64,000 nt of DNA, from assembly GCA_024579835.1 (NCBI GenBank), contig CP102060.1, forward strand, positions 1,959,558-2,023,557, given 5' to 3'. The notes beneath the pieces were generated by a model. It saw only the letters and a program-made list of their open reading frames with translations, made no database searches and had not been told where the DNA came from. Numbering within the stretch: position 1 is the first letter of the stretch; every line of letters begins with the position of its first letter. The position numbers were made by a program, and so were the translations under genes. The stretch comes from Clostridiaceae bacterium HFYG-1003 (GTDB taxonomy: Bacteria > Bacillota > Clostridia > Clostridiales > Clostridiaceae). Positions 1 to 64,000 of this stretch are shown one piece after another.

Positions 1-758
1 GTCAGCCCCGCCAGGTAATCCGGTACGGGCTCATCGGCTGTGGTGGAATCCATTGGATCCACGCCGGACAGAACGCCCGCCATCAAGGCACAGTCTCTGA
101 CATCACGGGCGAATACGCCCACCTGATCCAGCGTGCTGCCGAACGCCGTGATGCCGTAACGTGAAATCCGCCCATAGGTTGGTTTGAGTCCGACCAGGTT
201 ATTGAAAGCGGCCGGCTGACGAACTGAGCCGCCGGTATCGGTGCCCAGAGTTACCGGTGCCATCATGGCCGAAAGGGCTGCCGCCGAGCCGCCGGAGGAC
301 CCGCCGGGAATCCGGTCCAGGCTCCATGGATTTTTGGTATCGCCATATGCTGAATACTCCGTGGAGGATCCCATGGCGAATTCGTCCATGTTCAATTTGC
401 CCAAAATGACCGCTCCGGCCTCCTTGAGCTTTTTCACGATGGTGGCGTCATAAGGAGCCACGTAACCCTCCAGGAATTTGCTGGCGCAGGTATTCTGCAT
501 GCCCTCCACGCTCATATTGTCCTTCAGGGCAATGGGCAGTCCGTGCAGCGGTCCCCGCAGGGTTCCCGCCGCCCGTTCCTGATCCAGAATTCTGGCCTGT
601 GCCAGCGCTTCTTCCCGGGCAACGTAGAGAAAGGCGTGGATCGTGGGATTCAGACGGTCAATCTGGTCGAGGTATTCCCGAACCAGGCCTTCGGATGTAA
701 GATCACCGGCATCAAGCTTTGCCTTCAGCTCCAGCAAGGTATGTTTAATATTCGCCAT
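1..758 (-). CDS. gatA: Glutamyl-tRNA(Gln) amidotransferase subunit A (3' end outside window)
   Basis: GatA is the amidase of the GatCAB transamidosome, which turns misacylated Glu-tRNA(Gln) (and often Asp-tRNA(Asn)) into the amidated form. About 252 N-terminal residues are visible and the gene runs off the left edge. The amidase signature is present: Lys79 in PIALKD, then GGSSGGSAAA and GTDTGGSVRQPA carry the Ser-cisSer-Lys catalytic set. The ATG at 756-758 overlaps the last 14 bases of gatC, so the two are translationally coupled. gatB is presumably just beyond the window. Confidence 0.96.
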   Translation of the reverse strand, partial: MANIKHTLLELKAKLDAGDLTSEGLVREYLDQIDRLNPTIHAFLYVAREEALAQARILDQERAAGTLRGPLHGLPIALKDNMSVEGMQNTCASKFLEGYVAPYDATIVKKLKEAGAVILGKLNMDEFAMGSSTEYSAYGDTKNPWSLDRIPGGSSGGSAAALSAMMAPVTLGTDTGGSVRQPAAFNNLVGLKPTYGRISRYGITAFGSTLDQVGVFARDVRDCALMAGVLSGVDPMDSTTADEPVPDYLAGL

Positions 759-1050
759 CTTCCACCTCAATGACCGACGGGACCAGAAGATAGTCTTCCA
801 CCCGTTCCGGCGCGTTCAATAACGCCTTGTCCGCGCCGATTTCACCGGTCACTTCATCTGTCCTGAACCGGTTTTCGATATAGACCGGGTTCAGCGTCAG
901 CCCGACGCCTTCCAGCGGCAGGGACTGCAGTTCTTCCACATACTTGAGTATGTTGTTCAAATCCTTGATCAGACCGTCCTTTTCATTCTCTCCGAACGAA
1001 AGACGAGCCAGATCAGCAATATGTTCTACGTCTTTGATTGTTACCGACAT
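745..1050 (-). CDS. gatC: Glutamyl-tRNA(Gln) amidotransferase subunit C
   Basis: This is the small clamp subunit of the GatCAB amidotransferase and stabilises GatA against GatB. The product has 101 residues, the usual GatC size, with the family N-terminus VTIKDVEHIADLARL and the NPVYIENRFRTDEV segment. It is first of the visible gat genes and overlaps gatA by 14 bases. I see no conflict with the family. Confidence 0.95.
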   Translation of the reverse strand: MSVTIKDVEHIADLARLSFGENEKDGLIKDLNNILKYVEELQSLPLEGVGLTLNPVYIENRFRTDEVTGEIGADKALLNAPERVEDYLLVPSVIEVEDGEY

Positions 1051-1072
1051 TGCATGCTCCTATTTATAAAAA

Positions 1073-1564
1073 TTAACGGTAGTTGGTGAACTGGACGGCG
1101 AAGTCAAAATCCTGTGCTTTCAAGGCCGCGATAGCTGCCTGCAGGTCATCCTTGTTCTTTCCCGTGACCCGAACGCTGTCGCCCTGGATCGTCGCCTGAA
1201 CCTTCAGCTTCAGATCCTTGATGGTGCTGGTAATTTTCTTGGTCTGTTCCTTGTCCAGACCAATCTGCAGGTCAATATCCTGTTTGACCCGACCGCCCAG
1301 GGAAGGAACGATCTTGCCGTATTTCAGGGATTTGATGTTGATGCCCCGCTTGACCAGTTTGCCCTCGAACATATCGATGACGTTGCGCAGTTTCATGTCG
1401 TCCGTCGTATCGATGTGGATCACCTGATCCTTGCGCTCGATGGTGGTATTGGATCCCTTGAAGTCAAACCGGGTTGTGATTTCCCGTTCTGTCTGATTCA
1501 GGGCGTTGTCGACTTCCTGCAGATCCACCTGTGATACTACGTCAAATGATGCTTCTTTTGCCAT
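1073..1564 (-). CDS. yajQ: YajQ family nucleotide-binding protein (DUF520)
   Basis: YajQ-family proteins are small soluble nucleotide-binding proteins; some proteobacterial members bind cyclic di-GMP, but the role in Firmicutes is not settled. The product has 163 residues, starting MAKEASFDVVSQVD and with the conserved TRFDFKGSNTTIE and ITGKNKDDLQ-like C-terminal segments. An upstream in-frame start at 1666 exists, but the ATG at 1562-1564 has an AAGGAG site at good spacing and matches the family start. The gene lies 22 bases downstream of gatC in the opposite reading order (its stop follows upstream of gatC's start), so it may share transcription with gat. Confidence 0.92.
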   Translation of the reverse strand: MAKEASFDVVSQVDLQEVDNALNQTEREITTRFDFKGSNTTIERKDQVIHIDTTDDMKLRNVIDMFEGKLVKRGINIKSLKYGKIVPSLGGRVKQDIDLQIGLDKEQTKKITSTIKDLKLKVQATIQGDSVRVTGKNKDDLQAAIAALKAQDFDFAVQFTNYR

Positions 1565-1771
1565 ATTGAAACTCCTTTTCCATCGGACTGTCGGGGTCTG
1601 GCCCGGTCCGTTCTTCAGATTTAAATTTAAAATTTCTTCGTAAGTAATTTCATTACGATTCTTCAAAAATCCAGCCCATTGCAGGATCTGTTGTGCGATG
1701 CATGATATTCACGTGCCTTCAGACACTATCCGGTCTTTGACCCAGGTTATTTCCGGATCGAACCAGGGAAG

Positions 1772-4125
<2,354 letters not shown>

Positions 4126-4205
4126 TTATTATAACATGATCCCTCTGCCCCTGCTTTAAATCCCAATAAGATGAATAAACTCAAGGGAATAAGCTGAGAA
4201 ACTAC

Positions 4206-4327
4206 TTCGAAGAAGCTCAAGATCAAGAGAAGCGAAACCATTTCGAAGAAGCTCAAGTTCAAGAGAAGCGAAGCCATTTCGAAGAAGCTCAAGTTCAAGA
4301 GAAGCGAAGCCATTTCGAAGAAGCTCA
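4206..4327. repeat. 36-bp tandem repeat, about 3.4 copies
   Basis: Copies begin at 4206, 4242 and 4278, with a 14-base partial copy at 4314. The second and third copies are identical; the first differs at a few bases. The copies are contiguous with no spacers, so this is a minisatellite and not a CRISPR array. It lies between ligA and the unknown gene at 4511. Because 36 is a multiple of three, it gives repetitive open frames on the minus strand, which I do not regard as a gene. Confidence 0.9.
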
Positions 4328-4446
4328 GGCGACTGCACTCTGCGGAAACAGGTCAGCATCAATCGATCCCATTGACCTGGTCCTGTCGATATCCTCTGGA
4401 CTTCTTCTTTTAGCTGGTATTTGTTTTTATACATATCTAATCAATA

Positions 4447-4475
4447 TTGTATTTTCATTCTCATAGTTGTATAAT
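4447..4475 (+). promoter_or_regulatory. Sigma-A-type promoter for the unknown gene / arsR-DUF2087 pair
   Basis: TTGTAT at 4447-4452 and a perfect TATAAT at 4470-4475 are separated by 17 bases. The start codon at 4511 lies 35 bases downstream with a GGGAGG ribosome binding site between. Confidence 0.7.
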
Positions 4476-4510
4476 CAGATCAGAACGAATTTATGGGAGG
4501 ACTCCGCATC

Positions 4511-4882
4511 ATGAGTGAAACAACTTCACCCGAGATGATTTCCTTTCTGCAGGAAACCATCTCTGCCTGTCAGAAGGCAAAACAACAGCTCCGTCTGGAA
4601 GGCCGGAAAGATGAAAGCAATTTTGAGCAAATCCGAATTAATGTCTGTGAGATCTGGCGGGCAGTGGATGCCGCCGGAAGCCGTCAATTCGAGCAGACTC
4701 CGGAACAATATCAACACTTTTTGAAGGAGCGGCTCGACCAGCTCCAGCTTACCTGGACCAATGCGTTGAACCTGGCGCGTGATCACGGAGATCCCGAGCA
4801 GAGCCTCATTGAACAAATCAAGCTGAGCCAGCTGGGTGAAATTCGCGCCGTCTGGCAGCAGGATTGGAAGGAATCCAAATGA
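4511..4882 (+). CDS. Hypothetical protein coupled to an ArsR-family regulator
   Basis: The product has 123 residues, charged and glutamine-rich, with no signal peptide or membrane segment; it appears mostly helical. The ATG at 4511 is preceded by GGGAGG; an upstream in-frame ATG at 4493 overlaps that site and is unlikely. The stop overlaps the next gene's ATG (ATGA), so the two products are probably made in step. I do not recognise the family. The tight coupling suggests that it works with, or is read out by, the regulator. Confidence 0.65.
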   Translation: MSETTSPEMISFLQETISACQKAKQQLRLEGRKDESNFEQIRINVCEIWRAVDAAGSRQFEQTPEQYQHFLKERLDQLQLTWTNALNLARDHGDPEQSLIEQIKLSQLGEIRAVWQQDWKESK

Positions 4883-5442
4883 CAGAACCAGAAGCCATCA
4901 AACTATTCAAATGCCTGGCGGATAAATCCAGACTGCAGATTCTGAAGTCCTTAGTGGTTGAGGACATGTACGTGGAACGTCTGGCAGAGCGCCTGAACCT
5001 GAGCGCTCCCACCATTTCCTTCCACCTGAAAAAATTGTTGGAAGTCGGCGCCGTCACTTCTTCAAAAACTCAGTACTATACCATGTATTCCCTGCACCCG
5101 GAGATCTTCAACACAAAAATTCTGGATATCATCCAGGAAGAGTCCGATGAGTCGGCCCTTCAGAAGAAACGGGACAATCAGTACCGTCAGAAAGTGCTGG
5201 ATGCATTCTTTGAATACGGCAGACTCAAGTCCATTCCTACTCAGAAAAAGAAGGAACGGATCATCCTGGAGGAGATCGCCAAAGCCTTTGAAATGGGGCG
5301 AATTTACCCCGAACGGGAAGTCAATCTGATCATTGCCGATTTCCATGATGATTTCTGTACCCTGCGCCGGGATCTCATCGGTGAGCGGATTATGGCCCGG
5401 GATGCTTCCGGTTACTGGCTCATCCCCCCTGTGCAGAAGTAA
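4879..5442 (+). CDS. ArsR-family HTH regulator with C-terminal DUF2087 domain
   Basis: Residues 1-85 form an ArsR-type winged helix (LADKSRLQILKSL, then LNLSAPTISFHLKKL as recognition helix). Residues about 120-187 match DUF2087 (KKKERIILEEIAKAFEMGR and the ERIMARDASGYW end). The ArsR metal-binding cysteine pair (ELCVCDL type) is absent, so a metal signal is not indicated. The start at 4879 overlaps the preceding stop. A terminator hairpin follows at 5574, closing a two-gene operon. The ligand and target are unknown. Confidence 0.85.
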   Translation: MTEPEAIKLFKCLADKSRLQILKSLVVEDMYVERLAERLNLSAPTISFHLKKLLEVGAVTSSKTQYYTMYSLHPEIFNTKILDIIQEESDESALQKKRDNQYRQKVLDAFFEYGRLKSIPTQKKKERIILEEIAKAFEMGRIYPEREVNLIIADFHDDFCTLRRDLIGERIMARDASGYWLIPPVQK

Positions 5443-5573
5443 TCATTCAAGAACCCTTCGCTTTATCTGTGAGGCAATCTCTGCTGAAATTCAAGCTTTT
5501 CAGCAGGGTGAATTTAAGTCAGAAGCCTGATCATCTGAAATGCGAAAAATGCGGGAATCGGCGAAAACAAATC

Positions 5574-5617
5574 AGCCTGGACGGGCGTCACTTCTTTTGA
5601 GTGACCACGTCCAGGCT
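5574..5617 (+). terminator. Rho-independent terminator after the arsR-DUF2087 operon
   Basis: AGCCTGGACG pairs with CGTCCAGGCT, extended by an imperfect GTCACTTC/GAGTGAC stem with a TTTT loop, and GTTTTAT follows. Confidence 0.8.
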
Positions 5618-5706
5618 GTTTTATCGCTATTGGGTTCTGCTTCGCCGTGGCTAGCCAGGATGATTCTGCAGACAACTGAACACTCCAGTCACGACAGAGT
5701 CGGGAT

Positions 5707-7932
5707 TTATTCCTGACGCAGCTTCAGGGGTGCCAGAGAGAGCAGCAAGGATTTCAGGCCGTAGGTGTCGAACAGGATCTGCAGCTTGATATCATTTGCT
5801 TCCCGCGACATGCCAACAATCATGCCGTTGCCAAACTTGGGATGGACGACCTTTGCTCCCGGCGTGGCCGTTTCCTCGGTCAGCAGGTCTTCCATGGTGT
5901 CATTCGTCGGTCGTACCCGCCCTGGCATCGCGCTTCGGATGCCGTGTGCCGTAGCCGGCATGCTCCGCTGTGCCCTGGCAGCCAGACTGGCGCGGGGCTG
6001 TTCGGGGTTGAGCAGTTCCTTCAGTTCTTCCGGAATATCCATGAGGAATTCCGAGGGAGGATACATCATGGAGCGGCCATACACCATGCGCATTTCCGCA
6101 TGGGTCATGTAGAGCAGTTCTTTGGCCCGGGTAATCCCCACGTAGGCCAGACGACGGGATTCTTCCATTTCGGAAGGATTGTCAAAAGAAACCTGTCCCG
6201 GGAACAGTCCATTTTCCATCCCCACCATGAACACGACCGGAAATTCCAGCCCCTTGGCTGAATGAACGGTCATCATGACCACTGCATCTGCCGAATCATC
6301 ATATTTATCAATATCCGAGATCAGGGCAACGCTCTCCAGAAAACCGGGGAGCGATGCTTCCGGTTGAAAATCGTACTCTGCCGCCGCATTAATCAGTTCT
6401 TCAATGTTCTCCACCCGGGAAGCGGCCTCCGGATTCTTGCTCTGTTCATATTCCTTCAGGTATCCGGTCCGTTCCAGTAATAGTTCTATCAGTTCCTGCA
6501 CCGACAGATCCACGCTGATGGCCATCAGTTCGGTGATCAGGTTGCGGAAGCCGATGACGCTTTGCAGCGCTCGACCGGATAAAATACCATGCTCCTCCAG
6601 ATCCATGAGAACATCGAAGACATTTTCTCCGTGCTCAGTGGCGCAGTCCATGAGCTTCTGCAGCGTGGTATCACCGATGGCCCGCTTGGGCACATTGATA
6701 ATTCGCCGCAGGGAGACTTCATCGAAGGGATTGTTGATCAGCCGAAGGTAGCCCATTATGTCCTTGATCTCTTTGCGATCATAGAACTTCAGTCCCCCGA
6801 TGATCCGATAGGGAATCGAATGGCGCATAAAGCTTTCTTCAAAGATACGCGACTGAGCGTTGGTCCGATACAGAATCGCGAGTTCATGGTAATTCCGTCC
6901 GTCCCGCACCAGCCGTTCGACTTCCTTTGAAATAAAGGCACCTTCATCGGAATCGGAAAACGCCCGATATACCTTGATCTTTTCTCCCCGCTCATTTCGG
7001 GTTCGCATGGTCTTTTCCTTGCGCGAGAAATTATTCTTGATCACTTCGTTGGCCGCATCCAGAATGGTTCCGGTGGACCGGTAGTTCTCTTCCAGCTTAA
7101 TGACCGTCGCATCGGGATAATCCGATTCGAATTCCAGAATATTGCGCAGGTCCGCTCCGCGAAACTGATAGATACTCTGGTCATCATCCCCCACCACGCA
7201 GATGTTACGATGTTCCTTGGCCAGAAGGTAGATCAGTTCATACTGCGCCTTATTGGTATCCTGATACTCATCCACCATGATGTAGCGGAACTTGTTCTGA
7301 TAAAAAGCCAGCACATCGGGATGTTCCCGGAACAGCCGAACCGTGAGCATGATGATGTCATCAAAATCCACCGCCATGTTTTTGCGCAGGCTCTGCTGGT
7401 ACAGCTGATAAACCTGAGCAATCTTTCCCTTGCGGAAATTGGAGTGATTCAGTTCAAAGTAGCGTGTTTCATTAATCAGGGAGTCCTTAGCCGAGGAGAT
7501 CGCTGATAGAAAGTCCTTCTCCGAGAATTCCTTCGTGTTGATGGACAGCTGCGCCATGCACTGCCGGATCAGGGCTTTCTGGTCGTAGGTATCATACACC
7601 GTGAAGTCTTTTTTATAACCCAGTTCTTCAATGTGCCGACGCAAAATCCTGACACAGGCAGAGTGGAACGTGGAGATCCACATCGTCTCCGCAGTATCGC
7701 CCACCAGCTGCCGCACTCTCTCCTTCATTTCCTGCGCTGCCTTATTGGTGAAGGTAATTGCCAGGATCGACCAGGGTGCGATGCCCCGCTCGCCGATCAT
7801 ATAGGCAATGCGATGGGTAATCGCCCGGGTTTTCCCGGATCCCGCTCCGGCCAGGATCAGAAGCGGTCCCTCCGTCGTGGTGCAGGCTTCGAATTGCTCC
7901 TCATTGAGCAGTTGTTGATAATCCAGATTCAT
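5707..7932 (-). CDS. pcrA: ATP-dependent DNA helicase PcrA/UvrD
   Basis: PcrA is a superfamily 1A 3'-5' helicase used in repair, in removing RecA filaments and in resolving replication-transcription conflicts. The product has 741 residues, a normal length. It has the Q motif (LNEEQFEA), Walker A GAGSGKT at about 29-35, VDEYQDTN (Walker B), DDDQSIYQFRGA, and VMMTVHSAKGLEFP with YVGITRAKELLY near the C-terminal half. The C-terminus (about 680-741) carries the HPKFGNGMIVG Tudor-like segment seen in PcrA, used for RNA polymerase contact in Bacillus. It appears to be a single-gene unit. Confidence 0.96.
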   Translation of the reverse strand: MNLDYQQLLNEEQFEACTTTEGPLLILAGAGSGKTRAITHRIAYMIGERGIAPWSILAITFTNKAAQEMKERVRQLVGDTAETMWISTFHSACVRILRRHIEELGYKKDFTVYDTYDQKALIRQCMAQLSINTKEFSEKDFLSAISSAKDSLINETRYFELNHSNFRKGKIAQVYQLYQQSLRKNMAVDFDDIIMLTVRLFREHPDVLAFYQNKFRYIMVDEYQDTNKAQYELIYLLAKEHRNICVVGDDDQSIYQFRGADLRNILEFESDYPDATVIKLEENYRSTGTILDAANEVIKNNFSRKEKTMRTRNERGEKIKVYRAFSDSDEGAFISKEVERLVRDGRNYHELAILYRTNAQSRIFEESFMRHSIPYRIIGGLKFYDRKEIKDIMGYLRLINNPFDEVSLRRIINVPKRAIGDTTLQKLMDCATEHGENVFDVLMDLEEHGILSGRALQSVIGFRNLITELMAISVDLSVQELIELLLERTGYLKEYEQSKNPEAASRVENIEELINAAAEYDFQPEASLPGFLESVALISDIDKYDDSADAVVMMTVHSAKGLEFPVVFMVGMENGLFPGQVSFDNPSEMEESRRLAYVGITRAKELLYMTHAEMRMVYGRSMMYPPSEFLMDIPEELKELLNPEQPRASLAARAQRSMPATAHGIRSAMPGRVRPTNDTMEDLLTEETATPGAKVVHPKFGNGMIVGMSREANDIKLQILFDTYGLKSLLLSLAPLKLRQE

Positions 7933-8289
7933 ATGATCTCCTGTCAGGCATGGTATAACCGACTATGTATTCCGACGAAAAAAAGATACTCCAATAGGGT
8001 ATTCCATTCGACTGTCGGTTTCCTTGAAATTATTCTCTACAAAAATTATACACTACTGGGAAACAGACACAAGGATATCTAGAACAAATGTTCCACTTCC
8101 CGAAGTGCATTTCATCCATTCCGTCGGTCGTCCTTCTCGCATCGGTGACGAGATAAGAAGCCTGGTATATTTCAGATATTAACCCAGGAAACTTTCTCCT
8201 GAGCGAAAACTTGGGCAGATCGCTAAACTCCCCATCCCACCGACAATCTGCAAGACTGTCCGTGGGATGGGGAGTTTTTATTCCATTTG
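7933..8289. other. Intergenic stretch upstream of pcrA
   Basis: This 357-base gap lies between the pcrA start and the histidine kinase stop. Apart from the hairpin at 8225-8277 and the pcrA leader (CAGGAGATCAT before the ATG), I see no gene, RNA or repeat. Confidence 0.5.
8225..8277. terminator. Strong hairpin terminator downstream of the two-component operon
   Basis: An AAACTCCCCATCCCAC arm pairs with GTGGGATGGGGAGTTT around a 20-base interior. The T-run is better on the plus strand, but the hairpin sits just after the histidine kinase stop, so it may act in both directions. Confidence 0.75.
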
Positions 8290-9519
8290 TCATTTTTTCA
8301 GTCTCAGCTTGAGCTGAAACTGAAGATGTGATTCATTCGGCTTGAGGGCTATCAACGAACCGTCATTGGCTTCAGCCAGACGTCTGGCCAGTGCCAGCCC
8401 GATCCCTGATCCCCCGGTATTTCGGGAACGGGATACATCCGAGCGATAAAATCGTTCAAAAATTGCTTCAAGCTGGTCCTCGGGAAAATCAGGAAACGGA
8501 TTGGTCCACTCCAGCAGAGCTTCAGAATGTCCCAGACTTCCTGTCAGTTCGATGGTTTCTCCCGGCTCCGTGTAGCGAATGGCATTATCCAACAGAATGC
8601 GGAACAGAATCTTCAGGCTTTCTTCATCCCCCTGGGCCTGAAACGGCCTGGGCAAACGGACGGTCAGATGCTGTTGCTTCCCTTCCAGCAAAGGGGAAAG
8701 TTCTGCCGTGATCTGCTCCAGGAGAGTTGAAAGATCCACCGCTCCCAGCTTCAGCGAGGGAGACTGTTCGTAGCGGGAAAGCGTCAGCATGTCCCCCACC
8801 AGATGGTTCATTCGTTCCACCTGCCGGCGAATGGAATCAGTCCATTGGTTTTTTCCATGAGTCAGTTCCAGCACATCCGCTGATGAAGCGATCACAGCGA
8901 GCGGTGTTTTCAGCTCATGACCTGCGTCATTGACAAAAATCTTCTGTTTTTCAATGGTTTCGGCAATGGGCCGGACCACTTTCCCGGCCAGGAGCCAGAT
9001 CAGGCCAAACACCAAAGCGAGTGCCGCTGCCAGCATGGTCAGGGAGTTGCGCAGGGTTTGAGAAAAGAAATTTCTGGGTTCCGTCATATCCAGAAAAACA
9101 GCCAGCGTTCCATCCTGAAAGGTGGTACGGCGATACCGGAAGTTCCCCTCCGATCCCAGTGAGCGGTCGCCCTGCATCACATGAAACAACAGCTGCTGGA
9201 TCTCCTCTCCGCTGATGGAAACCAGGTTGTCTCGATTGGTTGTCAGGATATCACGAACCGGCGATGAAAATACTGAGAAATAGCGGGTGGAGTAGGGTGA
9301 CTCCGCCGACAGCCCATACCGCTCCATGGTGTTGAGGCGAACCGTAAGATCCTTGGGAAAGGATCCCCGGTTCTCGGTGATCAGAAGTGTGATATCATCC
9401 GCCCGCTGGATCATGGCACGATAAGATGCGGCATTAATCAAACCCACCAGAGTCACCAGAACAATCGTGACAATCAGCATGGCATAAGCAATAAAACGCT
9501 TTTTTAGCTGTCTATACAT
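8290..9519 (-). CDS. Sensor histidine kinase
   Basis: This is the membrane sensor of a two-component system (409 residues). Transmembrane helices lie at about 13-32 and 158-178, enclosing an extracytoplasmic sensor of about 125 residues. The H-box NDAGHELKTPL places the phosphorylated histidine at about 201. N, G1 and G2 boxes follow (LLDNAIRYTEPGE, GSGIGLALARRLAE). No full HAMP domain is evident. The start overlaps the regulator gene by 8 bases, so the pair is co-translated. The stimulus cannot be read from sequence. Confidence 0.92.
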   Translation of the reverse strand: MYRQLKKRFIAYAMLIVTIVLVTLVGLINAASYRAMIQRADDITLLITENRGSFPKDLTVRLNTMERYGLSAESPYSTRYFSVFSSPVRDILTTNRDNLVSISGEEIQQLLFHVMQGDRSLGSEGNFRYRRTTFQDGTLAVFLDMTEPRNFFSQTLRNSLTMLAAALALVFGLIWLLAGKVVRPIAETIEKQKIFVNDAGHELKTPLAVIASSADVLELTHGKNQWTDSIRRQVERMNHLVGDMLTLSRYEQSPSLKLGAVDLSTLLEQITAELSPLLEGKQQHLTVRLPRPFQAQGDEESLKILFRILLDNAIRYTEPGETIELTGSLGHSEALLEWTNPFPDFPEDQLEAIFERFYRSDVSRSRNTGGSGIGLALARRLAEANDGSLIALKPNESHLQFQLKLRLKK

Positions 9520-10195
9520 CTTCCGACTCCAATCGATAACCTACTCCACGGTGAGCCTGAATTCGGACCCGTGAGCCGCAATCGCGCAGTTTCCGGCGCA
9601 AGGCCGAGATGTTGACCCAGACAACGTTGATTTCAGCTTCAGAATCCAGTCCCCAGATGTTATCCATGATCTGCTCCTTGGCCAGAAGCTGATCGGGATG
9701 GCGCATAAACAGCTCCATCAGCTGGAATTCCTTGTTGTTAAGGGAAATCATGGTTTCGGAAGATTCGCAGCGCATGGAAAAATCCTGCCGCGAGAGCGTC
9801 AGATCCCCAAAGGACAGATCCTGGGAATAGGTCCGGCGCGGCCGACGCAGCAGGGCTTCCATCCGAACCAGCAGTTCCTCCATGGCAAAGGGCTTGGTGA
9901 GATAGTCATCCGCCCCGCCGCGAAAGCCTTCGACCTTGTCCTCCAGCTGATCTCTGGCGGTCAGGAGCAGGACGGGGATCGGGTTGGCCGCCGCCCTGAT
10001 TCGTTCCAGAACCTGAAGTCCGCTCAAATGCGGCATCATGATATCAAGAATTGCCAGATCATAGCTTCCCTGGGTCAAATAATCCAAGGCATCCTGACCG
10101 TCATGGACCGCTTCGGTGGTATAGCCTTTATGCCTGAGAATAGCTTCCAGGGCATCTGCCAGATCCGTTTCATCTTCTGCAATGAGTATTTTCAC
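9512..10195 (-). CDS. OmpR/PhoB-family response regulator
   Basis: The product has 227 residues. The receiver domain has acidic pocket E8/D9-type residues (AEDE) and phospho-acceptor Asp51 in LAILDIMMP; the winged-helix effector domain (about 130-225) ends VRIQAHRGVGYRLE. It is upstream of and overlaps its cognate kinase gene. The only strong promoter element I see is an extended -10 at 10227-10235, so this is the first gene of the operon. Confidence 0.93.
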   Translation of the reverse strand: MKILIAEDETDLADALEAILRHKGYTTEAVHDGQDALDYLTQGSYDLAILDIMMPHLSGLQVLERIRAAANPIPVLLLTARDQLEDKVEGFRGGADDYLTKPFAMEELLVRMEALLRRPRRTYSQDLSFGDLTLSRQDFSMRCESSETMISLNNKEFQLMELFMRHPDQLLAKEQIMDNIWGLDSEAEINVVWVNISALRRKLRDCGSRVRIQAHRGVGYRLESEDV

Positions 10196-10639
10196 ATCCG
10201 TTTCCTCCTGCCCGGTTTCTCCTCATATTATAACATTCAGCATGCGCTTCCATCCGCCACTCTTGCTTGGGCATCAAGTCAAGTTCCTGCCTTGAGCTTC
10301 AAGACTCAGTCCTCTCATGGGCTTCAGAGTCCGGGATCCACCCTCTGTCTTCAAGCTCGATCCTTGCTCAATCTCCTGACCCAATCTCTTTGTCCCTCGT
10401 TCTGTCCCTTTTGCTGTGCCGCTTACCGTCCCATATCTCTTCATTCGAATGGGACCGGTTCCACCGACTTCCCTGATTCAGAAAAGGCAGCGCATGCACA
10501 CTGCTCTTTGTCGGTTTTATCTGGATTTTGCCGATGATCCTTATGACTTCAGATCCACTATACCGAGTCTGATGGTATCCGAGCGGCCATTATTTGGGAG
10601 TGGACCGCTTACCTCTGGTGTCAACGAATGAAGTCAGAG
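10196..10639. other. Intergenic stretch between response regulator and htrA
   Basis: This 444-base gap holds the response regulator promoter near 10230. The rest is pyrimidine-rich on the plus strand. Short open frames are present but lack ribosome binding sites and do not resemble proteins. Confidence 0.5.
10227..10235 (-). promoter_or_regulatory. Extended -10 promoter for the two-component operon
   Basis: On the minus strand the sequence reads TGTTATAAT, an extended -10 (TG-N-TATAAT), 32 bases before the start codon. No clear -35 is seen. Confidence 0.6.
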
Positions 10640-12133
10640 CTATGGTTCCTGCTGGTTAAAGAAATTCTCAATATTGGAGGAATCCTGGGCAAAGCGAAGA
10701 CTGGTCGATTTTTCTTTATTGTCTCTGAAGTAGGTCACCGTTACTTCATCGCCTACCTGATAGTTCAGCAATGCCTTTTTCAGTTCAGTCATTCCCTGGA
10801 TCGGGTAGCTGTCGATCTTCGTCACGATGTCGCCGCTCTTCAGTCCCGCCTGGGCAGCTGCGGTTCCATCCATGACATCCATAATATACACTCCCTCAGC
10901 TCCGTCAAAGTTGATGGTTTCATCCTGTGCCTTGATGGAGGCTACATTCATTCCGGTGACTCCCAGGTAAACAGATTTAAAGGAACCCTCAGCCATGACT
11001 TTTTCAATGATGGGCTTTATGGTATCAACCGGGATTGCGAAGCCGATCCCTGAAGTTCCACCGCCCGCCTTGGCAGTATTGATGCCAATCAGCTGACCGG
11101 CTGCATTCAGGAGCGCACCGCCGGAATTCCCTTCATTAATGGCCGCATCAGTCTGGATCAGCCCCGACATGGTTCCGCCGGACTGAATGGTTATGCTGCG
11201 ATCCAAACCCGAAATATAGCCTGAAGTCAGAGTCGACTGCAGGTCCAGCCCCAGAGGATTTCCGATGGCGATGGCCTTGTCTCCGACTTTCACCGCTTCG
11301 GAAGAACCGATCGTCACAGGTGACAGACCCGCCTTGCTGACTTTAACAATGGCTACATCCAGCGCGGCATCGCTCCACAGCACCTCCGCCGGCGCGGTGG
11401 TCTGATCATCGAACACGACGGTGATATTGCCCGCTTCCCCATTGTCCACTACATGAGAATTGGTGACGATATAGCCGTCACTGCTCAAAATCACGCCGGA
11501 TCCTACGCCTTCGACATAGCCGCTTCCACCGCTGCCGAAGAATGAAGGCTGAGAAACTTTCGTTTTTGTTGTAATGCCGACCACAGAAGGCGTCACCGCC
11601 TGAGCCACCTGGTTTTCCGCCGTTACACCGGTTTCTGCCGGTGGAGCTGTCAGGATTTTTGAAGGGCTGGTCGAAGTGGACAGCGCCTGGTTGACTGGAA
11701 CCGTCGACTGCTGACGTACCACATCCTCCGACCCGAATAAATACCGGCCGGAGGCCATCGTAATTCCGGAACCCAGAACAGCGCCGACCAGAACCATGGC
11801 CAATGTGCCCATCAGACCGCGACCTTTGCCCGGCGATGGCGAAACTTCCTGATATTCAAAGGTAGCAGCCCGGGAAAAACCTGCCTTCCCATCCCCTTCC
11901 CCCGATTCTTCATCCATATAGCCCGGAGTCGGTGAGTAGGTCACATAGCCTTCGTGATCTTCCCTGGGATCCGGATGATTGCCGGAAGTGAATCCCTCGG
12001 TGTCAGTCCGTCCAGCTCCGGTTTCCTTCTCCATCGGAAATGAATCATCCGCTGCTTTCCTTTCCGGTACTGATTCATTATGGTCAGAACTCATTGATTC
12101 GTGAATTTCATTGTACTTTCTTTCTTCATCCAT
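10640..12133 (-). CDS. htrA: HtrA/DegP-type S1C serine protease, membrane anchored
   Basis: The product is a quality-control protease or chaperone acting outside the membrane. It has 497 residues. The first 105 or so are acidic, probably disordered and cytoplasmic; a single transmembrane anchor follows at about 107-128. The trypsin-like domain has the triad His227 (TNSHVV), Asp259 (DAALDVAIV) and Ser337 (NEGNSGGALL). One PDZ domain (about 385-480) includes AAQAGLKSGDIVTKIDSYPI. The ATG follows an AAGGAGTG site. This is the standard Firmicutes HtrA architecture, with a longer than usual acidic N-terminus. Confidence 0.95.
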   Translation of the reverse strand: MDEERKYNEIHESMSSDHNESVPERKAADDSFPMEKETGAGRTDTEGFTSGNHPDPREDHEGYVTYSPTPGYMDEESGEGDGKAGFSRAATFEYQEVSPSPGKGRGLMGTLAMVLVGAVLGSGITMASGRYLFGSEDVVRQQSTVPVNQALSTSTSPSKILTAPPAETGVTAENQVAQAVTPSVVGITTKTKVSQPSFFGSGGSGYVEGVGSGVILSSDGYIVTNSHVVDNGEAGNITVVFDDQTTAPAEVLWSDAALDVAIVKVSKAGLSPVTIGSSEAVKVGDKAIAIGNPLGLDLQSTLTSGYISGLDRSITIQSGGTMSGLIQTDAAINEGNSGGALLNAAGQLIGINTAKAGGGTSGIGFAIPVDTIKPIIEKVMAEGSFKSVYLGVTGMNVASIKAQDETINFDGAEGVYIMDVMDGTAAAQAGLKSGDIVTKIDSYPIQGMTELKKALLNYQVGDEVTVTYFRDNKEKSTSLRFAQDSSNIENFFNQQEP

Positions 12134-12307
12134 CGTTGAACACTCCTTGCAGATTCTTTATTTATCATTCATTCAGATATCTTATCGATCGTTCTTACTG
12201 ACATCTTTACTATAGTCATCGAATCTAAAAAATAACTAAAACAAATCCAATGATAAAGATCAATCCGGAGAGACTTTCCTTAGATCCATGAATGGTTCCA
12301 CTGCTAT

Positions 12308-12357
12308 AACAAAAAGCAGTTGGCTCTCCGTGACCTGCATGAGGAGAGCCAACTGCT
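12308..12357 (-). terminator. Terminator after the pgi-rsuA operon
   Basis: AGCAGTTGGCTCTCC pairs perfectly with GGAGAGCCAACTGCT, followed on the minus strand by TTTTTG. It lies just after the pseudouridine synthase stop. Confidence 0.88.
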
Positions 12358-12363
12358 GTTCGC

Positions 12364-13173
12364 TTATTCAGTTATCGATCGGCCAAAGGGTTCATTTTCC
12401 TCGTCATATACCGTATCCCCGGCTTCCGTCGCACCAAAGCTCATTGGCTGTCCCTTTTTCCGGGTGGCAGCCATCAGCTGAGACAGTTCTTCCGCTGTGA
12501 GTTCCCGGTATTGTCCCGGCGAGAGATCCTCCGGCAGGGTCAAGGGACCAAACGCAACCCGTTTCAGTTGCTGTACCCGGTTGTCCAGTGCCTCGAACAT
12601 CCGCTTCACCTGATGAAACTTGCCTTCCTGGATGGTCAGGCGAACCAGTCTGGCATCCTCGGACAGGACTTCCATACGCGCCGGGAGACAGCGGTAGCCA
12701 TCGTCAATGACAACGCCTTGTTCAAATCGGCGGTGATAGCTGTCCAAAGCCGGATCCCGCAGGCGTGCAACATAGATTTTATCGATGTGCCACCGGGGAG
12801 AGATCAGCTGGTGGTTTAGCGAACCGTCGTTGGTCAACAAAAGGAGCCCTGTGGTGTCCTTGTCCAGCCGTCCCACTGGGAAGGGCGCGAAAGCCCGGTG
12901 CTGACTGGCAATCAGATCCAGTACCACGGGATCCCTCGCATCTTCCGTGGCGGAGAGGTAGCCATCCGGTTTGTTCAACATCAGGTAAATGAATTTCCGA
13001 GTGTCCACTTCCGCCTGGTCCAGCAGGAACCGGGAGGTCTCCGGATCAAAGGATGCCGCGGGATCCTGAATGACTGCGCCATCCACTTGAATCCGACCGG
13101 ACTTGATCAGCTGCCGGACCCCCTTGCGTGAGCCGAGTTTGGCGTTTGCCAGTATTTTATCTAACCGTTCCAC
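12364..13173 (-). CDS. RsuA/RluB-family pseudouridine synthase
   Basis: The enzyme isomerises uridine to pseudouridine in rRNA. The N-terminal S4 RNA-binding domain (ERLDKILANAKLGSR...) is followed by the catalytic domain with GRLDKDTTGLLLLTNDG, where the Asp is the nucleophile. The arrangement favours the RsuA (16S U516) branch. The product has 269 residues; about 30 C-terminal residues after ELTAEELSQLM are an acidic tail beyond the usual end. It begins one base after the pgi stop region (13175), so it is co-transcribed with pgi. Confidence 0.9.
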   Translation of the reverse strand: MERLDKILANAKLGSRKGVRQLIKSGRIQVDGAVIQDPAASFDPETSRFLLDQAEVDTRKFIYLMLNKPDGYLSATEDARDPVVLDLIASQHRAFAPFPVGRLDKDTTGLLLLTNDGSLNHQLISPRWHIDKIYVARLRDPALDSYHRRFEQGVVIDDGYRCLPARMEVLSEDARLVRLTIQEGKFHQVKRMFEALDNRVQQLKRVAFGPLTLPEDLSPGQYRELTAEELSQLMAATRKKGQPMSFGATEAGDTVYDEENEPFGRSITE

Positions 13174-13174
13174 G

Positions 13175-14518
13175 CTATTTCAACCGGTCGTTCAGCTCTC
13201 TGGCCAGTTCTTCATAACCTGGTTTTCCCAACAGCGCGAACATATTCTTCTTGTAATCCTCCACTCCTGGCTGGTTAAACGGGTTGACCCCCAGGGTGTA
13301 GCCTGAAACCGCGCAGCCCAATTCAAAGAAGTAGACCATTTCTCCGAAGGTTCGCGCAGTCAGCTGATCAATTCCCAGGACCAGGTTGGGGACATTGCCG
13401 TCATTGTGAGCCAGGACTGTGCCCCGAAAGGCATTGGTGTTGACTTCATGCATCGTTTTGCCTGCCAGGAAGTTCAGGCCGTCCAGATCCGCCTCATCCT
13501 TCGGGATCTCAAAATCCCGATGAGGAGCACCCACCTGCAGGACGGTCTCAAATAAATGCCGGCGGCCATCCTGGATATACTGACCCATGGAGTGCAGATC
13601 TGTTGAAAAATTCACGGATGCCGGGAAAATTCCCTTGCCATCCTTACCTTCGGATTCACCGTACAGCTGTTTCCACCATTCGGCGAAAAAGGCCAGTTTT
13701 GGTTCATAGTTCACCAGTATTTCAATTTCCCGTCCTTTTCGGTACAGGATGTTGCGGGCTGCCGCATACTTCAGGCAGTCATTATCAGCATAGGGCGCCG
13801 TCAGGTAATGGTCCATGGCATCCTTGGCACCCGCCATCATCTCGAGAATGTCAATGCCCGCCGCTGCTATAGGCAGCAGGCCCACGGCGGTCAGAACGGA
13901 ATATCGCCCGCCCACGTCATCGGGAACAATAAATGATTCATATCCTTCCTGTTCGGCCAGACCTTTGAGAGCGCCCCTTTTGGCATCGGTCGTGGCATAG
14001 ATTCGCCGTGCGGCTTCCGCCTTGCCATACTTGTCCTCCATGTACTTTTTCATCACCCGGAAAGCAATGGCCGGCTCGGTCGTCGTCCCTGACTTGCTGA
14101 TGACGTTGACCGAAAGCTCCTTGCCTTCAATGATCTGAAGGAATTCATTCATGTAATCCGCAGACATGTTGTGCCCCAGATAATAGATCTGAACCCCGCC
14201 GGTTCTGGCTTTGCCCATTTCATTGTGGAATGTGTGACCCAGCATCTCAATGGCCGCTTTGGCTCCGAGATAGGATCCGCCGATGCCGATCACGACCAAG
14301 GCATCCGAGTCGTCCCGGATCTTCTGCGCGGCCTGGCTGATTCGAGTGAACTCCGTCTTGTCATAGTTCGCCGGAAGTTCTACCCAGCCTAAAAACTCCG
14401 CTCCAGCCCCGGACTTTTCCACTGTGGTTTTCAGTGCCAGTTCCGTAAAAGGCCCCGCCAGCTTCAGTTCCTCTTCCTTAACCATACCGATTGTTCGGGA
14501 TAAATCCAATTTCAGCAA
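13175..14518 (-). CDS. pgi: Glucose-6-phosphate isomerase
   Basis: Pgi interconverts glucose-6-phosphate and fructose-6-phosphate in glycolysis and gluconeogenesis. The product has 447 residues, typical of the shorter Firmicutes form. Both family signatures are visible: [16 protein letters not shown] and the later [32 protein letters not shown] binds the sugar phosphate. The leader upstream carries a degenerate 11-bp repeat. The downstream gene follows without a gap. Confidence 0.96.
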
Positions 14519-14540
14519 TGTCCTTCACATCCTTTTAATA

Positions 14541-14606
14541 TTCTTTGGCTATTTTTCTGTTATTCTTTGGCTATTCTTTGGCTATTCTTTGGTTGTACTT
14601 TGGTTG
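14541..14606. repeat. Degenerate 11-bp tandem repeat in the pgi leader
   Basis: The unit TTCTTTGGCTA occurs at 14541, 14563 and 14574, with variants at 14585 and 14596. The repeats lie 23-90 bases upstream of the pgi ATG, where the pgi promoter or untranslated leader should be. Confidence 0.8.
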
Positions 14607-14803
14607 TAGTTAGTTGTACTCGCTCCTTCTTTCGTTCTTATTATATAGCAGTGCAGGAGTGATTCATCAGCTTTCGCTGATTCATTCGCAATCACTGTAT
14701 CAACGGCTTTCGCCGAAGTCTCTCCAAACTGAGTTCTTTGCATCGGACCATGAACTGCTCCGCACCCCAGGAAGATGAAATGTCATGAAATTATGATCTT
14801 CCA

Positions 14804-15316
14804 CTAGAATATATCCATGCGGACAGTCAGTTTGGCCTGACAGCATCCGGAACGGTGGGTGCGCATCAGATTTTTGGCGGCATCGCGGCGTCGCCGGCGT
14901 GCCACTTCCTTCTCGCACCGGGAACATAAAATCCGGTAACCGCGTTTTTTTTCTTCCTGATGGTTCCCCTGGAAATGGGTATGATCCGGTATCCCGAGGA
15001 TCTGACAGGCATTTCGAAACACTCCGTTATGACCATGATTTTTCTGATCCAGCACATTAACATAAAAATGAGCATATTCATGAAGAATCGTCTGACGGAC
15101 AATTTCTTCACTGTAGTCCCCGCTTACCAGTTTCAGCGCAAAGCGAAAAGCTACCGGAACCAGCTTTCCCTGTTCCAGCCGAAAAACAAAGGAACCATAG
15201 GTTCGTTTCATTCGCGAAGAAATCTCAATCGGCACGTGGTGACAGGCAAGACCCATCTTTTGTCCTGCCCAGTCTAACATGCTGCGGATTTCTTCGCGGC
15301 TGATCTGCTTGCCCAT
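14804..15316 (-). CDS. SprT-like zinc metallopeptidase family protein
   Basis: The product has 170 residues with the HEYAH zinc motif (QTILHEYAHFYVN) and a downstream GHNGVFRNAC segment. A C-terminal zinc-ribbon-like part has CSRCEKE and later CC. SprT-like (WSS1/SPRTN-related) proteins are minigluzincins, some of which degrade DNA-protein crosslinks; the bacterial role is mostly unproven. It is a single gene. Confidence 0.85.
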   Translation of the reverse strand: MGKQISREEIRSMLDWAGQKMGLACHHVPIEISSRMKRTYGSFVFRLEQGKLVPVAFRFALKLVSGDYSEEIVRQTILHEYAHFYVNVLDQKNHGHNGVFRNACQILGIPDHTHFQGNHQEEKKRGYRILCSRCEKEVARRRRRDAAKNLMRTHRSGCCQAKLTVRMDIF

Positions 15317-15627
15317 AAGTCATTCGTTCCTTTCTCAATCGGTGGATTCATTGTCTGTGCATATCTTACTCTTATTATAGTATACTCCAGACTCTGCGCA
15401 TGATTTGTTATATGCGCCTGCTTCACAATAATCCAGTCCGTCCGATCATCGGAACAGACGATGGAAATCCCGAAATTGATCCTATCCGGCCAATGAAACC
15501 AGGTCAGCTTCTCCCGCAGTATGCGCTTGAAGCTGACCTGAACAGTTCCGTGGAGATCCGTCTTACCATACCCATGACAGATTCCCGGGAAGATATTTCG
15601 TTTTGTCGGAATGAACCGGAATGAATA
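15317..15627. other. Intergenic stretch with a paired-arm hairpin
   Basis: This 311-base gap contains the leader of the SprT-like gene and an inverted repeat at 15501-15539 (AGGTCAGCTTC with GAAGCTGACCT). A 74-codon open frame at 15400-15624 reads across the hairpin and lacks a ribosome binding site; I do not call it. Confidence 0.5.
15501..15539. terminator. Possible terminator hairpin without T-run
   Basis: An 11-bp perfect stem with a 17-base loop lies downstream of the cysteine-rich redox gene (minus strand). No U-tract follows on either strand, so termination is uncertain. Confidence 0.4.
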
Positions 15628-16170
15628 CTAGCTGACAATCCACTGTGGGATCTGTTCGGATTCCACCGGCTTGGCCGCTACATCCTTCACCTCGATCTTG
15701 CCATCCTCAATCAAACGCTCAGCCACCCAGCGAGCTACATCGCCGGTAATATGAATGCAGTGCTGCTTGCGTTCAGGAGAAGCAAAATTATCACCGTTCC
15801 ATTGACGGGTAATCACACGGCAGCAGGTTGCTCCGTATTCTTTCACTGTATAGTCGTGAAGTCCTTTGGCCACGGGGAACATTTTCGGATTCATTCCCTC
15901 GCCTTCCAGCCGGCCGTATGCCATACCCAGGACCATCTGCCCTCCGGATACTGCCCCGCACAGACACTGGGCTTTCCCCATGCCAATGGGGAAAGAAGAA
16001 GCCAGCCGAACAACTTCCTCACTGTATGGGTAATCCATGAACTGATTCAGAACCGATACGACGGATTCTGAACAAAAGAATGTTCCGTTCCTGAATTTTT
16101 CTTCCGCCTTTGCCTGAATCATATCGAGTAGTTCTTTTTTCGTAAATTCTTTGGTGTTAATACGTTCCAT
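15628..16170 (-). CDS. C_GCAxxG_C_C family redox-type protein
   Basis: The product has 180 residues and resembles the C_GCAxxG_C_C (putative redox-active) family. It has FFCSESVV, GMGKAQCLCGAVSGGQ and a CC pair later in ATCCRVI, plus QHC near the end. Family members are thought to bind metal or cycle thiols; no reaction is established. The ATG at 16168-16170 has AAAAGGGG upstream; the longer ORF from 16224 would run into the promoter. A near-consensus promoter drives it and it diverges from the TDT transporter gene. Confidence 0.75.
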   Translation of the reverse strand: MERINTKEFTKKELLDMIQAKAEEKFRNGTFFCSESVVSVLNQFMDYPYSEEVVRLASSFPIGMGKAQCLCGAVSGGQMVLGMAYGRLEGEGMNPKMFPVAKGLHDYTVKEYGATCCRVITRQWNGDNFASPERKQHCIHITGDVARWVAERLIEDGKIEVKDVAAKPVESEQIPQWIVS

Positions 16171-16228
16171 AATTATCCCCTTTTCAAATGCACGATATTT
16201 TTCATTCATTCTTAATAATAACACTCAT

Positions 16229-16257
16229 ATAATACTATCTATCAGAATTACTGTCAA
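16229..16257 (-). promoter_or_regulatory. Near-consensus promoter for the C_GCAxxG_C_C gene
   Basis: On the minus strand, TTGACA (16257-16252) and TATTAT (16234-16229) are separated by 17 bases. It lies back to back with the transporter promoter at 16285. Confidence 0.8.
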
Positions 16258-16284
16258 ATTGTTTCTGTCATTATGTTAATTCTG

Positions 16285-16313
16285 TTTACTCTGAATTTTA
16301 TATATGTTATATT
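16285..16313 (+). promoter_or_regulatory. Promoter for the TDT transporter gene
   Basis: TTTACT at 16285-16290 and TATATT at 16308-16313 with a 17-base spacer. The start codon at 16345 follows after a GGGAGG site. Confidence 0.6.
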
Positions 16314-16344
16314 AGGCTGGTACTAATTGTTCGGGAGGAACATC

Positions 16345-17283
16345 ATGAACTTATTAAAAAAATTGCCCTACCCCATCGCGGGAACCGCACTTGGACTGGC
16401 TGCACTGGGAAATTTGCTCTCCGCTGACGCCCCTTGGCTCAAACCGATTCTCGGTGCGATTGCCGCTGTCCTGATCCTCATGATCCTGGCGAAAATCGTT
16501 CTGCTTCCAAAGAGCGTCACCGAAGCCTCGGCCAATCCACTGATTGCCAGCACTTTCGCGACATTCCCCATGGCTCTGATGATCCTTTCAACATACCTGC
16601 CAAAAGGCCCCATAGCCCTGGCGCTCTGGGCAGTCGGTCTGTTGTTCCATGCTGGGTATATCGTATGGTTCACCTGGCGTTATCTCTTGAAGGGATTCCG
16701 TTTGCAGACGGTATTCCCTTCGTGGTTCATTGTATATGTCGGCATCGCCGCCGCTGCGGTCTCGGCTCCGTATCACAGCCAGGCCGCTCTGGGCATGGTT
16801 GCTTTCTGGTTTGCATTCGCGACCTATCTTCCCCTGCTTGTCCTTGTGACCTGGCGGATGATCAAAGGCGATCCACTGGCTAAGCCGGCACTGCCCTCCA
16901 TCGCCATCTATGCCGCACCGGCATCGCTCCTCCTGGCTGGCTATCTCAACAGCGCTGCTGTAAAATCTCAGGGGATGGTTCTTTTCCTGCTCGCCCTGTC
17001 CGTTCTCTTCTTCCTGGTCGGCATGGCTGTACTGGCCAAATTCAGCACACTTCCCTTTTTCCCCAGCTTTTCCAGCTATACCTTCCCCTTTGTCATCTCC
17101 GCCATTGCCGCCAAAGGCGCAAATGCATTCCTGACGAAAGTCGGACAATCCTATGCCTGGCTGGGACTCCTGACCAGAATTCAACCCACCTTGGCACTGC
17201 TGCTGTGCGCTTATGTGCTGATTCGCTATCTTCTGTTCCTCTGGGAATCCCCTGCGTTAGAAAGCGTCCCTTCCAAGCGATAA
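16345..17283 (+). CDS. TDT (TehA/SLAC1-like) family membrane transporter
   Basis: The product has 312 residues with about ten hydrophobic segments and the layout of the tellurite-resistance/dicarboxylate transporter family, including the N-terminal PIAGTALGLAALGNLL. Members export or conduct anions, but the substrate here is not predictable. The start at 16345 has GGGAGGA five bases upstream, and 16327 is rejected. A terminator hairpin at 17404 closes the unit. Confidence 0.82.
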   Translation: MNLLKKLPYPIAGTALGLAALGNLLSADAPWLKPILGAIAAVLILMILAKIVLLPKSVTEASANPLIASTFATFPMALMILSTYLPKGPIALALWAVGLLFHAGYIVWFTWRYLLKGFRLQTVFPSWFIVYVGIAAAAVSAPYHSQAALGMVAFWFAFATYLPLLVLVTWRMIKGDPLAKPALPSIAIYAAPASLLLAGYLNSAAVKSQGMVLFLLALSVLFFLVGMAVLAKFSTLPFFPSFSSYTFPFVISAIAAKGANAFLTKVGQSYAWLGLLTRIQPTLALLLCAYVLIRYLLFLWESPALESVPSKR

Positions 17284-17340
17284 ATGACTCTGTACCATCT
17301 GACACTCACTCTACCCATCAACGCCTCAGATGAAGCGGAT

Positions 17341-17376
17341 GTTTGATCCGGTGTTTGATCCGGTGTTTGAACGGAT
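17341..17376. repeat. 12-bp direct repeat, about 3 copies
   Basis: GTTTGATCCGGT is repeated at 17341 and 17353, with a diverged third copy at 17365. Confidence 0.75.
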
Positions 17377-17403
17377 GTCCAATGGAAAGAATCTGCCTCC
17401 AGC

Positions 17404-17440
17404 AAGGACCTGGCCTCTTAACTGAGAAGCCAGGTCCCTT
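17404..17440 (+). terminator. Terminator after the TDT transporter gene
   Basis: AAGGACCTGGC pairs with GCCAGGTCCCTT-type arm (one mismatch) and a pyrimidine tract with TTGTTT follows. Confidence 0.65.
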
Positions 17441-17932
17441 CTTGTTTCGAGTTCTTTGATTCAGACTCCCTCTCACTTCATTTCCTTCCAGCTTGTGCTT
17501 ATTCCACTGACTTATTTATATCACGGTCATGAAACTCCACGGTCTTGGTTTGTTCTCGTTCTTCCATTTCGACGCTCGATTAACCGCATTGGATCAAAAA
17601 CCTCTTAATGAGAACCTGTGAGTAAGCATTATTTCAGGTTCTTGGGATGAATGCACTTAGCATCCTCCTTGTCCCCGGAAATCTACCTCAAAACAGATAA
17701 AATATTTTTTAGTACACGATTTAATTCTGACTCTTTCACTCAGAATTATGATTTCGACAGATTTGGTTCGTTTTCATCTTGTATTCCTGGTGTGAATCTA
17801 AGGATTTTATAAAAATCTTACTATGTTTCAATTAGATTTTACCCAATTTAATAACATGTCTTGCATTCCTTTATTTAAGTCACATAAAAATAACAATTAA
17901 TACAGAAAGCCTGTAATTCAGCAGAAAATTGA

Positions 17933-17961
17933 TTAACAAAAAATTCGATTTGAGGTATTAT
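17933..17961 (+). promoter_or_regulatory. Probable promoter of the rnf operon
   Basis: TTAACA (17933-17938) and TATTAT (17956-17961) are separated by 17 bases. It leaves a leader of about 90 bases before the rnfC ATG at 18058. Confidence 0.6.
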
Positions 17962-18057
17962 AGGTAAGTAATAGTTTTGACTATACCAAGAAATCTTTGT
18001 AGTTTTTTTGATAATCTGTTAATGATTATCGAGGTTCAGTACCAAGAGGAGGAAAAA

Positions 18058-19401
18058 ATGTTGTTTGCGAAACGTGCATTCAAAGGCGGAGTCCATCCGC
18101 TGGAAAACAAGCTTACCAGCGATCAGCCGATTACAGAAATAAAAGACATCGGTCTGGTAAGAATCCCCATGAACATGTCTGTTGGTGCTCCGTGTAAGCC
18201 CACAGTCAAGGCCGGGGATCATGTAGACATTGGTCAGGTTATTGGTGAGCCATCGGGAATTTCCGTTCCGATTCATGCTTCCGTTTCCGGAAAGGTCAAG
18301 GCAGTCAAAACAGAGTACATGGGAACCGGAGATATGATGGTTCTGGTGGATATCGAAAATGACTTCCAATATACTATTCACGAATCCGTCCGGAAGCCAG
18401 TGGTCACGGACTATGATTCCTTTGTCGCCGCCGTCCGGGCTTCCGGAATGGTTGGTCTGGGCGGAGCCGGATTCCCCACTCATATCAAGATGCGTCCGCC
18501 TCAGGATAAAAAGCCGGATCTGCTCCTGATCAACGGCATGGAATGCGAACCGTTCATTACCTCAGATGAGCGCCAGCTGATTGAGCAGCCGGGTCACGTT
18601 GTTGCCGGAATCCTGACAGTTCTTCAGTATATGAACATCCCCAAAGCCATTGTTGGCATTGAGGCAAACAAGCCCCAGGGAACTGCTTCCCTTCAGGCTG
18701 AAATCGAGCGTCGCGGCGCCCAGGATCGGATCGAGGTTCGGGTGATGCCCGTCCGTTACCCGCAGGGAGCAGAAAAAGTCATGATTCAGGCCATCACCGG
18801 CCGCATCATTCCGGCTCAGGGCCTGCCCCACGACGTCAACGTCATGGTCCTGAACGTATCCACCGTAAACTATATTAACCAATATTTGGAAACCGGCATG
18901 CCCCTGGTCCGTCGTGTTCTCACGCTGACCGGCGATTGTCCGGCCAATCCGGGCAACTATGAAGTGCCCATCGGAACCAGAATCTCCGATCTGCTGGAAA
19001 AAACCGGCGGCACGACCTGCGACCCGAAGAAAGTCCTGATGGGCGGTCCCATGATGGGTCTGGCCATGTCCGACTATACCACCCCCATTGTCAAGAACAA
19101 CAATGCCATTATTTTGATGGACAAGGGCGCTGTCCTCCCTGAGGAATCACCCTGCATCAGCTGCGGCCGCTGCATCGATGCCTGCCCTGCCGGCCTGATG
19201 CCGAACATCCTGAATAAGGCCACCAAGAAAAAGGACTTTGACCGCCTGGACGAATACGCAGTCATGAACTGTTTCGAGTGCGGTTCCTGTGCTTATGTCT
19301 GTCCCGCCAAGATCCAGCTGGTTCAGTCCATCCGCACCGGCAAGAAAATCTATCGCGCCCAACTCGATGAAATCAAGAAAGCTAAGGAGGCGGCCGTTTA
19401 A
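18058..19401 (+). CDS. rnfC: Rnf complex subunit C
   Basis: RnfC is the peripheral NADH/ferredoxin-side iron-sulfur subunit of the ion-translocating ferredoxin:NAD+ oxidoreductase. The product has 447 residues. It has the family GLGGAGFPTHIK flavin/NADH segment and two [4Fe-4S] motifs, CISCGRCIDACP and CFECGSCAYVCP. I chose the ATG at 18058, behind GAGGAGG; the ORF opens at 17977 in the leader. It is first in rnfCDGEAB and its TAA overlaps the rnfD ATG. Confidence 0.96.
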   Translation: MLFAKRAFKGGVHPLENKLTSDQPITEIKDIGLVRIPMNMSVGAPCKPTVKAGDHVDIGQVIGEPSGISVPIHASVSGKVKAVKTEYMGTGDMMVLVDIENDFQYTIHESVRKPVVTDYDSFVAAVRASGMVGLGGAGFPTHIKMRPPQDKKPDLLLINGMECEPFITSDERQLIEQPGHVVAGILTVLQYMNIPKAIVGIEANKPQGTASLQAEIERRGAQDRIEVRVMPVRYPQGAEKVMIQAITGRIIPAQGLPHDVNVMVLNVSTVNYINQYLETGMPLVRRVLTLTGDCPANPGNYEVPIGTRISDLLEKTGGTTCDPKKVLMGGPMMGLAMSDYTTPIVKNNNAIILMDKGAVLPEESPCISCGRCIDACPAGLMPNILNKATKKKDFDRLDEYAVMNCFECGSCAYVCPAKIQLVQSIRTGKKIYRAQLDEIKKAKEAAV

Positions 19402-20348
19402 TGAACTTACAAGTTTCCAGCTCCCCACACATCCGAGACTCGAGAACGACTCAGTCCATTATGCTGGATGTGCTCATTGCACTGATTCCCGCACTGGTGG
19501 CATCATTCTTTATTTTCGGTTATCGTTCCCTGGTCATCACAGCTGTCACCGTATCGGCCTGTGTGATGTTTGAATTCCTTTCCGCAAAGGTCAGACAGAC
19601 CCCGCTCCACCTGAACAACCTGTCCGCCGTTGTGACCGGCGTTCTCCTGGCATACAACATGCCTTCTTCCATTCCGCTCTGGATCCCGGTCCTGGGCGCA
19701 CTGGTCGCTATCATCGTTATTAAGGAGATGTTCGGCGGAATTGGCAACAACTTCGCAAATCCTGCCATCGCCGCCCGAATTGTCCTTCTGCTGTCCTTCC
19801 CGGAGCAGATGAACAACTTCACCGTCAAGATCAAGTACTCGGCCATTGGCTCCACCGGAGCCGGTGACCTGGCTTCCTCAGCCACTCCGCTTGGCCTTAA
19901 GGATGCTGGCCAGTTCGTACCCGGCACACTGCGGCTCTTCCTGGGACAGCATGCCGGAGTCATCGGCGAAGTCTGCGCCGCCGCGCTGCTTCTTGGATTT
20001 GTCTATCTGCTGGTCCGCGGCGTAATCACTGCCTGGATCCCGGTTACTTATGTAGGAACCGTTGCCCTGATGGCACTGATGACCGGCAATGATCCGCTCT
20101 TCAATGTCCTAACCGGCGGATTGCTCCTCGGCGCCATTTTCATGGCGACGGATTATGTCACGACTCCTTATACGACCAAGGGCAAGATCATCTTCGGCGT
20201 CGGCTGCGGCCTGATTACCGGCCTGATCCGATTCTTCGGTTCGATTCCGGAAGGGGTATCCTATGCGATTCTCGTCATGAATCTGCTGACCCCGACCATT
20301 GACCGCTACACGATGACCAAACCGGTGGGAGGTGTTAAACATGCTTAA
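19401..20348 (+). CDS. rnfD: Rnf complex subunit D
   Basis: RnfD is a membrane subunit with covalently bound FMN. The product has 315 residues with multiple transmembrane helices. The flavinylation region reads SSATPLGLKD, where the Thr is the expected FMN attachment site in the NqrB/RnfD family. The start codon shares a base with the rnfC stop, and its 3' end overlaps rnfG by 8 bases. Confidence 0.96.
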   Translation: MNLQVSSSPHIRDSRTTQSIMLDVLIALIPALVASFFIFGYRSLVITAVTVSACVMFEFLSAKVRQTPLHLNNLSAVVTGVLLAYNMPSSIPLWIPVLGALVAIIVIKEMFGGIGNNFANPAIAARIVLLLSFPEQMNNFTVKIKYSAIGSTGAGDLASSATPLGLKDAGQFVPGTLRLFLGQHAGVIGEVCAAALLLGFVYLLVRGVITAWIPVTYVGTVALMALMTGNDPLFNVLTGGLLLGAIFMATDYVTTPYTTKGKIIFGVGCGLITGLIRFFGSIPEGVSYAILVMNLLTPTIDRYTMTKPVGGVKHA

Positions 20349-20901
20349 AGAAAAAGAAGGAATGTGGCCCGCGCTGGTTCTGACCGTCATTTGCATCGTC
20401 ACCGCATTCATGCTCTCCCTGGCTTACAGCGCCACCAAGGACAAAATCGCCGCGAACCAGCTGGGGGATGCCGAGATTGTCATGAAGGAACTGATGCCTG
20501 ACGCTGATTCGTTTAAGAAAGCTGAGGATCCCGGCATCGATGGAGTTACCGGCGTTTACGAAGCCTTGAAGGGATCTGAATCCCTCGGATACATCGTCAT
20601 GTCCGAATCCAGCGGCTACGGTGGCCCCGTGCCGATCATCGTTGCGTTCAAGAGTGACAAAACCCTGGCCGGCATGAGCGTTTCCAAGAGCAACGGAGAA
20701 ACACCCGGCTTCGGAAAGAACGCGGAAGAGCCCGCCTTCCAGGATCAGTTCAAAGGACTGGCCGCTGACAAGGAATTCACCTTCTCCGGTGAAGCCGACA
20801 AGACCAATTTCGATCAGGTCTCCGGCGCCACCGTTACCAGTGTCGCCATCAAGATGGCTATGAACAATGCACTGAAGGCCGTTCAGGCCCTCGGCTATTA
20901 A
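20341..20901 (+). CDS. rnfG: Rnf complex subunit G
   Basis: RnfG carries covalent FMN on the outer face of the membrane. The product has 186 residues with one N-terminal transmembrane helix (about 9-30) and an FMN-binding domain ending in SGATVTS (about 161-167), where Thr166 is the expected flavinylated residue. The ATG at 20341 has GGGAGG at good spacing; a GTG at 20332 is the only longer alternative. Confidence 0.95.
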   Translation: MLKEKEGMWPALVLTVICIVTAFMLSLAYSATKDKIAANQLGDAEIVMKELMPDADSFKKAEDPGIDGVTGVYEALKGSESLGYIVMSESSGYGGPVPIIVAFKSDKTLAGMSVSKSNGETPGFGKNAEEPAFQDQFKGLAADKEFTFSGEADKTNFDQVSGATVTSVAIKMAMNNALKAVQALGY

Positions 20902-20911
20902 GGAGGACACT

Positions 20912-21730
20912 ATGGCGAAACAACAGAAAAGCCTCGGCGAAGTATTCAGCCGTGGACTCTTAAAAGAAAATCCGGTTCTCATGCTTTTGTTAGGTACCTG
21001 TCCCATCCTGGCAGTATCTACCACCGCAATGAACGGAATCGGCATGGGTATCGCAGCTACCGTGGTTCTGATCATGACCAACTTCATCATCTCTCTGATC
21101 CGCAACCTGGTTTCCGACAAAGTTCGAATTCCGGTCTATATTACCATTATCGCCGGAATGGTTACAGTTATTCAGCTGTTGATCGCGGCTTACCTGCCCG
21201 AGCTCGACAAGTCTTTGGGAATCTTTATCCCGCTGATCACCGTCAACTGCATTATTCTGGGCCGGGCCGAAGCCTTTGCCAACAAGAATAATCCGCTCTA
21301 CTCTGCCATCGACGGTTTGGGAATGGGCCTTGGCTTTACACTGGCACTGACCATCATGGCCTCCATTCGCGAAATCTTCGGAAACGGGACCTGGTTTGAC
21401 AAACCGATTCCGATTCTGAACGAGAATCCCTTTGGCATCATCAAAATGCCTCCGGGTGGATTCTTTGTCTATGGCCTGATGATTGCAGGCACCCTTGGAA
21501 TCATCCGCTACATGGAAAATACTGCCAAGAACAAAGCCCGCAAGCTCTCCTCCCATGGTCCGATCCAGGCCGAAGCTGCTCAGTTTGATGAAACAGACTG
21601 TCCGGACGGCGGCTGCGGTTCCTGCGGAGCAAAAGCAGCCTGCGGCATGTCCGAGTTCAGAGCTCAGATGAGACCAAACAAGATGATCGTGCCTGACATG
21701 ATCAAGCAAAGCAAAGGGGGCCAACAGTAA
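20912..21730 (+). CDS. rnfE: Rnf complex subunit E with cysteine-rich C-terminal tail
   Basis: RnfE is one of the two paired, inverted membrane subunits (with RnfA) that carry the central iron-sulfur site. Residues 1 to about 200 are the six-helix family core with the LGTCPILAVSTTAMNG segment and TVNCIILGRAEAFANKNNP. The product has 272 residues, around 40-70 more than most RnfE as I recall. The excess is a hydrophilic tail with Cys230, Cys235, Cys238 and Cys244 (CPDGGCGSCGAKAAC). The tail could bind metal, but this is inference. The stop overlaps the rnfA ATG. Confidence 0.94.
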   Translation: MAKQQKSLGEVFSRGLLKENPVLMLLLGTCPILAVSTTAMNGIGMGIAATVVLIMTNFIISLIRNLVSDKVRIPVYITIIAGMVTVIQLLIAAYLPELDKSLGIFIPLITVNCIILGRAEAFANKNNPLYSAIDGLGMGLGFTLALTIMASIREIFGNGTWFDKPIPILNENPFGIIKMPPGGFFVYGLMIAGTLGIIRYMENTAKNKARKLSSHGPIQAEAAQFDETDCPDGGCGSCGAKAACGMSEFRAQMRPNKMIVPDMIKQSKGGQQ

Positions 21731-22320
21731 TGACTGAATTTATGCAGCTGCTTTTTAATACGATCTTTGTCAACAACGTCGTTCTGGCTCAGTTCCTGGC
21801 CATTTGTTCGTTCCTCGGAGTATCCAAGAACGTCAAAACCGCCATGTCGATGTCTTTGGCAGTTATCCTGGTCCTGTTGGGCGCCACAGCCATCACCTGG
21901 CCGATCAATCACTTCATTCTGGAACAGTTTGAAATGACTTACCTCCAGACGCTGGTCTTTATTCTGGTAATCGCCGCTCTGGTTCAGATCGTCGAAACCA
22001 TTATGAAGAAATCCCTTCCTCCGCTCTACAACGCCCTGGGAATTTATCTACCCCTGATCACCACAAACTGCGCCATCCTGGGTGTAACCCTCCAGAATGT
22101 CGAGTCATCCTATAATTACACCCTTTCTCTGACCAACGCGCTGGGAACCGGATTAGGCTACCTGCTTGCCATGTTCATCTTCTCCAGCATCCGGACCCGG
22201 CTGGAAGATGCCGAGATTCCAAAATCACTGGCCGGTCTCCCCATCACACTGATTGCTGCTTCCATCGTGTCTGTTTCCTTCTTCGGATTCAAGGGCATCG
22301 CTGAGAACCTGTTCAAATAG
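21730..22320 (+). CDS. rnfA: Rnf complex subunit A
   Basis: RnfA is the six-helix membrane partner of RnfE. The product has 196 residues, the normal length, with VNNVVLAQFLAICSFLGVS (one cluster-ligand cysteine) and PLITTNCAILGVTL (the second half-site). Unlike RnfE, it has no tail. It lies between rnfE and rnfB in the clostridial order. Confidence 0.96.
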   Translation: MTEFMQLLFNTIFVNNVVLAQFLAICSFLGVSKNVKTAMSMSLAVILVLLGATAITWPINHFILEQFEMTYLQTLVFILVIAALVQIVETIMKKSLPPLYNALGIYLPLITTNCAILGVTLQNVESSYNYTLSLTNALGTGLGYLLAMFIFSSIRTRLEDAEIPKSLAGLPITLIAASIVSVSFFGFKGIAENLFK

Positions 22321-22329
22321 GAGGAACTC

Positions 22330-23151
22330 ATGATAGCAAGTATTAATTTTAACAGCATCGGGCTGCCGATCCTGGTCATGGGTCTGACCGCCCTGATCTT
22401 AGGCGTGCTGATCACCGTTGTCAGCAAGAAGTTTGCAGTACCGGTAGACACCCGCGTGGAAGATATTCTCCTGATCCTGCCGGGAGCAAACTGTGGTGGC
22501 TGTGGCTACTCCGGATGCTCCGGATACGCTGAAGCACTGGCTTCGGGATCCGACGGCATTACGACCAAATGCATTCCGGGCGGACCGGATACCGCTGAAG
22601 CCCTTTCCGAATACCTTGGAAAATCAGGTGGAAGCTTTGTTCCTACTGTAGCCCAGGTTTACTGCCAGGGAACCAGCCAGCACACCAAGCCGCGTTACGA
22701 GTACAACGGGACCAAGACCTGCAAGGCCGCCAATCTGGTTCAGAACGGACCCGGCAGCTGCGTTTACGGCTGCATCGGCTTTGGCGACTGCAAAACCGTC
22801 TGTGAGTATGATGCCATTGAAGTCATCGACGGCGTCGCCCGCATCATTCCCGAAAACTGTGTAGCCTGCGGAAAATGCGTTCTGGAATGCCCCAAGAACA
22901 TCATCCATCTCGTACCCAAGGTCGAGAACGCCTACATCAACCGCTGCTCCAATCCCCTGCTTGGACCCATCGTCAAAAAAACCTGCGACATTGGCTGCAT
23001 CGGCTGCACCTTATGTGTCCGGGCCTGCAAGTATGATGCCATCAAGATGAAAGACTCCCTGGCCATCATCGATCAGGATAAATGCGTTCAGTGCGGTGAA
23101 TGCATCAAGGTCTGCCCCTCCAAGTCCATCACCATGGGCCTGGTCATGTAG
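22330..23151 (+). CDS. rnfB: Rnf complex subunit B
   Basis: RnfB accepts electrons from reduced ferredoxin. The product has 273 residues: one N-terminal transmembrane helix, the CGGCGYSGC cluster region at about residues 52-60, then four further ferredoxin-like cysteine motifs (CVYGCIGFGDCKTVC, CVACGKCVLECP, CDIGCIGCTLCVRAC, CVQCGECIKVCP). It is the last gene of the operon, and a strong terminator follows 60 bases later. Confidence 0.96.
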   Translation: MIASINFNSIGLPILVMGLTALILGVLITVVSKKFAVPVDTRVEDILLILPGANCGGCGYSGCSGYAEALASGSDGITTKCIPGGPDTAEALSEYLGKSGGSFVPTVAQVYCQGTSQHTKPRYEYNGTKTCKAANLVQNGPGSCVYGCIGFGDCKTVCEYDAIEVIDGVARIIPENCVACGKCVLECPKNIIHLVPKVENAYINRCSNPLLGPIVKKTCDIGCIGCTLCVRACKYDAIKMKDSLAIIDQDKCVQCGECIKVCPSKSITMGLVM

Positions 23152-23213
23152 CAGACAATAACCAGAAGGAACCGCCCTGTCCGGGCAGATCCCATTATTA
23201 CCCGGGCAGACTT

Positions 23214-23256
23214 AAGAACCCCCGCTATCAGGCCGTGCCTGATAGCGGGGGTTCTT
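23214..23256 (+). terminator. Terminator of the rnf operon
   Basis: A 20-bp perfect stem starting AAGAACCCCCGCTATCAGGC with a 3-base loop; TTCTT closes the stem. It is the strongest hairpin in the window. Confidence 0.92.
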
Positions 23257-23274
23257 TGCCCCTTCGAATTTGAT

Positions 23275-23380
23275 CCACCGACTCGTTGAAGTTGTTCCAC
23301 CGATCCTTGAAGTTGTTCCACCGACTTCATGAAGTTGTTCCACCGACTTCTTGAAGTTGTTCCACCGACTCATTGAAATG
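23275..23380. repeat. 21-22-bp tandem repeat, about 4.8 copies
   Basis: Units begin CCACCGA and end GAAGTTGTT at 23275, 23297, 23318 and 23340, with a partial copy at 23362. The second copy is one base shorter. The array lies between the rnf terminator and the 3' end of the converging glycerol operon. Confidence 0.88.
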
Positions 23381-23489
23381 ATTGGTCAGTTCATGCTGCA
23401 TTTTGTCACTTCGCGGCGTATGTCATTGTTTATGCTGTCGGATGCTGCCTGTTGTCACGAAATGCCATTTTGTAACGGGGAATGCTGTG

Positions 23490-23900
23490 TTAGTCTGTTG
23501 CCCTTGGTTCCGTTCGATTCTTTCCTTGAGCTTCCACCGACCGGGTAGCCAGGATATCCGCACCAAGGCCCAGCAGGTTGGAGAACAGAACCTCCCCGGC
23601 CTGGATCGGAGCATTGAACTCGAGCTGGGCCAGTTCACGAATCACCTCGAAGACCATTGCTTTGGGCACCGGTTGACTGGTTTTGACGGATACCACCGGA
23701 CGAACGCCCCCTCTGACGCGAACCGTGGTAGTAATCATGCGGCGGGGATCCGTCATTTCCTGAATGCCGTAGGTCTTGCCCCGGGGACATCGGTTGCCGG
23801 AAACCAGCCAGCTCGTTTCACTTTGCCGGATCTTCAGTTGGCAGCCCATGGGACAGGAAATACAGATGATTTTATGAATTGTCAAGTCACTGTTATCCAT
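23490..23900 (-). CDS. DUF1667 protein, partner of the glycerol operon flavoproteins
   Basis: The product has 136 residues with CISCPMGCQL near residue 13 and CPRGKTYG near residue 38, a four-cysteine pattern typical of DUF1667 proteins. This family is nearly always encoded next to the two flavoproteins upstream here and probably forms an iron-sulfur or zinc-bearing third subunit of that oxidoreductase. It overlaps the preceding gene by 8 bases. The exact role is not proven. Confidence 0.85.
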   Translation of the reverse strand: MDNSDLTIHKIICISCPMGCQLKIRQSETSWLVSGNRCPRGKTYGIQEMTDPRRMITTTVRVRGGVRPVVSVKTSQPVPKAMVFEVIRELAQLEFNAPIQAGEVLFSNLLGLGADILATRSVEAQGKNRTEPRATD

Positions 23901-25167
23901 TGGCTTCCTCCACTTCGATCCGGACCGGTTCGATGGTATTCAGATGATTTGCTGGAATTTCAAGTCGCACCATCTGCGCCGGATTCAGAATCGGGAACTG
24001 GCGCCTCACCAATATATCATCGCCCTGTCGGATGGTAATTCGGGCATTGGCGAAGACAGCCGAGGATCTCAGGGAGAGAATCGCCGACTCCCCGCCTTTG
24101 ACAATCGCCTGCGGAACGACCGTGCGAATTCCCGTTCCGGCAATAACCGGAATCAGGACGGATCCCCCTCTTCCCATTAAAGCGTATCGAGCTGCTTCAA
24201 GCCCGGCCTGTCTCGCTTCCTGACTGACATAATCCACAATGTCATGAACCTGCAGGACGTTGCCTGCGGCAAAAATCCCAGGGAGCCTGGTCATCAGGGA
24301 TGAGTCGACGAGGGGGCCACCGGTGATCGGATCCAGCGGGATTCCCGCTCCGATGCTCAGTTCGTTTTCCGGAATCAAGCCCACTGAGAGCAGTATGGTG
24401 TCGCAAGCGATGCTGCTTTCAGTGCCGGCAATGGGTTGACGGCTGTTATCAACCCGGACCAGGGTCACGCCGGTGACTCGGTCTTCCCCGTGAATGACCT
24501 GGATGGCCGTCGACAGCCTCAGAGGAATCTCGAAGTCATCCAGACACTGAGCAATATTTCGGGGCAGTCCGGAGGAGGCCGGCATGATTTCTACGACCGC
24601 TTTCACTTTCGCCCCTTCCAGCGTCAGGCGCCGGGCCATGATCAGTCCGATATCGCCGGATCCGTAAATCAGGATTTCCTTCCCCACCAGATAGCCTTCT
24701 TCATTGGCCAGCTTCTGAGCCATTCCGGCGGTATAGATTCCGCCAGGACGTTCCCCCGGGATGGCGATGGCTCCGGCCGTCCGTTCCCGACACCCCATAG
24801 CCAGGACCACCGACCGGCCCCTGGTATACACCATCCCGCGGGCAGTTGCCGCTGTTATGGCCCGGTCCGGGGTCAGCTCAATCACCATAGCCTTTACCAG
24901 CAGATCCATTCCGGATTGTTCCACCCGCTGTACGAAGCGAAGAGCATACTCCGGTCCGGTCAGCTCTTCCTTGAATTCATGCAGGCCAAACCCGGTATGG
25001 ATGCATTGATTCAGGATTCCTCCCAGTTCCTGGGCTCGCTCCAGGATCAGCACGGAAGCTCCCTGTCCATGAGCCGCCAGAGCTGCCGCCAGTCCTGCCG
25101 GGCCACCGCCGATGACGATCACATCATAACTGGCCCGAACTTCGTCATTGGTTATATATCCGCTCAT
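23893..25167 (-). CDS. FAD/NAD(P)-dependent oxidoreductase, GlpB-position flavoprotein
   Basis: The product has 424 residues. It has an N-terminal FAD-binding GGGPAGLAAALAA motif, a second dinucleotide fold at about residue 165 (YGSGDIGLIMARR), and GIFAAGNVLQVHDIVD for the FAD ribityl site. A C-terminal domain (about 345-424) lacks cysteines. The gene overlaps its neighbours on both sides (ATGA with the upstream gene), so it works with the GlpA-like and DUF1667 proteins. The likely job is passing electrons from glycerol-3-phosphate to NAD or another carrier; the acceptor is not visible. Confidence 0.85.
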   Translation of the reverse strand: MSGYITNDEVRASYDVIVIGGGPAGLAAALAAHGQGASVLILERAQELGGILNQCIHTGFGLHEFKEELTGPEYALRFVQRVEQSGMDLLVKAMVIELTPDRAITAATARGMVYTRGRSVVLAMGCRERTAGAIAIPGERPGGIYTAGMAQKLANEEGYLVGKEILIYGSGDIGLIMARRLTLEGAKVKAVVEIMPASSGLPRNIAQCLDDFEIPLRLSTAIQVIHGEDRVTGVTLVRVDNSRQPIAGTESSIACDTILLSVGLIPENELSIGAGIPLDPITGGPLVDSSLMTRLPGIFAAGNVLQVHDIVDYVSQEARQAGLEAARYALMGRGGSVLIPVIAGTGIRTVVPQAIVKGGESAILSLRSSAVFANARITIRQGDDILVRRQFPILNPAQMVRLEIPANHLNTIEPVRIEVEEANG

Positions 25168-26618
25168 TCCTTCCCCTTCGTATGCCCCAGGATCACCCGG
25201 GATCCCCTGGAGTCCTTGAGCACTTCTTCTTCACTTATTCCCAGTTCACGGGCCAGTATGGCAATGACCTTCGGGCCGCAAAAGGTTCCCTGGCAGCGAC
25301 CCATGCCCGGCCGCACCCGGCGTTTGACCCCATCCATGGTCACGGCTCCGGCCGGTCGATGAATGGCCTGGAGGATCTCAGCCTCCGAGACGGTTTCACA
25401 ACGGCAGATGATGCTGCCATAATTCGGATCGGCCGCGATGGCCGCTTCCCGCTGCTTTGGGGTCATCTGCCGAAAAGCCTTGATGCCGGAGCGACGTTCT
25501 ATAATCTGGTCCCGCTTCACCTGGGGGAGCCGTCCGGAGGCAGCGGCCAGTTCGCACACCATCCGGCCGATGGCTGGGGAAGCCGCCAACCCCGGTGATT
25601 CGATGCCTCCGGCATGCAGGAATCCGGGATTGTGCTTGCTTTCATAAATCATGAAATCCCCGGTGTCAGGGGTGGCCCGCAAGCCGGAAAATACACGGAT
25701 CGTACGATCCAGCCGAAGATTGGGCACCGATTTGCGAGCCAGCGCATCGACCCGGCCCAAGCCTTCGCGGGTGGTTGCCGGCCTCTGGCCGGGATTCTCC
25801 ACTTCAACGGAATCCGGTCCGATCATCAGATTGCCATGAACCGTCGGGGTCACCAGAACCCCCTTGCCCAGCTGCGTCGGCGTCTGAAAGATGATGTGGC
25901 GAACCATTTGACCTTCTGACCGATCCAGCAGGCGGTACTCTCCCCGACGGGGCCGGATCCGGTAATCTGTTTCGCCGAGCAGAGCTGCCACATCCGCCGC
26001 ATGAATCCCGGCGGCATTGATCACAACCTTGGCATGATAATGGTTTTTCTCTGTTGTGATCTGAAAGAGCTCCCCCTCCGGGTTCAGCCCGGTCACCGGT
26101 TCATCCGTCCGGAGTTCCACCCCATTGGCCAGGGCATTTTCGATCAGGGCGTAGGTCAGATTGAACGGGCAGACAATTCCGGCCTCCGTGCATCGCAGGG
26201 CGGAACGAACCTCGCCCGACACGTTGGGCTCCAGCGCCAGAATCTCTTCCCGGGAAAGGATAGACAGACCCTCTACTCCATTCTGCCGGCCCCGGTCCAG
26301 GAGTTGCCGGAGGATCGCCTCATCTTTCTCATCAAATGCCAGTACCAGTGAGCCGATTTGCTCATAGGGAAAATCCAGCAGCGGAGCGAGCTCTCGGATC
26401 ATCCGGGCTCCTTCGACATTCAGCCTGGCTTTCAGTGTCCCCGGCAGGGCGTCATAGCCGCCATGGACGATAGCACTGTTGGCTTTGGTCGTCCCTTCCC
26501 CCACCTCCAGGTTTTTCTCCAGCACCAGAATCTTCCACTGATAGCGCGAGCATTCGCGGGCGATGGCGCTCCCGATGACTCCGGCACCGATGATGATCAC
26601 ATCATACATCATCTTCAT
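25164..26618 (-). CDS. GlpA-like FAD-dependent glycerol-3-phosphate dehydrogenase
   Basis: The product has 484 residues. A DAO-type FAD fold starts at [16 protein letters not shown], and a BFD-like [2Fe-2S] domain at the C-terminus has [11 protein letters not shown] and [10 protein letters not shown]. It resembles anaerobic GlpA and the related NAD(P)/FAD oxidoreductases. Its gene overlaps glpK by 17 bases upstream and the next flavoprotein by 4 bases downstream. With glycerol kinase in the same operon, oxidation of glycerol-3-phosphate to dihydroxyacetone phosphate is the best prediction. Confidence 0.85.
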
Positions 26619-28119
26619 CCTCTTCTCTCGCCCAGTTCATGGAGCGTTTGACCGCTTCCTGCCAGCGCTTGTATTTTCGTTCTATGCGTTCCCCGGTCCA
26701 GGTCGGCTGGAACGTTCGGTCCGCCTTGAGCTTTGCCTGCAGCGCTTCCACGGAGTCATAGAAGCCCGTGGCCAATCCGGCCAAAAAGGCCGCACCCAGC
26801 GCTGTGGATTCGGTAACCTGCGGCCGCACCACAGCGACATCCATGATATCAGCCTGGAACTGCATCAGGAACTGATTGCGGGAAGCCCCGCCGTCCACCT
26901 TCAGGACCTGGACATCGATCCCGGCATCGTGTTCCATGGCCACCAGAACATCCCGGGACTGATAGGCGATGGATTCCAGTGTCGCCCGGATGAGGTGTTC
27001 CTTGCGCACCCCACGGGTCAGTCCAATGATGAGTCCGCGGGCGTACATGTCCCAGTAAGGAGCCCCCAGACCGGTGAATGCCGGAACTACGTAGACCCCA
27101 TTCGTATTGGGAACGGAGGCAGCCAGAGCTTCCGATTCCTGGGCCGAGTCGATGATCCGAAGTTCATCGCGCAGCCACTGCACCGAGGCACCGCCCATGA
27201 ACACGGAACCCTCCAGCGCATAGGTGATCTGGCCATTCAGCCCCCAGGCAATGGTGGTCAGAAGGCCATGCTCGGACCGGACCGCTTCCGCTCCTGTGTT
27301 CATGAGCAGAAAGCAGCCGGTGCCATAAGTATTCTTTGCCATGCCCACCTCAAAGCAGCACTGGCCGAACAGTGCCGCCTGCTGGTCTCCCGCGGCTCCG
27401 GCAATGGGGATTTGCGCCCCGCCGAAAGTTCCCGGGTCGGTGACCCCATAAAGATCGCTCGAGGGCCGGACAATCGGCAGCATCTGCCGGGGGATATCAA
27501 ACAGTTCCAGGATCTCTTCATCCCAGGTCAGGTCATGGATGTTAAACAGCATGGTTCGGGACGCGTTGGAATAATCGGTTGCGTGAACCTGGCCCCTGGT
27601 GAGATTGTAGATCAGCCAGGTATCCACGGTTCCGAAGAGCAGTTCCCCCGCCCGGGCCCGCTCCCGGGCTCCCGGCACATGATCCAGGATCCATTGCAGC
27701 TTGGTGGCCGAAAAATAGGCATCCAGCACCAGCCCAGTCTTTTGGCGGAACCAGTCCTCCAACCCCCTGGCCTTGAGTTCCTCACACAGAGCCGCAGTCC
27801 GGCGACACTGCCAGACGATGGCGTGATGGATCGGCTTTCCCGTGGCTTTTTCCCACACGACCGTCGTCTCCCGCTGGTTGGTAATGCCCATGGCCGCAAT
27901 TTCATACGGACTGGTTCCCGTTCTCTCCAGGACTTCCCGGCAAACCCCCATCTGAGTCGCCCATATTTCCATGGCATCCTGCTCCACCCAGCCCGGCTGT
28001 GGATAAATCTGTGTTACTTCCTTCTGTGCCATCCCGCAAATGGCCTGATCCCGGTCAAACAGGATCACCCGCGAACTGGTGGTTCCCTGATCCAGCGCCA
28101 TCACATACTTTTTCTCCAT
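26602..28119 (-). CDS. glpK: Glycerol kinase
   Basis: GlpK phosphorylates glycerol to sn-glycerol-3-phosphate. The product has 505 residues, standard length, with the FGGY signatures [13 protein letters not shown] at the N-terminus and [16 protein letters not shown] at about 400. The ATG follows GGAGGG. It is first in the four-gene operon and its 3' end overlaps the dehydrogenase. No glycerol facilitator (glpF) or antiterminator (glpP) is in the window. Confidence 0.96.
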
Positions 28120-28208
28120 AAGCCCTCCTGAACCCCGAACCGGATCTGCCCGATCAGGGGTATTGCGTTCTCATTCCCTTCATTTTATCACACACCCGCC
28201 AAACTTCT

Positions 28209-28217
28209 TGATATAAT
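28209..28217 (+). promoter_or_regulatory. Extended -10 promoter for the YusI-like selenoprotein gene
   Basis: TGATATAAT gives TG-N-TATAAT, 50 bases before the ATG at 28268. No good -35 is seen. It lies in the divergent gap with glpK. Confidence 0.55.
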
Positions 28218-28267
28218 GATAAAGGCAATCGACCAACCGAAATATAAGAATTAGAATGGAGCACGCA

Positions 28268-28639
28268 ATGGATCGAACGAAATTAAGCTTATACTGCTAC
28301 AGCAAATGAACCACCTGCCGCAAAGCCATGGCATGGCTGAACAGCAATCAGATTGAATTTCAGGAGAAGGATATCATCAACTTCCCGCCGACTTCCCAGC
28401 TCTTTTACGAATGGGTATTCGAGCAGGGACTGCCGCTGAAGAAGTTCATCAACAGCACCGGAGACAAATACCGCGAGCTCAACATGAAGGAGCGGGTCAA
28501 GACAATGACGGAAGATGAAATCATCGCCATGCTCGCTTCTCACGGCAAGCTGGTGAAGCGCCCTATCCTGACGGACGGACATTTTGTCCTGGCCGGCTTC
28601 AAGGAAGAAGAATGGGCTCAGGCGCTCGGTGTACTATAA
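28268..28639 (+). CDS. Selenocysteine-containing YusI/ArsC-Spx-family protein (UGA read as Sec)
   Basis: The frame opens at an ATG (28268) six bases after GGAG, meets an in-frame TGA at 28307-28309, and continues to TAA at 28637. Read through, it gives 123 residues: LSLYCYSK-U14-TTCRKAMAWL, then LKKFINSTGDKYRELN and KLVKRPILTDG. These match Bacillus YusI and related ArsC/Spx-superfamily thioredoxin-fold proteins, which have Cys-x-x-Cys where this has Sec14-x-x-Cys17. A hairpin with a GGC loop begins 15 bases after the UGA. grdA and grdB in the same window also need Sec. A sequencing error is unlikely because TGA sits exactly at the catalytic position and TGC/TGT is one base away. The substrate is unknown; it is probably a thiol-disulfide or reductase reaction. 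Confidence 0.85.
28324..28338 (+). promoter_or_regulatory. Candidate bacterial SECIS hairpin in the YusI-like gene
   Basis: AGCCAT-GGC-ATGGCT forms a 6-bp stem with a 3-base loop. The loop starts 21 bases after the UGA (within the known bacterial spacing) and begins with G, as bacterial SECIS loops do. Confidence 0.6.
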
Positions 28640-28692
28640 TTTTAGTACAGCCAACCCTTGGTTTTATACAAAAATTATGCAATTACTCCACA

Positions 28693-28725
28693 AAAGATAC
28701 GGGAAGCATCCCGTATCTTTTTATT
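28693..28725 (+). terminator. Terminator of the selenoprotein gene
   Basis: AAAGATACGGGA pairs with TCCCGTATCTTT around a 4-base loop, followed by TTATTT. Confidence 0.88.
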
Positions 28726-28889
28726 TGCAAAAAAAATAATACAAAATTTTGTTGTGACGGTTTTTACAGTTTTTTGCCTGTTTATTAATAATACGCTAAC
28801 AAACTGTAACTATTATCCTGAAATCACTTTGTAACATCATTTTCATTAATTGTCAAGAAATTAACTGGATGAGGAAAGTAAAACAGATT

Positions 28890-28918
28890 TTGTAAAATTA
28901 GTTATTTAGTACTATTAT
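28890..28918 (+). promoter_or_regulatory. Promoter of the ferritin-like / cstA unit
   Basis: TTGTAA (28890-28895), 17-base spacer, TATTAT (28913-28918). AAGGAGG precedes the ATG at 28977. Confidence 0.65.
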
Positions 28919-28976
28919 AAAGATAACAAAGCGATTTGTTAATTACCGAACTAAAAACACGCAAAGGAGGAAAATT

Positions 28977-29465
28977 ATGTCAATTACTTTGGACGGCACC
29001 AAATTCCTGGACCTCATCGCGGGGAACGAAAAGAAGGTTGCCCAGCTCTACCGTATGATCGGTGAGGAGTCAGGTATCGGCAAGGAATTCTTCGAAAAGA
29101 TGGCAAAAGATGAGGACAAGCATGAAATCATCTATCGCGGCATCATCGAACAGTTCAACCGGGAACTGCACCTTGAAACTGACGCAGCGAAGGCTGAGTA
29201 TGTCGAACTCCTGATGGAAAACGATCTCCTGGCAGACATGGACACGCTGCTGGAAACTGCCCGCAGAACCCAGTTCAAGAGTCAGATCTTTGATCTGTGT
29301 GAACGCATCGAACGTGACTCGGTTCTGTATGTTCGTGAATTCATGGATCTGTATCCTGAAGTAGCCAATGATCAGATGAAGGTGATCCTCGGGGAGGAAA
29401 AGAAACACCTGCAGCTGATTCTCGAGAAAAAAGCAGATCGCGCTTTGTTCGGTATCGGAATGTAA
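28977..29465 (+). CDS. Ferritin-like (rubrerythrin-related) diiron protein
   Basis: The product has 162 residues and is predicted as an all-helical four-helix bundle. Probable diiron ligands are Glu in NEKKVAQLY, the ExxH-type DEDKHE pair, Glu in ERIERDS and the ExxH in GEEKKH. Unlike rubrerythrin it has no rubredoxin domain. Such proteins handle peroxide or iron in anaerobes. cstA follows 36 bases later under the same promoter, which is an unusual pairing. Confidence 0.8.
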   Translation: MSITLDGTKFLDLIAGNEKKVAQLYRMIGEESGIGKEFFEKMAKDEDKHEIIYRGIIEQFNRELHLETDAAKAEYVELLMENDLLADMDTLLETARRTQFKSQIFDLCERIERDSVLYVREFMDLYPEVANDQMKVILGEEKKHLQLILEKKADRALFGIGM

Positions 29466-29501
29466 ACCCTTGTACTAATCGTGTAGGAGGAAATCGTAAT
29501 T

Positions 29502-30986
29502 ATGATCACATTTGTTATTGGACTTGTTATTCTTATCGGCGGTGGATTTCTCTACGGCGGATTTGTAGAACGCATCTTCCAGCCGGACGACCGGGAAACT
29601 CCGGCTGTGGCTTCTTATGACGGCGTCGACTTCGTCGGCATGAAAAAATGGAAAAACTCCCTCATCGAGCTCCTGAATATTGCCGGAACCGGCCCGATCC
29701 TTGGACCCATCCAGGGCATTCTTTTTGGACCCCTGGCCTTCCTGACCATCCCCCTCGGCTGCGTGCTGGCCGGTGCCATGCATGACTACTTCTCCGGAAT
29801 GATCTCCATGCGCAACAACGGCGCGCAGATGCCCAAGATGATTCAGAAATACCTGGGCAAAAATGTCCGCTCATTCTACAACATCGTCATTATGATCCTG
29901 ATGCTGCTGGTCGGCGCTGTCTTTATCTACACCCCTGGCGACCTTATCGTCGGTGATGTTCTCAAACAGCCCACCACCGCTGCCAATCCCACGACCTGGA
30001 TCGTATACGGTCTGATTTTCCTGTATTATCTGATCGCCACCTTCTTCCCCATTGACCAGATCATCGGCCGGGTTTATCCGATTTTCGGCGGCCTGCTCGT
30101 TATTTCAGCCATTGCTATCTTTGCCGGCGTTATTTTCCACCCGGCCCAGCTGCAGAATGTTGATTTTGCAAACCTGAGCCTTCAGAACGTCACCAAGGAC
30201 GGAGCCCCCTGGATTCCTATCTTCTTCATTACCGTAGCGTGCGGCATCCTCTCTGGATTCCACGCCACTCAGGCGACTCTGATCTCCCGCTCCGTCACCA
30301 GCGAAAAAGAAGGCCGGACGACCTTCTATGACATGATGATCATTGAAGGCTTCATCGCCATGACCTGGGCAGCAGCTGCCATGGTTATGTACAATGCCGA
30401 CAACGGCATCACCCCGGCCAACACCGGAGCAACCGCCATGATCGGTGTCATCTCCCGCTACTTCCTGGGCAACATTGGTGCAGTCTTCGCCATCATCGGC
30501 GTTATCGTTCTGCCCATCACCTCCGGTGACACCGCCCTCAGATCCCTGCGCCTCATCATTGCTGAACGGTTCAACATCGATCAGATTTCCAAGTCAAAGA
30601 GAGCCATGGTTACCATCTCCATCTTCATTCCCTGCGGCTTGATCCTGTACTTTGCCAAAACCAACCCGGCAGGCTTCAACATGCTGTGGCGGTACTTTGC
30701 TTTCACCAACCAGTTTATCGCCATCTTCGCCATGTCGATGATTGCGGTCTACCTGTTCATCCGGAAGCAGAATGGCTGGATCGCTCTGATCCCCGGCATG
30801 TTCTATGCCTTTGTGGTTCTGAGCTTCATCATCCATGCCCCCATCGGCTTTAATATGGCAGCATTTGAGAAGACCAGCTATACCTATTCTTATCTGATTG
30901 CCGGTGCCCTGACCCTGCTTTACGCCTGGTATACCACCAATTATGCCAAGAAGCACGGCATGTCCATCGAGGATCGCAAGCTCTAA
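29502..30986 (+). CDS. cstA: Carbon starvation protein A family transporter
   Basis: CstA-family proteins are multi-helix symporters for peptides and, in some bacteria, pyruvate. The product has 494 residues with GPILGPIQGILFGPLAF near residue 65, VLAGAMHDYFSGMISMR, and SGFHATQATLISR at about 250. This is the shorter type, without the long C-terminal extension of E. coli CstA/BtsT. It has AGGAGG 11 bases before the ATG and is followed by a terminator. Peptide or keto-acid uptake fits an amino-acid fermenter. Confidence 0.9.
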   Translation: MITFVIGLVILIGGGFLYGGFVERIFQPDDRETPAVASYDGVDFVGMKKWKNSLIELLNIAGTGPILGPIQGILFGPLAFLTIPLGCVLAGAMHDYFSGMISMRNNGAQMPKMIQKYLGKNVRSFYNIVIMILMLLVGAVFIYTPGDLIVGDVLKQPTTAANPTTWIVYGLIFLYYLIATFFPIDQIIGRVYPIFGGLLVISAIAIFAGVIFHPAQLQNVDFANLSLQNVTKDGAPWIPIFFITVACGILSGFHATQATLISRSVTSEKEGRTTFYDMMIIEGFIAMTWAAAAMVMYNADNGITPANTGATAMIGVISRYFLGNIGAVFAIIGVIVLPITSGDTALRSLRLIIAERFNIDQISKSKRAMVTISIFIPCGLILYFAKTNPAGFNMLWRYFAFTNQFIAIFAMSMIAVYLFIRKQNGWIALIPGMFYAFVVLSFIIHAPIGFNMAAFEKTSYTYSYLIAGALTLLYAWYTTNYAKKHGMSIEDRKL

Positions 30987-31391
30987 GGAACATACACAAA
31001 ATCTGCATGAAGCAGGTTCTGCCAAGGGACTGCACAGGATCCAAAGGATCCCTGTTGCAGTCCCTTCTCATTCCCCCAGCCTGAATCCCATCACTGCCGG
31101 CGGCAGACTAAAATCCGCCGGATTACTTGAATGTCGTGCTCCTCTTCCCTTACAATGAGGATGACTGAAAAGCCAAAAGACCGGAACAGCCCCATGTGAT
31201 CGATGGCAGCTATTCTCAAGCCGTCCCCTGTTTGATTCAATCCCCAGAATCCCATGAATCAGCCCGATCCGTTCGAGGATCTCATCGATCCGGTCCGATC
31301 CCATGACCTGTCCGACCGAAACAGCAGCGAGGCTGCCGCTTGCGTTTCCTGATCCAACCCCTCCGGCAGCCGCCACAGGAGAACACCTGCT
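30987..31391. other. Intergenic region before citX
   Basis: This 405-base gap contains the cstA terminator at 31024. A minus-strand open frame (31068-31571) runs into citX and shows no family. Nothing else is supported. Confidence 0.5.
31024..31066 (+). terminator. Terminator after cstA
   Basis: AAGGGACTGCA pairs perfectly with TGCAGTCCCTT, with an inner GGATCC pairing in the loop. A weak pyrimidine tail follows. Confidence 0.75.
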
Positions 31392-31934
31392 ATGAAATAT
31401 CTTGATCAGGGGATTCCGGTCTCCCCCGCTGAACTGCTTGACCGACGAGAAACAAGAGCGAATACCCTGGAAGAACTCCAGCGAGATTTCCCGAACCATA
31501 CCCTGCTCAGCATGAAAATGAATATTCCGGGTCCCATCAAAGACAATGATCTGATCCGGCTGGCCTTTCACCTGAGTCTGGATGAGGTTTTACTCCGGAT
31601 CAAGGACAGTGTTGTGATGGATCAGACTCAAGCCGCTACTGGGCCCGAGGTGATTATAAAAACCTCGCGTCCCGCCCATGAAATCAAGCTGCTGATGATT
31701 GAGCTGGAAGAATCATTGCCTTTGGGACGACTGCTGGACATTGATGTCCTGACAGAAGGAAGTGCCCTCTCGCGAGAAGCAATGGGCTTGAATCCACGTC
31801 GCTGCTTTCTTTGCGACAAGCCCGCCCGGGAGTGTTCCCGATCCGCCGCCCACCCGCTGACGGCTCTGCTGGAAGCCATCGAGACGCTGATGCTGCAGGA
31901 CCCGTCGATTCAACAACAGCTGCCTGCGGACTGA
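31392..31934 (+). CDS. citX: CitX: apo-citrate lyase phosphoribosyl-dephospho-CoA transferase
   Basis: CitX attaches the 2'-(5''-triphosphoribosyl)-3'-dephospho-CoA prosthetic group to the acyl carrier subunit of citrate lyase. The product has 180 residues with the family motifs GRLLDIDVL, SREAMG, RRCFLCDKPARECSRSAAH. GGAG precedes the ATG. No citD, citE, citF, citC or citG is adjacent, so it is an orphan copy here; the lyase genes may be elsewhere. rpoN follows after 120 bases. Confidence 0.88.
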   Translation: MKYLDQGIPVSPAELLDRRETRANTLEELQRDFPNHTLLSMKMNIPGPIKDNDLIRLAFHLSLDEVLLRIKDSVVMDQTQAATGPEVIIKTSRPAHEIKLLMIELEESLPLGRLLDIDVLTEGSALSREAMGLNPRRCFLCDKPARECSRSAAHPLTALLEAIETLMLQDPSIQQQLPAD

Positions 31935-32054
31935 GTTCCCCGATTGCTCGGTGAATCATGATGGCACCTGACAGTGCTCGCAGACTCAGGATTTGTTAAG
32001 ACCAACTGTCTGGTCATCGAAGGAAATAAGACATCAAATGACCGGTGAAGGGAT

Positions 32055-33434
32055 GTGAGCACCTTGGAGATGAATCAGCAACTGAAACTTACCCAGCATC
32101 TGGTTCTGACCCAGGATATGAGGCTTTCCCTGAAAATGCTCGCCCTGTCCGGTCAGGACCTGTATGATTTCCTTCGGACAGAAGCTCAGACCAATCCGGC
32201 GGTGGACAGCGATGCCTTTCAGGAACAGCTGCAGCAGTCGGACCAGGCTCTGGCAGCGGATCGTCTGGCGCCCTACATGGATCGACCGTCTGAATCCTAT
32301 TCCATGGGTTCGGAAGGATCCGGAGATCTTCTGCAGACTCTACAGGAAGGATCGACGTTTCGGGATCAGTTCCACCAGGAAATCGGTCTTCTTCGACTGC
32401 CGGATGCCGTATCCAGAGCGGCCCACTGGATTATCGACAGCCTGGACGATTCGGGTTATTTCAAGGAAACCTCTTCCCTCCTCGGCAAGCCGGTCTTCCA
32501 GGAAGCACTCGCCCTGATCCAGGCAATGGAACCGGCCGGTATTGGCGCAACCTCATTGCCTGAATGCATGATCCTCCAGCTGCGCCGGCGAGGGATCCAT
32601 GATCCGGTGCTGGAAGAAGTTCTGACACAGGACCTGCCGCTGTTAGCTGCCAGAGAATTCGATCTGCTGAAAGAACGTTACCGACTCCCGGATCCGGAAG
32701 CAGCGCTCACCCTGATCCGAAGCCTGGATCCAAGACCTGCCCAATCCCTGGGAACATCGAATCGCACGGTCTATGTGACACCGGACCTGACCTTTTCAAT
32801 CCAGGACGATCAGATCGATGTGGAACTGAACCGCCGGCTGACCCCTCAGATTACCATCAGCACGGCCTACCTGGAACTCGGCAACAAGGTCGCCGCCGAA
32901 GAAAAGCCCATCTATGAACAGTACCTGAAGCGACTGACCGGAATCATCGAAGCTCTGGAAAAGCGGAATTCCACCTTGCTCCGGGTCGGACAGGGCATTG
33001 CAGCACACCAGCAGCACTTCCTCACCGGAAAAGAACCTGGCCTTTCGCCTCTCACCATGACCCAGCTGGCTTCTGAACTGGAACTCCATGTCTCGACGAT
33101 ATCCCGCGCCGTGAAAGACAAGTATGTCCTGACGGGGCAGAAGCTCTATCCCCTGGCCTTTTACTTCACCCAGGCCGCCTCGAAGGGTGCTTCGCCTCAG
33201 TCGCGCCATGCTATTGAGATTCGGCTGAAAGAATTGATCCGAAAGGAGAACCCCCAAAAACCGCTGTCCGATGACCAGATCGTTGATCACCTCCGCCAGG
33301 CCGGAATAGCGATCAGCCGTCGAACCGTTGCCAAGTACCGTCTCGAAATGAACATCCCGGGTCGGAGCAGCCGGCGGCAGAATCAAGGATCTTCAGGCCA
33401 GGGCAGGAATGTTCAATCTGGTAACCCTAAATAA
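32055..33434 (+). CDS. rpoN: RNA polymerase sigma-54 factor
   Basis: Sigma-54 directs transcription that depends on enhancer-binding AAA+ activators. The product has 459 residues. Region I is the glutamine/leucine N-terminus (QQLKLTQHLVLTQDM); the core-binding region is in the middle; the helix-turn-helix includes STISRAVKDKYV; and the RpoN box reads SRRTVAKYR near residue 430. The GTG at 32055 has AAGGG upstream; an ATG at 32070 is a possible start. No sigma-54 activator gene or clear -24/-12 promoter was found in the window. Confidence 0.94.
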   Translation: MSTLEMNQQLKLTQHLVLTQDMRLSLKMLALSGQDLYDFLRTEAQTNPAVDSDAFQEQLQQSDQALAADRLAPYMDRPSESYSMGSEGSGDLLQTLQEGSTFRDQFHQEIGLLRLPDAVSRAAHWIIDSLDDSGYFKETSSLLGKPVFQEALALIQAMEPAGIGATSLPECMILQLRRRGIHDPVLEEVLTQDLPLLAAREFDLLKERYRLPDPEAALTLIRSLDPRPAQSLGTSNRTVYVTPDLTFSIQDDQIDVELNRRLTPQITISTAYLELGNKVAAEEKPIYEQYLKRLTGIIEALEKRNSTLLRVGQGIAAHQQHFLTGKEPGLSPLTMTQLASELELHVSTISRAVKDKYVLTGQKLYPLAFYFTQAASKGASPQSRHAIEIRLKELIRKENPQKPLSDDQIVDHLRQAGIAISRRTVAKYRLEMNIPGRSSRRQNQGSSGQGRNVQSGNPK

Positions 33435-33837
33435 TAAAAGTGGAGTTGAAGCACACCCAGGATCCTGGTTGTGCTTCAACTCCTTTGTTCATGGTCAACC
33501 GGCAGATGAACTTCTCTTTGATCGGATCTTCCAGAGACGATCTGATGAGGAACATGAAGCAGCGCCTCAAACCGCTCCTGGCCGGTGATACCGAGGGAAA
33601 AAACATAAAATGCACCTTTGTCTGCAACATCGAAGTAATCTCTTCGATCCCCAAAGAAACCATCGAGTTTGGCACATAGGACCCTGAAGTCATTTCCGAA
33701 CACAGCGAAGAGCCAAAAAGTTTGTCGAACTCCTGGGGATCAAATTTGATCATCCGAAATTGAAAAAGTGCCTTAAAGCCAGAGGCACCAATGATTTTCA
33801 ATCTTTTTTCTCTGGAAGATACGACGGAATGACCAGG
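33435..33837. other. Intergenic region with a possible gene remnant
   Basis: A short plus-strand frame at 33491-33679 could encode about 62 residues with mixed, protein-like composition. It has no ribosome binding site, starts right after the rpoN terminator and ends in TAG; about 30 more residues are open after the TAG. I do not recognise it. It may be a decayed gene or chance. Confidence 0.3.
33442..33489 (+). terminator. Terminator of rpoN
   Basis: GGAGTTGAAGCACA pairs with TGTGCTTCAACTCC; an inner CCAGGATCCTGG palindrome fills the loop and TTTGTT follows. Confidence 0.85.
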
Positions 33838-34509
33838 TTATTTCCCAGTCAATTGCTGAACCAGCTGATTCACCTGAACCGAACCGGGATAGTCAATCAC
33901 GTACATGTCCAGATTATTCCGGTCCAGTTCGGTCTGAGAGTCATTACTGAACGGAACCGACTTAACCAGTGTCAGCCACCCTTCCTTCGAGGTATCGCTC
34001 TGTCCAAACAGGTTGATCACCTGAATTCCATCCTTTGTCTTCACTTCCACCAAGCGCAAAGACCCGACTGCTGAGTACAGGATGGCCCAGGCTTTCGGCT
34101 CCTGCGTCATACTTGCGGACTGCAGCCGCTCCAGTTTATCGGAAAATTTCAACTGATTGATCGCATCCACCACCCGATTAGCCTGAGATACAGTCAGTTT
34201 AACCATTTCATTCGTTTTGTCATTATAGGATATCGTTTCACAAACCCTCATCTCTGTGATGGAATCAATTGTTACATCCCCAATCCGGACTGACTTGATC
34301 CGCTCAACTGAATCCGTAGCTGTTGCAGATGCAGAACTGATTGTCGTCTGATTGTTAGCATTTGTCTGAATGACTGTATTTGAAGGATTCTCAGAAATCT
34401 GCTGGGCACATGCTACTAATAATAATATCGATAAGAAAGCAGGCACTATTTTTATGAATAATTCCCCCTTGATAATAATAAATGAACTCTTCCGGTCCTG
34501 AATTTCCAA
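33838..34509 (-). CDS. Putative lipoprotein, function unknown
   Basis: The product has up to 223 residues. A hydrophobic stretch ends in a lipobox, LLLVAC, so it is likely a lipid-anchored exported protein. A Ser/Thr/Asn/Gln-rich linker follows, then a soluble domain of about 160 residues with no family I recognise. The start is unsure: the TTG at 34507-34509 gives a long n-region, and a GTG nearer the signal peptide also exists. Confidence 0.65.
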   Translation of the reverse strand: MEIQDRKSSFIIIKGELFIKIVPAFLSILLLVACAQQISENPSNTVIQTNANNQTTISSASATATDSVERIKSVRIGDVTIDSITEMRVCETISYNDKTNEMVKLTVSQANRVVDAINQLKFSDKLERLQSASMTQEPKAWAILYSAVGSLRLVEVKTKDGIQVINLFGQSDTSKEGWLTLVKSVPFSNDSQTELDRNNLDMYVIDYPGSVQVNQLVQQLTGK

Positions 34510-34674
34510 CCTCTTGTTGAATCACTCGACCCCCTCATATTAACCAATTATTTGGTAAGTATTAAAAATTAACCCTCATACAATGAAAGAATATACCACA
34601 TCCTTCTATGCAACAGCACTTGAACCAGACGAGATGCCGATATACTTGGATCCCACTTGACCTTAGTATACACT

Positions 34675-34728
34675 CCATATCCATATCCATATCCATATCC
34701 ATATCCATATCTATATCTATATCTATAT
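34675..34728. repeat. Hexanucleotide microsatellite, 9 units
   Basis: Six CCATAT units are followed directly by three CTATAT units. The array lies about 165 bases upstream of the lipoprotein gene (minus strand), where length change could affect its promoter. Confidence 0.93.
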
Positions 34729-35101
34729 CTCTTAATGTTCACACTATATTAACATAAAATAGTGTATATTGTCTTTTATTCATGTACTATTTGATCGTGA
34801 AAAATTCAATCGTTTCAACTCATAAAAATTGTGAAATTGATTAATTAATGGATCTTAATGACGGTCGACTCCTGTAATGGATTTAGGGTTCCAATCATCG
34901 CATATTAGGGCAAATGGGTTCCCTGTATGATCGCTGGCCACGCATCTTCCCCCAGCTTCAACGAAATGCAGCCTTGAATATCCTGAAGGAATTTTTGAGT
35001 TTCAGCTTATTCCCCATTTCATTTTTCCTTCCGTATGACTTTCAAGGATTTTCTTCCCGTGCCATGGAATGACCCCTTCAAAGACAAACTTGTTCGGACA
35101 G

Positions 35102-35149
35102 CAAAAAAAATCCGGATCGCCTGAGCTGCGAGTTCCGGATTTTTTTGCG
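35102..35149. terminator. Bidirectional terminator
   Basis: AAAAAATCCGGA pairs with TCCGGATTTTTT, giving U-tracts on both strands. It follows the YbaK-type gene on the minus strand. Confidence 0.85.
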
Positions 35150-35198
35150 GTAGACTGACTGGAGATATGATCTATCTGTTGATGGGGCAGATTATTCG

Positions 35199-35684
35199 TT
35201 ATAGCGAGATTTTCTTCAGAGAGTTGCCATTCTCCCGGATCAGAGTTTCCAGATCCCGGACTTTCATCCAGACGGTCGCTGTGTTGTCGCAGGGATGGAT
35301 TGCGATTCTCTCCCGTCTGGCCATATCCTCGTCCAGGATTACCTCAACCACATGATCTGGGTCATTCAGTATTGCCAACGGCGTGACGGCACCTCTTTCA
35401 ACCCCCAGGCGCTCCATCAGATAATCTTCCCGGGCAAAGCTCAGCCGGGTTGAGCCAATCTTATCCTTGAGCTTGGCCATATCCAGGTTCTTGTCCTTTT
35501 GGACAACAACAAGGTACCAGTGTTTTTTCTTTTCATCCCGTAAAAACACATTCTTGGCCACATCACTTAGGTCTCTGTGAATCTCCCGTTCCATCTCTTC
35601 CATGGTAAATACCGGAACATGGTCGACCGATTCAAATTCATAGCCCTTGTCCGTCAGAACCGCGTATACTTCTTCTTTTGTCAT
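35199..35684 (-). CDS. YbaK/ProX-type aminoacyl-tRNA deacylase
   Basis: The protein is a free-standing editing domain that hydrolyses mischarged tRNA, usually Ala- or Cys-tRNA(Pro). The product has 161 residues with DVAKNVFLRDEKKKHWYLVVV and LGVERGAVTPLAILND, both typical of the ProX subgroup of INS superfamily deacylases. The ATG at 35684 has GGGAGG upstream. The same family includes proline-reductase-linked PrdX proteins; here no prd genes are adjacent. Confidence 0.88.
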   Translation of the reverse strand: MTKEEVYAVLTDKGYEFESVDHVPVFTMEEMEREIHRDLSDVAKNVFLRDEKKKHWYLVVVQKDKNLDMAKLKDKIGSTRLSFAREDYLMERLGVERGAVTPLAILNDPDHVVEVILDEDMARRERIAIHPCDNTATVWMKVRDLETLIRENGNSLKKISL

Positions 35685-35859
35685 TGGTTGAATCCTCCCT
35701 TTGAAGGCGGCAGCGCCTTTGAAATTGCCCTTCGCTTCATCCGGAAGAATCAGTCCCCCGGGAGCGCGTACACCTACTCTGATTATATCCTGAAACCGCC
35801 GATGAGGCACGCCCTGGCAAAAGCGTCCGTGGTTAAATGGATAAGCCCTGCAAGCAGTC

Positions 35860-37080
35860 TTATGGTGTGGACTCCTGAGGTCTGGTCAGCGCCGGATCCA
35901 TTTCCCAGGGATAGCGGAAATGCTTGATTTCAATGCTCACGACGCGATCTTGGCTGGTGTCCACGGCAACCCGAATTTCAAATTCCTTCTGGATCACTTC
36001 ATACCAGATCAGAGCATCCTGATTTTTGGACCTGGGCTTGTAATAATCCAGCAGCCCTTTCGCCGCGCTGTGAGGCGCGCCCGTCTTCAGGGTTGGGGTC
36101 AACTGGACGGCCGGACCGTTGTCGCCCATTGATGGGGCCAATGAAATGACCCGGCACTCATTCACCGGCAAAAACTCCGCCGAGTCATTGCGTACGCCCA
36201 ACGTCATGCGGCGTCCACTGCGCGAAAGACTCAGCAGGGTCTGGCTGTTCGGCATTAACATTTCCAGCCCGCGGCTGACTTGCCAGCCGGTCTTGGTGAA
36301 ATCCTGCAATTTCCCGGGAAGCCGGTAGAAGTCTCCTTCGACGAGAATTCGTCCCGTCGTCGGATCCTCCCCCCAAACGGGGGATTCCAGCACCGTGATT
36401 GCAGCCATGGCCCTCCTGGTCGGCTGGCTCACCATCGCCTGAATCCGCGCAGCCTGATCCTGTGCGTTGTAGCAGATTCGCCAGATGATTCCCTGCTTCC
36501 GGTATACCGATGGACTGAACAGTTCGGATTCCTCCGATGAGTCTGTCCGAGGAGCATCCGGCTCGCCCAGCAGATGGTTCACTTCATCCCGGTCCATTCC
36601 CAGGGAAACCGTCGATTCCAGAACTGCCGCTGCCTGACCCGGCAGATCCGATCGAAGCTCAATGCCGACCACAACCCCATCCCCCGGTCGGATGGAGCGA
36701 TCAGACAACGGATTTCCCATCATAACCAGGAGGACCCGGCCTTCTTTCCACCAGCGGATGCCGCTCACGTACTGACCGGGACGAATTGTTTCATAGAAGA
36801 AGGCTGGATCCATCCGCCAGCCCTGCTGTTCCAGCCGGGAAGCCGTCACAGGCAGACGCAGGACAGCACCTTCGAGTGATAAGGCCAGCTGAGCTTGCGT
36901 AGCATCCGCCGGAAGGGACTCAATCCATGGCATAGAGACTTCAGTCCGATGAAGAATGAGGGGTTTACCGTCGGATTGGCTCCAGACCGTATGTTCAAAC
37001 GGTACACAGGCGCTCAGCAGACTGCCGCTCAGGAGCAGACAGGACATCCATCGGATGCGGTTTCTGTATTGTATTTTCAT
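35860..37080 (-). CDS. Putative lipoprotein, function unknown
   Basis: The product has 406 residues. The basic N-terminus (KIQYRNRIRW), hydrophobic core and LLSAC lipobox indicate a lipoprotein cleaved before Cys at about residue 25. The mature part has no family I recognise. A segment at about 160-190 (SLGMDRDEVNHLLGEPD) resembles the SmpA/OmlA-like fold that precedes many Gram-positive lipoproteins. The ATG at 37078-37080 has GGGGGGA upstream. Confidence 0.75.
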   Translation of the reverse strand: MKIQYRNRIRWMSCLLLSGSLLSACVPFEHTVWSQSDGKPLILHRTEVSMPWIESLPADATQAQLALSLEGAVLRLPVTASRLEQQGWRMDPAFFYETIRPGQYVSGIRWWKEGRVLLVMMGNPLSDRSIRPGDGVVVGIELRSDLPGQAAAVLESTVSLGMDRDEVNHLLGEPDAPRTDSSEESELFSPSVYRKQGIIWRICYNAQDQAARIQAMVSQPTRRAMAAITVLESPVWGEDPTTGRILVEGDFYRLPGKLQDFTKTGWQVSRGLEMLMPNSQTLLSLSRSGRRMTLGVRNDSAEFLPVNECRVISLAPSMGDNGPAVQLTPTLKTGAPHSAAKGLLDYYKPRSKNQDALIWYEVIQKEFEIRVAVDTSQDRVVSIEIKHFRYPWEMDPALTRPQESTP

Positions 37081-37404
37081 GGTGTTCCCCCCTCTCCTGA
37101 ATATCCTATCAGTCATTGTACACTATCCGGGACGCCTCTGACATGCTCTGCCGCAAAATATGGCCACAGGATCTGATCGGGATGATTTCTGCCCATGACC
37201 CAGTGCCTGCTCTGTATTTTCCTGGAATGCAGGCCCTCGATTCGCGTCGCGATGGACTGATTCAACTGACAGATCGCCCAACTTGTGTGCTTCGCCGGAA
37301 ACTTCCGCTCCGAGCAGGTGTCGCGTTCATATTAATTTCACAGGTTTTTCCTGTTTTTTTGATATGATGGACTTAATACTTAAATGATAAGAGAAGTGAT
37401 GATT
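37081..37404. other. Intergenic region upstream of the Fur-family gene
   Basis: The leader of the divergent lipoprotein gene and the extended -10 at 37360 are the only features. A TTAA-TAC-TTAA inverted repeat at about 37373-37383, between the promoter and the start, could be an autoregulatory site. Confidence 0.45.
37360..37368 (+). promoter_or_regulatory. Extended -10 promoter for the Fur-family gene
   Basis: TGATATGAT (TG-N-TATGAT) lies about 36 bases before the start codon. Confidence 0.5.
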
Positions 37405-37821
37405 ATGGATCGTGAAGCGTTAAAGAAAAATCTGGCGGACCACGGTCTCAAGGTATCCAGACAACGACTCCAGATTCTGGATTTTCTGGTACATACCGAA
37501 AGCCATCCCACCGCTGATGAAATCTTCCGCAAACTGAATCAGGACAATCCCGTGCTGTCCCGGGCCACCGTGTACAACACGTTGAATACATTCGTCGAAA
37601 CGGGCGTCATTCACGCGCTGGACCTGCGCGACAGTGAAACCCGCTATGACGCCAGCCTGCATGATCATGGCCACTTTCGGTGCAAAGTCTGTCAAAAGCT
37701 GTTCAACTTTGAAATCGGCGAGGATCTGCTGAAGCATGAGCTGCCCGGCTACCGGATTGAAGAGCACCATGTGACCTTGCGCGGCGTGTGTCCCGCCTGC
37801 CTGAAGAAAGAAAAGAAATAG
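37405..37821 (+). CDS. Fur/PerR-family transcriptional regulator
   Basis: This is a metal-dependent repressor of 138 residues. It has the winged-helix segment HPTADEIFRKLN...LSRATVYNTLNTF, His/Asp metal ligands (SLHDHGHF) and two CxxC pairs (CKVC and CPAC) for structural zinc. The size and motifs fit PerR-like peroxide sensors as well as Fur, and I cannot separate them. ATGs at 37399 and 37405 are both possible; the second has better spacing to AGAAGTG. A terminator follows directly. Confidence 0.88.
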   Translation: MDREALKKNLADHGLKVSRQRLQILDFLVHTESHPTADEIFRKLNQDNPVLSRATVYNTLNTFVETGVIHALDLRDSETRYDASLHDHGHFRCKVCQKLFNFEIGEDLLKHELPGYRIEEHHVTLRGVCPACLKKEKK

Positions 37822-37836
37822 AGTTTCGCAATTATA

Positions 37837-37858
37837 AACCGGTTTCACCGGTTTTTTT
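37837..37858 (+). terminator. Terminator of the Fur-family gene
   Basis: AAACCGGT and ACCGGTTT arms with a short loop, then TTTTT. Confidence 0.85.
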
Positions 37859-37965
37859 GCATTCCCCCGAAAAATTGTATCATTATGTCATTTTTTGAAT
37901 TAATATAATTAGTAATCAATCATCGGTCACCACAATAACGAATGACGAAAGAAGGTACTGCCACT

Positions 37966-39078
37966 GTGAAACAACACCATTGCCTGGTCCTGAAAGTGGG
38001 CTCTTCATCTCTGGTCAGCCCGGAAGGAGAGGTTCAGGAGAATTTCATCCGGCGCATCAGCCAGGAATTGCACGCGCTCCGACAATCCGGCTGGGACGTC
38101 ATTATCGTCTCTTCCGGAGCGATCGCCATGGGCCGAATCCTGTATAATAAACCAACCCGCAAAAGCCTGAGCCAGAAACAGGCACTCTCAGCCATCGGCC
38201 AGCGCTACATCGTGAACCTCTGGCAGAATGCCTTTGACGCCTTCGGAATCCTGACCAGTCAGATTCTGCTGACCCGGGATGACTTTAAATCCAGAAAGCG
38301 AATGCTGAACTTCCGCAACGTCCTGACGGAACTGCTCAGTATGGGGAGTATTCCCATCATCAATGAAAATGACGCCCTCTCCAGTGATGAGATCCGGGTC
38401 GGAGACAATGATACGCTGGGCGCCCTGGTAGCCGTTGCGGCCGGTGCCACCCATTATGTGATCATGTCAGATATCGAAGGTCTGTATGATAAGGATCCCT
38501 CCCGGTATTCCGATGGCCGGATTATTCCGGAAGTCGATTCCATTACCGATGAAATCCGGCAGATGGCCGGGGGATCAGGCTCCGCCATCGGAACCGGCGG
38601 CATGATCACCAAGCTGTCCTCCGCCGAAATCGTCACCCGGGCCGGCATCACCATGTACATCGTAAGCCATTCCCTGCAGCACCTGGCACAGCGCCTGGAG
38701 GACCAGGCCGGCATGGGGACCCGCTTCAAGGCGAGAAAAAACATCTCACGCCATCGTCACTGGATTGGATTCCAGTCCAGCCCCACCGGCACCCTGGTCA
38801 TCGACGACGGAGCCGTCAAAGCTCTGCAGGGGCATAAGTCGCTGCTGGCGGTCGGCATCGTTGAAGTCAGCGGACTGTTCAAGCCGGGGGATACCGTGGA
38901 AATCCGCACGCAGGAAGGTCGACTCATCGCCAAGGGCCTGTCCAACTTACCGTCCAGTCAGATCAATCTGATCAAGGGAAAGCAGAATGCCCAGCACCGG
39001 AACATCCTGCAGCAGGAAGTCCACTCAAGCGTGGTCCACGCCAACAATATGATCATTCTGGAGGAAACCAAGCCATGA
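37966..39078 (+). CDS. proB: Glutamate 5-kinase
   Basis: ProB makes gamma-glutamyl phosphate, the first step of proline synthesis. The product has about 370 residues: the amino-acid-kinase domain (LVLKVGSSSLVSPEG, NENDALSSDEIRVGDND, GTGGMITKLSSAEI) followed by a C-terminal PUA domain (about 270-360). I prefer the GTG at 37966, which follows GAAGG; the ATG at 37942 has no site. It overlaps proA by four bases. Confidence 0.94.
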   Translation: MKQHHCLVLKVGSSSLVSPEGEVQENFIRRISQELHALRQSGWDVIIVSSGAIAMGRILYNKPTRKSLSQKQALSAIGQRYIVNLWQNAFDAFGILTSQILLTRDDFKSRKRMLNFRNVLTELLSMGSIPIINENDALSSDEIRVGDNDTLGALVAVAAGATHYVIMSDIEGLYDKDPSRYSDGRIIPEVDSITDEIRQMAGGSGSAIGTGGMITKLSSAEIVTRAGITMYIVSHSLQHLAQRLEDQAGMGTRFKARKNISRHRHWIGFQSSPTGTLVIDDGAVKALQGHKSLLAVGIVEVSGLFKPGDTVEIRTQEGRLIAKGLSNLPSSQINLIKGKQNAQHRNILQQEVHSSVVHANNMIILEETKP

Positions 39079-40319
39079 AATCAGATCTGGAACATCTCCT
39101 GACGCGATCCCGCGTCAGCTCAAAGATCCTGCGCAAAACCAACACTGCCCTGCGCAACCGAGCGCTGACAGCCATGGCCGACGGACTGCTGAAAGCCAGT
39201 GAACGGATCCTCGAAGAAAATAAGAAAGACGTAACCCTGGCAGCAGCCGCAGGAATCAGTTCCTCTCTGCTCGACCGGCTTACCCTGACTCCGGCTCGGA
39301 TTCAGGGGATGGCTCAGGGCATTCTGGACATAAAGGAACTGCCCGATCCCATCGGACGCATTCTGCGGGGAAACCGCCTGAAAAATGGCATGATCGTCGA
39401 GCAGGTCACCGAGCCGCTTGGCGTCATTGCCATGATTTATGAAGCCAGACCCAATGTCACGGCAGATGCCGCAGCCCTGGCGCTGAAAAGCGCCAACAGC
39501 TGCATTCTGCGCGGCGGAAAAGAAGCCCTTCACACCAACCGAATCCTGACGAACCTGATCCGCGACGCCATCGCGCCGCATCTGCCCCAGGACAGCGTAA
39601 TCCTGATTGAAAATCCAGACCATGCACTGGTTGATGAACTGCTTACGGCCAGAGGCCTGGTGGATCTTGTCATCCCACGAGGTTCCAGCCGCCTGATCAA
39701 TAAAGTAGTGGCGGATGCCAGAGTGCCGGTTATTGAAACCGGAGCGGGCATCTGCACGGCTTATGTGGCAGAATCGGCCAATCTGGAACAGGCTCTCGCC
39801 ATCGTGATCAATGGAAAAACCCAGCGTCCGTCGGTCTGCAATGCCCTTGAAAACCTGCTGGTCCACGAGGCGGTAGTTGACCGGTTCATTCCCCGACTGG
39901 CGGAGGAACTGGCCAGCCGGCACACTGAACTGCGCGGCGATGAGCGGATGATCCGGCTGACCGGCTGCCCCGGCGCTGTCCCGGAGGACTATGATACCGA
40001 GTATCTGGATTACATCCTGAGCGCCAAAACCGTCAGTTCCACCGAGGAAGCCATCGCCTTCATCAATGAGCACGGCACCCACCACAGCGATGTCATTCTG
40101 ACGGAAGACTACCGCGAAGCCCGCCGTTTCCTCGAAGACGTCGACTCAGCCTGCGTCTATGTCAACGCCTCGACCCGCTTCAGCGACGGGGCTGAATTCG
40201 GCTATGGCGCAGAAATCGGAATCAGTACCCAGAAAATGCATGCCCGGGGGCCCTTCGGCCTGAATGAACTGACCACCACCAAATATCTGATCACCGGAGA
40301 GGGCCAGGTGCGCGAATAA
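39075..40319 (+). CDS. proA: Glutamate-5-semialdehyde dehydrogenase (gamma-glutamyl phosphate reductase)
   Basis: ProA reduces gamma-glutamyl phosphate with NADPH. The product has 414 residues with PLGVIAMIYEARPNVT, LKSANSCILRGGKEA and the nucleophile cysteine in QRPSVCNALENLLVH. The start overlaps the proB stop (ATGA). A strong terminator ends the two-gene operon; proC is not present. Confidence 0.96.
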   Translation: MKSDLEHLLTRSRVSSKILRKTNTALRNRALTAMADGLLKASERILEENKKDVTLAAAAGISSSLLDRLTLTPARIQGMAQGILDIKELPDPIGRILRGNRLKNGMIVEQVTEPLGVIAMIYEARPNVTADAAALALKSANSCILRGGKEALHTNRILTNLIRDAIAPHLPQDSVILIENPDHALVDELLTARGLVDLVIPRGSSRLINKVVADARVPVIETGAGICTAYVAESANLEQALAIVINGKTQRPSVCNALENLLVHEAVVDRFIPRLAEELASRHTELRGDERMIRLTGCPGAVPEDYDTEYLDYILSAKTVSSTEEAIAFINEHGTHHSDVILTEDYREARRFLEDVDSACVYVNASTRFSDGAEFGYGAEIGISTQKMHARGPFGLNELTTTKYLITGEGQVRE

Positions 40320-40333
40320 CCGGTCCATTTCCA

Positions 40334-40381
40334 CCAATCAGGCACGGTCCTGGGATCACTCCCAAGACCGTGCCTGATTGG
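40334..40381 (+). terminator. Terminator of proBA
   Basis: A 16-bp perfect stem, CCAATCAGGCACGGTC with its complement, and a 16-base interior. The downstream T-run is weak. Confidence 0.8.
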
Positions 40382-40410
40382 ATTGTCTGTTCGGGTGAAG
40401 AGAGCGGGAA

Positions 40411-40470
40411 GAAGCAAACGATGTGAAACAAACGGAGTGAAGTCAACGGAGTGAGACCCACGGAGTGCAG
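40411..40470. repeat. Degenerate 15-bp direct repeat
   Basis: An ACGGAGTG core recurs about every 15-16 bases three times, preceded by a diverged ACGATGTG copy, in the gap between proA and the converging TfoX-N gene. Confidence 0.6.
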
Positions 40471-40578
40471 CAGGCTGTTTGAATCTTTTCAACTGAAGCC
40501 AGCAGCCGGAAGTCAGTGCACAGACGGGCCAGTTCGTTCCGCCGTGCGATTATTCCTCTTTGTCCGGCTTTCCAGCTG

Positions 40579-40905
40579 TTATTTCGCTTTTCTGGGCTTT
40601 CCCACTGGTTCAGGGAGTTCTTCCACTGTGGCTCTGACGATCCGCCGAATAAACTCCCTGTCTTCCAGGTTCTCAATCAGTAACATCGGCTTGCCCCCTT
40701 CGTAGGGCAGAGCGGTAGGACCCTGGGGCATCAGTTTCTCCCCCGCCTTTGTCATTTTGATCAGAAAACGATTGTCCATGACACCGCCGAAGTACTTGTC
40801 ATCCAGGTAGAAGCCATATTCTCCGAACATTTTGCGATACCGGACTTCTCCCGCCTCTCGGAGCTGATCTGCGATCCATTCGACCAATTCAATGCTTGAT
40901 GCCAT
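40579..40905 (-). CDS. TfoX N-terminal domain protein
   Basis: The product has 108 residues and covers the TfoX N-terminal domain (VRYRKMFGEYGFYLDDKYFGGVMDNRFLIK), known from competence regulators, without the C-terminal domain. Stand-alone versions are common in Firmicutes and their role is unclear. It begins two bases after the stop of the upstream EIIC-like gene, so the two are co-transcribed. Confidence 0.85.
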   Translation of the reverse strand: MASSIELVEWIADQLREAGEVRYRKMFGEYGFYLDDKYFGGVMDNRFLIKMTKAGEKLMPQGPTALPYEGGKPMLLIENLEDREFIRRIVRATVEELPEPVGKPRKAK

Positions 40906-40907
40906 AA

Positions 40908-41945
40908 TCAGTGTTTTATCGAAGCCAGTTTCATGTCACCGGGCTGAATCAATCCCCGGCGCCGCATCAGGGCGGCTACCGCCCAGGCGATGACACCCGG
41001 AAGAATAAAATGCATCAGGGCAATCTGAAGCAGAACCTGGGGAGATGTGCCCATGACTTCCGTCATGGCGAACTGGCCAACCAGTCCGGAGGTCCCCATC
41101 CCTGCTCCGCTTGGTATAGATGTCATCTTCAGGACATACGTGGAGATTGGCCCCAGAATGGCGGAGGCGACGATGGCGGGAAGCCAGATGATGGGTTTCC
41201 GGATGATATTGGGGATTTGCAGCATGGAGGTGCCTAGTCCCTGGGCAATGGTTCCGCCAACGCCGTTGTCCTGATAGGAAGCGATGGCAAAACCAATCAT
41301 ATTCGCGGCACAGCCGGCTGTCGCCGCTCCGGCAGCGAGTCCGGAAAGTCCGAGGGAAATGGCCAGGGCAGCCGATGAGATGGGCAGGGTCAGCACAATG
41401 CCCATGACTACGCTGACGATAATGCCCATCGGAATGGGCTGGAGTTCCGTCGCGGTATTGATGAAGGAGCCCAGCGCGGTCATGATTCTGGTCATAATCG
41501 GGCTGACAACAATTGCTGCGATCCCTCCCGTCAGAATGGTTTCCAGCGGAACCAGCACAATATCCACTTTGGTCTTGCCTGCCATGCGCTTGCCGACCTC
41601 TGCCGCGATCAGGGCTGCCGCAAAGGCGCCCACGGGTTCACCGACGCCGATGACGGCAGTTGTTCCGTTGAATGAAATGGAACCGGCTCCAATGGCGCCC
41701 ACCGCCACGCAGCTCATAATGACCAGTGCCGGTGCTTTCAAGGCATATGCGACACCGACACCGATGGCCGGTCCCATCATGCGCTGGGCGACATTGCCAA
41801 ACGCCACCAGCTGACTGATTCCGGTCAGCATGCCGATCTGCTTGATAATCAAGCCGATCAGAAGTGATGAAAACAACCCCCAGGCCATTCCGTTCAGTAC
41901 ATTGATGAAATAATCGCGTATCAGATGTTCATTCTTTCCATCCAT
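40908..41945 (-). CDS. PTS EIIC-like (PfoR-type) membrane protein
   Basis: The product has 345 residues with about ten hydrophobic segments, matching the EIIC-like family that includes PfoR. It lacks any EIIA or EIIB domain and no PTS partners are nearby. GGGAGAT precedes the ATG. The substrate and even transport activity of this family are not established. It is the first gene of the two-gene unit with TfoX-N. Confidence 0.8.
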   Translation of the reverse strand: MDGKNEHLIRDYFINVLNGMAWGLFSSLLIGLIIKQIGMLTGISQLVAFGNVAQRMMGPAIGVGVAYALKAPALVIMSCVAVGAIGAGSISFNGTTAVIGVGEPVGAFAAALIAAEVGKRMAGKTKVDIVLVPLETILTGGIAAIVVSPIMTRIMTALGSFINTATELQPIPMGIIVSVVMGIVLTLPISSAALAISLGLSGLAAGAATAGCAANMIGFAIASYQDNGVGGTIAQGLGTSMLQIPNIIRKPIIWLPAIVASAILGPISTYVLKMTSIPSGAGMGTSGLVGQFAMTEVMGTSPQVLLQIALMHFILPGVIAWAVAALMRRRGLIQPGDMKLASIKH

Positions 41946-42229
41946 AATATATCTCCCAGAACTTCAGTTTTCCATTATTATAGCAAATCAAGCCGCTCCG
42001 GAACCATGTCTCCGATAGTTTGCCATACCGGTACCGAACAGAAATTTCACTCGTCAGTCTGGCGGCAAAATCGTCCATCTGCTGAATATTCTAAGAAACA
42101 TCAGAATAATTCCTGGATAAGCCCTTTCTCGATCCGATCCTTTTGATATTCCATTGTCAAAGACAATCTTTTTTGAGAAATTCAGTTATGATGAATATGT
42201 ATATATTTCTGACGAAAGAGGGTTTTAGC

Positions 42230-42658
42230 ATGAACATTCGTATCGTTTACTGTTCGAAGACAGGTCACTCCAAAAAAATAGCGGAAGGCATCAGCAAAGC
42301 CCTCTCCGTTCCGGCTGAAAACATGAGCAAACTGACCGGTCCGGTGAAGGCAGACCTGCTGTTCCTGGTTACCGGCATTTACGGCGGAAAATGTGATCCC
42401 GCCGTGTTGACGCTGATTCAGTCCTTGACTCCGGAAAGCATCGGACAAGTTGCACTGGTCACCTCCAGCATGTCTAAGGGGACCCAGACAGAGATCAAAG
42501 AAGCCCTAACCGCACAGGGAATCCCCCTCTATCCGGAAGAATATCGCTGCAAAGGATCTTTTCTGTTCTTCAGCCTGGGCCATCCCAGTACGGATGAAGT
42601 TCAGGAAGCGGTTGAATTTTCCCTCCGCGCGGCAAAATCAGCAGAAGCAGCCAGATAA
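42230..42658 (+). CDS. Flavodoxin-domain protein
   Basis: The product has 142 residues. The flavodoxin FMN phosphate-binding loop is CSKTGHSKKIAEGI near the N-terminus and the 50s loop includes TGIYGGKCDP. GAAAGAGGG lies upstream of the chosen ATG; the ORF opens earlier, at 42143, in the leader. It would carry single electrons for a reductase. The flavin-reductase gene 500 bases downstream could be a partner, but this is conjecture. Confidence 0.82.
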   Translation: MNIRIVYCSKTGHSKKIAEGISKALSVPAENMSKLTGPVKADLLFLVTGIYGGKCDPAVLTLIQSLTPESIGQVALVTSSMSKGTQTEIKEALTAQGIPLYPEEYRCKGSFLFFSLGHPSTDEVQEAVEFSLRAAKSAEAAR

Positions 42659-42909
42659 GTCACTCGCAAAATCCTCACCACCGATACCACCAGCAATCTC
42701 GAAACTTAATCCCAACATCCAATTGGCTGCAGCAGTCAAATCCCCTCCGGCTATCAGGCAGAGACTTTGGTCTCTGTCTGTTGTCTTGTCCGGTGAATCC
42801 CTGATCCGTCGACTCAATCTTGTCCTTAACACGAACCGCACCGGAAATCAATCGTCCCGGAAATGGGCCTTTGCATAGACAAAGCCACCTCATTCGCTCT
42901 CTCACCAAA

Positions 42910-42941
42910 CTGCTCTCAGACCAGACTGCTCTCAGACCAGA
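42910..42941. repeat. 16-bp direct repeat, 2 copies
   Basis: CTGCTCTCAGACCAGA is repeated exactly at 42910 and 42926. Confidence 0.85.
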
Positions 42942-43001
42942 CTGTACACAAACCCCTCTCGGATGGGACTCCCCTCGGATCAGTCTTCGACTCAGATCAG
43001 C

Positions 43002-43064
43002 CAGGTCAAGCTGGTCAAGCTGGTCAAGCTGGTCACTCTGGTCACTCTGGTCACTCTGGTCACA
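43002..43064. repeat. 9-bp tandem repeat, about 7 copies
   Basis: CTGGTCAAG occurs at 43011 and 43020 after a diverged first unit, then CTGGTCACT at 43029, 43038 and 43047 and CTGGTCACA at 43056. The switch of the last bases suggests two expansion events. Confidence 0.92.
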
Positions 43065-43174
43065 CAGAGCTCTCAGACAAAGAATCCACGTTACCTGCCT
43101 GGTGATTTGGAGTCGAAGCAAAATTATAGTATAATGCTTTCATTGATAATTACTCTCAGTTATTAGGAGACCCT

Positions 43175-43906
43175 ATGGAATTATTTCCCGTTCGCATGAT
43201 AGATATCAAGGAAGAGGCCCCCGGTATTCACACATTCTGCTTTGACATTCCCGAAGGCCTGACTTGGGAAGAAGGGGCACATCTGCACCTGGCCTTTCCG
43301 GACTTCATGGAATCCGGGCGTAAGGATCCGGAAAAAGTACGTCACATGTCCCTGTCCAGCCTGCCTGATGAAAACAGGATCGCCATTACCACGCGCCTGA
43401 ACGGTTCATCTCCCTTTAAACTACGATTGGCGCAGCTGTCCAGGGGGGACTCTATGATCCTCTACAAAATCGGCTCGAGGCTGAGCCTTCGTCGGGACAA
43501 CCGTCCCCTGAAACTGATCAGCATGGGCGTGGGACTGGCAGCATTCCGCCCTCTGCTGCTGGCCTGTGCCCGTCAGTCAGACGGCATCCCTGCCCTGACC
43601 AGCCTGACCGCGGTCCGGCCGGGAGAAGAACTGTTTCATCAGGAACTGGATTCTCTCGGGTCAGAGCGGCTTCGCCAGATCTATTTCCATCACAGAGGGG
43701 ATTTGATCAAAGCACTCAGTCAGCAGGCAGCCGGATCCATTTTCTACATTGTCGGCAGCGAGCTGTTCCTCCGTGACATAATCCGTCATCTCCGATTACT
43801 GGGAATACCGGATGAAGACATCATTATTGACAAGAAGCCTGAAGTTCGTGCCATGTTTTTGCAGACAATGGAGCTGATCTCGGAAAGGCCCCTGATCCTC
43901 AGCTAG
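43175..43906 (+). CDS. Ferredoxin-NADP reductase-like flavoprotein
   Basis: The product has 243 residues with an FAD-binding beta-barrel (RHMSLSSLPDENRIAITTR) and an NAD(P)-binding half (LISMGVGLAAFRPLL, FYIVGSELFLRDI). It has no iron-sulfur motif, so it needs a separate electron partner. AGGAGA precedes the ATG. The DUF1576 gene follows after 128 bases. Confidence 0.82.
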   Translation: MELFPVRMIDIKEEAPGIHTFCFDIPEGLTWEEGAHLHLAFPDFMESGRKDPEKVRHMSLSSLPDENRIAITTRLNGSSPFKLRLAQLSRGDSMILYKIGSRLSLRRDNRPLKLISMGVGLAAFRPLLLACARQSDGIPALTSLTAVRPGEELFHQELDSLGSERLRQIYFHHRGDLIKALSQQAAGSIFYIVGSELFLRDIIRHLRLLGIPDEDIIIDKKPEVRAMFLQTMELISERPLILS

Positions 43907-44034
43907 CAACTCCGCCTGGATCCATTCCGGTTCCCCTTCTCCCGAAATAATAATGGTTAAATTTTTATGAGGAGCGAAAAATCCCCCTCTGACTTCTGAT
44001 ATACTGAAAAAAACTTTTTTCAAGGAGAAATCGG

Positions 44035-45369
44035 ATGGACATACTTTCGCTCCTCTTTCGCAGTCCCTCTCCTGAATTGCTGCCCAAGCCGCGAACTGGT
44101 TTTCATGCGGCCACAGAAGGACAAAAATACGGTGTCATGCTCTATTTTGCCCTCCTCACACTGGGGGCGGCCTTTTTCTTTAATTCGCCCGGTGAAATCA
44201 TTCAGGGTCTGGGTCGGATTCTCACCAATCCTTCCATTCTCCTCTCTGATTACCTGGTGATTGGAACTATCGGGTCCGCTTTCTTCAACAGCGCCCTGCT
44301 GATGCTTTGCGCGATCCTGATAGCCAGATATCACGAGACAACCCTGAGCGGTCCTTTGATTGCCGCTATTTTCACGGTGGGGGGGTTTGCTTTTTTCGGA
44401 AAGAATCTCTACAATGTCTGGCCCATCATGGGCGGAGTGTTCCTTTATGCCAGACTGCGCCGGGAATCTTTTAAAAATGTCATTCTGCTTGCCTATTTCG
44501 GCACAGCCTTAGGCCCCCTGGTGAGTCAGATCACCTTCGGTTTTCACTTGCCTTTGCCGCTGGGCCTGTCTCTGGGAGTTCTGTCCGGACTCCTGGCCGG
44601 ATTGATCCTGCCCCCGTTAGCCAATCACTTTATCCGGTTCCATCAGGGATACAATCTGTACAACATCGGATTCACCGCCGGCATCGTCGGCATGATGTTC
44701 ATGTCCCTGTTCCGGGCTTTCAACCTTCAGAATACCCCTACAGCACTGGTGCTGGAAGGGCATACCGCCGGCTTGCTGATTTATCTTGGCGTGCTGTTTC
44801 TCTCGATGTTGGGCATTGGTTTTTCATTTGCCCGGACCTCCTGGCGAAATTACCGGTATCTGTGGCAAATGCCTGGACAGCTGGTCTCTGACTTTATCGC
44901 GACGGACGGCTTTGGTCTGGTTCTGATCAATATGGCTCTGCTTGGCTTTGTCAGCATCGGCTATGTGTTCCTTGCCGGCTCTTCCTTCAGCGGACCGGTG
45001 ATGGGCGGGATTTTTACCGTAGTTGGATTTGCCGCTTTTGGCAAGCACCTGCGCAATACTATTCCCATCATGCTGGGTGTCTATCTGGCCAATCAGGTCT
45101 TTGTCTGGGAAGCCTCCTCCGTCGGATCCGTTCTGGCCGCACTGTTCGCCACGACACTGGCGCCCATTGCCGGAGCCTATGGAGTGATCCCCGGGATCCT
45201 GGCAGGCTTTCTTCACATGGCGCTGGTCATGAATGTGGGCTATCTCCATGGCGGCATTAATCTCTACAACAATGGATTTTCCGGGGGTTTTGTCGCTGCC
45301 ATGCTGGTCCCTGTCCTTGACTTCATCATTTCCATCAAGAAATTTCCCAGGGAGGAATCCGACCAATGA
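44035..45369 (+). CDS. DUF1576 multi-pass membrane protein
   Basis: The product has 444 residues with about twelve hydrophobic segments and two internal halves that share a GPLIAAIFTVGGFAFFGKNL-type motif (about residue 103) and GPVMGGIFTVVGFAAFGKHL (about 321), a clear internal duplication. This fits DUF1576, a family of unknown function that looks like a transporter. CAAGGAG precedes the ATG. It overlaps the next gene by four bases. Confidence 0.82.
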   Translation: MDILSLLFRSPSPELLPKPRTGFHAATEGQKYGVMLYFALLTLGAAFFFNSPGEIIQGLGRILTNPSILLSDYLVIGTIGSAFFNSALLMLCAILIARYHETTLSGPLIAAIFTVGGFAFFGKNLYNVWPIMGGVFLYARLRRESFKNVILLAYFGTALGPLVSQITFGFHLPLPLGLSLGVLSGLLAGLILPPLANHFIRFHQGYNLYNIGFTAGIVGMMFMSLFRAFNLQNTPTALVLEGHTAGLLIYLGVLFLSMLGIGFSFARTSWRNYRYLWQMPGQLVSDFIATDGFGLVLINMALLGFVSIGYVFLAGSSFSGPVMGGIFTVVGFAAFGKHLRNTIPIMLGVYLANQVFVWEASSVGSVLAALFATTLAPIAGAYGVIPGILAGFLHMALVMNVGYLHGGINLYNNGFSGGFVAAMLVPVLDFIISIKKFPREESDQ

Positions 45370-45701
45370 AAAACCAGGCAAAATCCATCAAAATTCTGGA
45401 AGAACTGATCCGATATTTTACGTTCCATCAGGTGAATGACCTGATGATACACTTTGACAGTTCCAAGGAATCATTGAACATCAGCATTTCCGGTGCCACC
45501 GATGATCCGCCCAATGACATGGCTCAGCTGGAAGAGCTGCTGAAAGCCGGACGCCGCCCGGAATTTGAGGAATACTACTGGGGGCTGCTGGGTTCCTCCT
45601 CCACCCGCAACGAGCTGTCCCTCCTGGGCGCTCTGGTGGATGACGGCACGGTCGCCTTTGGCGATGGAGTCCTGAAGGTGACAATCACACGTCACGAATG
45701 A
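45366..45701 (+). CDS. Hypothetical soluble protein coupled to DUF1576
   Basis: The product has 111 acidic residues, without a signal or membrane segment. It starts in the stop of the DUF1576 gene (ATGA), so it is made together with the membrane protein and may be its cytosolic regulatory partner. I recognise no family. Confidence 0.65.
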   Translation: MKNQAKSIKILEELIRYFTFHQVNDLMIHFDSSKESLNISISGATDDPPNDMAQLEELLKAGRRPEFEEYYWGLLGSSSTRNELSLLGALVDDGTVAFGDGVLKVTITRHE

Positions 45702-45794
45702 GGCAGACACTATCATGACGAATTGCGACTTTTCCCGGGCTTCGTCAAACAGCCCCTGTTTCCTTGTGAGTGCAATGGTCGGTCCCGATCCAAA

Positions 45795-45835
45795 GAAAAA
45801 AGATGCCGCAAAACCATACTAGTTTTGCGGCATCT
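45795..45835 (-). terminator. Terminator of grdA (may also serve the plus-strand DUF1576 unit)
   Basis: AGATGCCGCAAAAC pairs with GTTTTGCGGCATCT around a 7-base loop. On the minus strand TTTTTTC follows; a plus-strand T-run at 45839 also exists. Confidence 0.9.
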
Positions 45836-45864
45836 GATTTATTTTTTGATTGCTTGCTCCAGAA

Positions 45865-46341
45865 TTAGTCCTGGAATTTGGAATGCTGTTCCCGGATGGA
45901 TTTCATTTCAGCAATGATATCATCCACTTCAAGAACCATTTCCATCATACCAATCTGTTCCTCATAGACATCAGCGTTGACTTCTTCTTTGAATTCAGGT
46001 TCCACAGCGTGGTAAACTCTCAGTCCAAGCGCAACTCCGGCCAGAGGACCGGCAAAGGTAGGATCTCCTGCTGTAACTGTTTCAGCTGCCAGACCGGCAG
46101 ACTCGGCTTCAGATGCACCAATTAAAACCACAACGTTCTCAGCACCGTATTTCTCGGTAGCCTCAACAACTCTTTTCTGGTTTTCCAGGTCCATCGCGCC
46201 AGCGGCAGTTCAGACGAAGCATTCGGTGGAAGCAAATACGATTTCTGCACTGCTGTCTTTCAGGCACTCTGCAATTGCAGGAGCCGGAATGCCGTCTCTG
46301 TCGCCGATAATGATCACTTTTTTGTCATCATATCTTGACAT
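45865..46341 (-). CDS. grdA: Selenoprotein A of the glycine/sarcosine/betaine reductase complex
   Basis: GrdA is the small acidic selenoprotein that takes the carboxymethyl group from protein B and forms a Se-carboxymethyl intermediate for protein C. The gene has an in-frame TGA at 46210-46212, giving 158 residues with Sec44 in the conserved [17 protein letters not shown]. The Cys41-x2-Sec44 pair is the redox centre. The ATG at 46339-46341 has AAAGGAG upstream; the earlier ORF start at 46398 lies in the promoter. It has its own promoter (46381) and terminator. Confidence 0.97.
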
Positions 46342-46380
46342 TACACATTTCTCCTTTGTTTTTAAATTTTGTACAACTCT

Positions 46381-46409
46381 ATTGTAGCCTGAAATCAAGA
46401 ATCTCTCAA
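46381..46409 (-). promoter_or_regulatory. Promoter of grdA
   Basis: On the minus strand TTGAGA (46409-46404), 17-base spacer, TACAAT (46386-46381), 40 bases before the ATG. Confidence 0.65.
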
Positions 46410-46642
46410 TGGATTTTAGATGTTTATCAGCTGTTCATTAAGAAAATGATCCCGAACCCCTGTCAACTGAAACCAGGAGGTCTGAAAATCAAAGCTCCTA
46501 TTGAGAAAAAATAAGAGCAAAATCCATCGGCTACGGACTCTGCTCTCACCTTCCATTTTTCATTTGACCCGGATGGTCTTCCTTCATCGGCCTGACCTCA
46601 GTTCCCTGTCATCTGGGAAACCGCAGTCACCGGCAAGTTCTC

Positions 46643-47788
46643 CTATTTGTGTTCCGTCTTGATAAACCCCTTGTAGCGTAGGAAATGAACGACCATAATC
46701 CCCAGCAGCAGAACCCCCACATATCCGTTCAGTACGTAGATCACATTAATCAGTTTGGGGAATTCTACAAATAACGCAATCACTCCGCCAGACAGCCCCA
46801 GGGCAATGACCAGACTCTTGAACCTGACGGTGCCCTCTTTGGCAAACCGGGCGCAAGGGTTCCACAGGAGCGGCACAGCCGTGGAATAAATCCCGACAAA
46901 CATCATCAGGCTGTAGAAGTTCCCAAACAGTGGGTTGATCTGATTGGCGATGACCAGGGAAGGAATCGCACTTTCGCCAATGAGATGGGCCTTGCTCATC
47001 AAGGCTGCGGTCAGGATCAGTATCGCCAGGCACAGTGCGACAGCACCAATCAGCGCTCCCCGTCTGGCTTCCCTGAGACTCCCCGCGCTTTTACCCGTCT
47101 CAGCCATGAAGACAGCCATCAGCAGAATCGAAAAACCGACATATGACAAAGCGGCAGTGAACCAGTTGCCGGAGGCCTGCATGAGAGCCCCCTTGCCGAC
47201 AAGTTCATTGATCACTAGGGTATTCTGTGGAATCAGCGCAGCCGAGGTAAATAAGGTATGGAAAGCCAGATAGAAACAGGCAATGATAACGATTGGCATG
47301 ATGGTGCCAATGATATTCACAAAATTGTTAAGCCCCAGCAGTACCGATCCGATGACCAGAAGAGTCATCCCCACCGCACCAGCCCAAAGCGGCAGTCCGA
47401 ACTGCTGCGCTCCGGTGGAAGCAGCGCCCGCGATCATGATGATATAGGTCATGAAGACAAAGGCATTGGAAAAGAAGTCATAGAATCGACCCAGCCTCTC
47501 GCCGCAAAAATAATCATACACTTTGGTACCCCGTTCAAATTTCAGAACATTGCCCACGGAAATAAAGCCAACTCCGACAAACGACAGCAGAATCAGCACC
47601 ACGGCAGCTCCCACAATGCCCCAGTACCCATAAGAAACAAAATATTGCATGATTTCCTGGCCGGTTGCAAATCCGGATCCAATTAACAGCCCAATCAGAG
47701 CTCCTCCCATGATAAAGCTGCGTCCCAGACTGTCCTTTTCATCCAAACCAGCTGCAGCGCCAGACATTTTGACTGTACGTTCCGTCAC
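46643..47788 (-). CDS. YkvI-family membrane transporter, copy 2
   Basis: The product has 381 residues with about ten hydrophobic segments and the family start ALIGLLIGSGFATGQEIMQYF. It is clearly a paralogue of the protein at 48466-49560 (shared GFATxQEVMQY, FFSxxFxYM and TAVPLLW motifs). YkvI-like proteins belong to the amino-acid transporter (APC-like) fold, with substrate unknown. The GTG at 47788 follows AGGAGG. Position between grdA and grdB suggests uptake of the reductase substrate. Confidence 0.82.
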   Translation of the reverse strand: MTERTVKMSGAAAGLDEKDSLGRSFIMGGALIGLLIGSGFATGQEIMQYFVSYGYWGIVGAAVVLILLSFVGVGFISVGNVLKFERGTKVYDYFCGERLGRFYDFFSNAFVFMTYIIMIAGAASTGAQQFGLPLWAGAVGMTLLVIGSVLLGLNNFVNIIGTIMPIVIIACFYLAFHTLFTSAALIPQNTLVINELVGKGALMQASGNWFTAALSYVGFSILLMAVFMAETGKSAGSLREARRGALIGAVALCLAILILTAALMSKAHLIGESAIPSLVIANQINPLFGNFYSLMMFVGIYSTAVPLLWNPCARFAKEGTVRFKSLVIALGLSGGVIALFVEFPKLINVIYVLNGYVGVLLLGIMVVHFLRYKGFIKTEHK

Positions 47789-47919
47789 GATCCATCCTCC
47801 TGATCATCTTCTATTTTTACTAAGGTTAGGAATCTCCCGGTCATCTTTTGTGCTGCAACATAACCCATATCGTAAATCAGGTGATAAATATCTCATTGAC
47901 CTGACACACGCTCTGCCAT

Positions 47920-47967
47920 TCGCCCTGTTCTTCATCCTGTCCTTCGCCCTGTTCTTCGTCCTGTCCT
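47920..47967. repeat. 24-bp direct repeat, 2 copies
   Basis: Two adjacent 24-base units starting TCGCCCTGTTCTTC differ at a single base. Each unit itself contains two related CCTGTYCTTC halves. Confidence 0.85.
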
Positions 47968-48281
47968 TCGCATGTTATAAGCCATGACAGCATAACTTGC
48001 CAATAACAGCCTGGGAATCCAATGTTTGTCTGATCCGGCTGCTGCAGTCGACTGATGAGTTTGAATGGTGACCTGGTTATGCAGTAGAAAGATTGATGTG
48101 TTGTATGCAACACGTTAAAGATTAAACATTCAATCAAGAATCGTCAATCCCCTCTGTCAGCTGTTTGAGGTGGTTTGATTGTTATTTTTGTATTTTCTTC
48201 TCATACATTTTCACTCTTCTGTATTCTATATTTGCTTTCCTTGTATTCATTTTGAATAATAATTAACAAATATGTCATTCT

Positions 48282-48332
48282 AAAAAAAGAAGACCGACCG
48301 CGGTCAGCTCTTGACCATGCAATCCGTCTTCT
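48282..48332 (-). terminator. Terminator after YkvI-family copy 1
   Basis: AGAAGAC arms enclose an inner GGTCAAGAGCTGACC hairpin; on the minus strand TTTTTTT follows. Confidence 0.7.
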
Positions 48333-48465
48333 CATTGGCTTTCACTGTTGGCTCTTTCGCAGGTTCTGCCGGGATGGTTTATTTCCAAATGGGACGATTT
48401 CCTGTCACCGGATGAAGGAACCAGCGATCATATGGCAGAATACCAGGCTTTCAGCCAAGGATCTG

Positions 48466-49560
48466 TTATAGGGCTTTGGAACCCATTCTGGTGCGAACAT
48501 CATACACGATCATGAATCCGACCAGGATAAAGCCAAGGTATCCGTTCAGTCCATAAAGAACATTGACCAGATCCTTATAAGGCAGGAACCAGGCTGCGAT
48601 CAGGCCGATCACACCACCTACAACCGTCAGCAGTTTGTACCGGGAGGTGCCTTCCTTGGCAATTCTGCCGACTCCTGTCCATAGCAGGGGAACCGCCGTG
48701 GTGTAAATCCCGGCAAAAATGATCACTGCAAATGCCTGCGCAAAGACTGGATGGATCTTGTTTGCCAGGATCAGCGCCGGAATATCGGCAGTTGCCGTTT
48801 CTGAAATGTGACCGATCAACGCAAAGCAGCATACGGCGGCAGCTCCGAAAATGAACAAGGTGGAAAGAATCATTCCCGTGTTGACCTCTTTCAGCTTATT
48901 CTTTGCGCCGATTTCTGATAAGAAGGCGGCGAACCAAAGGATGACAAACCCTCCGTAGGAAAGTCCTGAAACAATCGGGTTTCCTCCGCCTACCTGTTTA
49001 ATGGGGTAGACGCCCTGATCAACAGCCGCTACATTCGCCCCGAAGTTCGGTGCTCCGCTGATGGCGGTGATCGTCGAAACGATCAGAATCAGGATGATGA
49101 TTACCGGACCTAATTTGCCCAATGCGTTCAGAATGCCGTCGAGACCGAAGAATGCCGTCGCGACCACCGCAATGGTCAGAATAATGGCTCCCACTCCGTT
49201 GGGAAGCCCCCATTGCTGGGTAGCTGTGGAGTTGGCTCCGCCGCACATGACGATAAAGCACATATAGCAGAAGAATGCGGAAAAGTAGTCAAAGAATGTC
49301 CCGATGATCTTTCCGCTGTAATGCTGATAAATATCGCCGCCTCGTTCGAGTTTCAGGCGATTACCATTGGTAGCAAAAGAAATGTTGGTGTAAACATAGA
49401 TGGCGGCAGCTACGAAAATGACGACCCAGAATTGCGAGCCATAAGAAGCTTCATACTGCATAACTTCCTGCATGGTGGCAAATCCGGCTCCGATATAGAA
49501 CGCGATGCAGGCACCGCAAAGCGCGATGACAGCTCCAATATTCATTTTAGATTTTTCCAT
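48466..49560 (-). CDS. YkvI-family membrane transporter, copy 1
   Basis: The product has 364 residues and about ten hydrophobic segments, with IGAGFATMQEVMQYEASYG near residue 20 and TTAVPLLWTGVGRIAKEGTSRY near 290. It is a paralogue of copy 2. It lies directly downstream of grdB but after a terminator and with its own promoter-like element. AAAGGGG precedes the ATG. It may import glycine, sarcosine, betaine or another grd substrate; this comes from context only. Confidence 0.83.
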   Translation of the reverse strand: MEKSKMNIGAVIALCGACIAFYIGAGFATMQEVMQYEASYGSQFWVVIFVAAAIYVYTNISFATNGNRLKLERGGDIYQHYSGKIIGTFFDYFSAFFCYMCFIVMCGGANSTATQQWGLPNGVGAIILTIAVVATAFFGLDGILNALGKLGPVIIILILIVSTITAISGAPNFGANVAAVDQGVYPIKQVGGGNPIVSGLSYGGFVILWFAAFLSEIGAKNKLKEVNTGMILSTLFIFGAAAVCCFALIGHISETATADIPALILANKIHPVFAQAFAVIIFAGIYTTAVPLLWTGVGRIAKEGTSRYKLLTVVGGVIGLIAAWFLPYKDLVNVLYGLNGYLGFILVGFMIVYDVRTRMGSKAL

Positions 49561-49586
49561 TGGTTGATCCCCTTTAATCTCTTTGT

Positions 49587-49616
49587 ATCATACATTCCGT
49601 TCTTTGCGTTCAGCAA
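49587..49616 (-). promoter_or_regulatory. Possible promoter of YkvI-family copy 1
   Basis: On the minus strand TTGCTG (49616-49611), 18-base spacer, TATGAT (49592-49587), 27 bases before the ATG. Confidence 0.45.
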
Positions 49617-49745
49617 ATTAATCATTCGTAATGCTCCTGCGCGGTTCATCCCCTTCGATTCACGGAACCTCCAGTCGATGCGCTGTCAGGAAGTTGACTA
49701 TAATTCAGAATGATGCCATTCAAACTTGACCTCTGCTTTTGAATA

Positions 49746-49794
49746 AAGAGCAGTCCATATACAGATCGTATGACGAAATGTTGGGACTGCTCTT
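49746..49794 (-). terminator. Terminator of the grdXEB operon
   Basis: AAGAGCAGTCC pairs with GGACTGCTCTT around a 27-base interior; CTTTATTC follows on the minus strand. Confidence 0.78.
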
Positions 49795-49819
49795 ACTCAC
49801 AGAGGGTACTGTGCCTGTT

Positions 49820-51115
49820 TTAGAATAGGGTCGGTTCCGTCACCGGCTGAGACAGTGCATGGACTGCGCGCTCTACCAGGCCCATTCGAAGCTTGCTTTC
49901 ATCCGGCGCTTCCAGTGACGGATTGCCGGTGGGATGCGGGATTGCCACGGTGGGCACGATCCGGTTCGCTCCTACTGACTGGGATATTGTAATAATGGTT
50001 GCCATATGAACGATCGGAATGCCGTACCGTTCGATTTCTTTGACCATCGTTGCACCGCAACGAGTACAGGTGCCTCACGTACTGGTCAGGATGACGCCGT
50101 CCACTCCGGCTTCCTTAAGTTCTTTTCCGATTTCCTTGCCAAAGCGAATGGAGTTGCCTACAGCCGTTCCGGTTCCGGTGGTTGTATACATGTATTCGAA
50201 GACCTTGCCGATCTTGCCTTCTTTTTCCATTTTGCGCAGCGCGTCCAGGGGCAGAACCCGGTCCGGGGATTCATTGGCGTATACAGGATCATATCCGCCA
50301 TGAATGGTGCAGAACTTGACAGACAGATCATCGAGCCCGTCCACGTTGTACTTGCCCCACTTCTGAGCGGAAGCTGACTGAATCCGGTCCGGATTTCCAA
50401 CCGGAACGATTCCGCCGGAGGTAACCAGTGCGATGGTGGCCTTGGACAGATCCTGAATCGGGGTTGCCGGTTCCACAGTATCAAAGGTGGGCATGGGCAG
50501 TTCCGTCTCATAAGGCTGATCATTGAGCCGTTTCATCAGCATGTCAACTGCGCGGGCGGCTCCGATCTGATCGGAAACTTCCGTAATGCGCTTGCCCTGC
50601 TTGAAGTATCCGTCCACCTTCGGATCCAGTTTTTCACCGGCCAGAAGCTTTTTGGCTACTGCTGCCATGCCTGGCAGAGCCTTTCTCATATCCGCCGCGC
50701 TGTTTCCGGTCGGGACGGTGTAGGCTTTCAGTTTTGTGACGGTGAGACCCGGATTTTCTTCAAACATACCGGATACCACGGGCAGATCATAGTGGTCTAC
50801 CACATATTCAGCCACGGTGGCCGATGCCATGCCGTAACGTCCGGCATTGAAGGATGGTCCGACCACCACGAGGTCCGGTTTCACCTGATCCATGGCTTTC
50901 TTGAACTCAGCCAGGGCTGGCTCGGTGTGCTCATTGATATAGTTGTCTCCGCAGATGAAGGTGGCAACGACTTTTCCCGCACCGCCAAGTTCCTTCTCAA
51001 AGCCCATGGCTGGTCCGACCGCGCCGTCTTTCAGTACCGGAGCAAAGTCCGCCTGATCTTCGCCGCCGACCTGGCCAAAGAACTGGTTAACATAGTATAA
51101 GATTTTCTTTTCCAT
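49820..51115 (-). CDS. grdB: Selenoprotein subunit of reductase protein B (GrdB/GrdF/GrdH type)
   Basis: Protein B binds the substrate amine and passes its carbon group to GrdA. The frame has TGA at 50075-50077; read as Sec it yields 431 residues with Sec347 in VILTST-U-GTCTRCGATMVKEIE, identical in form to known GrdB/F/H. The N-terminus NQFFGQVGGEDQADF and the IVPVGNPDRIQSAS segment recall the sarcosine/betaine members as much as the glycine one, so the symbol marks the family and not the substrate. AGGAGGAGG precedes the ATG. It is the last gene of grdX-grdE-grdB. Confidence 0.95.
50048..50062 (-). promoter_or_regulatory. Candidate bacterial SECIS hairpin in grdB
   Basis: In the sense strand CGTTGC-GGT-GCAACG forms a 6-bp stem and 3-base loop, with the loop starting 19 bases after the UGA. 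It has the same shape as the hairpin in the YusI-like gene. Confidence 0.6.
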
Positions 51116-51128
51116 TATTCTCCTCCTC

Positions 51129-52415
51129 CTAGTACTCGACGACTTTCAGGTTATGATAGCCGATTTCGGAAGTCGCTCCGATGACAGCATTGAGCTCGCA
51201 TTTCATCACTCCGGTTTCGGCATCGTAAGCGCCGGCCCAGCCGCCTGCCAGGTTGGCGATGGATTCTGGATTTCCCAGGATCCGGTCAGCCTTGGGCAGA
51301 GTCACTACATGAGAGACGTTGCCTGTTGAGACAACGGCTTTGGCCTCAGGCTTGGTATCCGCCAAAGGCTGGCTCGCGCCATCCCAGCCGGAGCATTCAT
51401 CGGTGATCAGAACTGCTTTGATTCCCTGCTTTTCCAGACGCTGGGCAATCATGACCAGATCGGAATCCGGGTTGCCGTAGCCTTCTTCGGAAACGATGAC
51501 TCCGTCTGCTCCCAGCTGCTTGCACAGCTTGGCGGTGAAGTCGCAGGACCGGTACTTGCCTTCCAGCGTCGTCAGTTCAGGAACCATGACAGCTCCCACG
51601 AAATTGATTTCCTTGCCGTGCTTCTTGAGGAGTTCAAGGATCACGGAGTTGTTCTGATGCTGGTAGGTTGTGATCTTGTCACAGGCTGCCACGCAGTTTC
51701 CGGATACAACGGCTCCGTCGATTTCTTCCAGCGGATGGAGAACGGTCGGGATGATCTGCTTGGCATCCACGCCATAGATGTAGGAATCATGGAGAAGTCC
51801 CTGGGTAATGAGCATTTCGGCATAAACAACCTTGGGCAGGTTGGGATATTTTGCAGTCTCTTCATCAATCGAACCGACTTCGAATGTATCCGTTTCATAA
51901 ACCGGAGCGTCCTTGGCAATCTTTCCGACATATTCGGAGGTCAGAAGACCCGCCATACGGACGGTTTTCTCATGCTCGTGCGGCTTCAGTGCCGGATCAA
52001 CGGTCAGATCAACCACCAGGTTGAAGGTTTTGGAGAAGGGAGTCCACTTGGCTCCTTCGCCCCACATGTCAATAACGCCTTCCTGGAATCCGACAATGTC
52101 ACCGATGGTAACAATGGCAACTCCTTCCAGAACGTTGTAAGCCCCATGGCCCAGCTGACCGGTCAAAGATGTCACTCCGGCAAAGCCTGGAACACCTTCT
52201 ACCTTGACTCTTGGCTCAATGACGTCCTTGACGGGGATGATCCGGGTCTTTTCACCTGGCTTTGCGATATCAACGGCAACATCAACGATATTATCCAGTC
52301 CCTTGATAAAGCTGACCAATTCATCACGGTTCAAAACCAGTTGTTCCCCTGCGACCGCGTTTTGATCGCCAAACACAACATCACTGATTTTAACCTTGCG
52401 TCTTTCCAGTTTCAA
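51129..52415 (-). CDS. grdE: Reductase protein B proprotein (GrdE/GrdG/GrdI type)
   Basis: This proprotein of the substrate-binding protein B cleaves itself before a cysteine that becomes the pyruvoyl group used to form a Schiff base with the substrate amine. The product has 428 residues. The site SGN-C241-VAACDK matches the known processing cysteine, and GFQEGVIDM and EEGYGNPDSDL are conserved. Translation starts at TTG (52413-52415) behind AGGAGGG. It overlaps grdX by 26 bases and is 13 bases from grdB. The substrate class (glycine, sarcosine or betaine) is not decided. Confidence 0.93.
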   Translation of the reverse strand: MKLERRKVKISDVVFGDQNAVAGEQLVLNRDELVSFIKGLDNIVDVAVDIAKPGEKTRIIPVKDVIEPRVKVEGVPGFAGVTSLTGQLGHGAYNVLEGVAIVTIGDIVGFQEGVIDMWGEGAKWTPFSKTFNLVVDLTVDPALKPHEHEKTVRMAGLLTSEYVGKIAKDAPVYETDTFEVGSIDEETAKYPNLPKVVYAEMLITQGLLHDSYIYGVDAKQIIPTVLHPLEEIDGAVVSGNCVAACDKITTYQHQNNSVILELLKKHGKEINFVGAVMVPELTTLEGKYRSCDFTAKLCKQLGADGVIVSEEGYGNPDSDLVMIAQRLEKQGIKAVLITDECSGWDGASQPLADTKPEAKAVVSTGNVSHVVTLPKADRILGNPESIANLAGGWAGAYDAETGVMKCELNAVIGATSEIGYHNLKVVEY

Positions 52416-52800
52416 ATTGATTCCCTCCTATTTGTTGGTAGCGAGCGTTCAGCTCATTTATCTCGTTAAGAGCTTGGGTTAGAAGCTCATTATCGATGAA
52501 TCCATAGTCGTCCTTATTCTTGTAGTCCACTCGATGAACTGCCAGGGATGTTTCCAAAAGCTGCAGACTGTTTTCGATGGCCAGGATCGAATCTTCTTCC
52601 GGCTGTTCCGCTTCGTCTGTCAACAAAATGGAGCGAACCGGGGAAAAATGCATTCTCCCGCTGGCAGCCAGCGGCGATGTCAGGAGCCGATGCCCCCGAT
52701 GGATCAGGTCTCTGGCTTTTTTCAGCACATCCACCTGGTCACCTTCAACCCAAAGTACGGTATTCTGTTCACGTAACAAAATATTATTCGTTAAAATCAT
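52390..52800 (-). CDS. grdX: GrdX family protein
   Basis: GrdX is a small conserved protein of unknown role encoded at the head of grd operons. The product has 136 residues, starting MILTNNILLREQNTVLWVEG, with no membrane segments. It has GAGGTG upstream, follows a near-consensus promoter and overlaps grdE by 26 bases. Confidence 0.88.
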   Translation of the reverse strand: MILTNNILLREQNTVLWVEGDQVDVLKKARDLIHRGHRLLTSPLAASGRMHFSPVRSILLTDEAEQPEEDSILAIENSLQLLETSLAVHRVDYKNKDDYGFIDNELLTQALNEINELNARYQQIGGNQFETGKTQG

Positions 52801-52817
52801 AACAACACCTCACTAAT

Positions 52818-52846
52818 ATACTAACTGCATTTCAATGGCATGTCAA
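52818..52846 (-). promoter_or_regulatory. Near-consensus promoter of the grdXEB operon
   Basis: On the minus strand TTGACA (52846-52841), 17-base spacer, TAGTAT (52823-52818). The start codon is 18 bases downstream of the -10, so the leader is very short. A TTAGTA/TTAGTG repeat overlaps the -10 and could be an operator for the GntR regulator. Confidence 0.75.
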
Positions 52847-52890
52847 CAGTAACCCTTTACATAAATTCAGGTGTTTTCACAGCGAACACA

Positions 52891-52941
52891 AAAAGTCGAA
52901 CCCCTGCAATGCCTCACCCAGAGACAGTTACAGGGGTTCGA
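52891..52941 (-). terminator. Terminator between gntR and grdX
   Basis: TCGAACCCCTG pairs with CAGGGGTTCGA; on the minus strand CTTTTTG follows. It separates the regulator gene from the grd operon. Confidence 0.85.
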
Positions 52942-52995
52942 AGGAAAATTTTCCATTATTTTTTATTAAACTCTCAAAGTTTGCGAAAGATTTAC

Positions 52996-53628
52996 TTAAA
53001 AGATGGCTTCCTTGATCCGGGCCAGGAAATCATCAATATGTTCCTTGGCTGCCTGTTCGGCAGCATCTTCATCCTGAGCCTCAATCGCCTCCACAATCAT
53101 TTTGAAGGTACGTGTGAAAATCGACATCTCATCGAAATAATCGTTGCAGTAATGCCAGAGCCGTTCGGTATGGATATGCAGTCGTTCCAAGGTTTCGGTG
53201 AGCCATTTGTTGTCGCAGGCCTCAAAGATGATCTCATGGAAGCGTTCATCCGTATTGATGGCATCCTGGTAGCGGTCCGTAGTGGAGAAGGTTTCCAGTC
53301 TGCGGATCAGTTCCTTCAATTCCGCCAGCTGCTCCGGGGTGATTTTCTTCACGGCCAGACGGGTTGCGTAAGGGTCCAGCTGTTTTGTCACCTCAAACAA
53401 GCCCTTGACATTTCGAAAATCAATGGCTGCCACCTGAGCGCCGTACCGCGGTACAATCTGGATCAGGGAATCACGCTCCAGTTCCTGCAAGGCTGTCCGG
53501 ATGGGCGACCGGCTGACTCCGAATTCCTCTGCCAGATCCACCTCATTGAGAATGCTGCCGGGCTTATAGGTAAATTCAATGATTCTGCGTTTCAGTTCAT
53601 TATAAATTTTTGATTTTTCGTGATCCAT
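52996..53628 (-). CDS. GntR-family (FCD/FadR type) transcriptional regulator
   Basis: The product has 210 residues: an N-terminal winged helix (ILNEVDLAEEFGVSRSPIRTALQELE) and an all-helical FCD effector domain with probable metal-binding Asp/His residues (DERFHEIIFEA, HIHTERLWH, AAKEHIDDF). Located just upstream of grdXEB in the same orientation, it is the likely local regulator of substrate-dependent grd expression. Inference from position only. Confidence 0.85.
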   Translation of the reverse strand: MDHEKSKIYNELKRRIIEFTYKPGSILNEVDLAEEFGVSRSPIRTALQELERDSLIQIVPRYGAQVAAIDFRNVKGLFEVTKQLDPYATRLAVKKITPEQLAELKELIRRLETFSTTDRYQDAINTDERFHEIIFEACDNKWLTETLERLHIHTERLWHYCNDYFDEMSIFTRTFKMIVEAIEAQDEDAAEQAAKEHIDDFLARIKEAIF

Positions 53629-53728
53629 CGATTGTTCCCTCTCATTGCCAGCCGGTTATCTCTTTAAGCTGGACTTAATTTCTCTACCAGTATAACTTGT
53701 TTTTTAAGCTGAAATCAAATCTAAACAT

Positions 53729-56350
53729 TTATTTGTCTTCTCTTTTCAAAGAATTTTCCTCTGACAGAACATTCTGCAGCGGGCGGTAGGGGATCTGCGG
53801 ACCACTGCGGCGCTGGTGTTCTGCCATTGCGGCATCCCGGACTTCCGTGACGATCTGGCGGAAGCGGCGGGCGGAAAAAACCAGCGCGCCGCTACCGGCA
53901 GCCATCATTTGCTCCGCCTGATCCGAAGTGACCACCCGGACCGGATGGCGGCGAGCCAGTTCTCCGGACCGCCGCTCGATCCAGCGATCGGCGGTTTCAT
54001 TCTCCCGGGTAAAGACCACGGTGACTCCCTCGTCATCGATCTGGCTGCCGCTGCCGCCGGTGACCTTCCAGGCGTCAAACACTACTTCGATCCGTTCCGC
54101 CGTAAAACCCCCATGGTCCTTCAGTATTTCAATAAGCTTCTCCCGGGCAGCGTCAAAATTCACGTTCGCCAGTTCCGCCAGCTCGGGCCAGGCATGTATC
54201 ACATTGTAGCCATCGATGAGCAGATAGTCCGGACCGGTTCGGGCTTCCTGCCGGGGGAGCCGCACCGTCTCTACTCTGTCAGCCTTCCTGGCCTTTTTCC
54301 ACTGTTTTTTCTCGTTGGCGTTCGCATAAAAGGTCCGACTGAGGATCTGATCGATCTCCTCACTGCCGATGGGACCTGAATCCGATTGGCGCACGGTCGC
54401 CACCGGCGAGTCCTTTGCCGGCTCCAGAATCATCGGTTCCAGGTGAGCCATGGCTGCCACCTGATCCCAGGGCACCAGAGCCCCGGCACCGCCTGTGCAG
54501 AACACGCTTCCGCCCGGTGCCAGCGCATCCTGTTCCGGATCATAGGCTGCGGCCGCCACCACACTGGCTTCGTCATGACAGGGCTCATACCCGTGAATGT
54601 CATAGGACAGCCGGGCTTCTCCCCGCGTCAGGGCCGACAGTTCCCGGAAATAGCTCCGAAGGGTTGCCACCGGTCCCATGCCGGACAGCTCCATTCCTTC
54701 CTCTGCCGGCTGCGTCAGAAGATCTTTTGCGCCCAGGCGATCCAAATCCGTCAGAATCCGCCCGACAAAGGACTGCGCCGTCAGAATTCGGAAGCGATAA
54801 AAGGGTTCCAGCAGGCGGCAGGCGCCCAGGGCTCTTGCCTGAAGCAGTCCCTGGCGGAGCGCTCGACCGGTCGCTTCCCGAAAGTCCCCGCCTTGAGTAT
54901 GTTTGTCATGATCGCGTCCGGCTACCAGAGTGATACTCAAATGAGACAGTGAGGCTCCGGTCAGGACACCGGGATGTTCCCGGCTTCTCAGCCAATAAAG
55001 CACCTGCTGCTGGCGGTTCACCGCCAGGCGTGAGACATCCAGCCTGGATTGCACCCGGATCCCCGGCGCGGCGGAGGGCTCCAGCAAAAGATGAACTTCC
55101 GCGTAGTGGCGCAGGGGCTCAAAATGCCCGATTCCAACAACGGGCTGTGTGATGGTTTCCCGGTAGATGATGGAACCTTCGTCCACCGAAACCTCCAGAT
55201 CCCCCCGCTCCCGGATCAGCTCCAGCAGAACTTCCAGCAGTATTTCACCCATGATGTGAACCAGGGGATAACCCTCAGAATCCACCAGGACATCCAGGTC
55301 CGGCAGTTCCTCCCCCAGTTCCTTCACCAGGGCGGTCAAGCGCGCCCGATCCGCCTCGTTCACCGGGCGAAGCCGATAACTCAGCACCGGGAACACGATC
55401 GGTTCGATCTCTTCCTCCCCTTCGCCCAAGACCTGTCCCGCCCGCGTAGAACGTAGGCCGGCAAGCGCGACAATATCTCCCGCGACGGCTGTCTGGACGC
55501 TCTCGTATCCGGTTCCGGTATAGCGTCTCAGTTCATTGATCTTGTCCTCGCCGATCAGGCTCTTGTTGCGCAGCCGTCCGCCCGTCACCTTGACATGAGT
55601 CAGGCGCTGACCGGTTTCATCCCGACTGATTTTATACACCCGGGCCGAGAAGGTGTCCGGATAATCCCGGGACCGGGTCCAGTCAAACAGCCCCTCCAGG
55701 AACTGGGTTACCCCGGCTCCCTTCAGCGCCGACCCGGCGTAGCAAGGAAAGAGGGTCCGCCTGACAATGGCTTCCTGAATGGTGTCCGGCTCCAGATGCC
55801 CGGCTTTCAGATATTCCTCCAGCAATGGCTCCCAGGCCAGCGAAACTTCTTCTGACCGAGTCACATTTCCGGAAAACTCCTGGATATGATCCGACAGCTG
55901 AGTCCGCAGCTGATTCAGGATCCTGTCGGGATCCACGCCGGCCTGATCGGTTTTGTTGATAAAAAGAAATACCGGTACCCGGTAAGCTTCCAGCAATCCC
56001 CACAGCCGCCGGGTCTGAGCAGTTACTCCGTCCGCGCCATTCACCACCAGAATGCAGTAATCCAGGACCGCCAGGACACGCTCCGTCTCCGGACCAAAAT
56101 CCTGATGCCCGGGTGTATCGAGCAGGATCAGGGAGGTGTCATGCCCCGCCAGCCGGGCGATTTTGGAAAAAATCGTGATCCCCCGCCGACGCTCCATGGT
56201 GCCCGTGTCCAAAAAGGAGTCCCTGTGATCCACCCGCCCTTTCTGCCGTAGTGCGCCCCCCTCGAAGAGCAGCGCTTCCGCCAGAGTTGTTTTCCCCGAA
56301 TCCACCGGTGCCAGAATTCCAATGATTCGATGATTTGATCGGATCGCCAT
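53729..56350 (-). CDS. TetM/EF-G-like translation GTPase fused to a YacP/Rae1-like NYN nuclease domain
   Basis: The product has 873 residues. Residues 1 to about 592 have the layout of ribosomal-protection GTPases: G1 APVDSGKTT (14-22), RRRGITI, DTPGH, FINKTD, YAGSAL, and an EF-G domain V end (LRSYFRELSALTRGEARLS). Residues about 593-705 are a linker with a basic stretch. From about 707 a NYN (DUF901) domain begins: LLIDGYNVIHAWPEL, FTRENETAD, VVTSDQAEQ, closely like Bacillus YacP (Rae1), an endonuclease that cuts mRNA in the ribosomal A site. The fusion suggests a GTPase that takes a nuclease to ribosomes; it is not safe to call this tetracycline resistance. It appears to be a single-gene unit. 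Confidence 0.88.
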   Translation of the reverse strand: MAIRSNHRIIGILAPVDSGKTTLAEALLFEGGALRQKGRVDHRDSFLDTGTMERRRGITIFSKIARLAGHDTSLILLDTPGHQDFGPETERVLAVLDYCILVVNGADGVTAQTRRLWGLLEAYRVPVFLFINKTDQAGVDPDRILNQLRTQLSDHIQEFSGNVTRSEEVSLAWEPLLEEYLKAGHLEPDTIQEAIVRRTLFPCYAGSALKGAGVTQFLEGLFDWTRSRDYPDTFSARVYKISRDETGQRLTHVKVTGGRLRNKSLIGEDKINELRRYTGTGYESVQTAVAGDIVALAGLRSTRAGQVLGEGEEEIEPIVFPVLSYRLRPVNEADRARLTALVKELGEELPDLDVLVDSEGYPLVHIMGEILLEVLLELIRERGDLEVSVDEGSIIYRETITQPVVGIGHFEPLRHYAEVHLLLEPSAAPGIRVQSRLDVSRLAVNRQQQVLYWLRSREHPGVLTGASLSHLSITLVAGRDHDKHTQGGDFREATGRALRQGLLQARALGACRLLEPFYRFRILTAQSFVGRILTDLDRLGAKDLLTQPAEEGMELSGMGPVATLRSYFRELSALTRGEARLSYDIHGYEPCHDEASVVAAAAYDPEQDALAPGGSVFCTGGAGALVPWDQVAAMAHLEPMILEPAKDSPVATVRQSDSGPIGSEEIDQILSRTFYANANEKKQWKKARKADRVETVRLPRQEARTGPDYLLIDGYNVIHAWPELAELANVNFDAAREKLIEILKDHGGFTAERIEVVFDAWKVTGGSGSQIDDEGVTVVFTRENETADRWIERRSGELARRHPVRVVTSDQAEQMMAAGSGALVFSARRFRQIVTEVRDAAMAEHQRRSGPQIPYRPLQNVLSEENSLKREDK

Positions 56351-56542
56351 CCGCGCCCTCCCCCTTTCGTTACTGCTTCATTGCAGCCAATAGTTACAGT
56401 ATATCACTCTTTACACCATCAAACCCCACATACGAGGCTTCGATGCAGTATCGGTCCCTCCGCTTCATCCTGTCCAGTCGAATCAAAGTCCGGTGAATTA
56501 CCCTCCGCCGAAAAAGGGGAAGCCCCTAAAACAGGCATTTCG

Positions 56543-56569
56543 GAAAAAAACCGGCCTTCCGGCCGGTTT
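56543..56569 (-). terminator. Terminator of the pot operon
   Basis: AAACCGGCC-TT-CCGGCCGGTTT pairing; on the minus strand a seven-base T-run follows. Confidence 0.85.
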
Positions 56570-56665
56570 CAACTCAGTCTGTCTGATGGGATTCTCGATC
56601 ACTCCGAAGCAGAACAGCCCTCGATGCAGAACAGCCATCTCTCTTAAGCAGGACCTCTGCCCTGA

Positions 56666-56690
56666 ATTCAGTTCAGTTCAGTTCAGTTCA
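56666..56690. repeat. 5-bp tandem repeat (GTTCA), 5 copies
   Basis: ATTCA is followed by four exact GTTCA units just downstream of the potD stop. Confidence 0.85.
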
Positions 56691-56727
56691 CATCAATTCA
56701 CTTCACTGAGGAAAGCAATTCTTCGCA

Positions 56728-57789
56728 TCAATGATTCTTGACGTTCTGCCAGATGTCATCGTATTTTTTGACAAAGGCACCCGGATCCCGGAACACTTCC
56801 AGGTTGTCGAGAATGGACTTGTCCGGGTAGGCGACTTCACTGTCCTTCAGGTCTTCCGACAGCAGTTCAATGGCCGCGGAGCTGGGCAGGGAATACCATA
56901 CGTATTCCGCATTCTGGGCCGCATTCTCCGGTTCCAGCATGAAATTGATGAACGCTTCGGCCTGTTCCGGGTTTCTGGAGGATTTGGGAATGACCATGGA
57001 GTCAAACCACAGGTTGGACCCTTCTTCCGGGACTGCATAGGCCAGGTTTTCGTTCTCCGAAAGAGCATCAACGGCATCCCCGGAATACATGACGGCCAGG
57101 GCGGCTTCGCCATTCTTCATGATGTCCTTGGTCTGGTCGACCAGATAGGCATATACCAGCGGATACTGTTCGATCAGCAGTTCCTCCGCCTGGGCCAGCT
57201 GAGCCTCATCGGTGGAATTCATGGAATAACCCAGGCGCTTCAGGGCAATGCCCAACGAATCCCGGCTGGAATCGAGCATGATGATTTCCCTGGCGTATTT
57301 TTCATCCCACAGGATATCCCAGGAGGTGACTTCTTCATCAACCAGCTCCGTGTTATAGACAATGCCCAGCGTTCCCCAGAAATAGGGCGCGGAATACTTC
57401 TGATCCGGATCATAGGAATGATTTAAAAATTCAGGGTCCACATACTTCATGTTGGGCACATGATCCCAGTCAATGGGGCGCAGCATGCCCTCCTTCATCA
57501 TCTTTTCGATCATATAGTCAGAAGGCATCACCACATCATAATTGGATACGCCGTTCTTCAGTTTGACATACAGATCCTCGTTGGTATTGAACGTGGAATA
57601 CACGACGTGAATGCCGGTTTCCTCCTCGAACTTGGCCAAAAGGTCCTTATCGATGTATTCACCCCAGTTGTAGACATTGAGGGTCGCTCCGTCCGTTTCA
57701 TCCGGGGTGCAGCCCAGCAGAAGCGGCAAGAGCAGAAACGCCAGAAGCAGCAGGGCGACCAGCTGGGTCCATTTCATTTTTGGCTTCAT
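56728..57789 (-). CDS. potD: Spermidine/putrescine-binding lipoprotein
   Basis: PotD is the extracellular solute-binding protein of a polyamine ABC importer. The product has 353 residues. The signal peptide ends in a LLLGC lipobox. The mature part begins TLNVYNWGEYIDKDLLAKFE, typical of PotD/PotF. It overlaps potC by four bases. Last gene of the operon. Confidence 0.94.
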   Translation of the reverse strand: MKPKMKWTQLVALLLLAFLLLPLLLGCTPDETDGATLNVYNWGEYIDKDLLAKFEEETGIHVVYSTFNTNEDLYVKLKNGVSNYDVVMPSDYMIEKMMKEGMLRPIDWDHVPNMKYVDPEFLNHSYDPDQKYSAPYFWGTLGIVYNTELVDEEVTSWDILWDEKYAREIIMLDSSRDSLGIALKRLGYSMNSTDEAQLAQAEELLIEQYPLVYAYLVDQTKDIMKNGEAALAVMYSGDAVDALSENENLAYAVPEEGSNLWFDSMVIPKSSRNPEQAEAFINFMLEPENAAQNAEYVWYSLPSSAAIELLSEDLKDSEVAYPDKSILDNLEVFRDPGAFVKKYDDIWQNVKNH

Positions 57790-58559
57790 GGCGTATCCTC
57801 CCGATCCGTCTTGAGATAAGTAATTACCAAAAGCCCCAGCATCATGACGAACATTAAGGTTGACAGCGCGTTGATGACCGGGTTGATGCCTCGCCGGGCC
57901 ATGGAGAAGACCATCGTCGAGACGGTTTCCACCCCATTGCCGGTGGTAAAGAAGGAAATGACGAAATCGTCAATTGACAGAGTAAACGCGATGAGCGCGC
58001 CGGTAATGATCCCCGGGCGAATCTGAGGTATCACAACCCGCCACAGGGTCTGCCAGGGAGTCGCCCCCAGATCCATGGCCGCTTCCGGCAGAGCTGCCGG
58101 CATCTGCTTGAGCTTGGGCAGCACCGATAAAACCACATAGGGCACGGTAAAGGCAATGTGGGCCAGGGTCAGGGTCAAAAGGCCAAAGTCCAGGTTCAGG
58201 CTCCGGTAGAGCACCATAAGTCCCACAGCCATGACAATATCCGGGTTGATGATCGGCACCTGGTTAAGCGCCAGAATCCGTCGCCGGGTCTTAAACAGAT
58301 ATTGTGACAATCCAATGGCACCCAGGGTTCCGACGGTGGTGGAGACTGCCGTAGTCACAATGGCCACCGTAAAGGTGTTGCGCACGGCGGACAGAACCTC
58401 CTCATCCTGAAACAGAGCCTCATACCAGACCAGGGAGAAACCGTCCCAGCTTCCCCTGGTCTTTCCTTCATTAAAGGAAAAGACAATGAGAACAACGATG
58501 GGAGCGTACAGGAAGGCAAATACCGCAAACAGGTAGCATCGCTGCCAGAATTTAGCCAT
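57786..58559 (-). CDS. potC: Spermidine/putrescine ABC transporter permease
   Basis: The product has 257 residues with six hydrophobic segments and the EAA loop (EAAMDLGATPWQTLWRVVIP). The ATG at 58557-58559 has GAGGAGG upstream and gives a PotC-like N-terminus; the longer ORF to 58580 is not needed. It overlaps potB by 8 bases. Confidence 0.93.
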   Translation of the reverse strand: MAKFWQRCYLFAVFAFLYAPIVVLIVFSFNEGKTRGSWDGFSLVWYEALFQDEEVLSAVRNTFTVAIVTTAVSTTVGTLGAIGLSQYLFKTRRRILALNQVPIINPDIVMAVGLMVLYRSLNLDFGLLTLTLAHIAFTVPYVVLSVLPKLKQMPAALPEAAMDLGATPWQTLWRVVIPQIRPGIITGALIAFTLSIDDFVISFFTTGNGVETVSTMVFSMARRGINPVINALSTLMFVMMLGLLVITYLKTDREDTP

Positions 58560-59415
58560 GGGACACCTCCTCGCCGACAAGGCGGCTCCGGTCAGTCAGC
58601 GGCTTGAGCGACGCCGAATCCTGCACATCTTCCTCTCTGGTAAAAATCAGGGAAATCACCAGGAACACCATAAGAATCACCGACAATGCCGAACCATAGT
58701 TCCAGTCGCCGGTGACCGTGAACTGCTGCTCGATGACGTTGCCGATCAGGTTGGTTTTATTGCCGCCCAGCAGAGCGGTAATCTCAAAGGTTGAAATGGC
58801 GGGAATAAAGACCATGGAAACCCCGGACAGAACACCTGGCAGCGACAGCGGGAAGATGACCCGGGTGAATGTCTGCAGTCGATTGCTTCCCAGGTCCTGA
58901 GCTGCCTCGATCAGACCCTGATCCATTTTTTCCAGGGCGGTGTAAATTGGCAGAATCATAAAAGGCAGGAAGTTATAAACCATGCCCAGGATAACCGCTC
59001 CTTCGGTATAGAGCAGATCCGCCGGTCCCATGCCAAGCCGGCCCAGCAGACTGTTGAGAATGCCGTTTTTCGAAAGAATCGTTACCCAGGCATAGGTTCG
59101 AAGCAGGAAGTTCATCCACATGGGGATCATGATGAGCATGATGGCTGTCGTCTGAAATCGGGTTCTCAGGGAGGACACGATATAGGCAAACGGATACCCG
59201 ATGATCAGAGACAGGATCGTTGTCAAGGCCGCAATCCGCAGTGACCGGAAAATGGTTCCAACGGTCCGGCCCGACCAGATCCGGCTGAAGTTGGACAGCG
59301 TGAACGATCCGGTCTCAGTGGTCAGCGCGAAATAAAAGACCATGAACAGCGAGATGACCACAAAGACTCCAGCCCAGACCAGATACGGCGCCGCTGTTTT
59401 CTTATAGGCTTTCAT
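58552..59415 (-). CDS. potB: Spermidine/putrescine ABC transporter permease
   Basis: The product has 287 residues with six hydrophobic segments and an EAA loop ([20 protein letters not shown]). The ATG at 59413-59415 lies 9 bases after GGGGAGG; the open frame to 59646 runs backwards through potA and is not coding. It overlaps potA by 14 bases. Confidence 0.93.
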
Positions 59416-60460
59416 CTCCTTCGACCTCCCCTTTGCGCATGATGTGGATATTGAAGGGAATAATCCGGATGCCGACTTCTTCTCCGACGTTCCGGTGCAG
59501 GGTGGAATGGGCCAGATAGATCTCCCGATTGGTCTGGATCCGCATCTCGTTATGGACCCCCATGAACAGACTGGAGAGAACGGTGCCGCGCAGCATGCCT
59601 TCGGCTGGATCCACCAGCTCCACATCCTCCGGCCGAATGACGACATCTACCGGTTCATTCTTGTCAAAGCCCTCGTCGACGCAGCGGAACCGATGTCCGG
59701 AAAACGTCACGTCACAATCAGCGTGCATGATGCCTTCCAGGATATTGGATTCCCCGATGAAGTCTGCCACATAGGCGTTGATCGGCTCATTATAGATGTC
59801 AATGGGGGTTCCGACCTGCTGAATGATCCCTTCATTCATGACCACGATGCGGTCGGACAAGGTCAGAGCTTCCTCCTGGTCGTGGGTTACGAAAATAAAC
59901 GTAATGCCGACTTCTTTCTGGATGCGCTTCAGCTCGATCTGCATTTCCTTGCGCAGCTTCAGATCCAGAGCGCCCAGCGGTTCATCCAGCAGGAACACCG
60001 CCGGCTTCAGAATCAGCGCCCGAGCCATGGCCACGCGCTGCTTCTGGCCGCCGGATAGAGAGTCCACCTTGCGTTTTTCATACCCGCCCAGGTCGACCAG
60101 CTTCAGCATGTCCTGCACCTGACGGCGTACGTCCTCTTCTCTCGTCCCGCGAATGCGCAGACCAAAGGCCACATTTTCATAGACATTCAGATGAGGAAAC
60201 AGGGAGTACTGCTGGAATAGCGTATTGACCGGCCGCAAATGAGGCGGCAGAAGCGTTATATCCTGTCCGTTGAACAGAACCTGTCCGCGATCAGGGGTTT
60301 CAAACCCGCCGATGATGCGCAGGGTTGTGGTTTTGCCGCAGCCGGACGGACCCAGCAGGGTGATGAATTCCCCTTCCTGGATCTCAAGATTCAGATGTTC
60401 AAGAACCGTCTGGTCCCCATAGGTTTTGCGAATGTCTTTCAATTCAATTTGAACTGCCAT
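59402..60460 (-). CDS. potA: Spermidine/putrescine ABC transporter ATPase
   Basis: The product has 352 residues: Walker [13 protein letters not shown] signature [15 protein letters not shown], Walker [13 protein letters not shown], and a C-terminal TOBE domain (about 285-350). It is coupled to potB and lies 21 bases downstream of the XRE-cupin regulator. Confidence 0.95.
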
Positions 60461-60481
60461 TTGTCACCTCATACCCTCATA

Positions 60482-61021
60482 TTAAAAGTTTGGCGGGGAC
60501 AGAACCCAGATCAGCTGGGCACCTTCTTTCCCCGTATTTTCAACAAAAAACGCGCGATCCGCCTCAAAGTAAAAACTGTCACGTTCCGTCAGATCAAACG
60601 TGGCATCGGACAAGTGCAGCGTGACTTCCCCGTTCAGAAGAAAGCCGAAGGCCTGTCCCTCGAAGGGCGGATAGATCTTGGACCGTCCCTGCGGCGCCAA
60701 CTCAAGCAGAATGGGTTCCATATCCAGCTTTTGAGCGTTTGGCACCAGAAAATGCATCGTATGACCCAGGTCATCTTCATGCATCGCAATGGCATCTGCC
60801 AGGTGGTAAACCACCGGTTCCGAATCTGCCTCACTGAAGAATTCAGCCAGGTTCGTCCCCAGGGCCCGGACAATCAGTTCCAAGGTGTCCACCGACGGGC
60901 TGGTATTGTCGCGCTCCAGCTGAGAGATGAATCCCTTGGTCAGGTCTGACCGCTCCGCCAGTTCTTCCTGGGTCAAGCCCATCTTTCGACGGATATTTCG
61001 AATCTTTTCACCAATATCCAT
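60482..61021 (-). CDS. XRE-cupin transcriptional regulator of the pot operon
   Basis: The product has 179 residues: an XRE helix-turn-helix (LTQEELAERSDLTKGFISQLERD) and a C-terminal cupin (about 105-178). This two-domain form is common next to polyamine genes (PuuR-like). It is the first gene before potABCD with the same orientation and a small gap, and a palindrome lies upstream of its start, so autoregulation with polyamine as signal is likely. Confidence 0.88.
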   Translation of the reverse strand: MDIGEKIRNIRRKMGLTQEELAERSDLTKGFISQLERDNTSPSVDTLELIVRALGTNLAEFFSEADSEPVVYHLADAIAMHEDDLGHTMHFLVPNAQKLDMEPILLELAPQGRSKIYPPFEGQAFGFLLNGEVTLHLSDATFDLTERDSFYFEADRAFFVENTGKEGAQLIWVLSPPNF

Positions 61022-61350
61022 GGGTTCTCCTATACAAAAAGTTTAATATTTTAAACAAACTAATCTTATCGAAAACCGTCGCCTGTTTCAATGACTTCCA
61101 CAAAAAATTCATCTTTGCACCTGGATTGCCGAAAGGAATCCGCCGGATCCTTCCAGGATCTGATTCCCCGCATTCCCACCTTCTTTTATCTGGTGAAAGG
61201 GCAGGACCGAACGGTTGGCGCAATAAAAAAGATGCTGCCCTGGTGGGAACAGCACCTGTTTGGTATCTATTATGTTGTCCGTGAAGTTGTCTGAGCCGGC
61301 CAGGTCACTGCACCTTAAGCGGCACCGGACACGGAAGGCAGGAGTATGAA
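61022..61350. other. Intergenic region between the XRE-cupin gene and a lipoprotein gene
   Basis: Apart from the palindrome at 61041, a plus-strand frame (61091-61294, 67 codons) is open. It has no ribosome binding site; I leave it uncalled. Confidence 0.45.
61041..61056. promoter_or_regulatory. Palindrome, probable operator of the XRE-cupin regulator
   Basis: GTTTAA-TATT-TTAAAC is a perfect 16-bp palindrome (the whole sequence apart from the centre) 20-35 bases upstream of the regulator start codon, in the promoter region. Confidence 0.5.
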
Positions 61351-62148
61351 TTACGGTTCGTCGTACTGGAACACTTCCCAGTCCGGGTTATCCCGCATGC
61401 TGGTGTGGAGCGGCGTAGTCGTAACCCGGCCGGAGGCATCCTTCACGCGAATGAAATTAAAGGGGATGGTTTCGGGATCTGTATAAAGGATCCGAATCAC
61501 CTCAAAGTCCGAGGTGGTCTCCCAGTCACGGATCACGTCTCCGGGAATGACAACCCGTTCATCTTCCACCATCTGAGATTTGGAGATCTCAACCCGGCTG
61601 CCGGTGCTTTTCAGAACCAGAAATATTTGGGTATTGGTGTTGTACTCAACGATGTTCCACTTGGTAATGGCCTTGATTTCCGGAAACTGCTCCGGATGGT
61701 AGATGATGATCATCCCATTATTTGACTTGTTTAATTCCGCCTGCAGTTCCAGTGGAAGATTGCTTTTGACTTCACCGGTCAAAGGATCCGGGGTTGTCTC
61801 AGCTGGCTTGGTTTCGACTGGTGAGGTTTCGGAAGGAGTCGGCTGGGATACCAGCGACTGAGGCGAGGTAAGCGGATCAGCCGTGGTGGTGATCGCTGAT
61901 GTCAGAACGGTAGTAGTCTGAACGGCAGTGGCCGGCAGATCAATCGCGTTTGTAACAGGAACGGTTTTCTGATGCATATCCAGAGGAGCGGTTGTTCCTT
62001 CCCTGGCGTCCGGTCCTTCTTCAGCAACCGTCTGGGCGGTGGAGACCGGGGGATTCCCTGATTTTAAAATAGGACGGAGCGCCCCGTCACAGCCTGTCAC
62101 TGATAAGGTCAACAGGCAGGACAATATGATAGCTGTATATTTTTTCAT
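61351..62148 (-). CDS. Putative lipoprotein with Thr/Pro-rich linker
   Basis: The product has 265 residues. MKKYTAIILSCLLTLSVTGC is a signal peptide with a lipobox. A stretch of about 100 residues is rich in Thr, Pro, Ser and Glu (likely an extended wall-spanning linker). The C-terminal domain of about 130 residues has no family I recognise. The ATG at 62146-62148 follows AGGAG; the earlier start at 62193 is rejected. Confidence 0.75.
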   Translation of the reverse strand: MKKYTAIILSCLLTLSVTGCDGALRPILKSGNPPVSTAQTVAEEGPDAREGTTAPLDMHQKTVPVTNAIDLPATAVQTTTVLTSAITTTADPLTSPQSLVSQPTPSETSPVETKPAETTPDPLTGEVKSNLPLELQAELNKSNNGMIIIYHPEQFPEIKAITKWNIVEYNTNTQIFLVLKSTGSRVEISKSQMVEDERVVIPGDVIRDWETTSDFEVIRILYTDPETIPFNFIRVKDASGRVTTTPLHTSMRDNPDWEVFQYDEP

Positions 62149-62489
62149 GTTGAATGACTCCTCTCGTGATAAGGCTATTATGTCATAAGTCAACTCGGGA
62201 TAAATGACAGGACAGTTACTGGCCCAAGGTTAATTATCCAATAAAACCATTGGAAAATCAAAGAATATTCATCACATTTCCCTTAAATCACGGTAAATTT
62301 CACTCCCCGCAGGTTTCCCCCTGCGAATGAGCCAGTTCTCGATTGAATTTTTATTCGTCGCCTTTGGAATATCTGTACGCTTAAACGCTGTTGTCAGCAT
62401 CCCCAAAAGTCAGATTTTCACATGGAATTGTCAAAAATCAGCCTGGCCGTTACAATCAGAAGTGGTATTCAATCGAAAAGGAGATTTCT
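62149..62489. other. Intergenic region upstream of the ECF S-component gene
   Basis: No gene is seen. ECF S-component genes are often controlled by riboswitches, so I looked for one; I could not match any known class by eye. Confidence 0.4.
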
Positions 62490-63011
62490 ATGATTCCAAC
62501 AAAAAAACTGACATTTGCCGGTCTTTTTCTGGCCTTCGGCATTCTGCTGCCCCAGATTTTTCATCTCCTGGGCGGAACCGGCCCGGTATTTCTGCCCATG
62601 CACCTTCCGGTTCTGATCTCCGGATTTCTTCTGGGCTGGCCCTATTCCACTCTGATCGGTCTGATCACGCCCGTTCTAAGTTCGTTGCTCACCGCCATGC
62701 CGCAGCCACCGATTCTGTATTTCATGATGGTCGAGCTTGGTGCATATGGCTTGTTTGCCGGATATTTCTTCCGAGCCAAAAAATGGCGTATATTCCCCTC
62801 TTTGGCAGGCGCTATGATTCTGGGCAGAATCGTTCTGGCTGTTACGGTATACCTGTTGCAGCCGCTCATGGGTCTCAAGCTGTCGCCCCAGGCCTACCTG
62901 ACCGCAGCCCTCTTGAATGGTCTTCCGGGCATTGCCCTCCAGCTGGTGTTCGTACCGGTTCTGATTCGCCTGATCCGGCGGGCCCTTCGCTGGGAGCTTC
63001 AAACCAGCTGA
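62490..63011 (+). CDS. ECF transporter S-component, substrate unknown
   Basis: The product has 173 residues and about six hydrophobic segments. It looks like an energy-coupling factor substrate-binding (S) subunit (PVFLPMHLPVLISGFLLGWP, then LSSLLTAMPQPP). It needs the shared EcfA/A'/T module, which is not in this window. AAAAGGAG precedes the ATG; the longer frame from 62391 is in the leader. The substrate (a vitamin or similar) cannot be told. Confidence 0.78.
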   Translation: MIPTKKLTFAGLFLAFGILLPQIFHLLGGTGPVFLPMHLPVLISGFLLGWPYSTLIGLITPVLSSLLTAMPQPPILYFMMVELGAYGLFAGYFFRAKKWRIFPSLAGAMILGRIVLAVTVYLLQPLMGLKLSPQAYLTAALLNGLPGIALQLVFVPVLIRLIRRALRWELQTS

Positions 63012-63017
63012 TTGGCG

Positions 63018-63084
63018 ACTCTCAGTGGATTTTCTTACTCTCAGTGCAATTTCTGACTCTCCATCCAATTTCTGACTCTCCATA
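63018..63084. repeat. Degenerate 19-bp tandem repeat
   Basis: A CTCTCAGTG/CTCTCCATC start and AATTTCTGA end recur three times with a partial copy, just after the ECF gene stop. Confidence 0.65.
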
Positions 63085-63138
63085 CTTTGGACAGTCAGGC
63101 AGCATCATCGCTGCGAATCGGTTCCTGACAGAATTTGA

Positions 63139-63180
63139 AAACGGCAGAATCCCGGGAAACACCCCGGGATTCTGCCGTTT
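63139..63180. terminator. Bidirectional terminator between converging genes
   Basis: An 18-bp stem, AAACGGCAGAATCCCGGG with its perfect complement, and a 6-base loop. It lies between the ECF gene and the ABC gene. Confidence 0.85.
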
Positions 63181-63187
63181 GGCCTGT

Positions 63188-64000
63188 TCAGGAGTGAGGG
63201 ACTGGCATTTCGTCCTTCTTCAGGGGTTCATCCGCTGCATTTTGTGCCACGTTGAACAGCGAATAGAAGTACTGCCGGCTGGCCATGAGATCGGCAAAGG
63301 ATCCGACCTCCTCGAGGCGGCCCTGCCGCAGCACCAGAATGGAATCATACCGGCTGAGCAGCTGTTCATCCAGCTCGTGAGTCACCACGATGCGAGTGAG
63401 ATCCTGGAGATCCAGGATGGAATTGCTGATCCCGAAGGATGTCACCGGATCCAGCGCAGCGGTTGCCTCATCGACCAGGAGAACCGGTGTTTCCCGCAGC
63501 AGACAGCGGGCAATGGACACACGCTGGCGTTCTCCGCCGGATAAGCCGCTGCCGTTTTCCCCGCAGGGGTATTCCCAGGTTTTTTCCTGAATCAGGTCGG
63601 CCAGACCGGACATTCTGACCGCCGCATTGATCTTTTCTTCCGGAAACTCGTGATACATCGTAATATTGTTCCGAATCGAGTCATTAAAGATAAAAACATT
63701 CTGCTGAATAATCGAAACAATCCCGTAAAGTGATTCCGTCTCGATGCTCCGCAGTTCCTTTTGATCAAACCGGATCTCACCCTCATAGGTGCCGCTGGAT
63801 CCCATCAGGAGATTCAGCAGAGTGGACTTGCCGCTGCCGGAGGCCCCGACAATGGCATAGCTTTTCCCGGATTCAAACCGGCAGGAAACGTCGTGCAAGA
63901 TGCGATGATCCGCCTCATAGCCAAAACTGATCCGATCCAGCTCAATGGCCTGATCCAGCCGGGGTGCCACGGGGTCACCGCCATCGCGGAAATTGGTGGA
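63188..64000 (-). CDS. ABC exporter ATPase domain (5' end outside window)
   Basis: About 270 C-terminal residues are visible and the frame stays open to the right edge, so it is part of a larger permease-ATPase fusion. It has Walker A VGASGSGKST, Q-loop IIQQNVFIF, signature LSGGERQRVSIARCL, Walker B VLLVDEATAALD and the H-loop VTHEL. The type is the exporter (MsbA/CydC-like) class. The substrate is unknown. The GTG at 63968 is internal. Confidence 0.9.
   Translation of the reverse strand, partial: STNFRDGGDPVAPRLDQAIELDRISFGYEADHRILHDVSCRFESGKSYAIVGASGSGKSTLLNLLMGSSGTYEGEIRFDQKELRSIETESLYGIVSIIQQNVFIFNDSIRNNITMYHEFPEEKINAAVRMSGLADLIQEKTWEYPCGENGSGLSGGERQRVSIARCLLRETPVLLVDEATAALDPVTSFGISNSILDLQDLTRIVVTHELDEQLLSRYDSILVLRQGRLEEVGSFADLMASRQYFYSLFNVAQNAADEPLKKDEMPVPHS

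Follow-up and report, generated by a model that had tools for sequence, protein, structure and literature searches.

Selenocysteine is a rare 21st amino acid, and the locus described here raises the question whether an in-frame TGA codon in a small gene of Clostridiaceae bacterium HFYG-1003 is read as this residue or as a stop and, if it is read through, what the encoded protein does. The locus lies in a stretch of 64,000 nucleotides of contig CP102060.1, which is called the window here. The features identified are collected in Table 1.

Table 1. Features of the window, with positions counted from its first letter.
Feature	Position	Strand	Basis
YusI-type Spx/ArsC-family gene, predicted selenoprotein, 123 aa, Sec14-Thr-Thr-Cys17	28268..28639	+	frame, family profiles, alignment of a relative
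In-frame TGA, predicted to be read as selenocysteine (Sec14)	28307..28309	+	alignment: a Cys codon here in 31 distinct Cys rows, TGA in 36 other Sec rows
Codon of Cys17, presumed resolving cysteine	28316..28318	+	translation
Bacterial SECIS-type hairpin, AGCCAU-GGC-AUGGCU, 6 bp stem, GGC loop at 28330-28332	28324..28338	+	
GGAG, likely ribosome-binding site, 6 nt 5′ of ATG 28268	28258..28261	+	sequence reading
Terminator-like hairpin and T-run, 3′ of the gene	28694..28722	+	sequence reading, then located computationally
GrdB-type glycine/betaine/sarcosine reductase selenoprotein	49820-51115, TGA 50077-50075	-	Rfam SECIS_4 (65.2 bits)

A TGA codon in a gene of the Spx/ArsC family

Translation of positions 28268-28639 of the forward strand yielded 123 residues with a single TGA, located at codon 14 in the motif Sec-Thr-Thr-Cys, where it takes the first position of a Cys-x-x-Cys motif. 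This confirmed the first-pass annotation, which had placed an in-frame TGA at the first catalytic position. It had also predicted that a gene caller would start at 28328 and lose the active site; indeed, a plain listing of open reading frames gave 28328-28639, a protein of 103 amino acids lacking the motif, and the gene which such a caller truncates is now corrected. The same bare listing is what speaks for a true stop, be it in a decayed gene, through a base error or ahead of a short protein beginning at 28328. We consider this alternative very improbable. A GGAG sequence precedes ATG 28268, while no GGAG-like site was visible by eye 5′ of ATG 28328. The gene is predicted to be transcribed alone, probably, because a terminator-like hairpin with a T-run follows it; a simple terminator scan listed no terminator.

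Profile searches, in which selenocysteine was read as cysteine in the query, assigned the protein to PF03960, named ArsC family (71.7 bits vs. a cut-off of 24, residues 9-118), and to TIGR01617 (94.1 bits vs. 75.05, residues 6-117), named ‘Spx/MgsR family RNA polymerase-binding regulatory protein’ by NCBI. As both matches exceed their cut-offs and span both sides of the TGA, the earlier claim that the frame on either side of this codon fits the family holds. Scores remained below the cut-offs of the arsenate reductase model TIGR00014 (34.4 bits vs. 106.05) and the canonical Spx model NF002459 (55.8 bits vs. 123), and the protein is not a member of NF041106 (ArsC_rel_Se_1, ArsC family (seleno)protein; 28.6 bits vs. 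85). Relatives of solved structure include 3gkx (E 1.2e-30), 2m46, 3fz4 and several Spx chains.

Placement in the YusI subfamily was based on features given in the accessible part of PMC11481553, namely the presence of an RPI motif and the absence of Spx Gly52, a residue that is missing from all YusI-subfamily proteins according to the same text. The window protein contains the RPI motif (KRPIL), and Spx Gly52 aligns with its Pro56 in a pairwise alignment counted by hand. With YusI of B. subtilis and OseR of C. difficile it has in common TIGR01617/PF03960, the position of the motif, the RPI motif and the lack of an equivalent of Spx Gly52; it differs from them, compared by description, in carrying selenocysteine instead of cysteine at the first motif position, OseR having a CXXV motif. 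Canonical Spx resembles it in fold and in the position of the CxxC switch but is set apart by the NF002459 score and the replaced Gly52, and members of NF041106 belong to the same superfamily and have UxxC, although the window protein falls short of the cut-off of this model.

The name of PF03960 and the titles of the PDB relatives, which depositors called putative arsenate reductase, would fit a selenium-dependent arsenate reductase. Such a function is highly unlikely in view of the TIGR00014 score; furthermore, no ars gene was found among five scanned genes around the window gene and no ars family among the 25 neighbour families listed out of 152. Arsenate reduction by the window protein is not supported.

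Selenocysteine machinery and other selenoproteins of the genome

The first-pass annotation had proposed to look for the selenocysteine machinery, and SelA, SelB, SelD and tRNA-Sec were all found in the genome. The tRNA-Sec scored 68.1 bits (gathering threshold 47) and SelB 371 (cut-off 242.25). Located beside selB were genes for SelA (619.6 vs. 267.9), SelD (368.2 vs. 125), which has an in-frame TGA of its own at residue 15, YedF (205.2 vs. 110) and a cysteine desulfurase family protein whose score of 370.2 is just under the cut-off of 377. A gene for GrdA with an in-frame TGA (264.3 vs. 130) was identified near the tRNA-Sec gene. The window itself encodes a GrdB-type protein with 596.4 bits for TIGR01918 (cut-off 65.45), which is below the cut-offs of the glycine, sarcosine and betaine subtypes; SECIS_4 at 50037-50074 was the sole Rfam match at gathering threshold in the window. 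The presence of this machinery and of other selenoproteins supports the reading of the TGA as selenocysteine and argues against a true stop.

A SECIS-type hairpin downstream of the TGA

The hairpin at 28324-28338 has its loop 20 nt from the UGA, and a folding energy of -9.9 kcal/mol was calculated for 56 nt. The rules for bacterial SECIS elements, as they stand in the accessible part of a review (PMC13188914), are a loop of 3-9 nt, a stem of 4-16 bp, a spacing of 16-37 nt, a minimum free energy of at most -7.5 and a G within the first two loop positions; the hairpin is inside these published limits. It is similar to the hairpin of the GrdB-type gene, which comprises 6 bp and a GGU loop 18 bases past the TGA, as compared to 6 bp, GGC and 20 here. 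Among 2,803 TGAs on both strands of the window, exact geometry together with a GG loop was found at one, TGA 28307, and a looser hairpin rule admitted 21 of 1,302 and 34 of 1,502 TGAs. The annotated GG-loop hairpin at SECIS spacing is thereby upheld as regards the published rules and the distance of 20 nt, but not by Rfam, since no Rfam SECIS family matches it, and a permissive scan of 28200-28700 returned five weak matches, none of them SECIS.

The energy z-score of the hairpin was 0.11, with half of the shuffled sequences folding equally well. When the 16 residues concerned were recoded at random with synonymous codons, drawn with the codon use of nine window genes, six standard pairs resulted in 22% of cases and six Watson-Crick pairs in 2.7%. 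The sequence Lys-Ala-Met-Ala-Trp-Leu, which represents a KA-x-x-WL motif of the protein, favours the hairpin and partly forces the pairing; paired cells amount to 75.3% in Cys rows and 85.8% in Sec rows. In a cysteine-containing orthologue of the same genus (G001) the six residues are identical, yet the hairpin cannot form (GCG ATG GCC TGG TTG). Within the close family, whose rows are related, all six pairs are complete in 12 of 27 Sec rows, the window’s own included, and in none of the 32 Cys rows. GCC occupies codon 20 in 18 of these 27 Sec rows and in 4 of the 32 Cys rows. These 27 rows exclude distant Sec rows (E above 1e-15), which the 37-row count includes; with them, 14 of 37 Sec rows show the six pairs complete, as compared to none of 31 Cys rows. 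Sec rows are set apart from Cys rows by codon 20, the GG loop and the top pair. In independent pairs on the tree, the link between hairpin and selenocysteine was not significant (2-3 of 8 pairs in the same direction, 0 in the opposite one, p >= 0.25). Because the protein motif itself favours the hairpin, the latter supports the selenocysteine reading but does not decide it.

Covariation in the hairpin was also calculated and dropped as evidence, because 176 of 500 shuffles reached the score of the Sec rows and the Cys rows scored no lower than these.

Exchange of cysteine and selenocysteine among homologues

A match to the window protein at E <= 1e-6 was obtained in 100 of 292 genomes, including the window’s own. 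The orthologue of G001 has TGC at the site within an uninterrupted gene and is 56% identical over 120 residues, counted from residue 1, and in both genomes a glycerol kinase gene (glpK) lies divergently upstream. This same-genus orthologue with its common start and neighbour supports the selenoprotein reading. Moreover, residues 1-13 align with it from the first residue, which argues against a true stop, and a relative with a genuine stop and a separate downstream start, which the first-pass annotation had named as a refutation, is not what G001 presents. The aligned position is Cys or Sec, as the annotation had expected of homologues: 31 distinct Cys rows have TGC or TGT as the codon, and 37 Sec rows, among them that of the window, have TGA. 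Among the loci read, TGA occupies the aligned codon in G000, G051, G009, G101, G070 and G042; other rows flagged with TGA were G251, which has Cys at the site, and G220, a partial extra copy. The form UTSV, without the second cysteine, occurs in three genomes of genus g41.

These three loci (L049, L050 and L051 in G101, G070 and G042) code for putative lone-Sec YusI selenoproteins, the UTSV of which is the Sec counterpart of the CXXV of OseR.

About 85,000 genomes of the GTDB collection were scanned for Tyr-x-x-Sec-Thr-x-Cys-x-Lys-(Ala/Val), a further two residues also being constrained. Of 41 TGA-containing stretches with this pattern, 35 matched the window protein on read-through (phmmer E 2.5e-40 to 1.4e-9), whereas the other 6 did not and were taken as chance. 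This recurrence of the TGA in 35 loci supports selenocysteine and speaks against a stop codon. By title, 32 loci belong to Bacillota and the others to Synergistaceae, Synergistes and Dehalococcoidia; one contig carries two of them, and another two belong to G009 and G051, already named above. As UxxV and UST forms escape this pattern, the number is a lower bound. Hence, the remark that the family has rare Sec members was right about their existence, but with 35 loci found not about their rarity. The TIGR01617 cut-off (75.05) was passed by 8 of 10 distant or odd members, L065 (74.9) and L076 (73.1) being just under it. L057 is part of the 35-locus read-through count only and not of the tblastn table of homologues.

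Two Sec YusI copies, L060 and L077, were observed on contig LFTQ01000152.1 of Clostridia bacterium DTU068.

SelB was surveyed in 40 genomes chosen from those found: 20 carry the Sec form and 19 the Cys form, and the remaining one, G002, is without a homologue at E <= 1e-6. Scores over the cut-off were obtained for 19 of the 20 Sec carriers, both Ammoniphilus genomes tested among the genomes with SelB, as compared to 5 of the 19 Cys carriers (G001, G125, G041, G095 and G246), and also for G002. This distribution is a further argument for the selenoprotein reading; as G001 has SelB, it keeps its cysteine despite SelB. Against the reading stand one Sec carrier, the genome of L095, in which the SelB profile gave no score over the cut-off in this survey, as well as the partial forcing of the hairpin by KA-x-x-WL and a covariation not above that of shuffles. 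On balance of these sequence comparisons, the window gene very probably encodes a selenoprotein with selenocysteine at the active site.

The phylogenetic tree was built from 68 rows (36 Sec, 32 Cys) and 121 columns, with L053, L061, L075 and L082 left out as repeats and L073 as too short, and has 14 open forks. Sec and Cys must have replaced one another 11 times to account for it, and a minimum of 8 of these replacements fall on well supported branches. At least 8 such exchanges in one small redox family constitute a natural experiment on the benefit of selenium. In this tree the window protein and the Cys protein of G001 form a pair (99/95), and the next nearest is an Enterococcus Sec protein on a long branch (98/88).

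The latter, L080 of Enterococcus sp. CSURQ0835, is a Sec YusI from a genome with SelB over the cut-off, and a GcvH-like gene was seen downstream by eye.

A separate Sec branch nearer to canonical Spx contains L064 and L090 (Ammoniphilus), L066, L070, L088 and L097, with 79.8-98.3 bits for NF002459, none passing the cut-off of 123. L065 and L076, also in this branch, scored 49.4 and 56.4 bits. Its members are possible candidates for Sec forms of Spx-like regulators.

Relation to described selenoproteins

Publications from 2005-2008 onwards have already predicted proteins of the ArsC family with selenocysteine, so the kind is known. One class to which they were assigned, cd03032, we take to be ArsC_Spx of the CDD. 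The accessible parts of these reports describe 14 arsenate reductase selenoproteins with a UXXS motif (Genome Biology 2005, PMC1088965), ArsC-like selenoproteins, e.g. in Desulfotalea (Genome Biology 2006, PMC1794560), and an ‘Arsenate reductase 2’ with cd03032, UxxC and 42 sequences from the Global Ocean Sampling set (PLoS Genetics 2008, PMC2398784); the 2026 review (PMC13188914) gives, in its accessible part, an arsenate reductase (TIGR00014, UxxS) and an arsenate reductase-like protein (NF041106, UxxC). Likened by description in the text available, ‘Arsenate reductase 2’ (PMC2398784) agrees with the window protein in being an ArsC-fold UxxC selenoprotein and differs in stemming from marine metagenome sequences. 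A literature search for ‘selenoprotein’ together with ‘TIGR01617’ found no paper. The literature matches listed, in their accessible parts, contain no report of a Sec member of Spx or YusI proteins and none of selenocysteine used as a transcription sensor in them; among these matches there appears to be no description of the clostridial Sec YusI branch, of its frequent switching or of the lone-Sec UxxV form. Novelty may lie in the role and not in the kind.

Predicted role and gene neighbourhood

The earlier view that substrate and role of this protein are undescribed holds in that neither is established, but a member of its subfamily, OseR of C. difficile, has been studied. According to the accessible text of that study (PMC11481553), OseR is a YusI-subfamily protein with a CXXV motif which keeps flavodiiron and revrbr genes repressed when oxygen is absent; the support consists of expression data from a deletion mutant, not of binding, and nothing is known about the mode of action of YusI proteins. 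Judged from the reports on OseR and from redox genes in the neighbourhood, an oxygen or peroxide role of the window protein is plausible. Whether it works as an enzyme or as a selenium-based sensor is the question of interest. Since selenocysteine typically occurs in enzymes, we lean towards a small reductase, to which we give an even chance and which is at least as likely as a regulator.

Within the Spx/ArsC family, the gene product would be a 14-kDa selenoprotein of the YusI subfamily, with thioredoxin fold. SelB, when bound to the hairpin, would deliver the Sec-tRNA at UGA 28307, making residue 14 a selenocysteine. Sec14 may act as the attacking selenol that is oxidised by a disulfide, a peroxide or another oxidant, upon which Cys17 would close a Sec14-Cys17 selenenylsulfide to be reduced by thioredoxin or another thiol. 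Presumably, the protein serves thiol-selenol redox work in the oxygen or peroxide response of an anaerobe.

As OseR belongs to the YusI subfamily, some members may be selenium-sensing regulators. A tentative alternative, drawn by analogy, therefore agrees on selenocysteine and differs on the role: the window protein might be a redox-sensing transcription regulator like OseR, in which oxidation of Sec14 lifts the repression of flavodiiron/rubrerythrin-type oxygen-reducing enzymes. The UTSV of the three genomes of the same family (G101, G070 and G042) corresponds to CXXV, and the NCBI name of TIGR01617 points in the same direction; on the other hand, Spx Gly52, which takes part in binding the polymerase alpha subunit, is replaced by Pro56, and OseR itself carries Cys. 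The neighbourhood likewise cuts both ways. Flavodiiron-type ODP domains were found in 4 of 126 neighbour genes, adjoining the YusI genes L020, L021, L060 and L063, and a Fur-family gene adjoins L076, but the flavodiiron neighbours all occur within a single branch of the tree. That YusI/OseR-type oxygen-response regulators repeatedly swapped their sensing cysteine for selenocysteine, giving a selenol transcription switch in UxxC and UxxV forms, is an analogy we regard as rather unlikely to hold. If members of the subfamily are regulators, as OseR suggests, these proteins would be selenium-based transcription sensors. For the window protein itself, the small reductase remains the reading towards which we lean.

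Of the 129 immediate neighbours listed for 69 loci, 126 were scanned, and ten neighbour genes picked by eye were scanned singly, including three of the four flavodiiron-type genes. L067 lies between genes for MsrB and rubrerythrin, L054 adjoins one for an MsrA-MsrB protein and L088 one for a peroxiredoxin, while an ODP-like gene was located about 4.6 kb from L096. The gene downstream of the window gene, beyond the terminator-like hairpin, is rubrerythrin-like with 21.2 bits, under the cut-off of 22.8. The five genes scanned around the window gene include those for glycerol kinase, oxidoreductase-like proteins and a CstA-like protein. In 29 loci (25 Sec), the Sec genes as a whole were not found to share any neighbour, and no neighbour cluster, excluding the family itself, spans more than six. 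The two six-locus clusters consist of frames running antisense to the YusI-type gene and of genes which by eye are ABC-transporter-like; three-locus clusters mostly represent the three g41 relatives. The commonest Pfam families among the 126 neighbours were ribonucleotide reductase and HATPase_c domains with 8 members each.

The ribonucleotide reductase neighbours were seen by eye at Cys YusI loci of a Clostridium-like branch, e.g. L026, L028, L035, L041 and L042.
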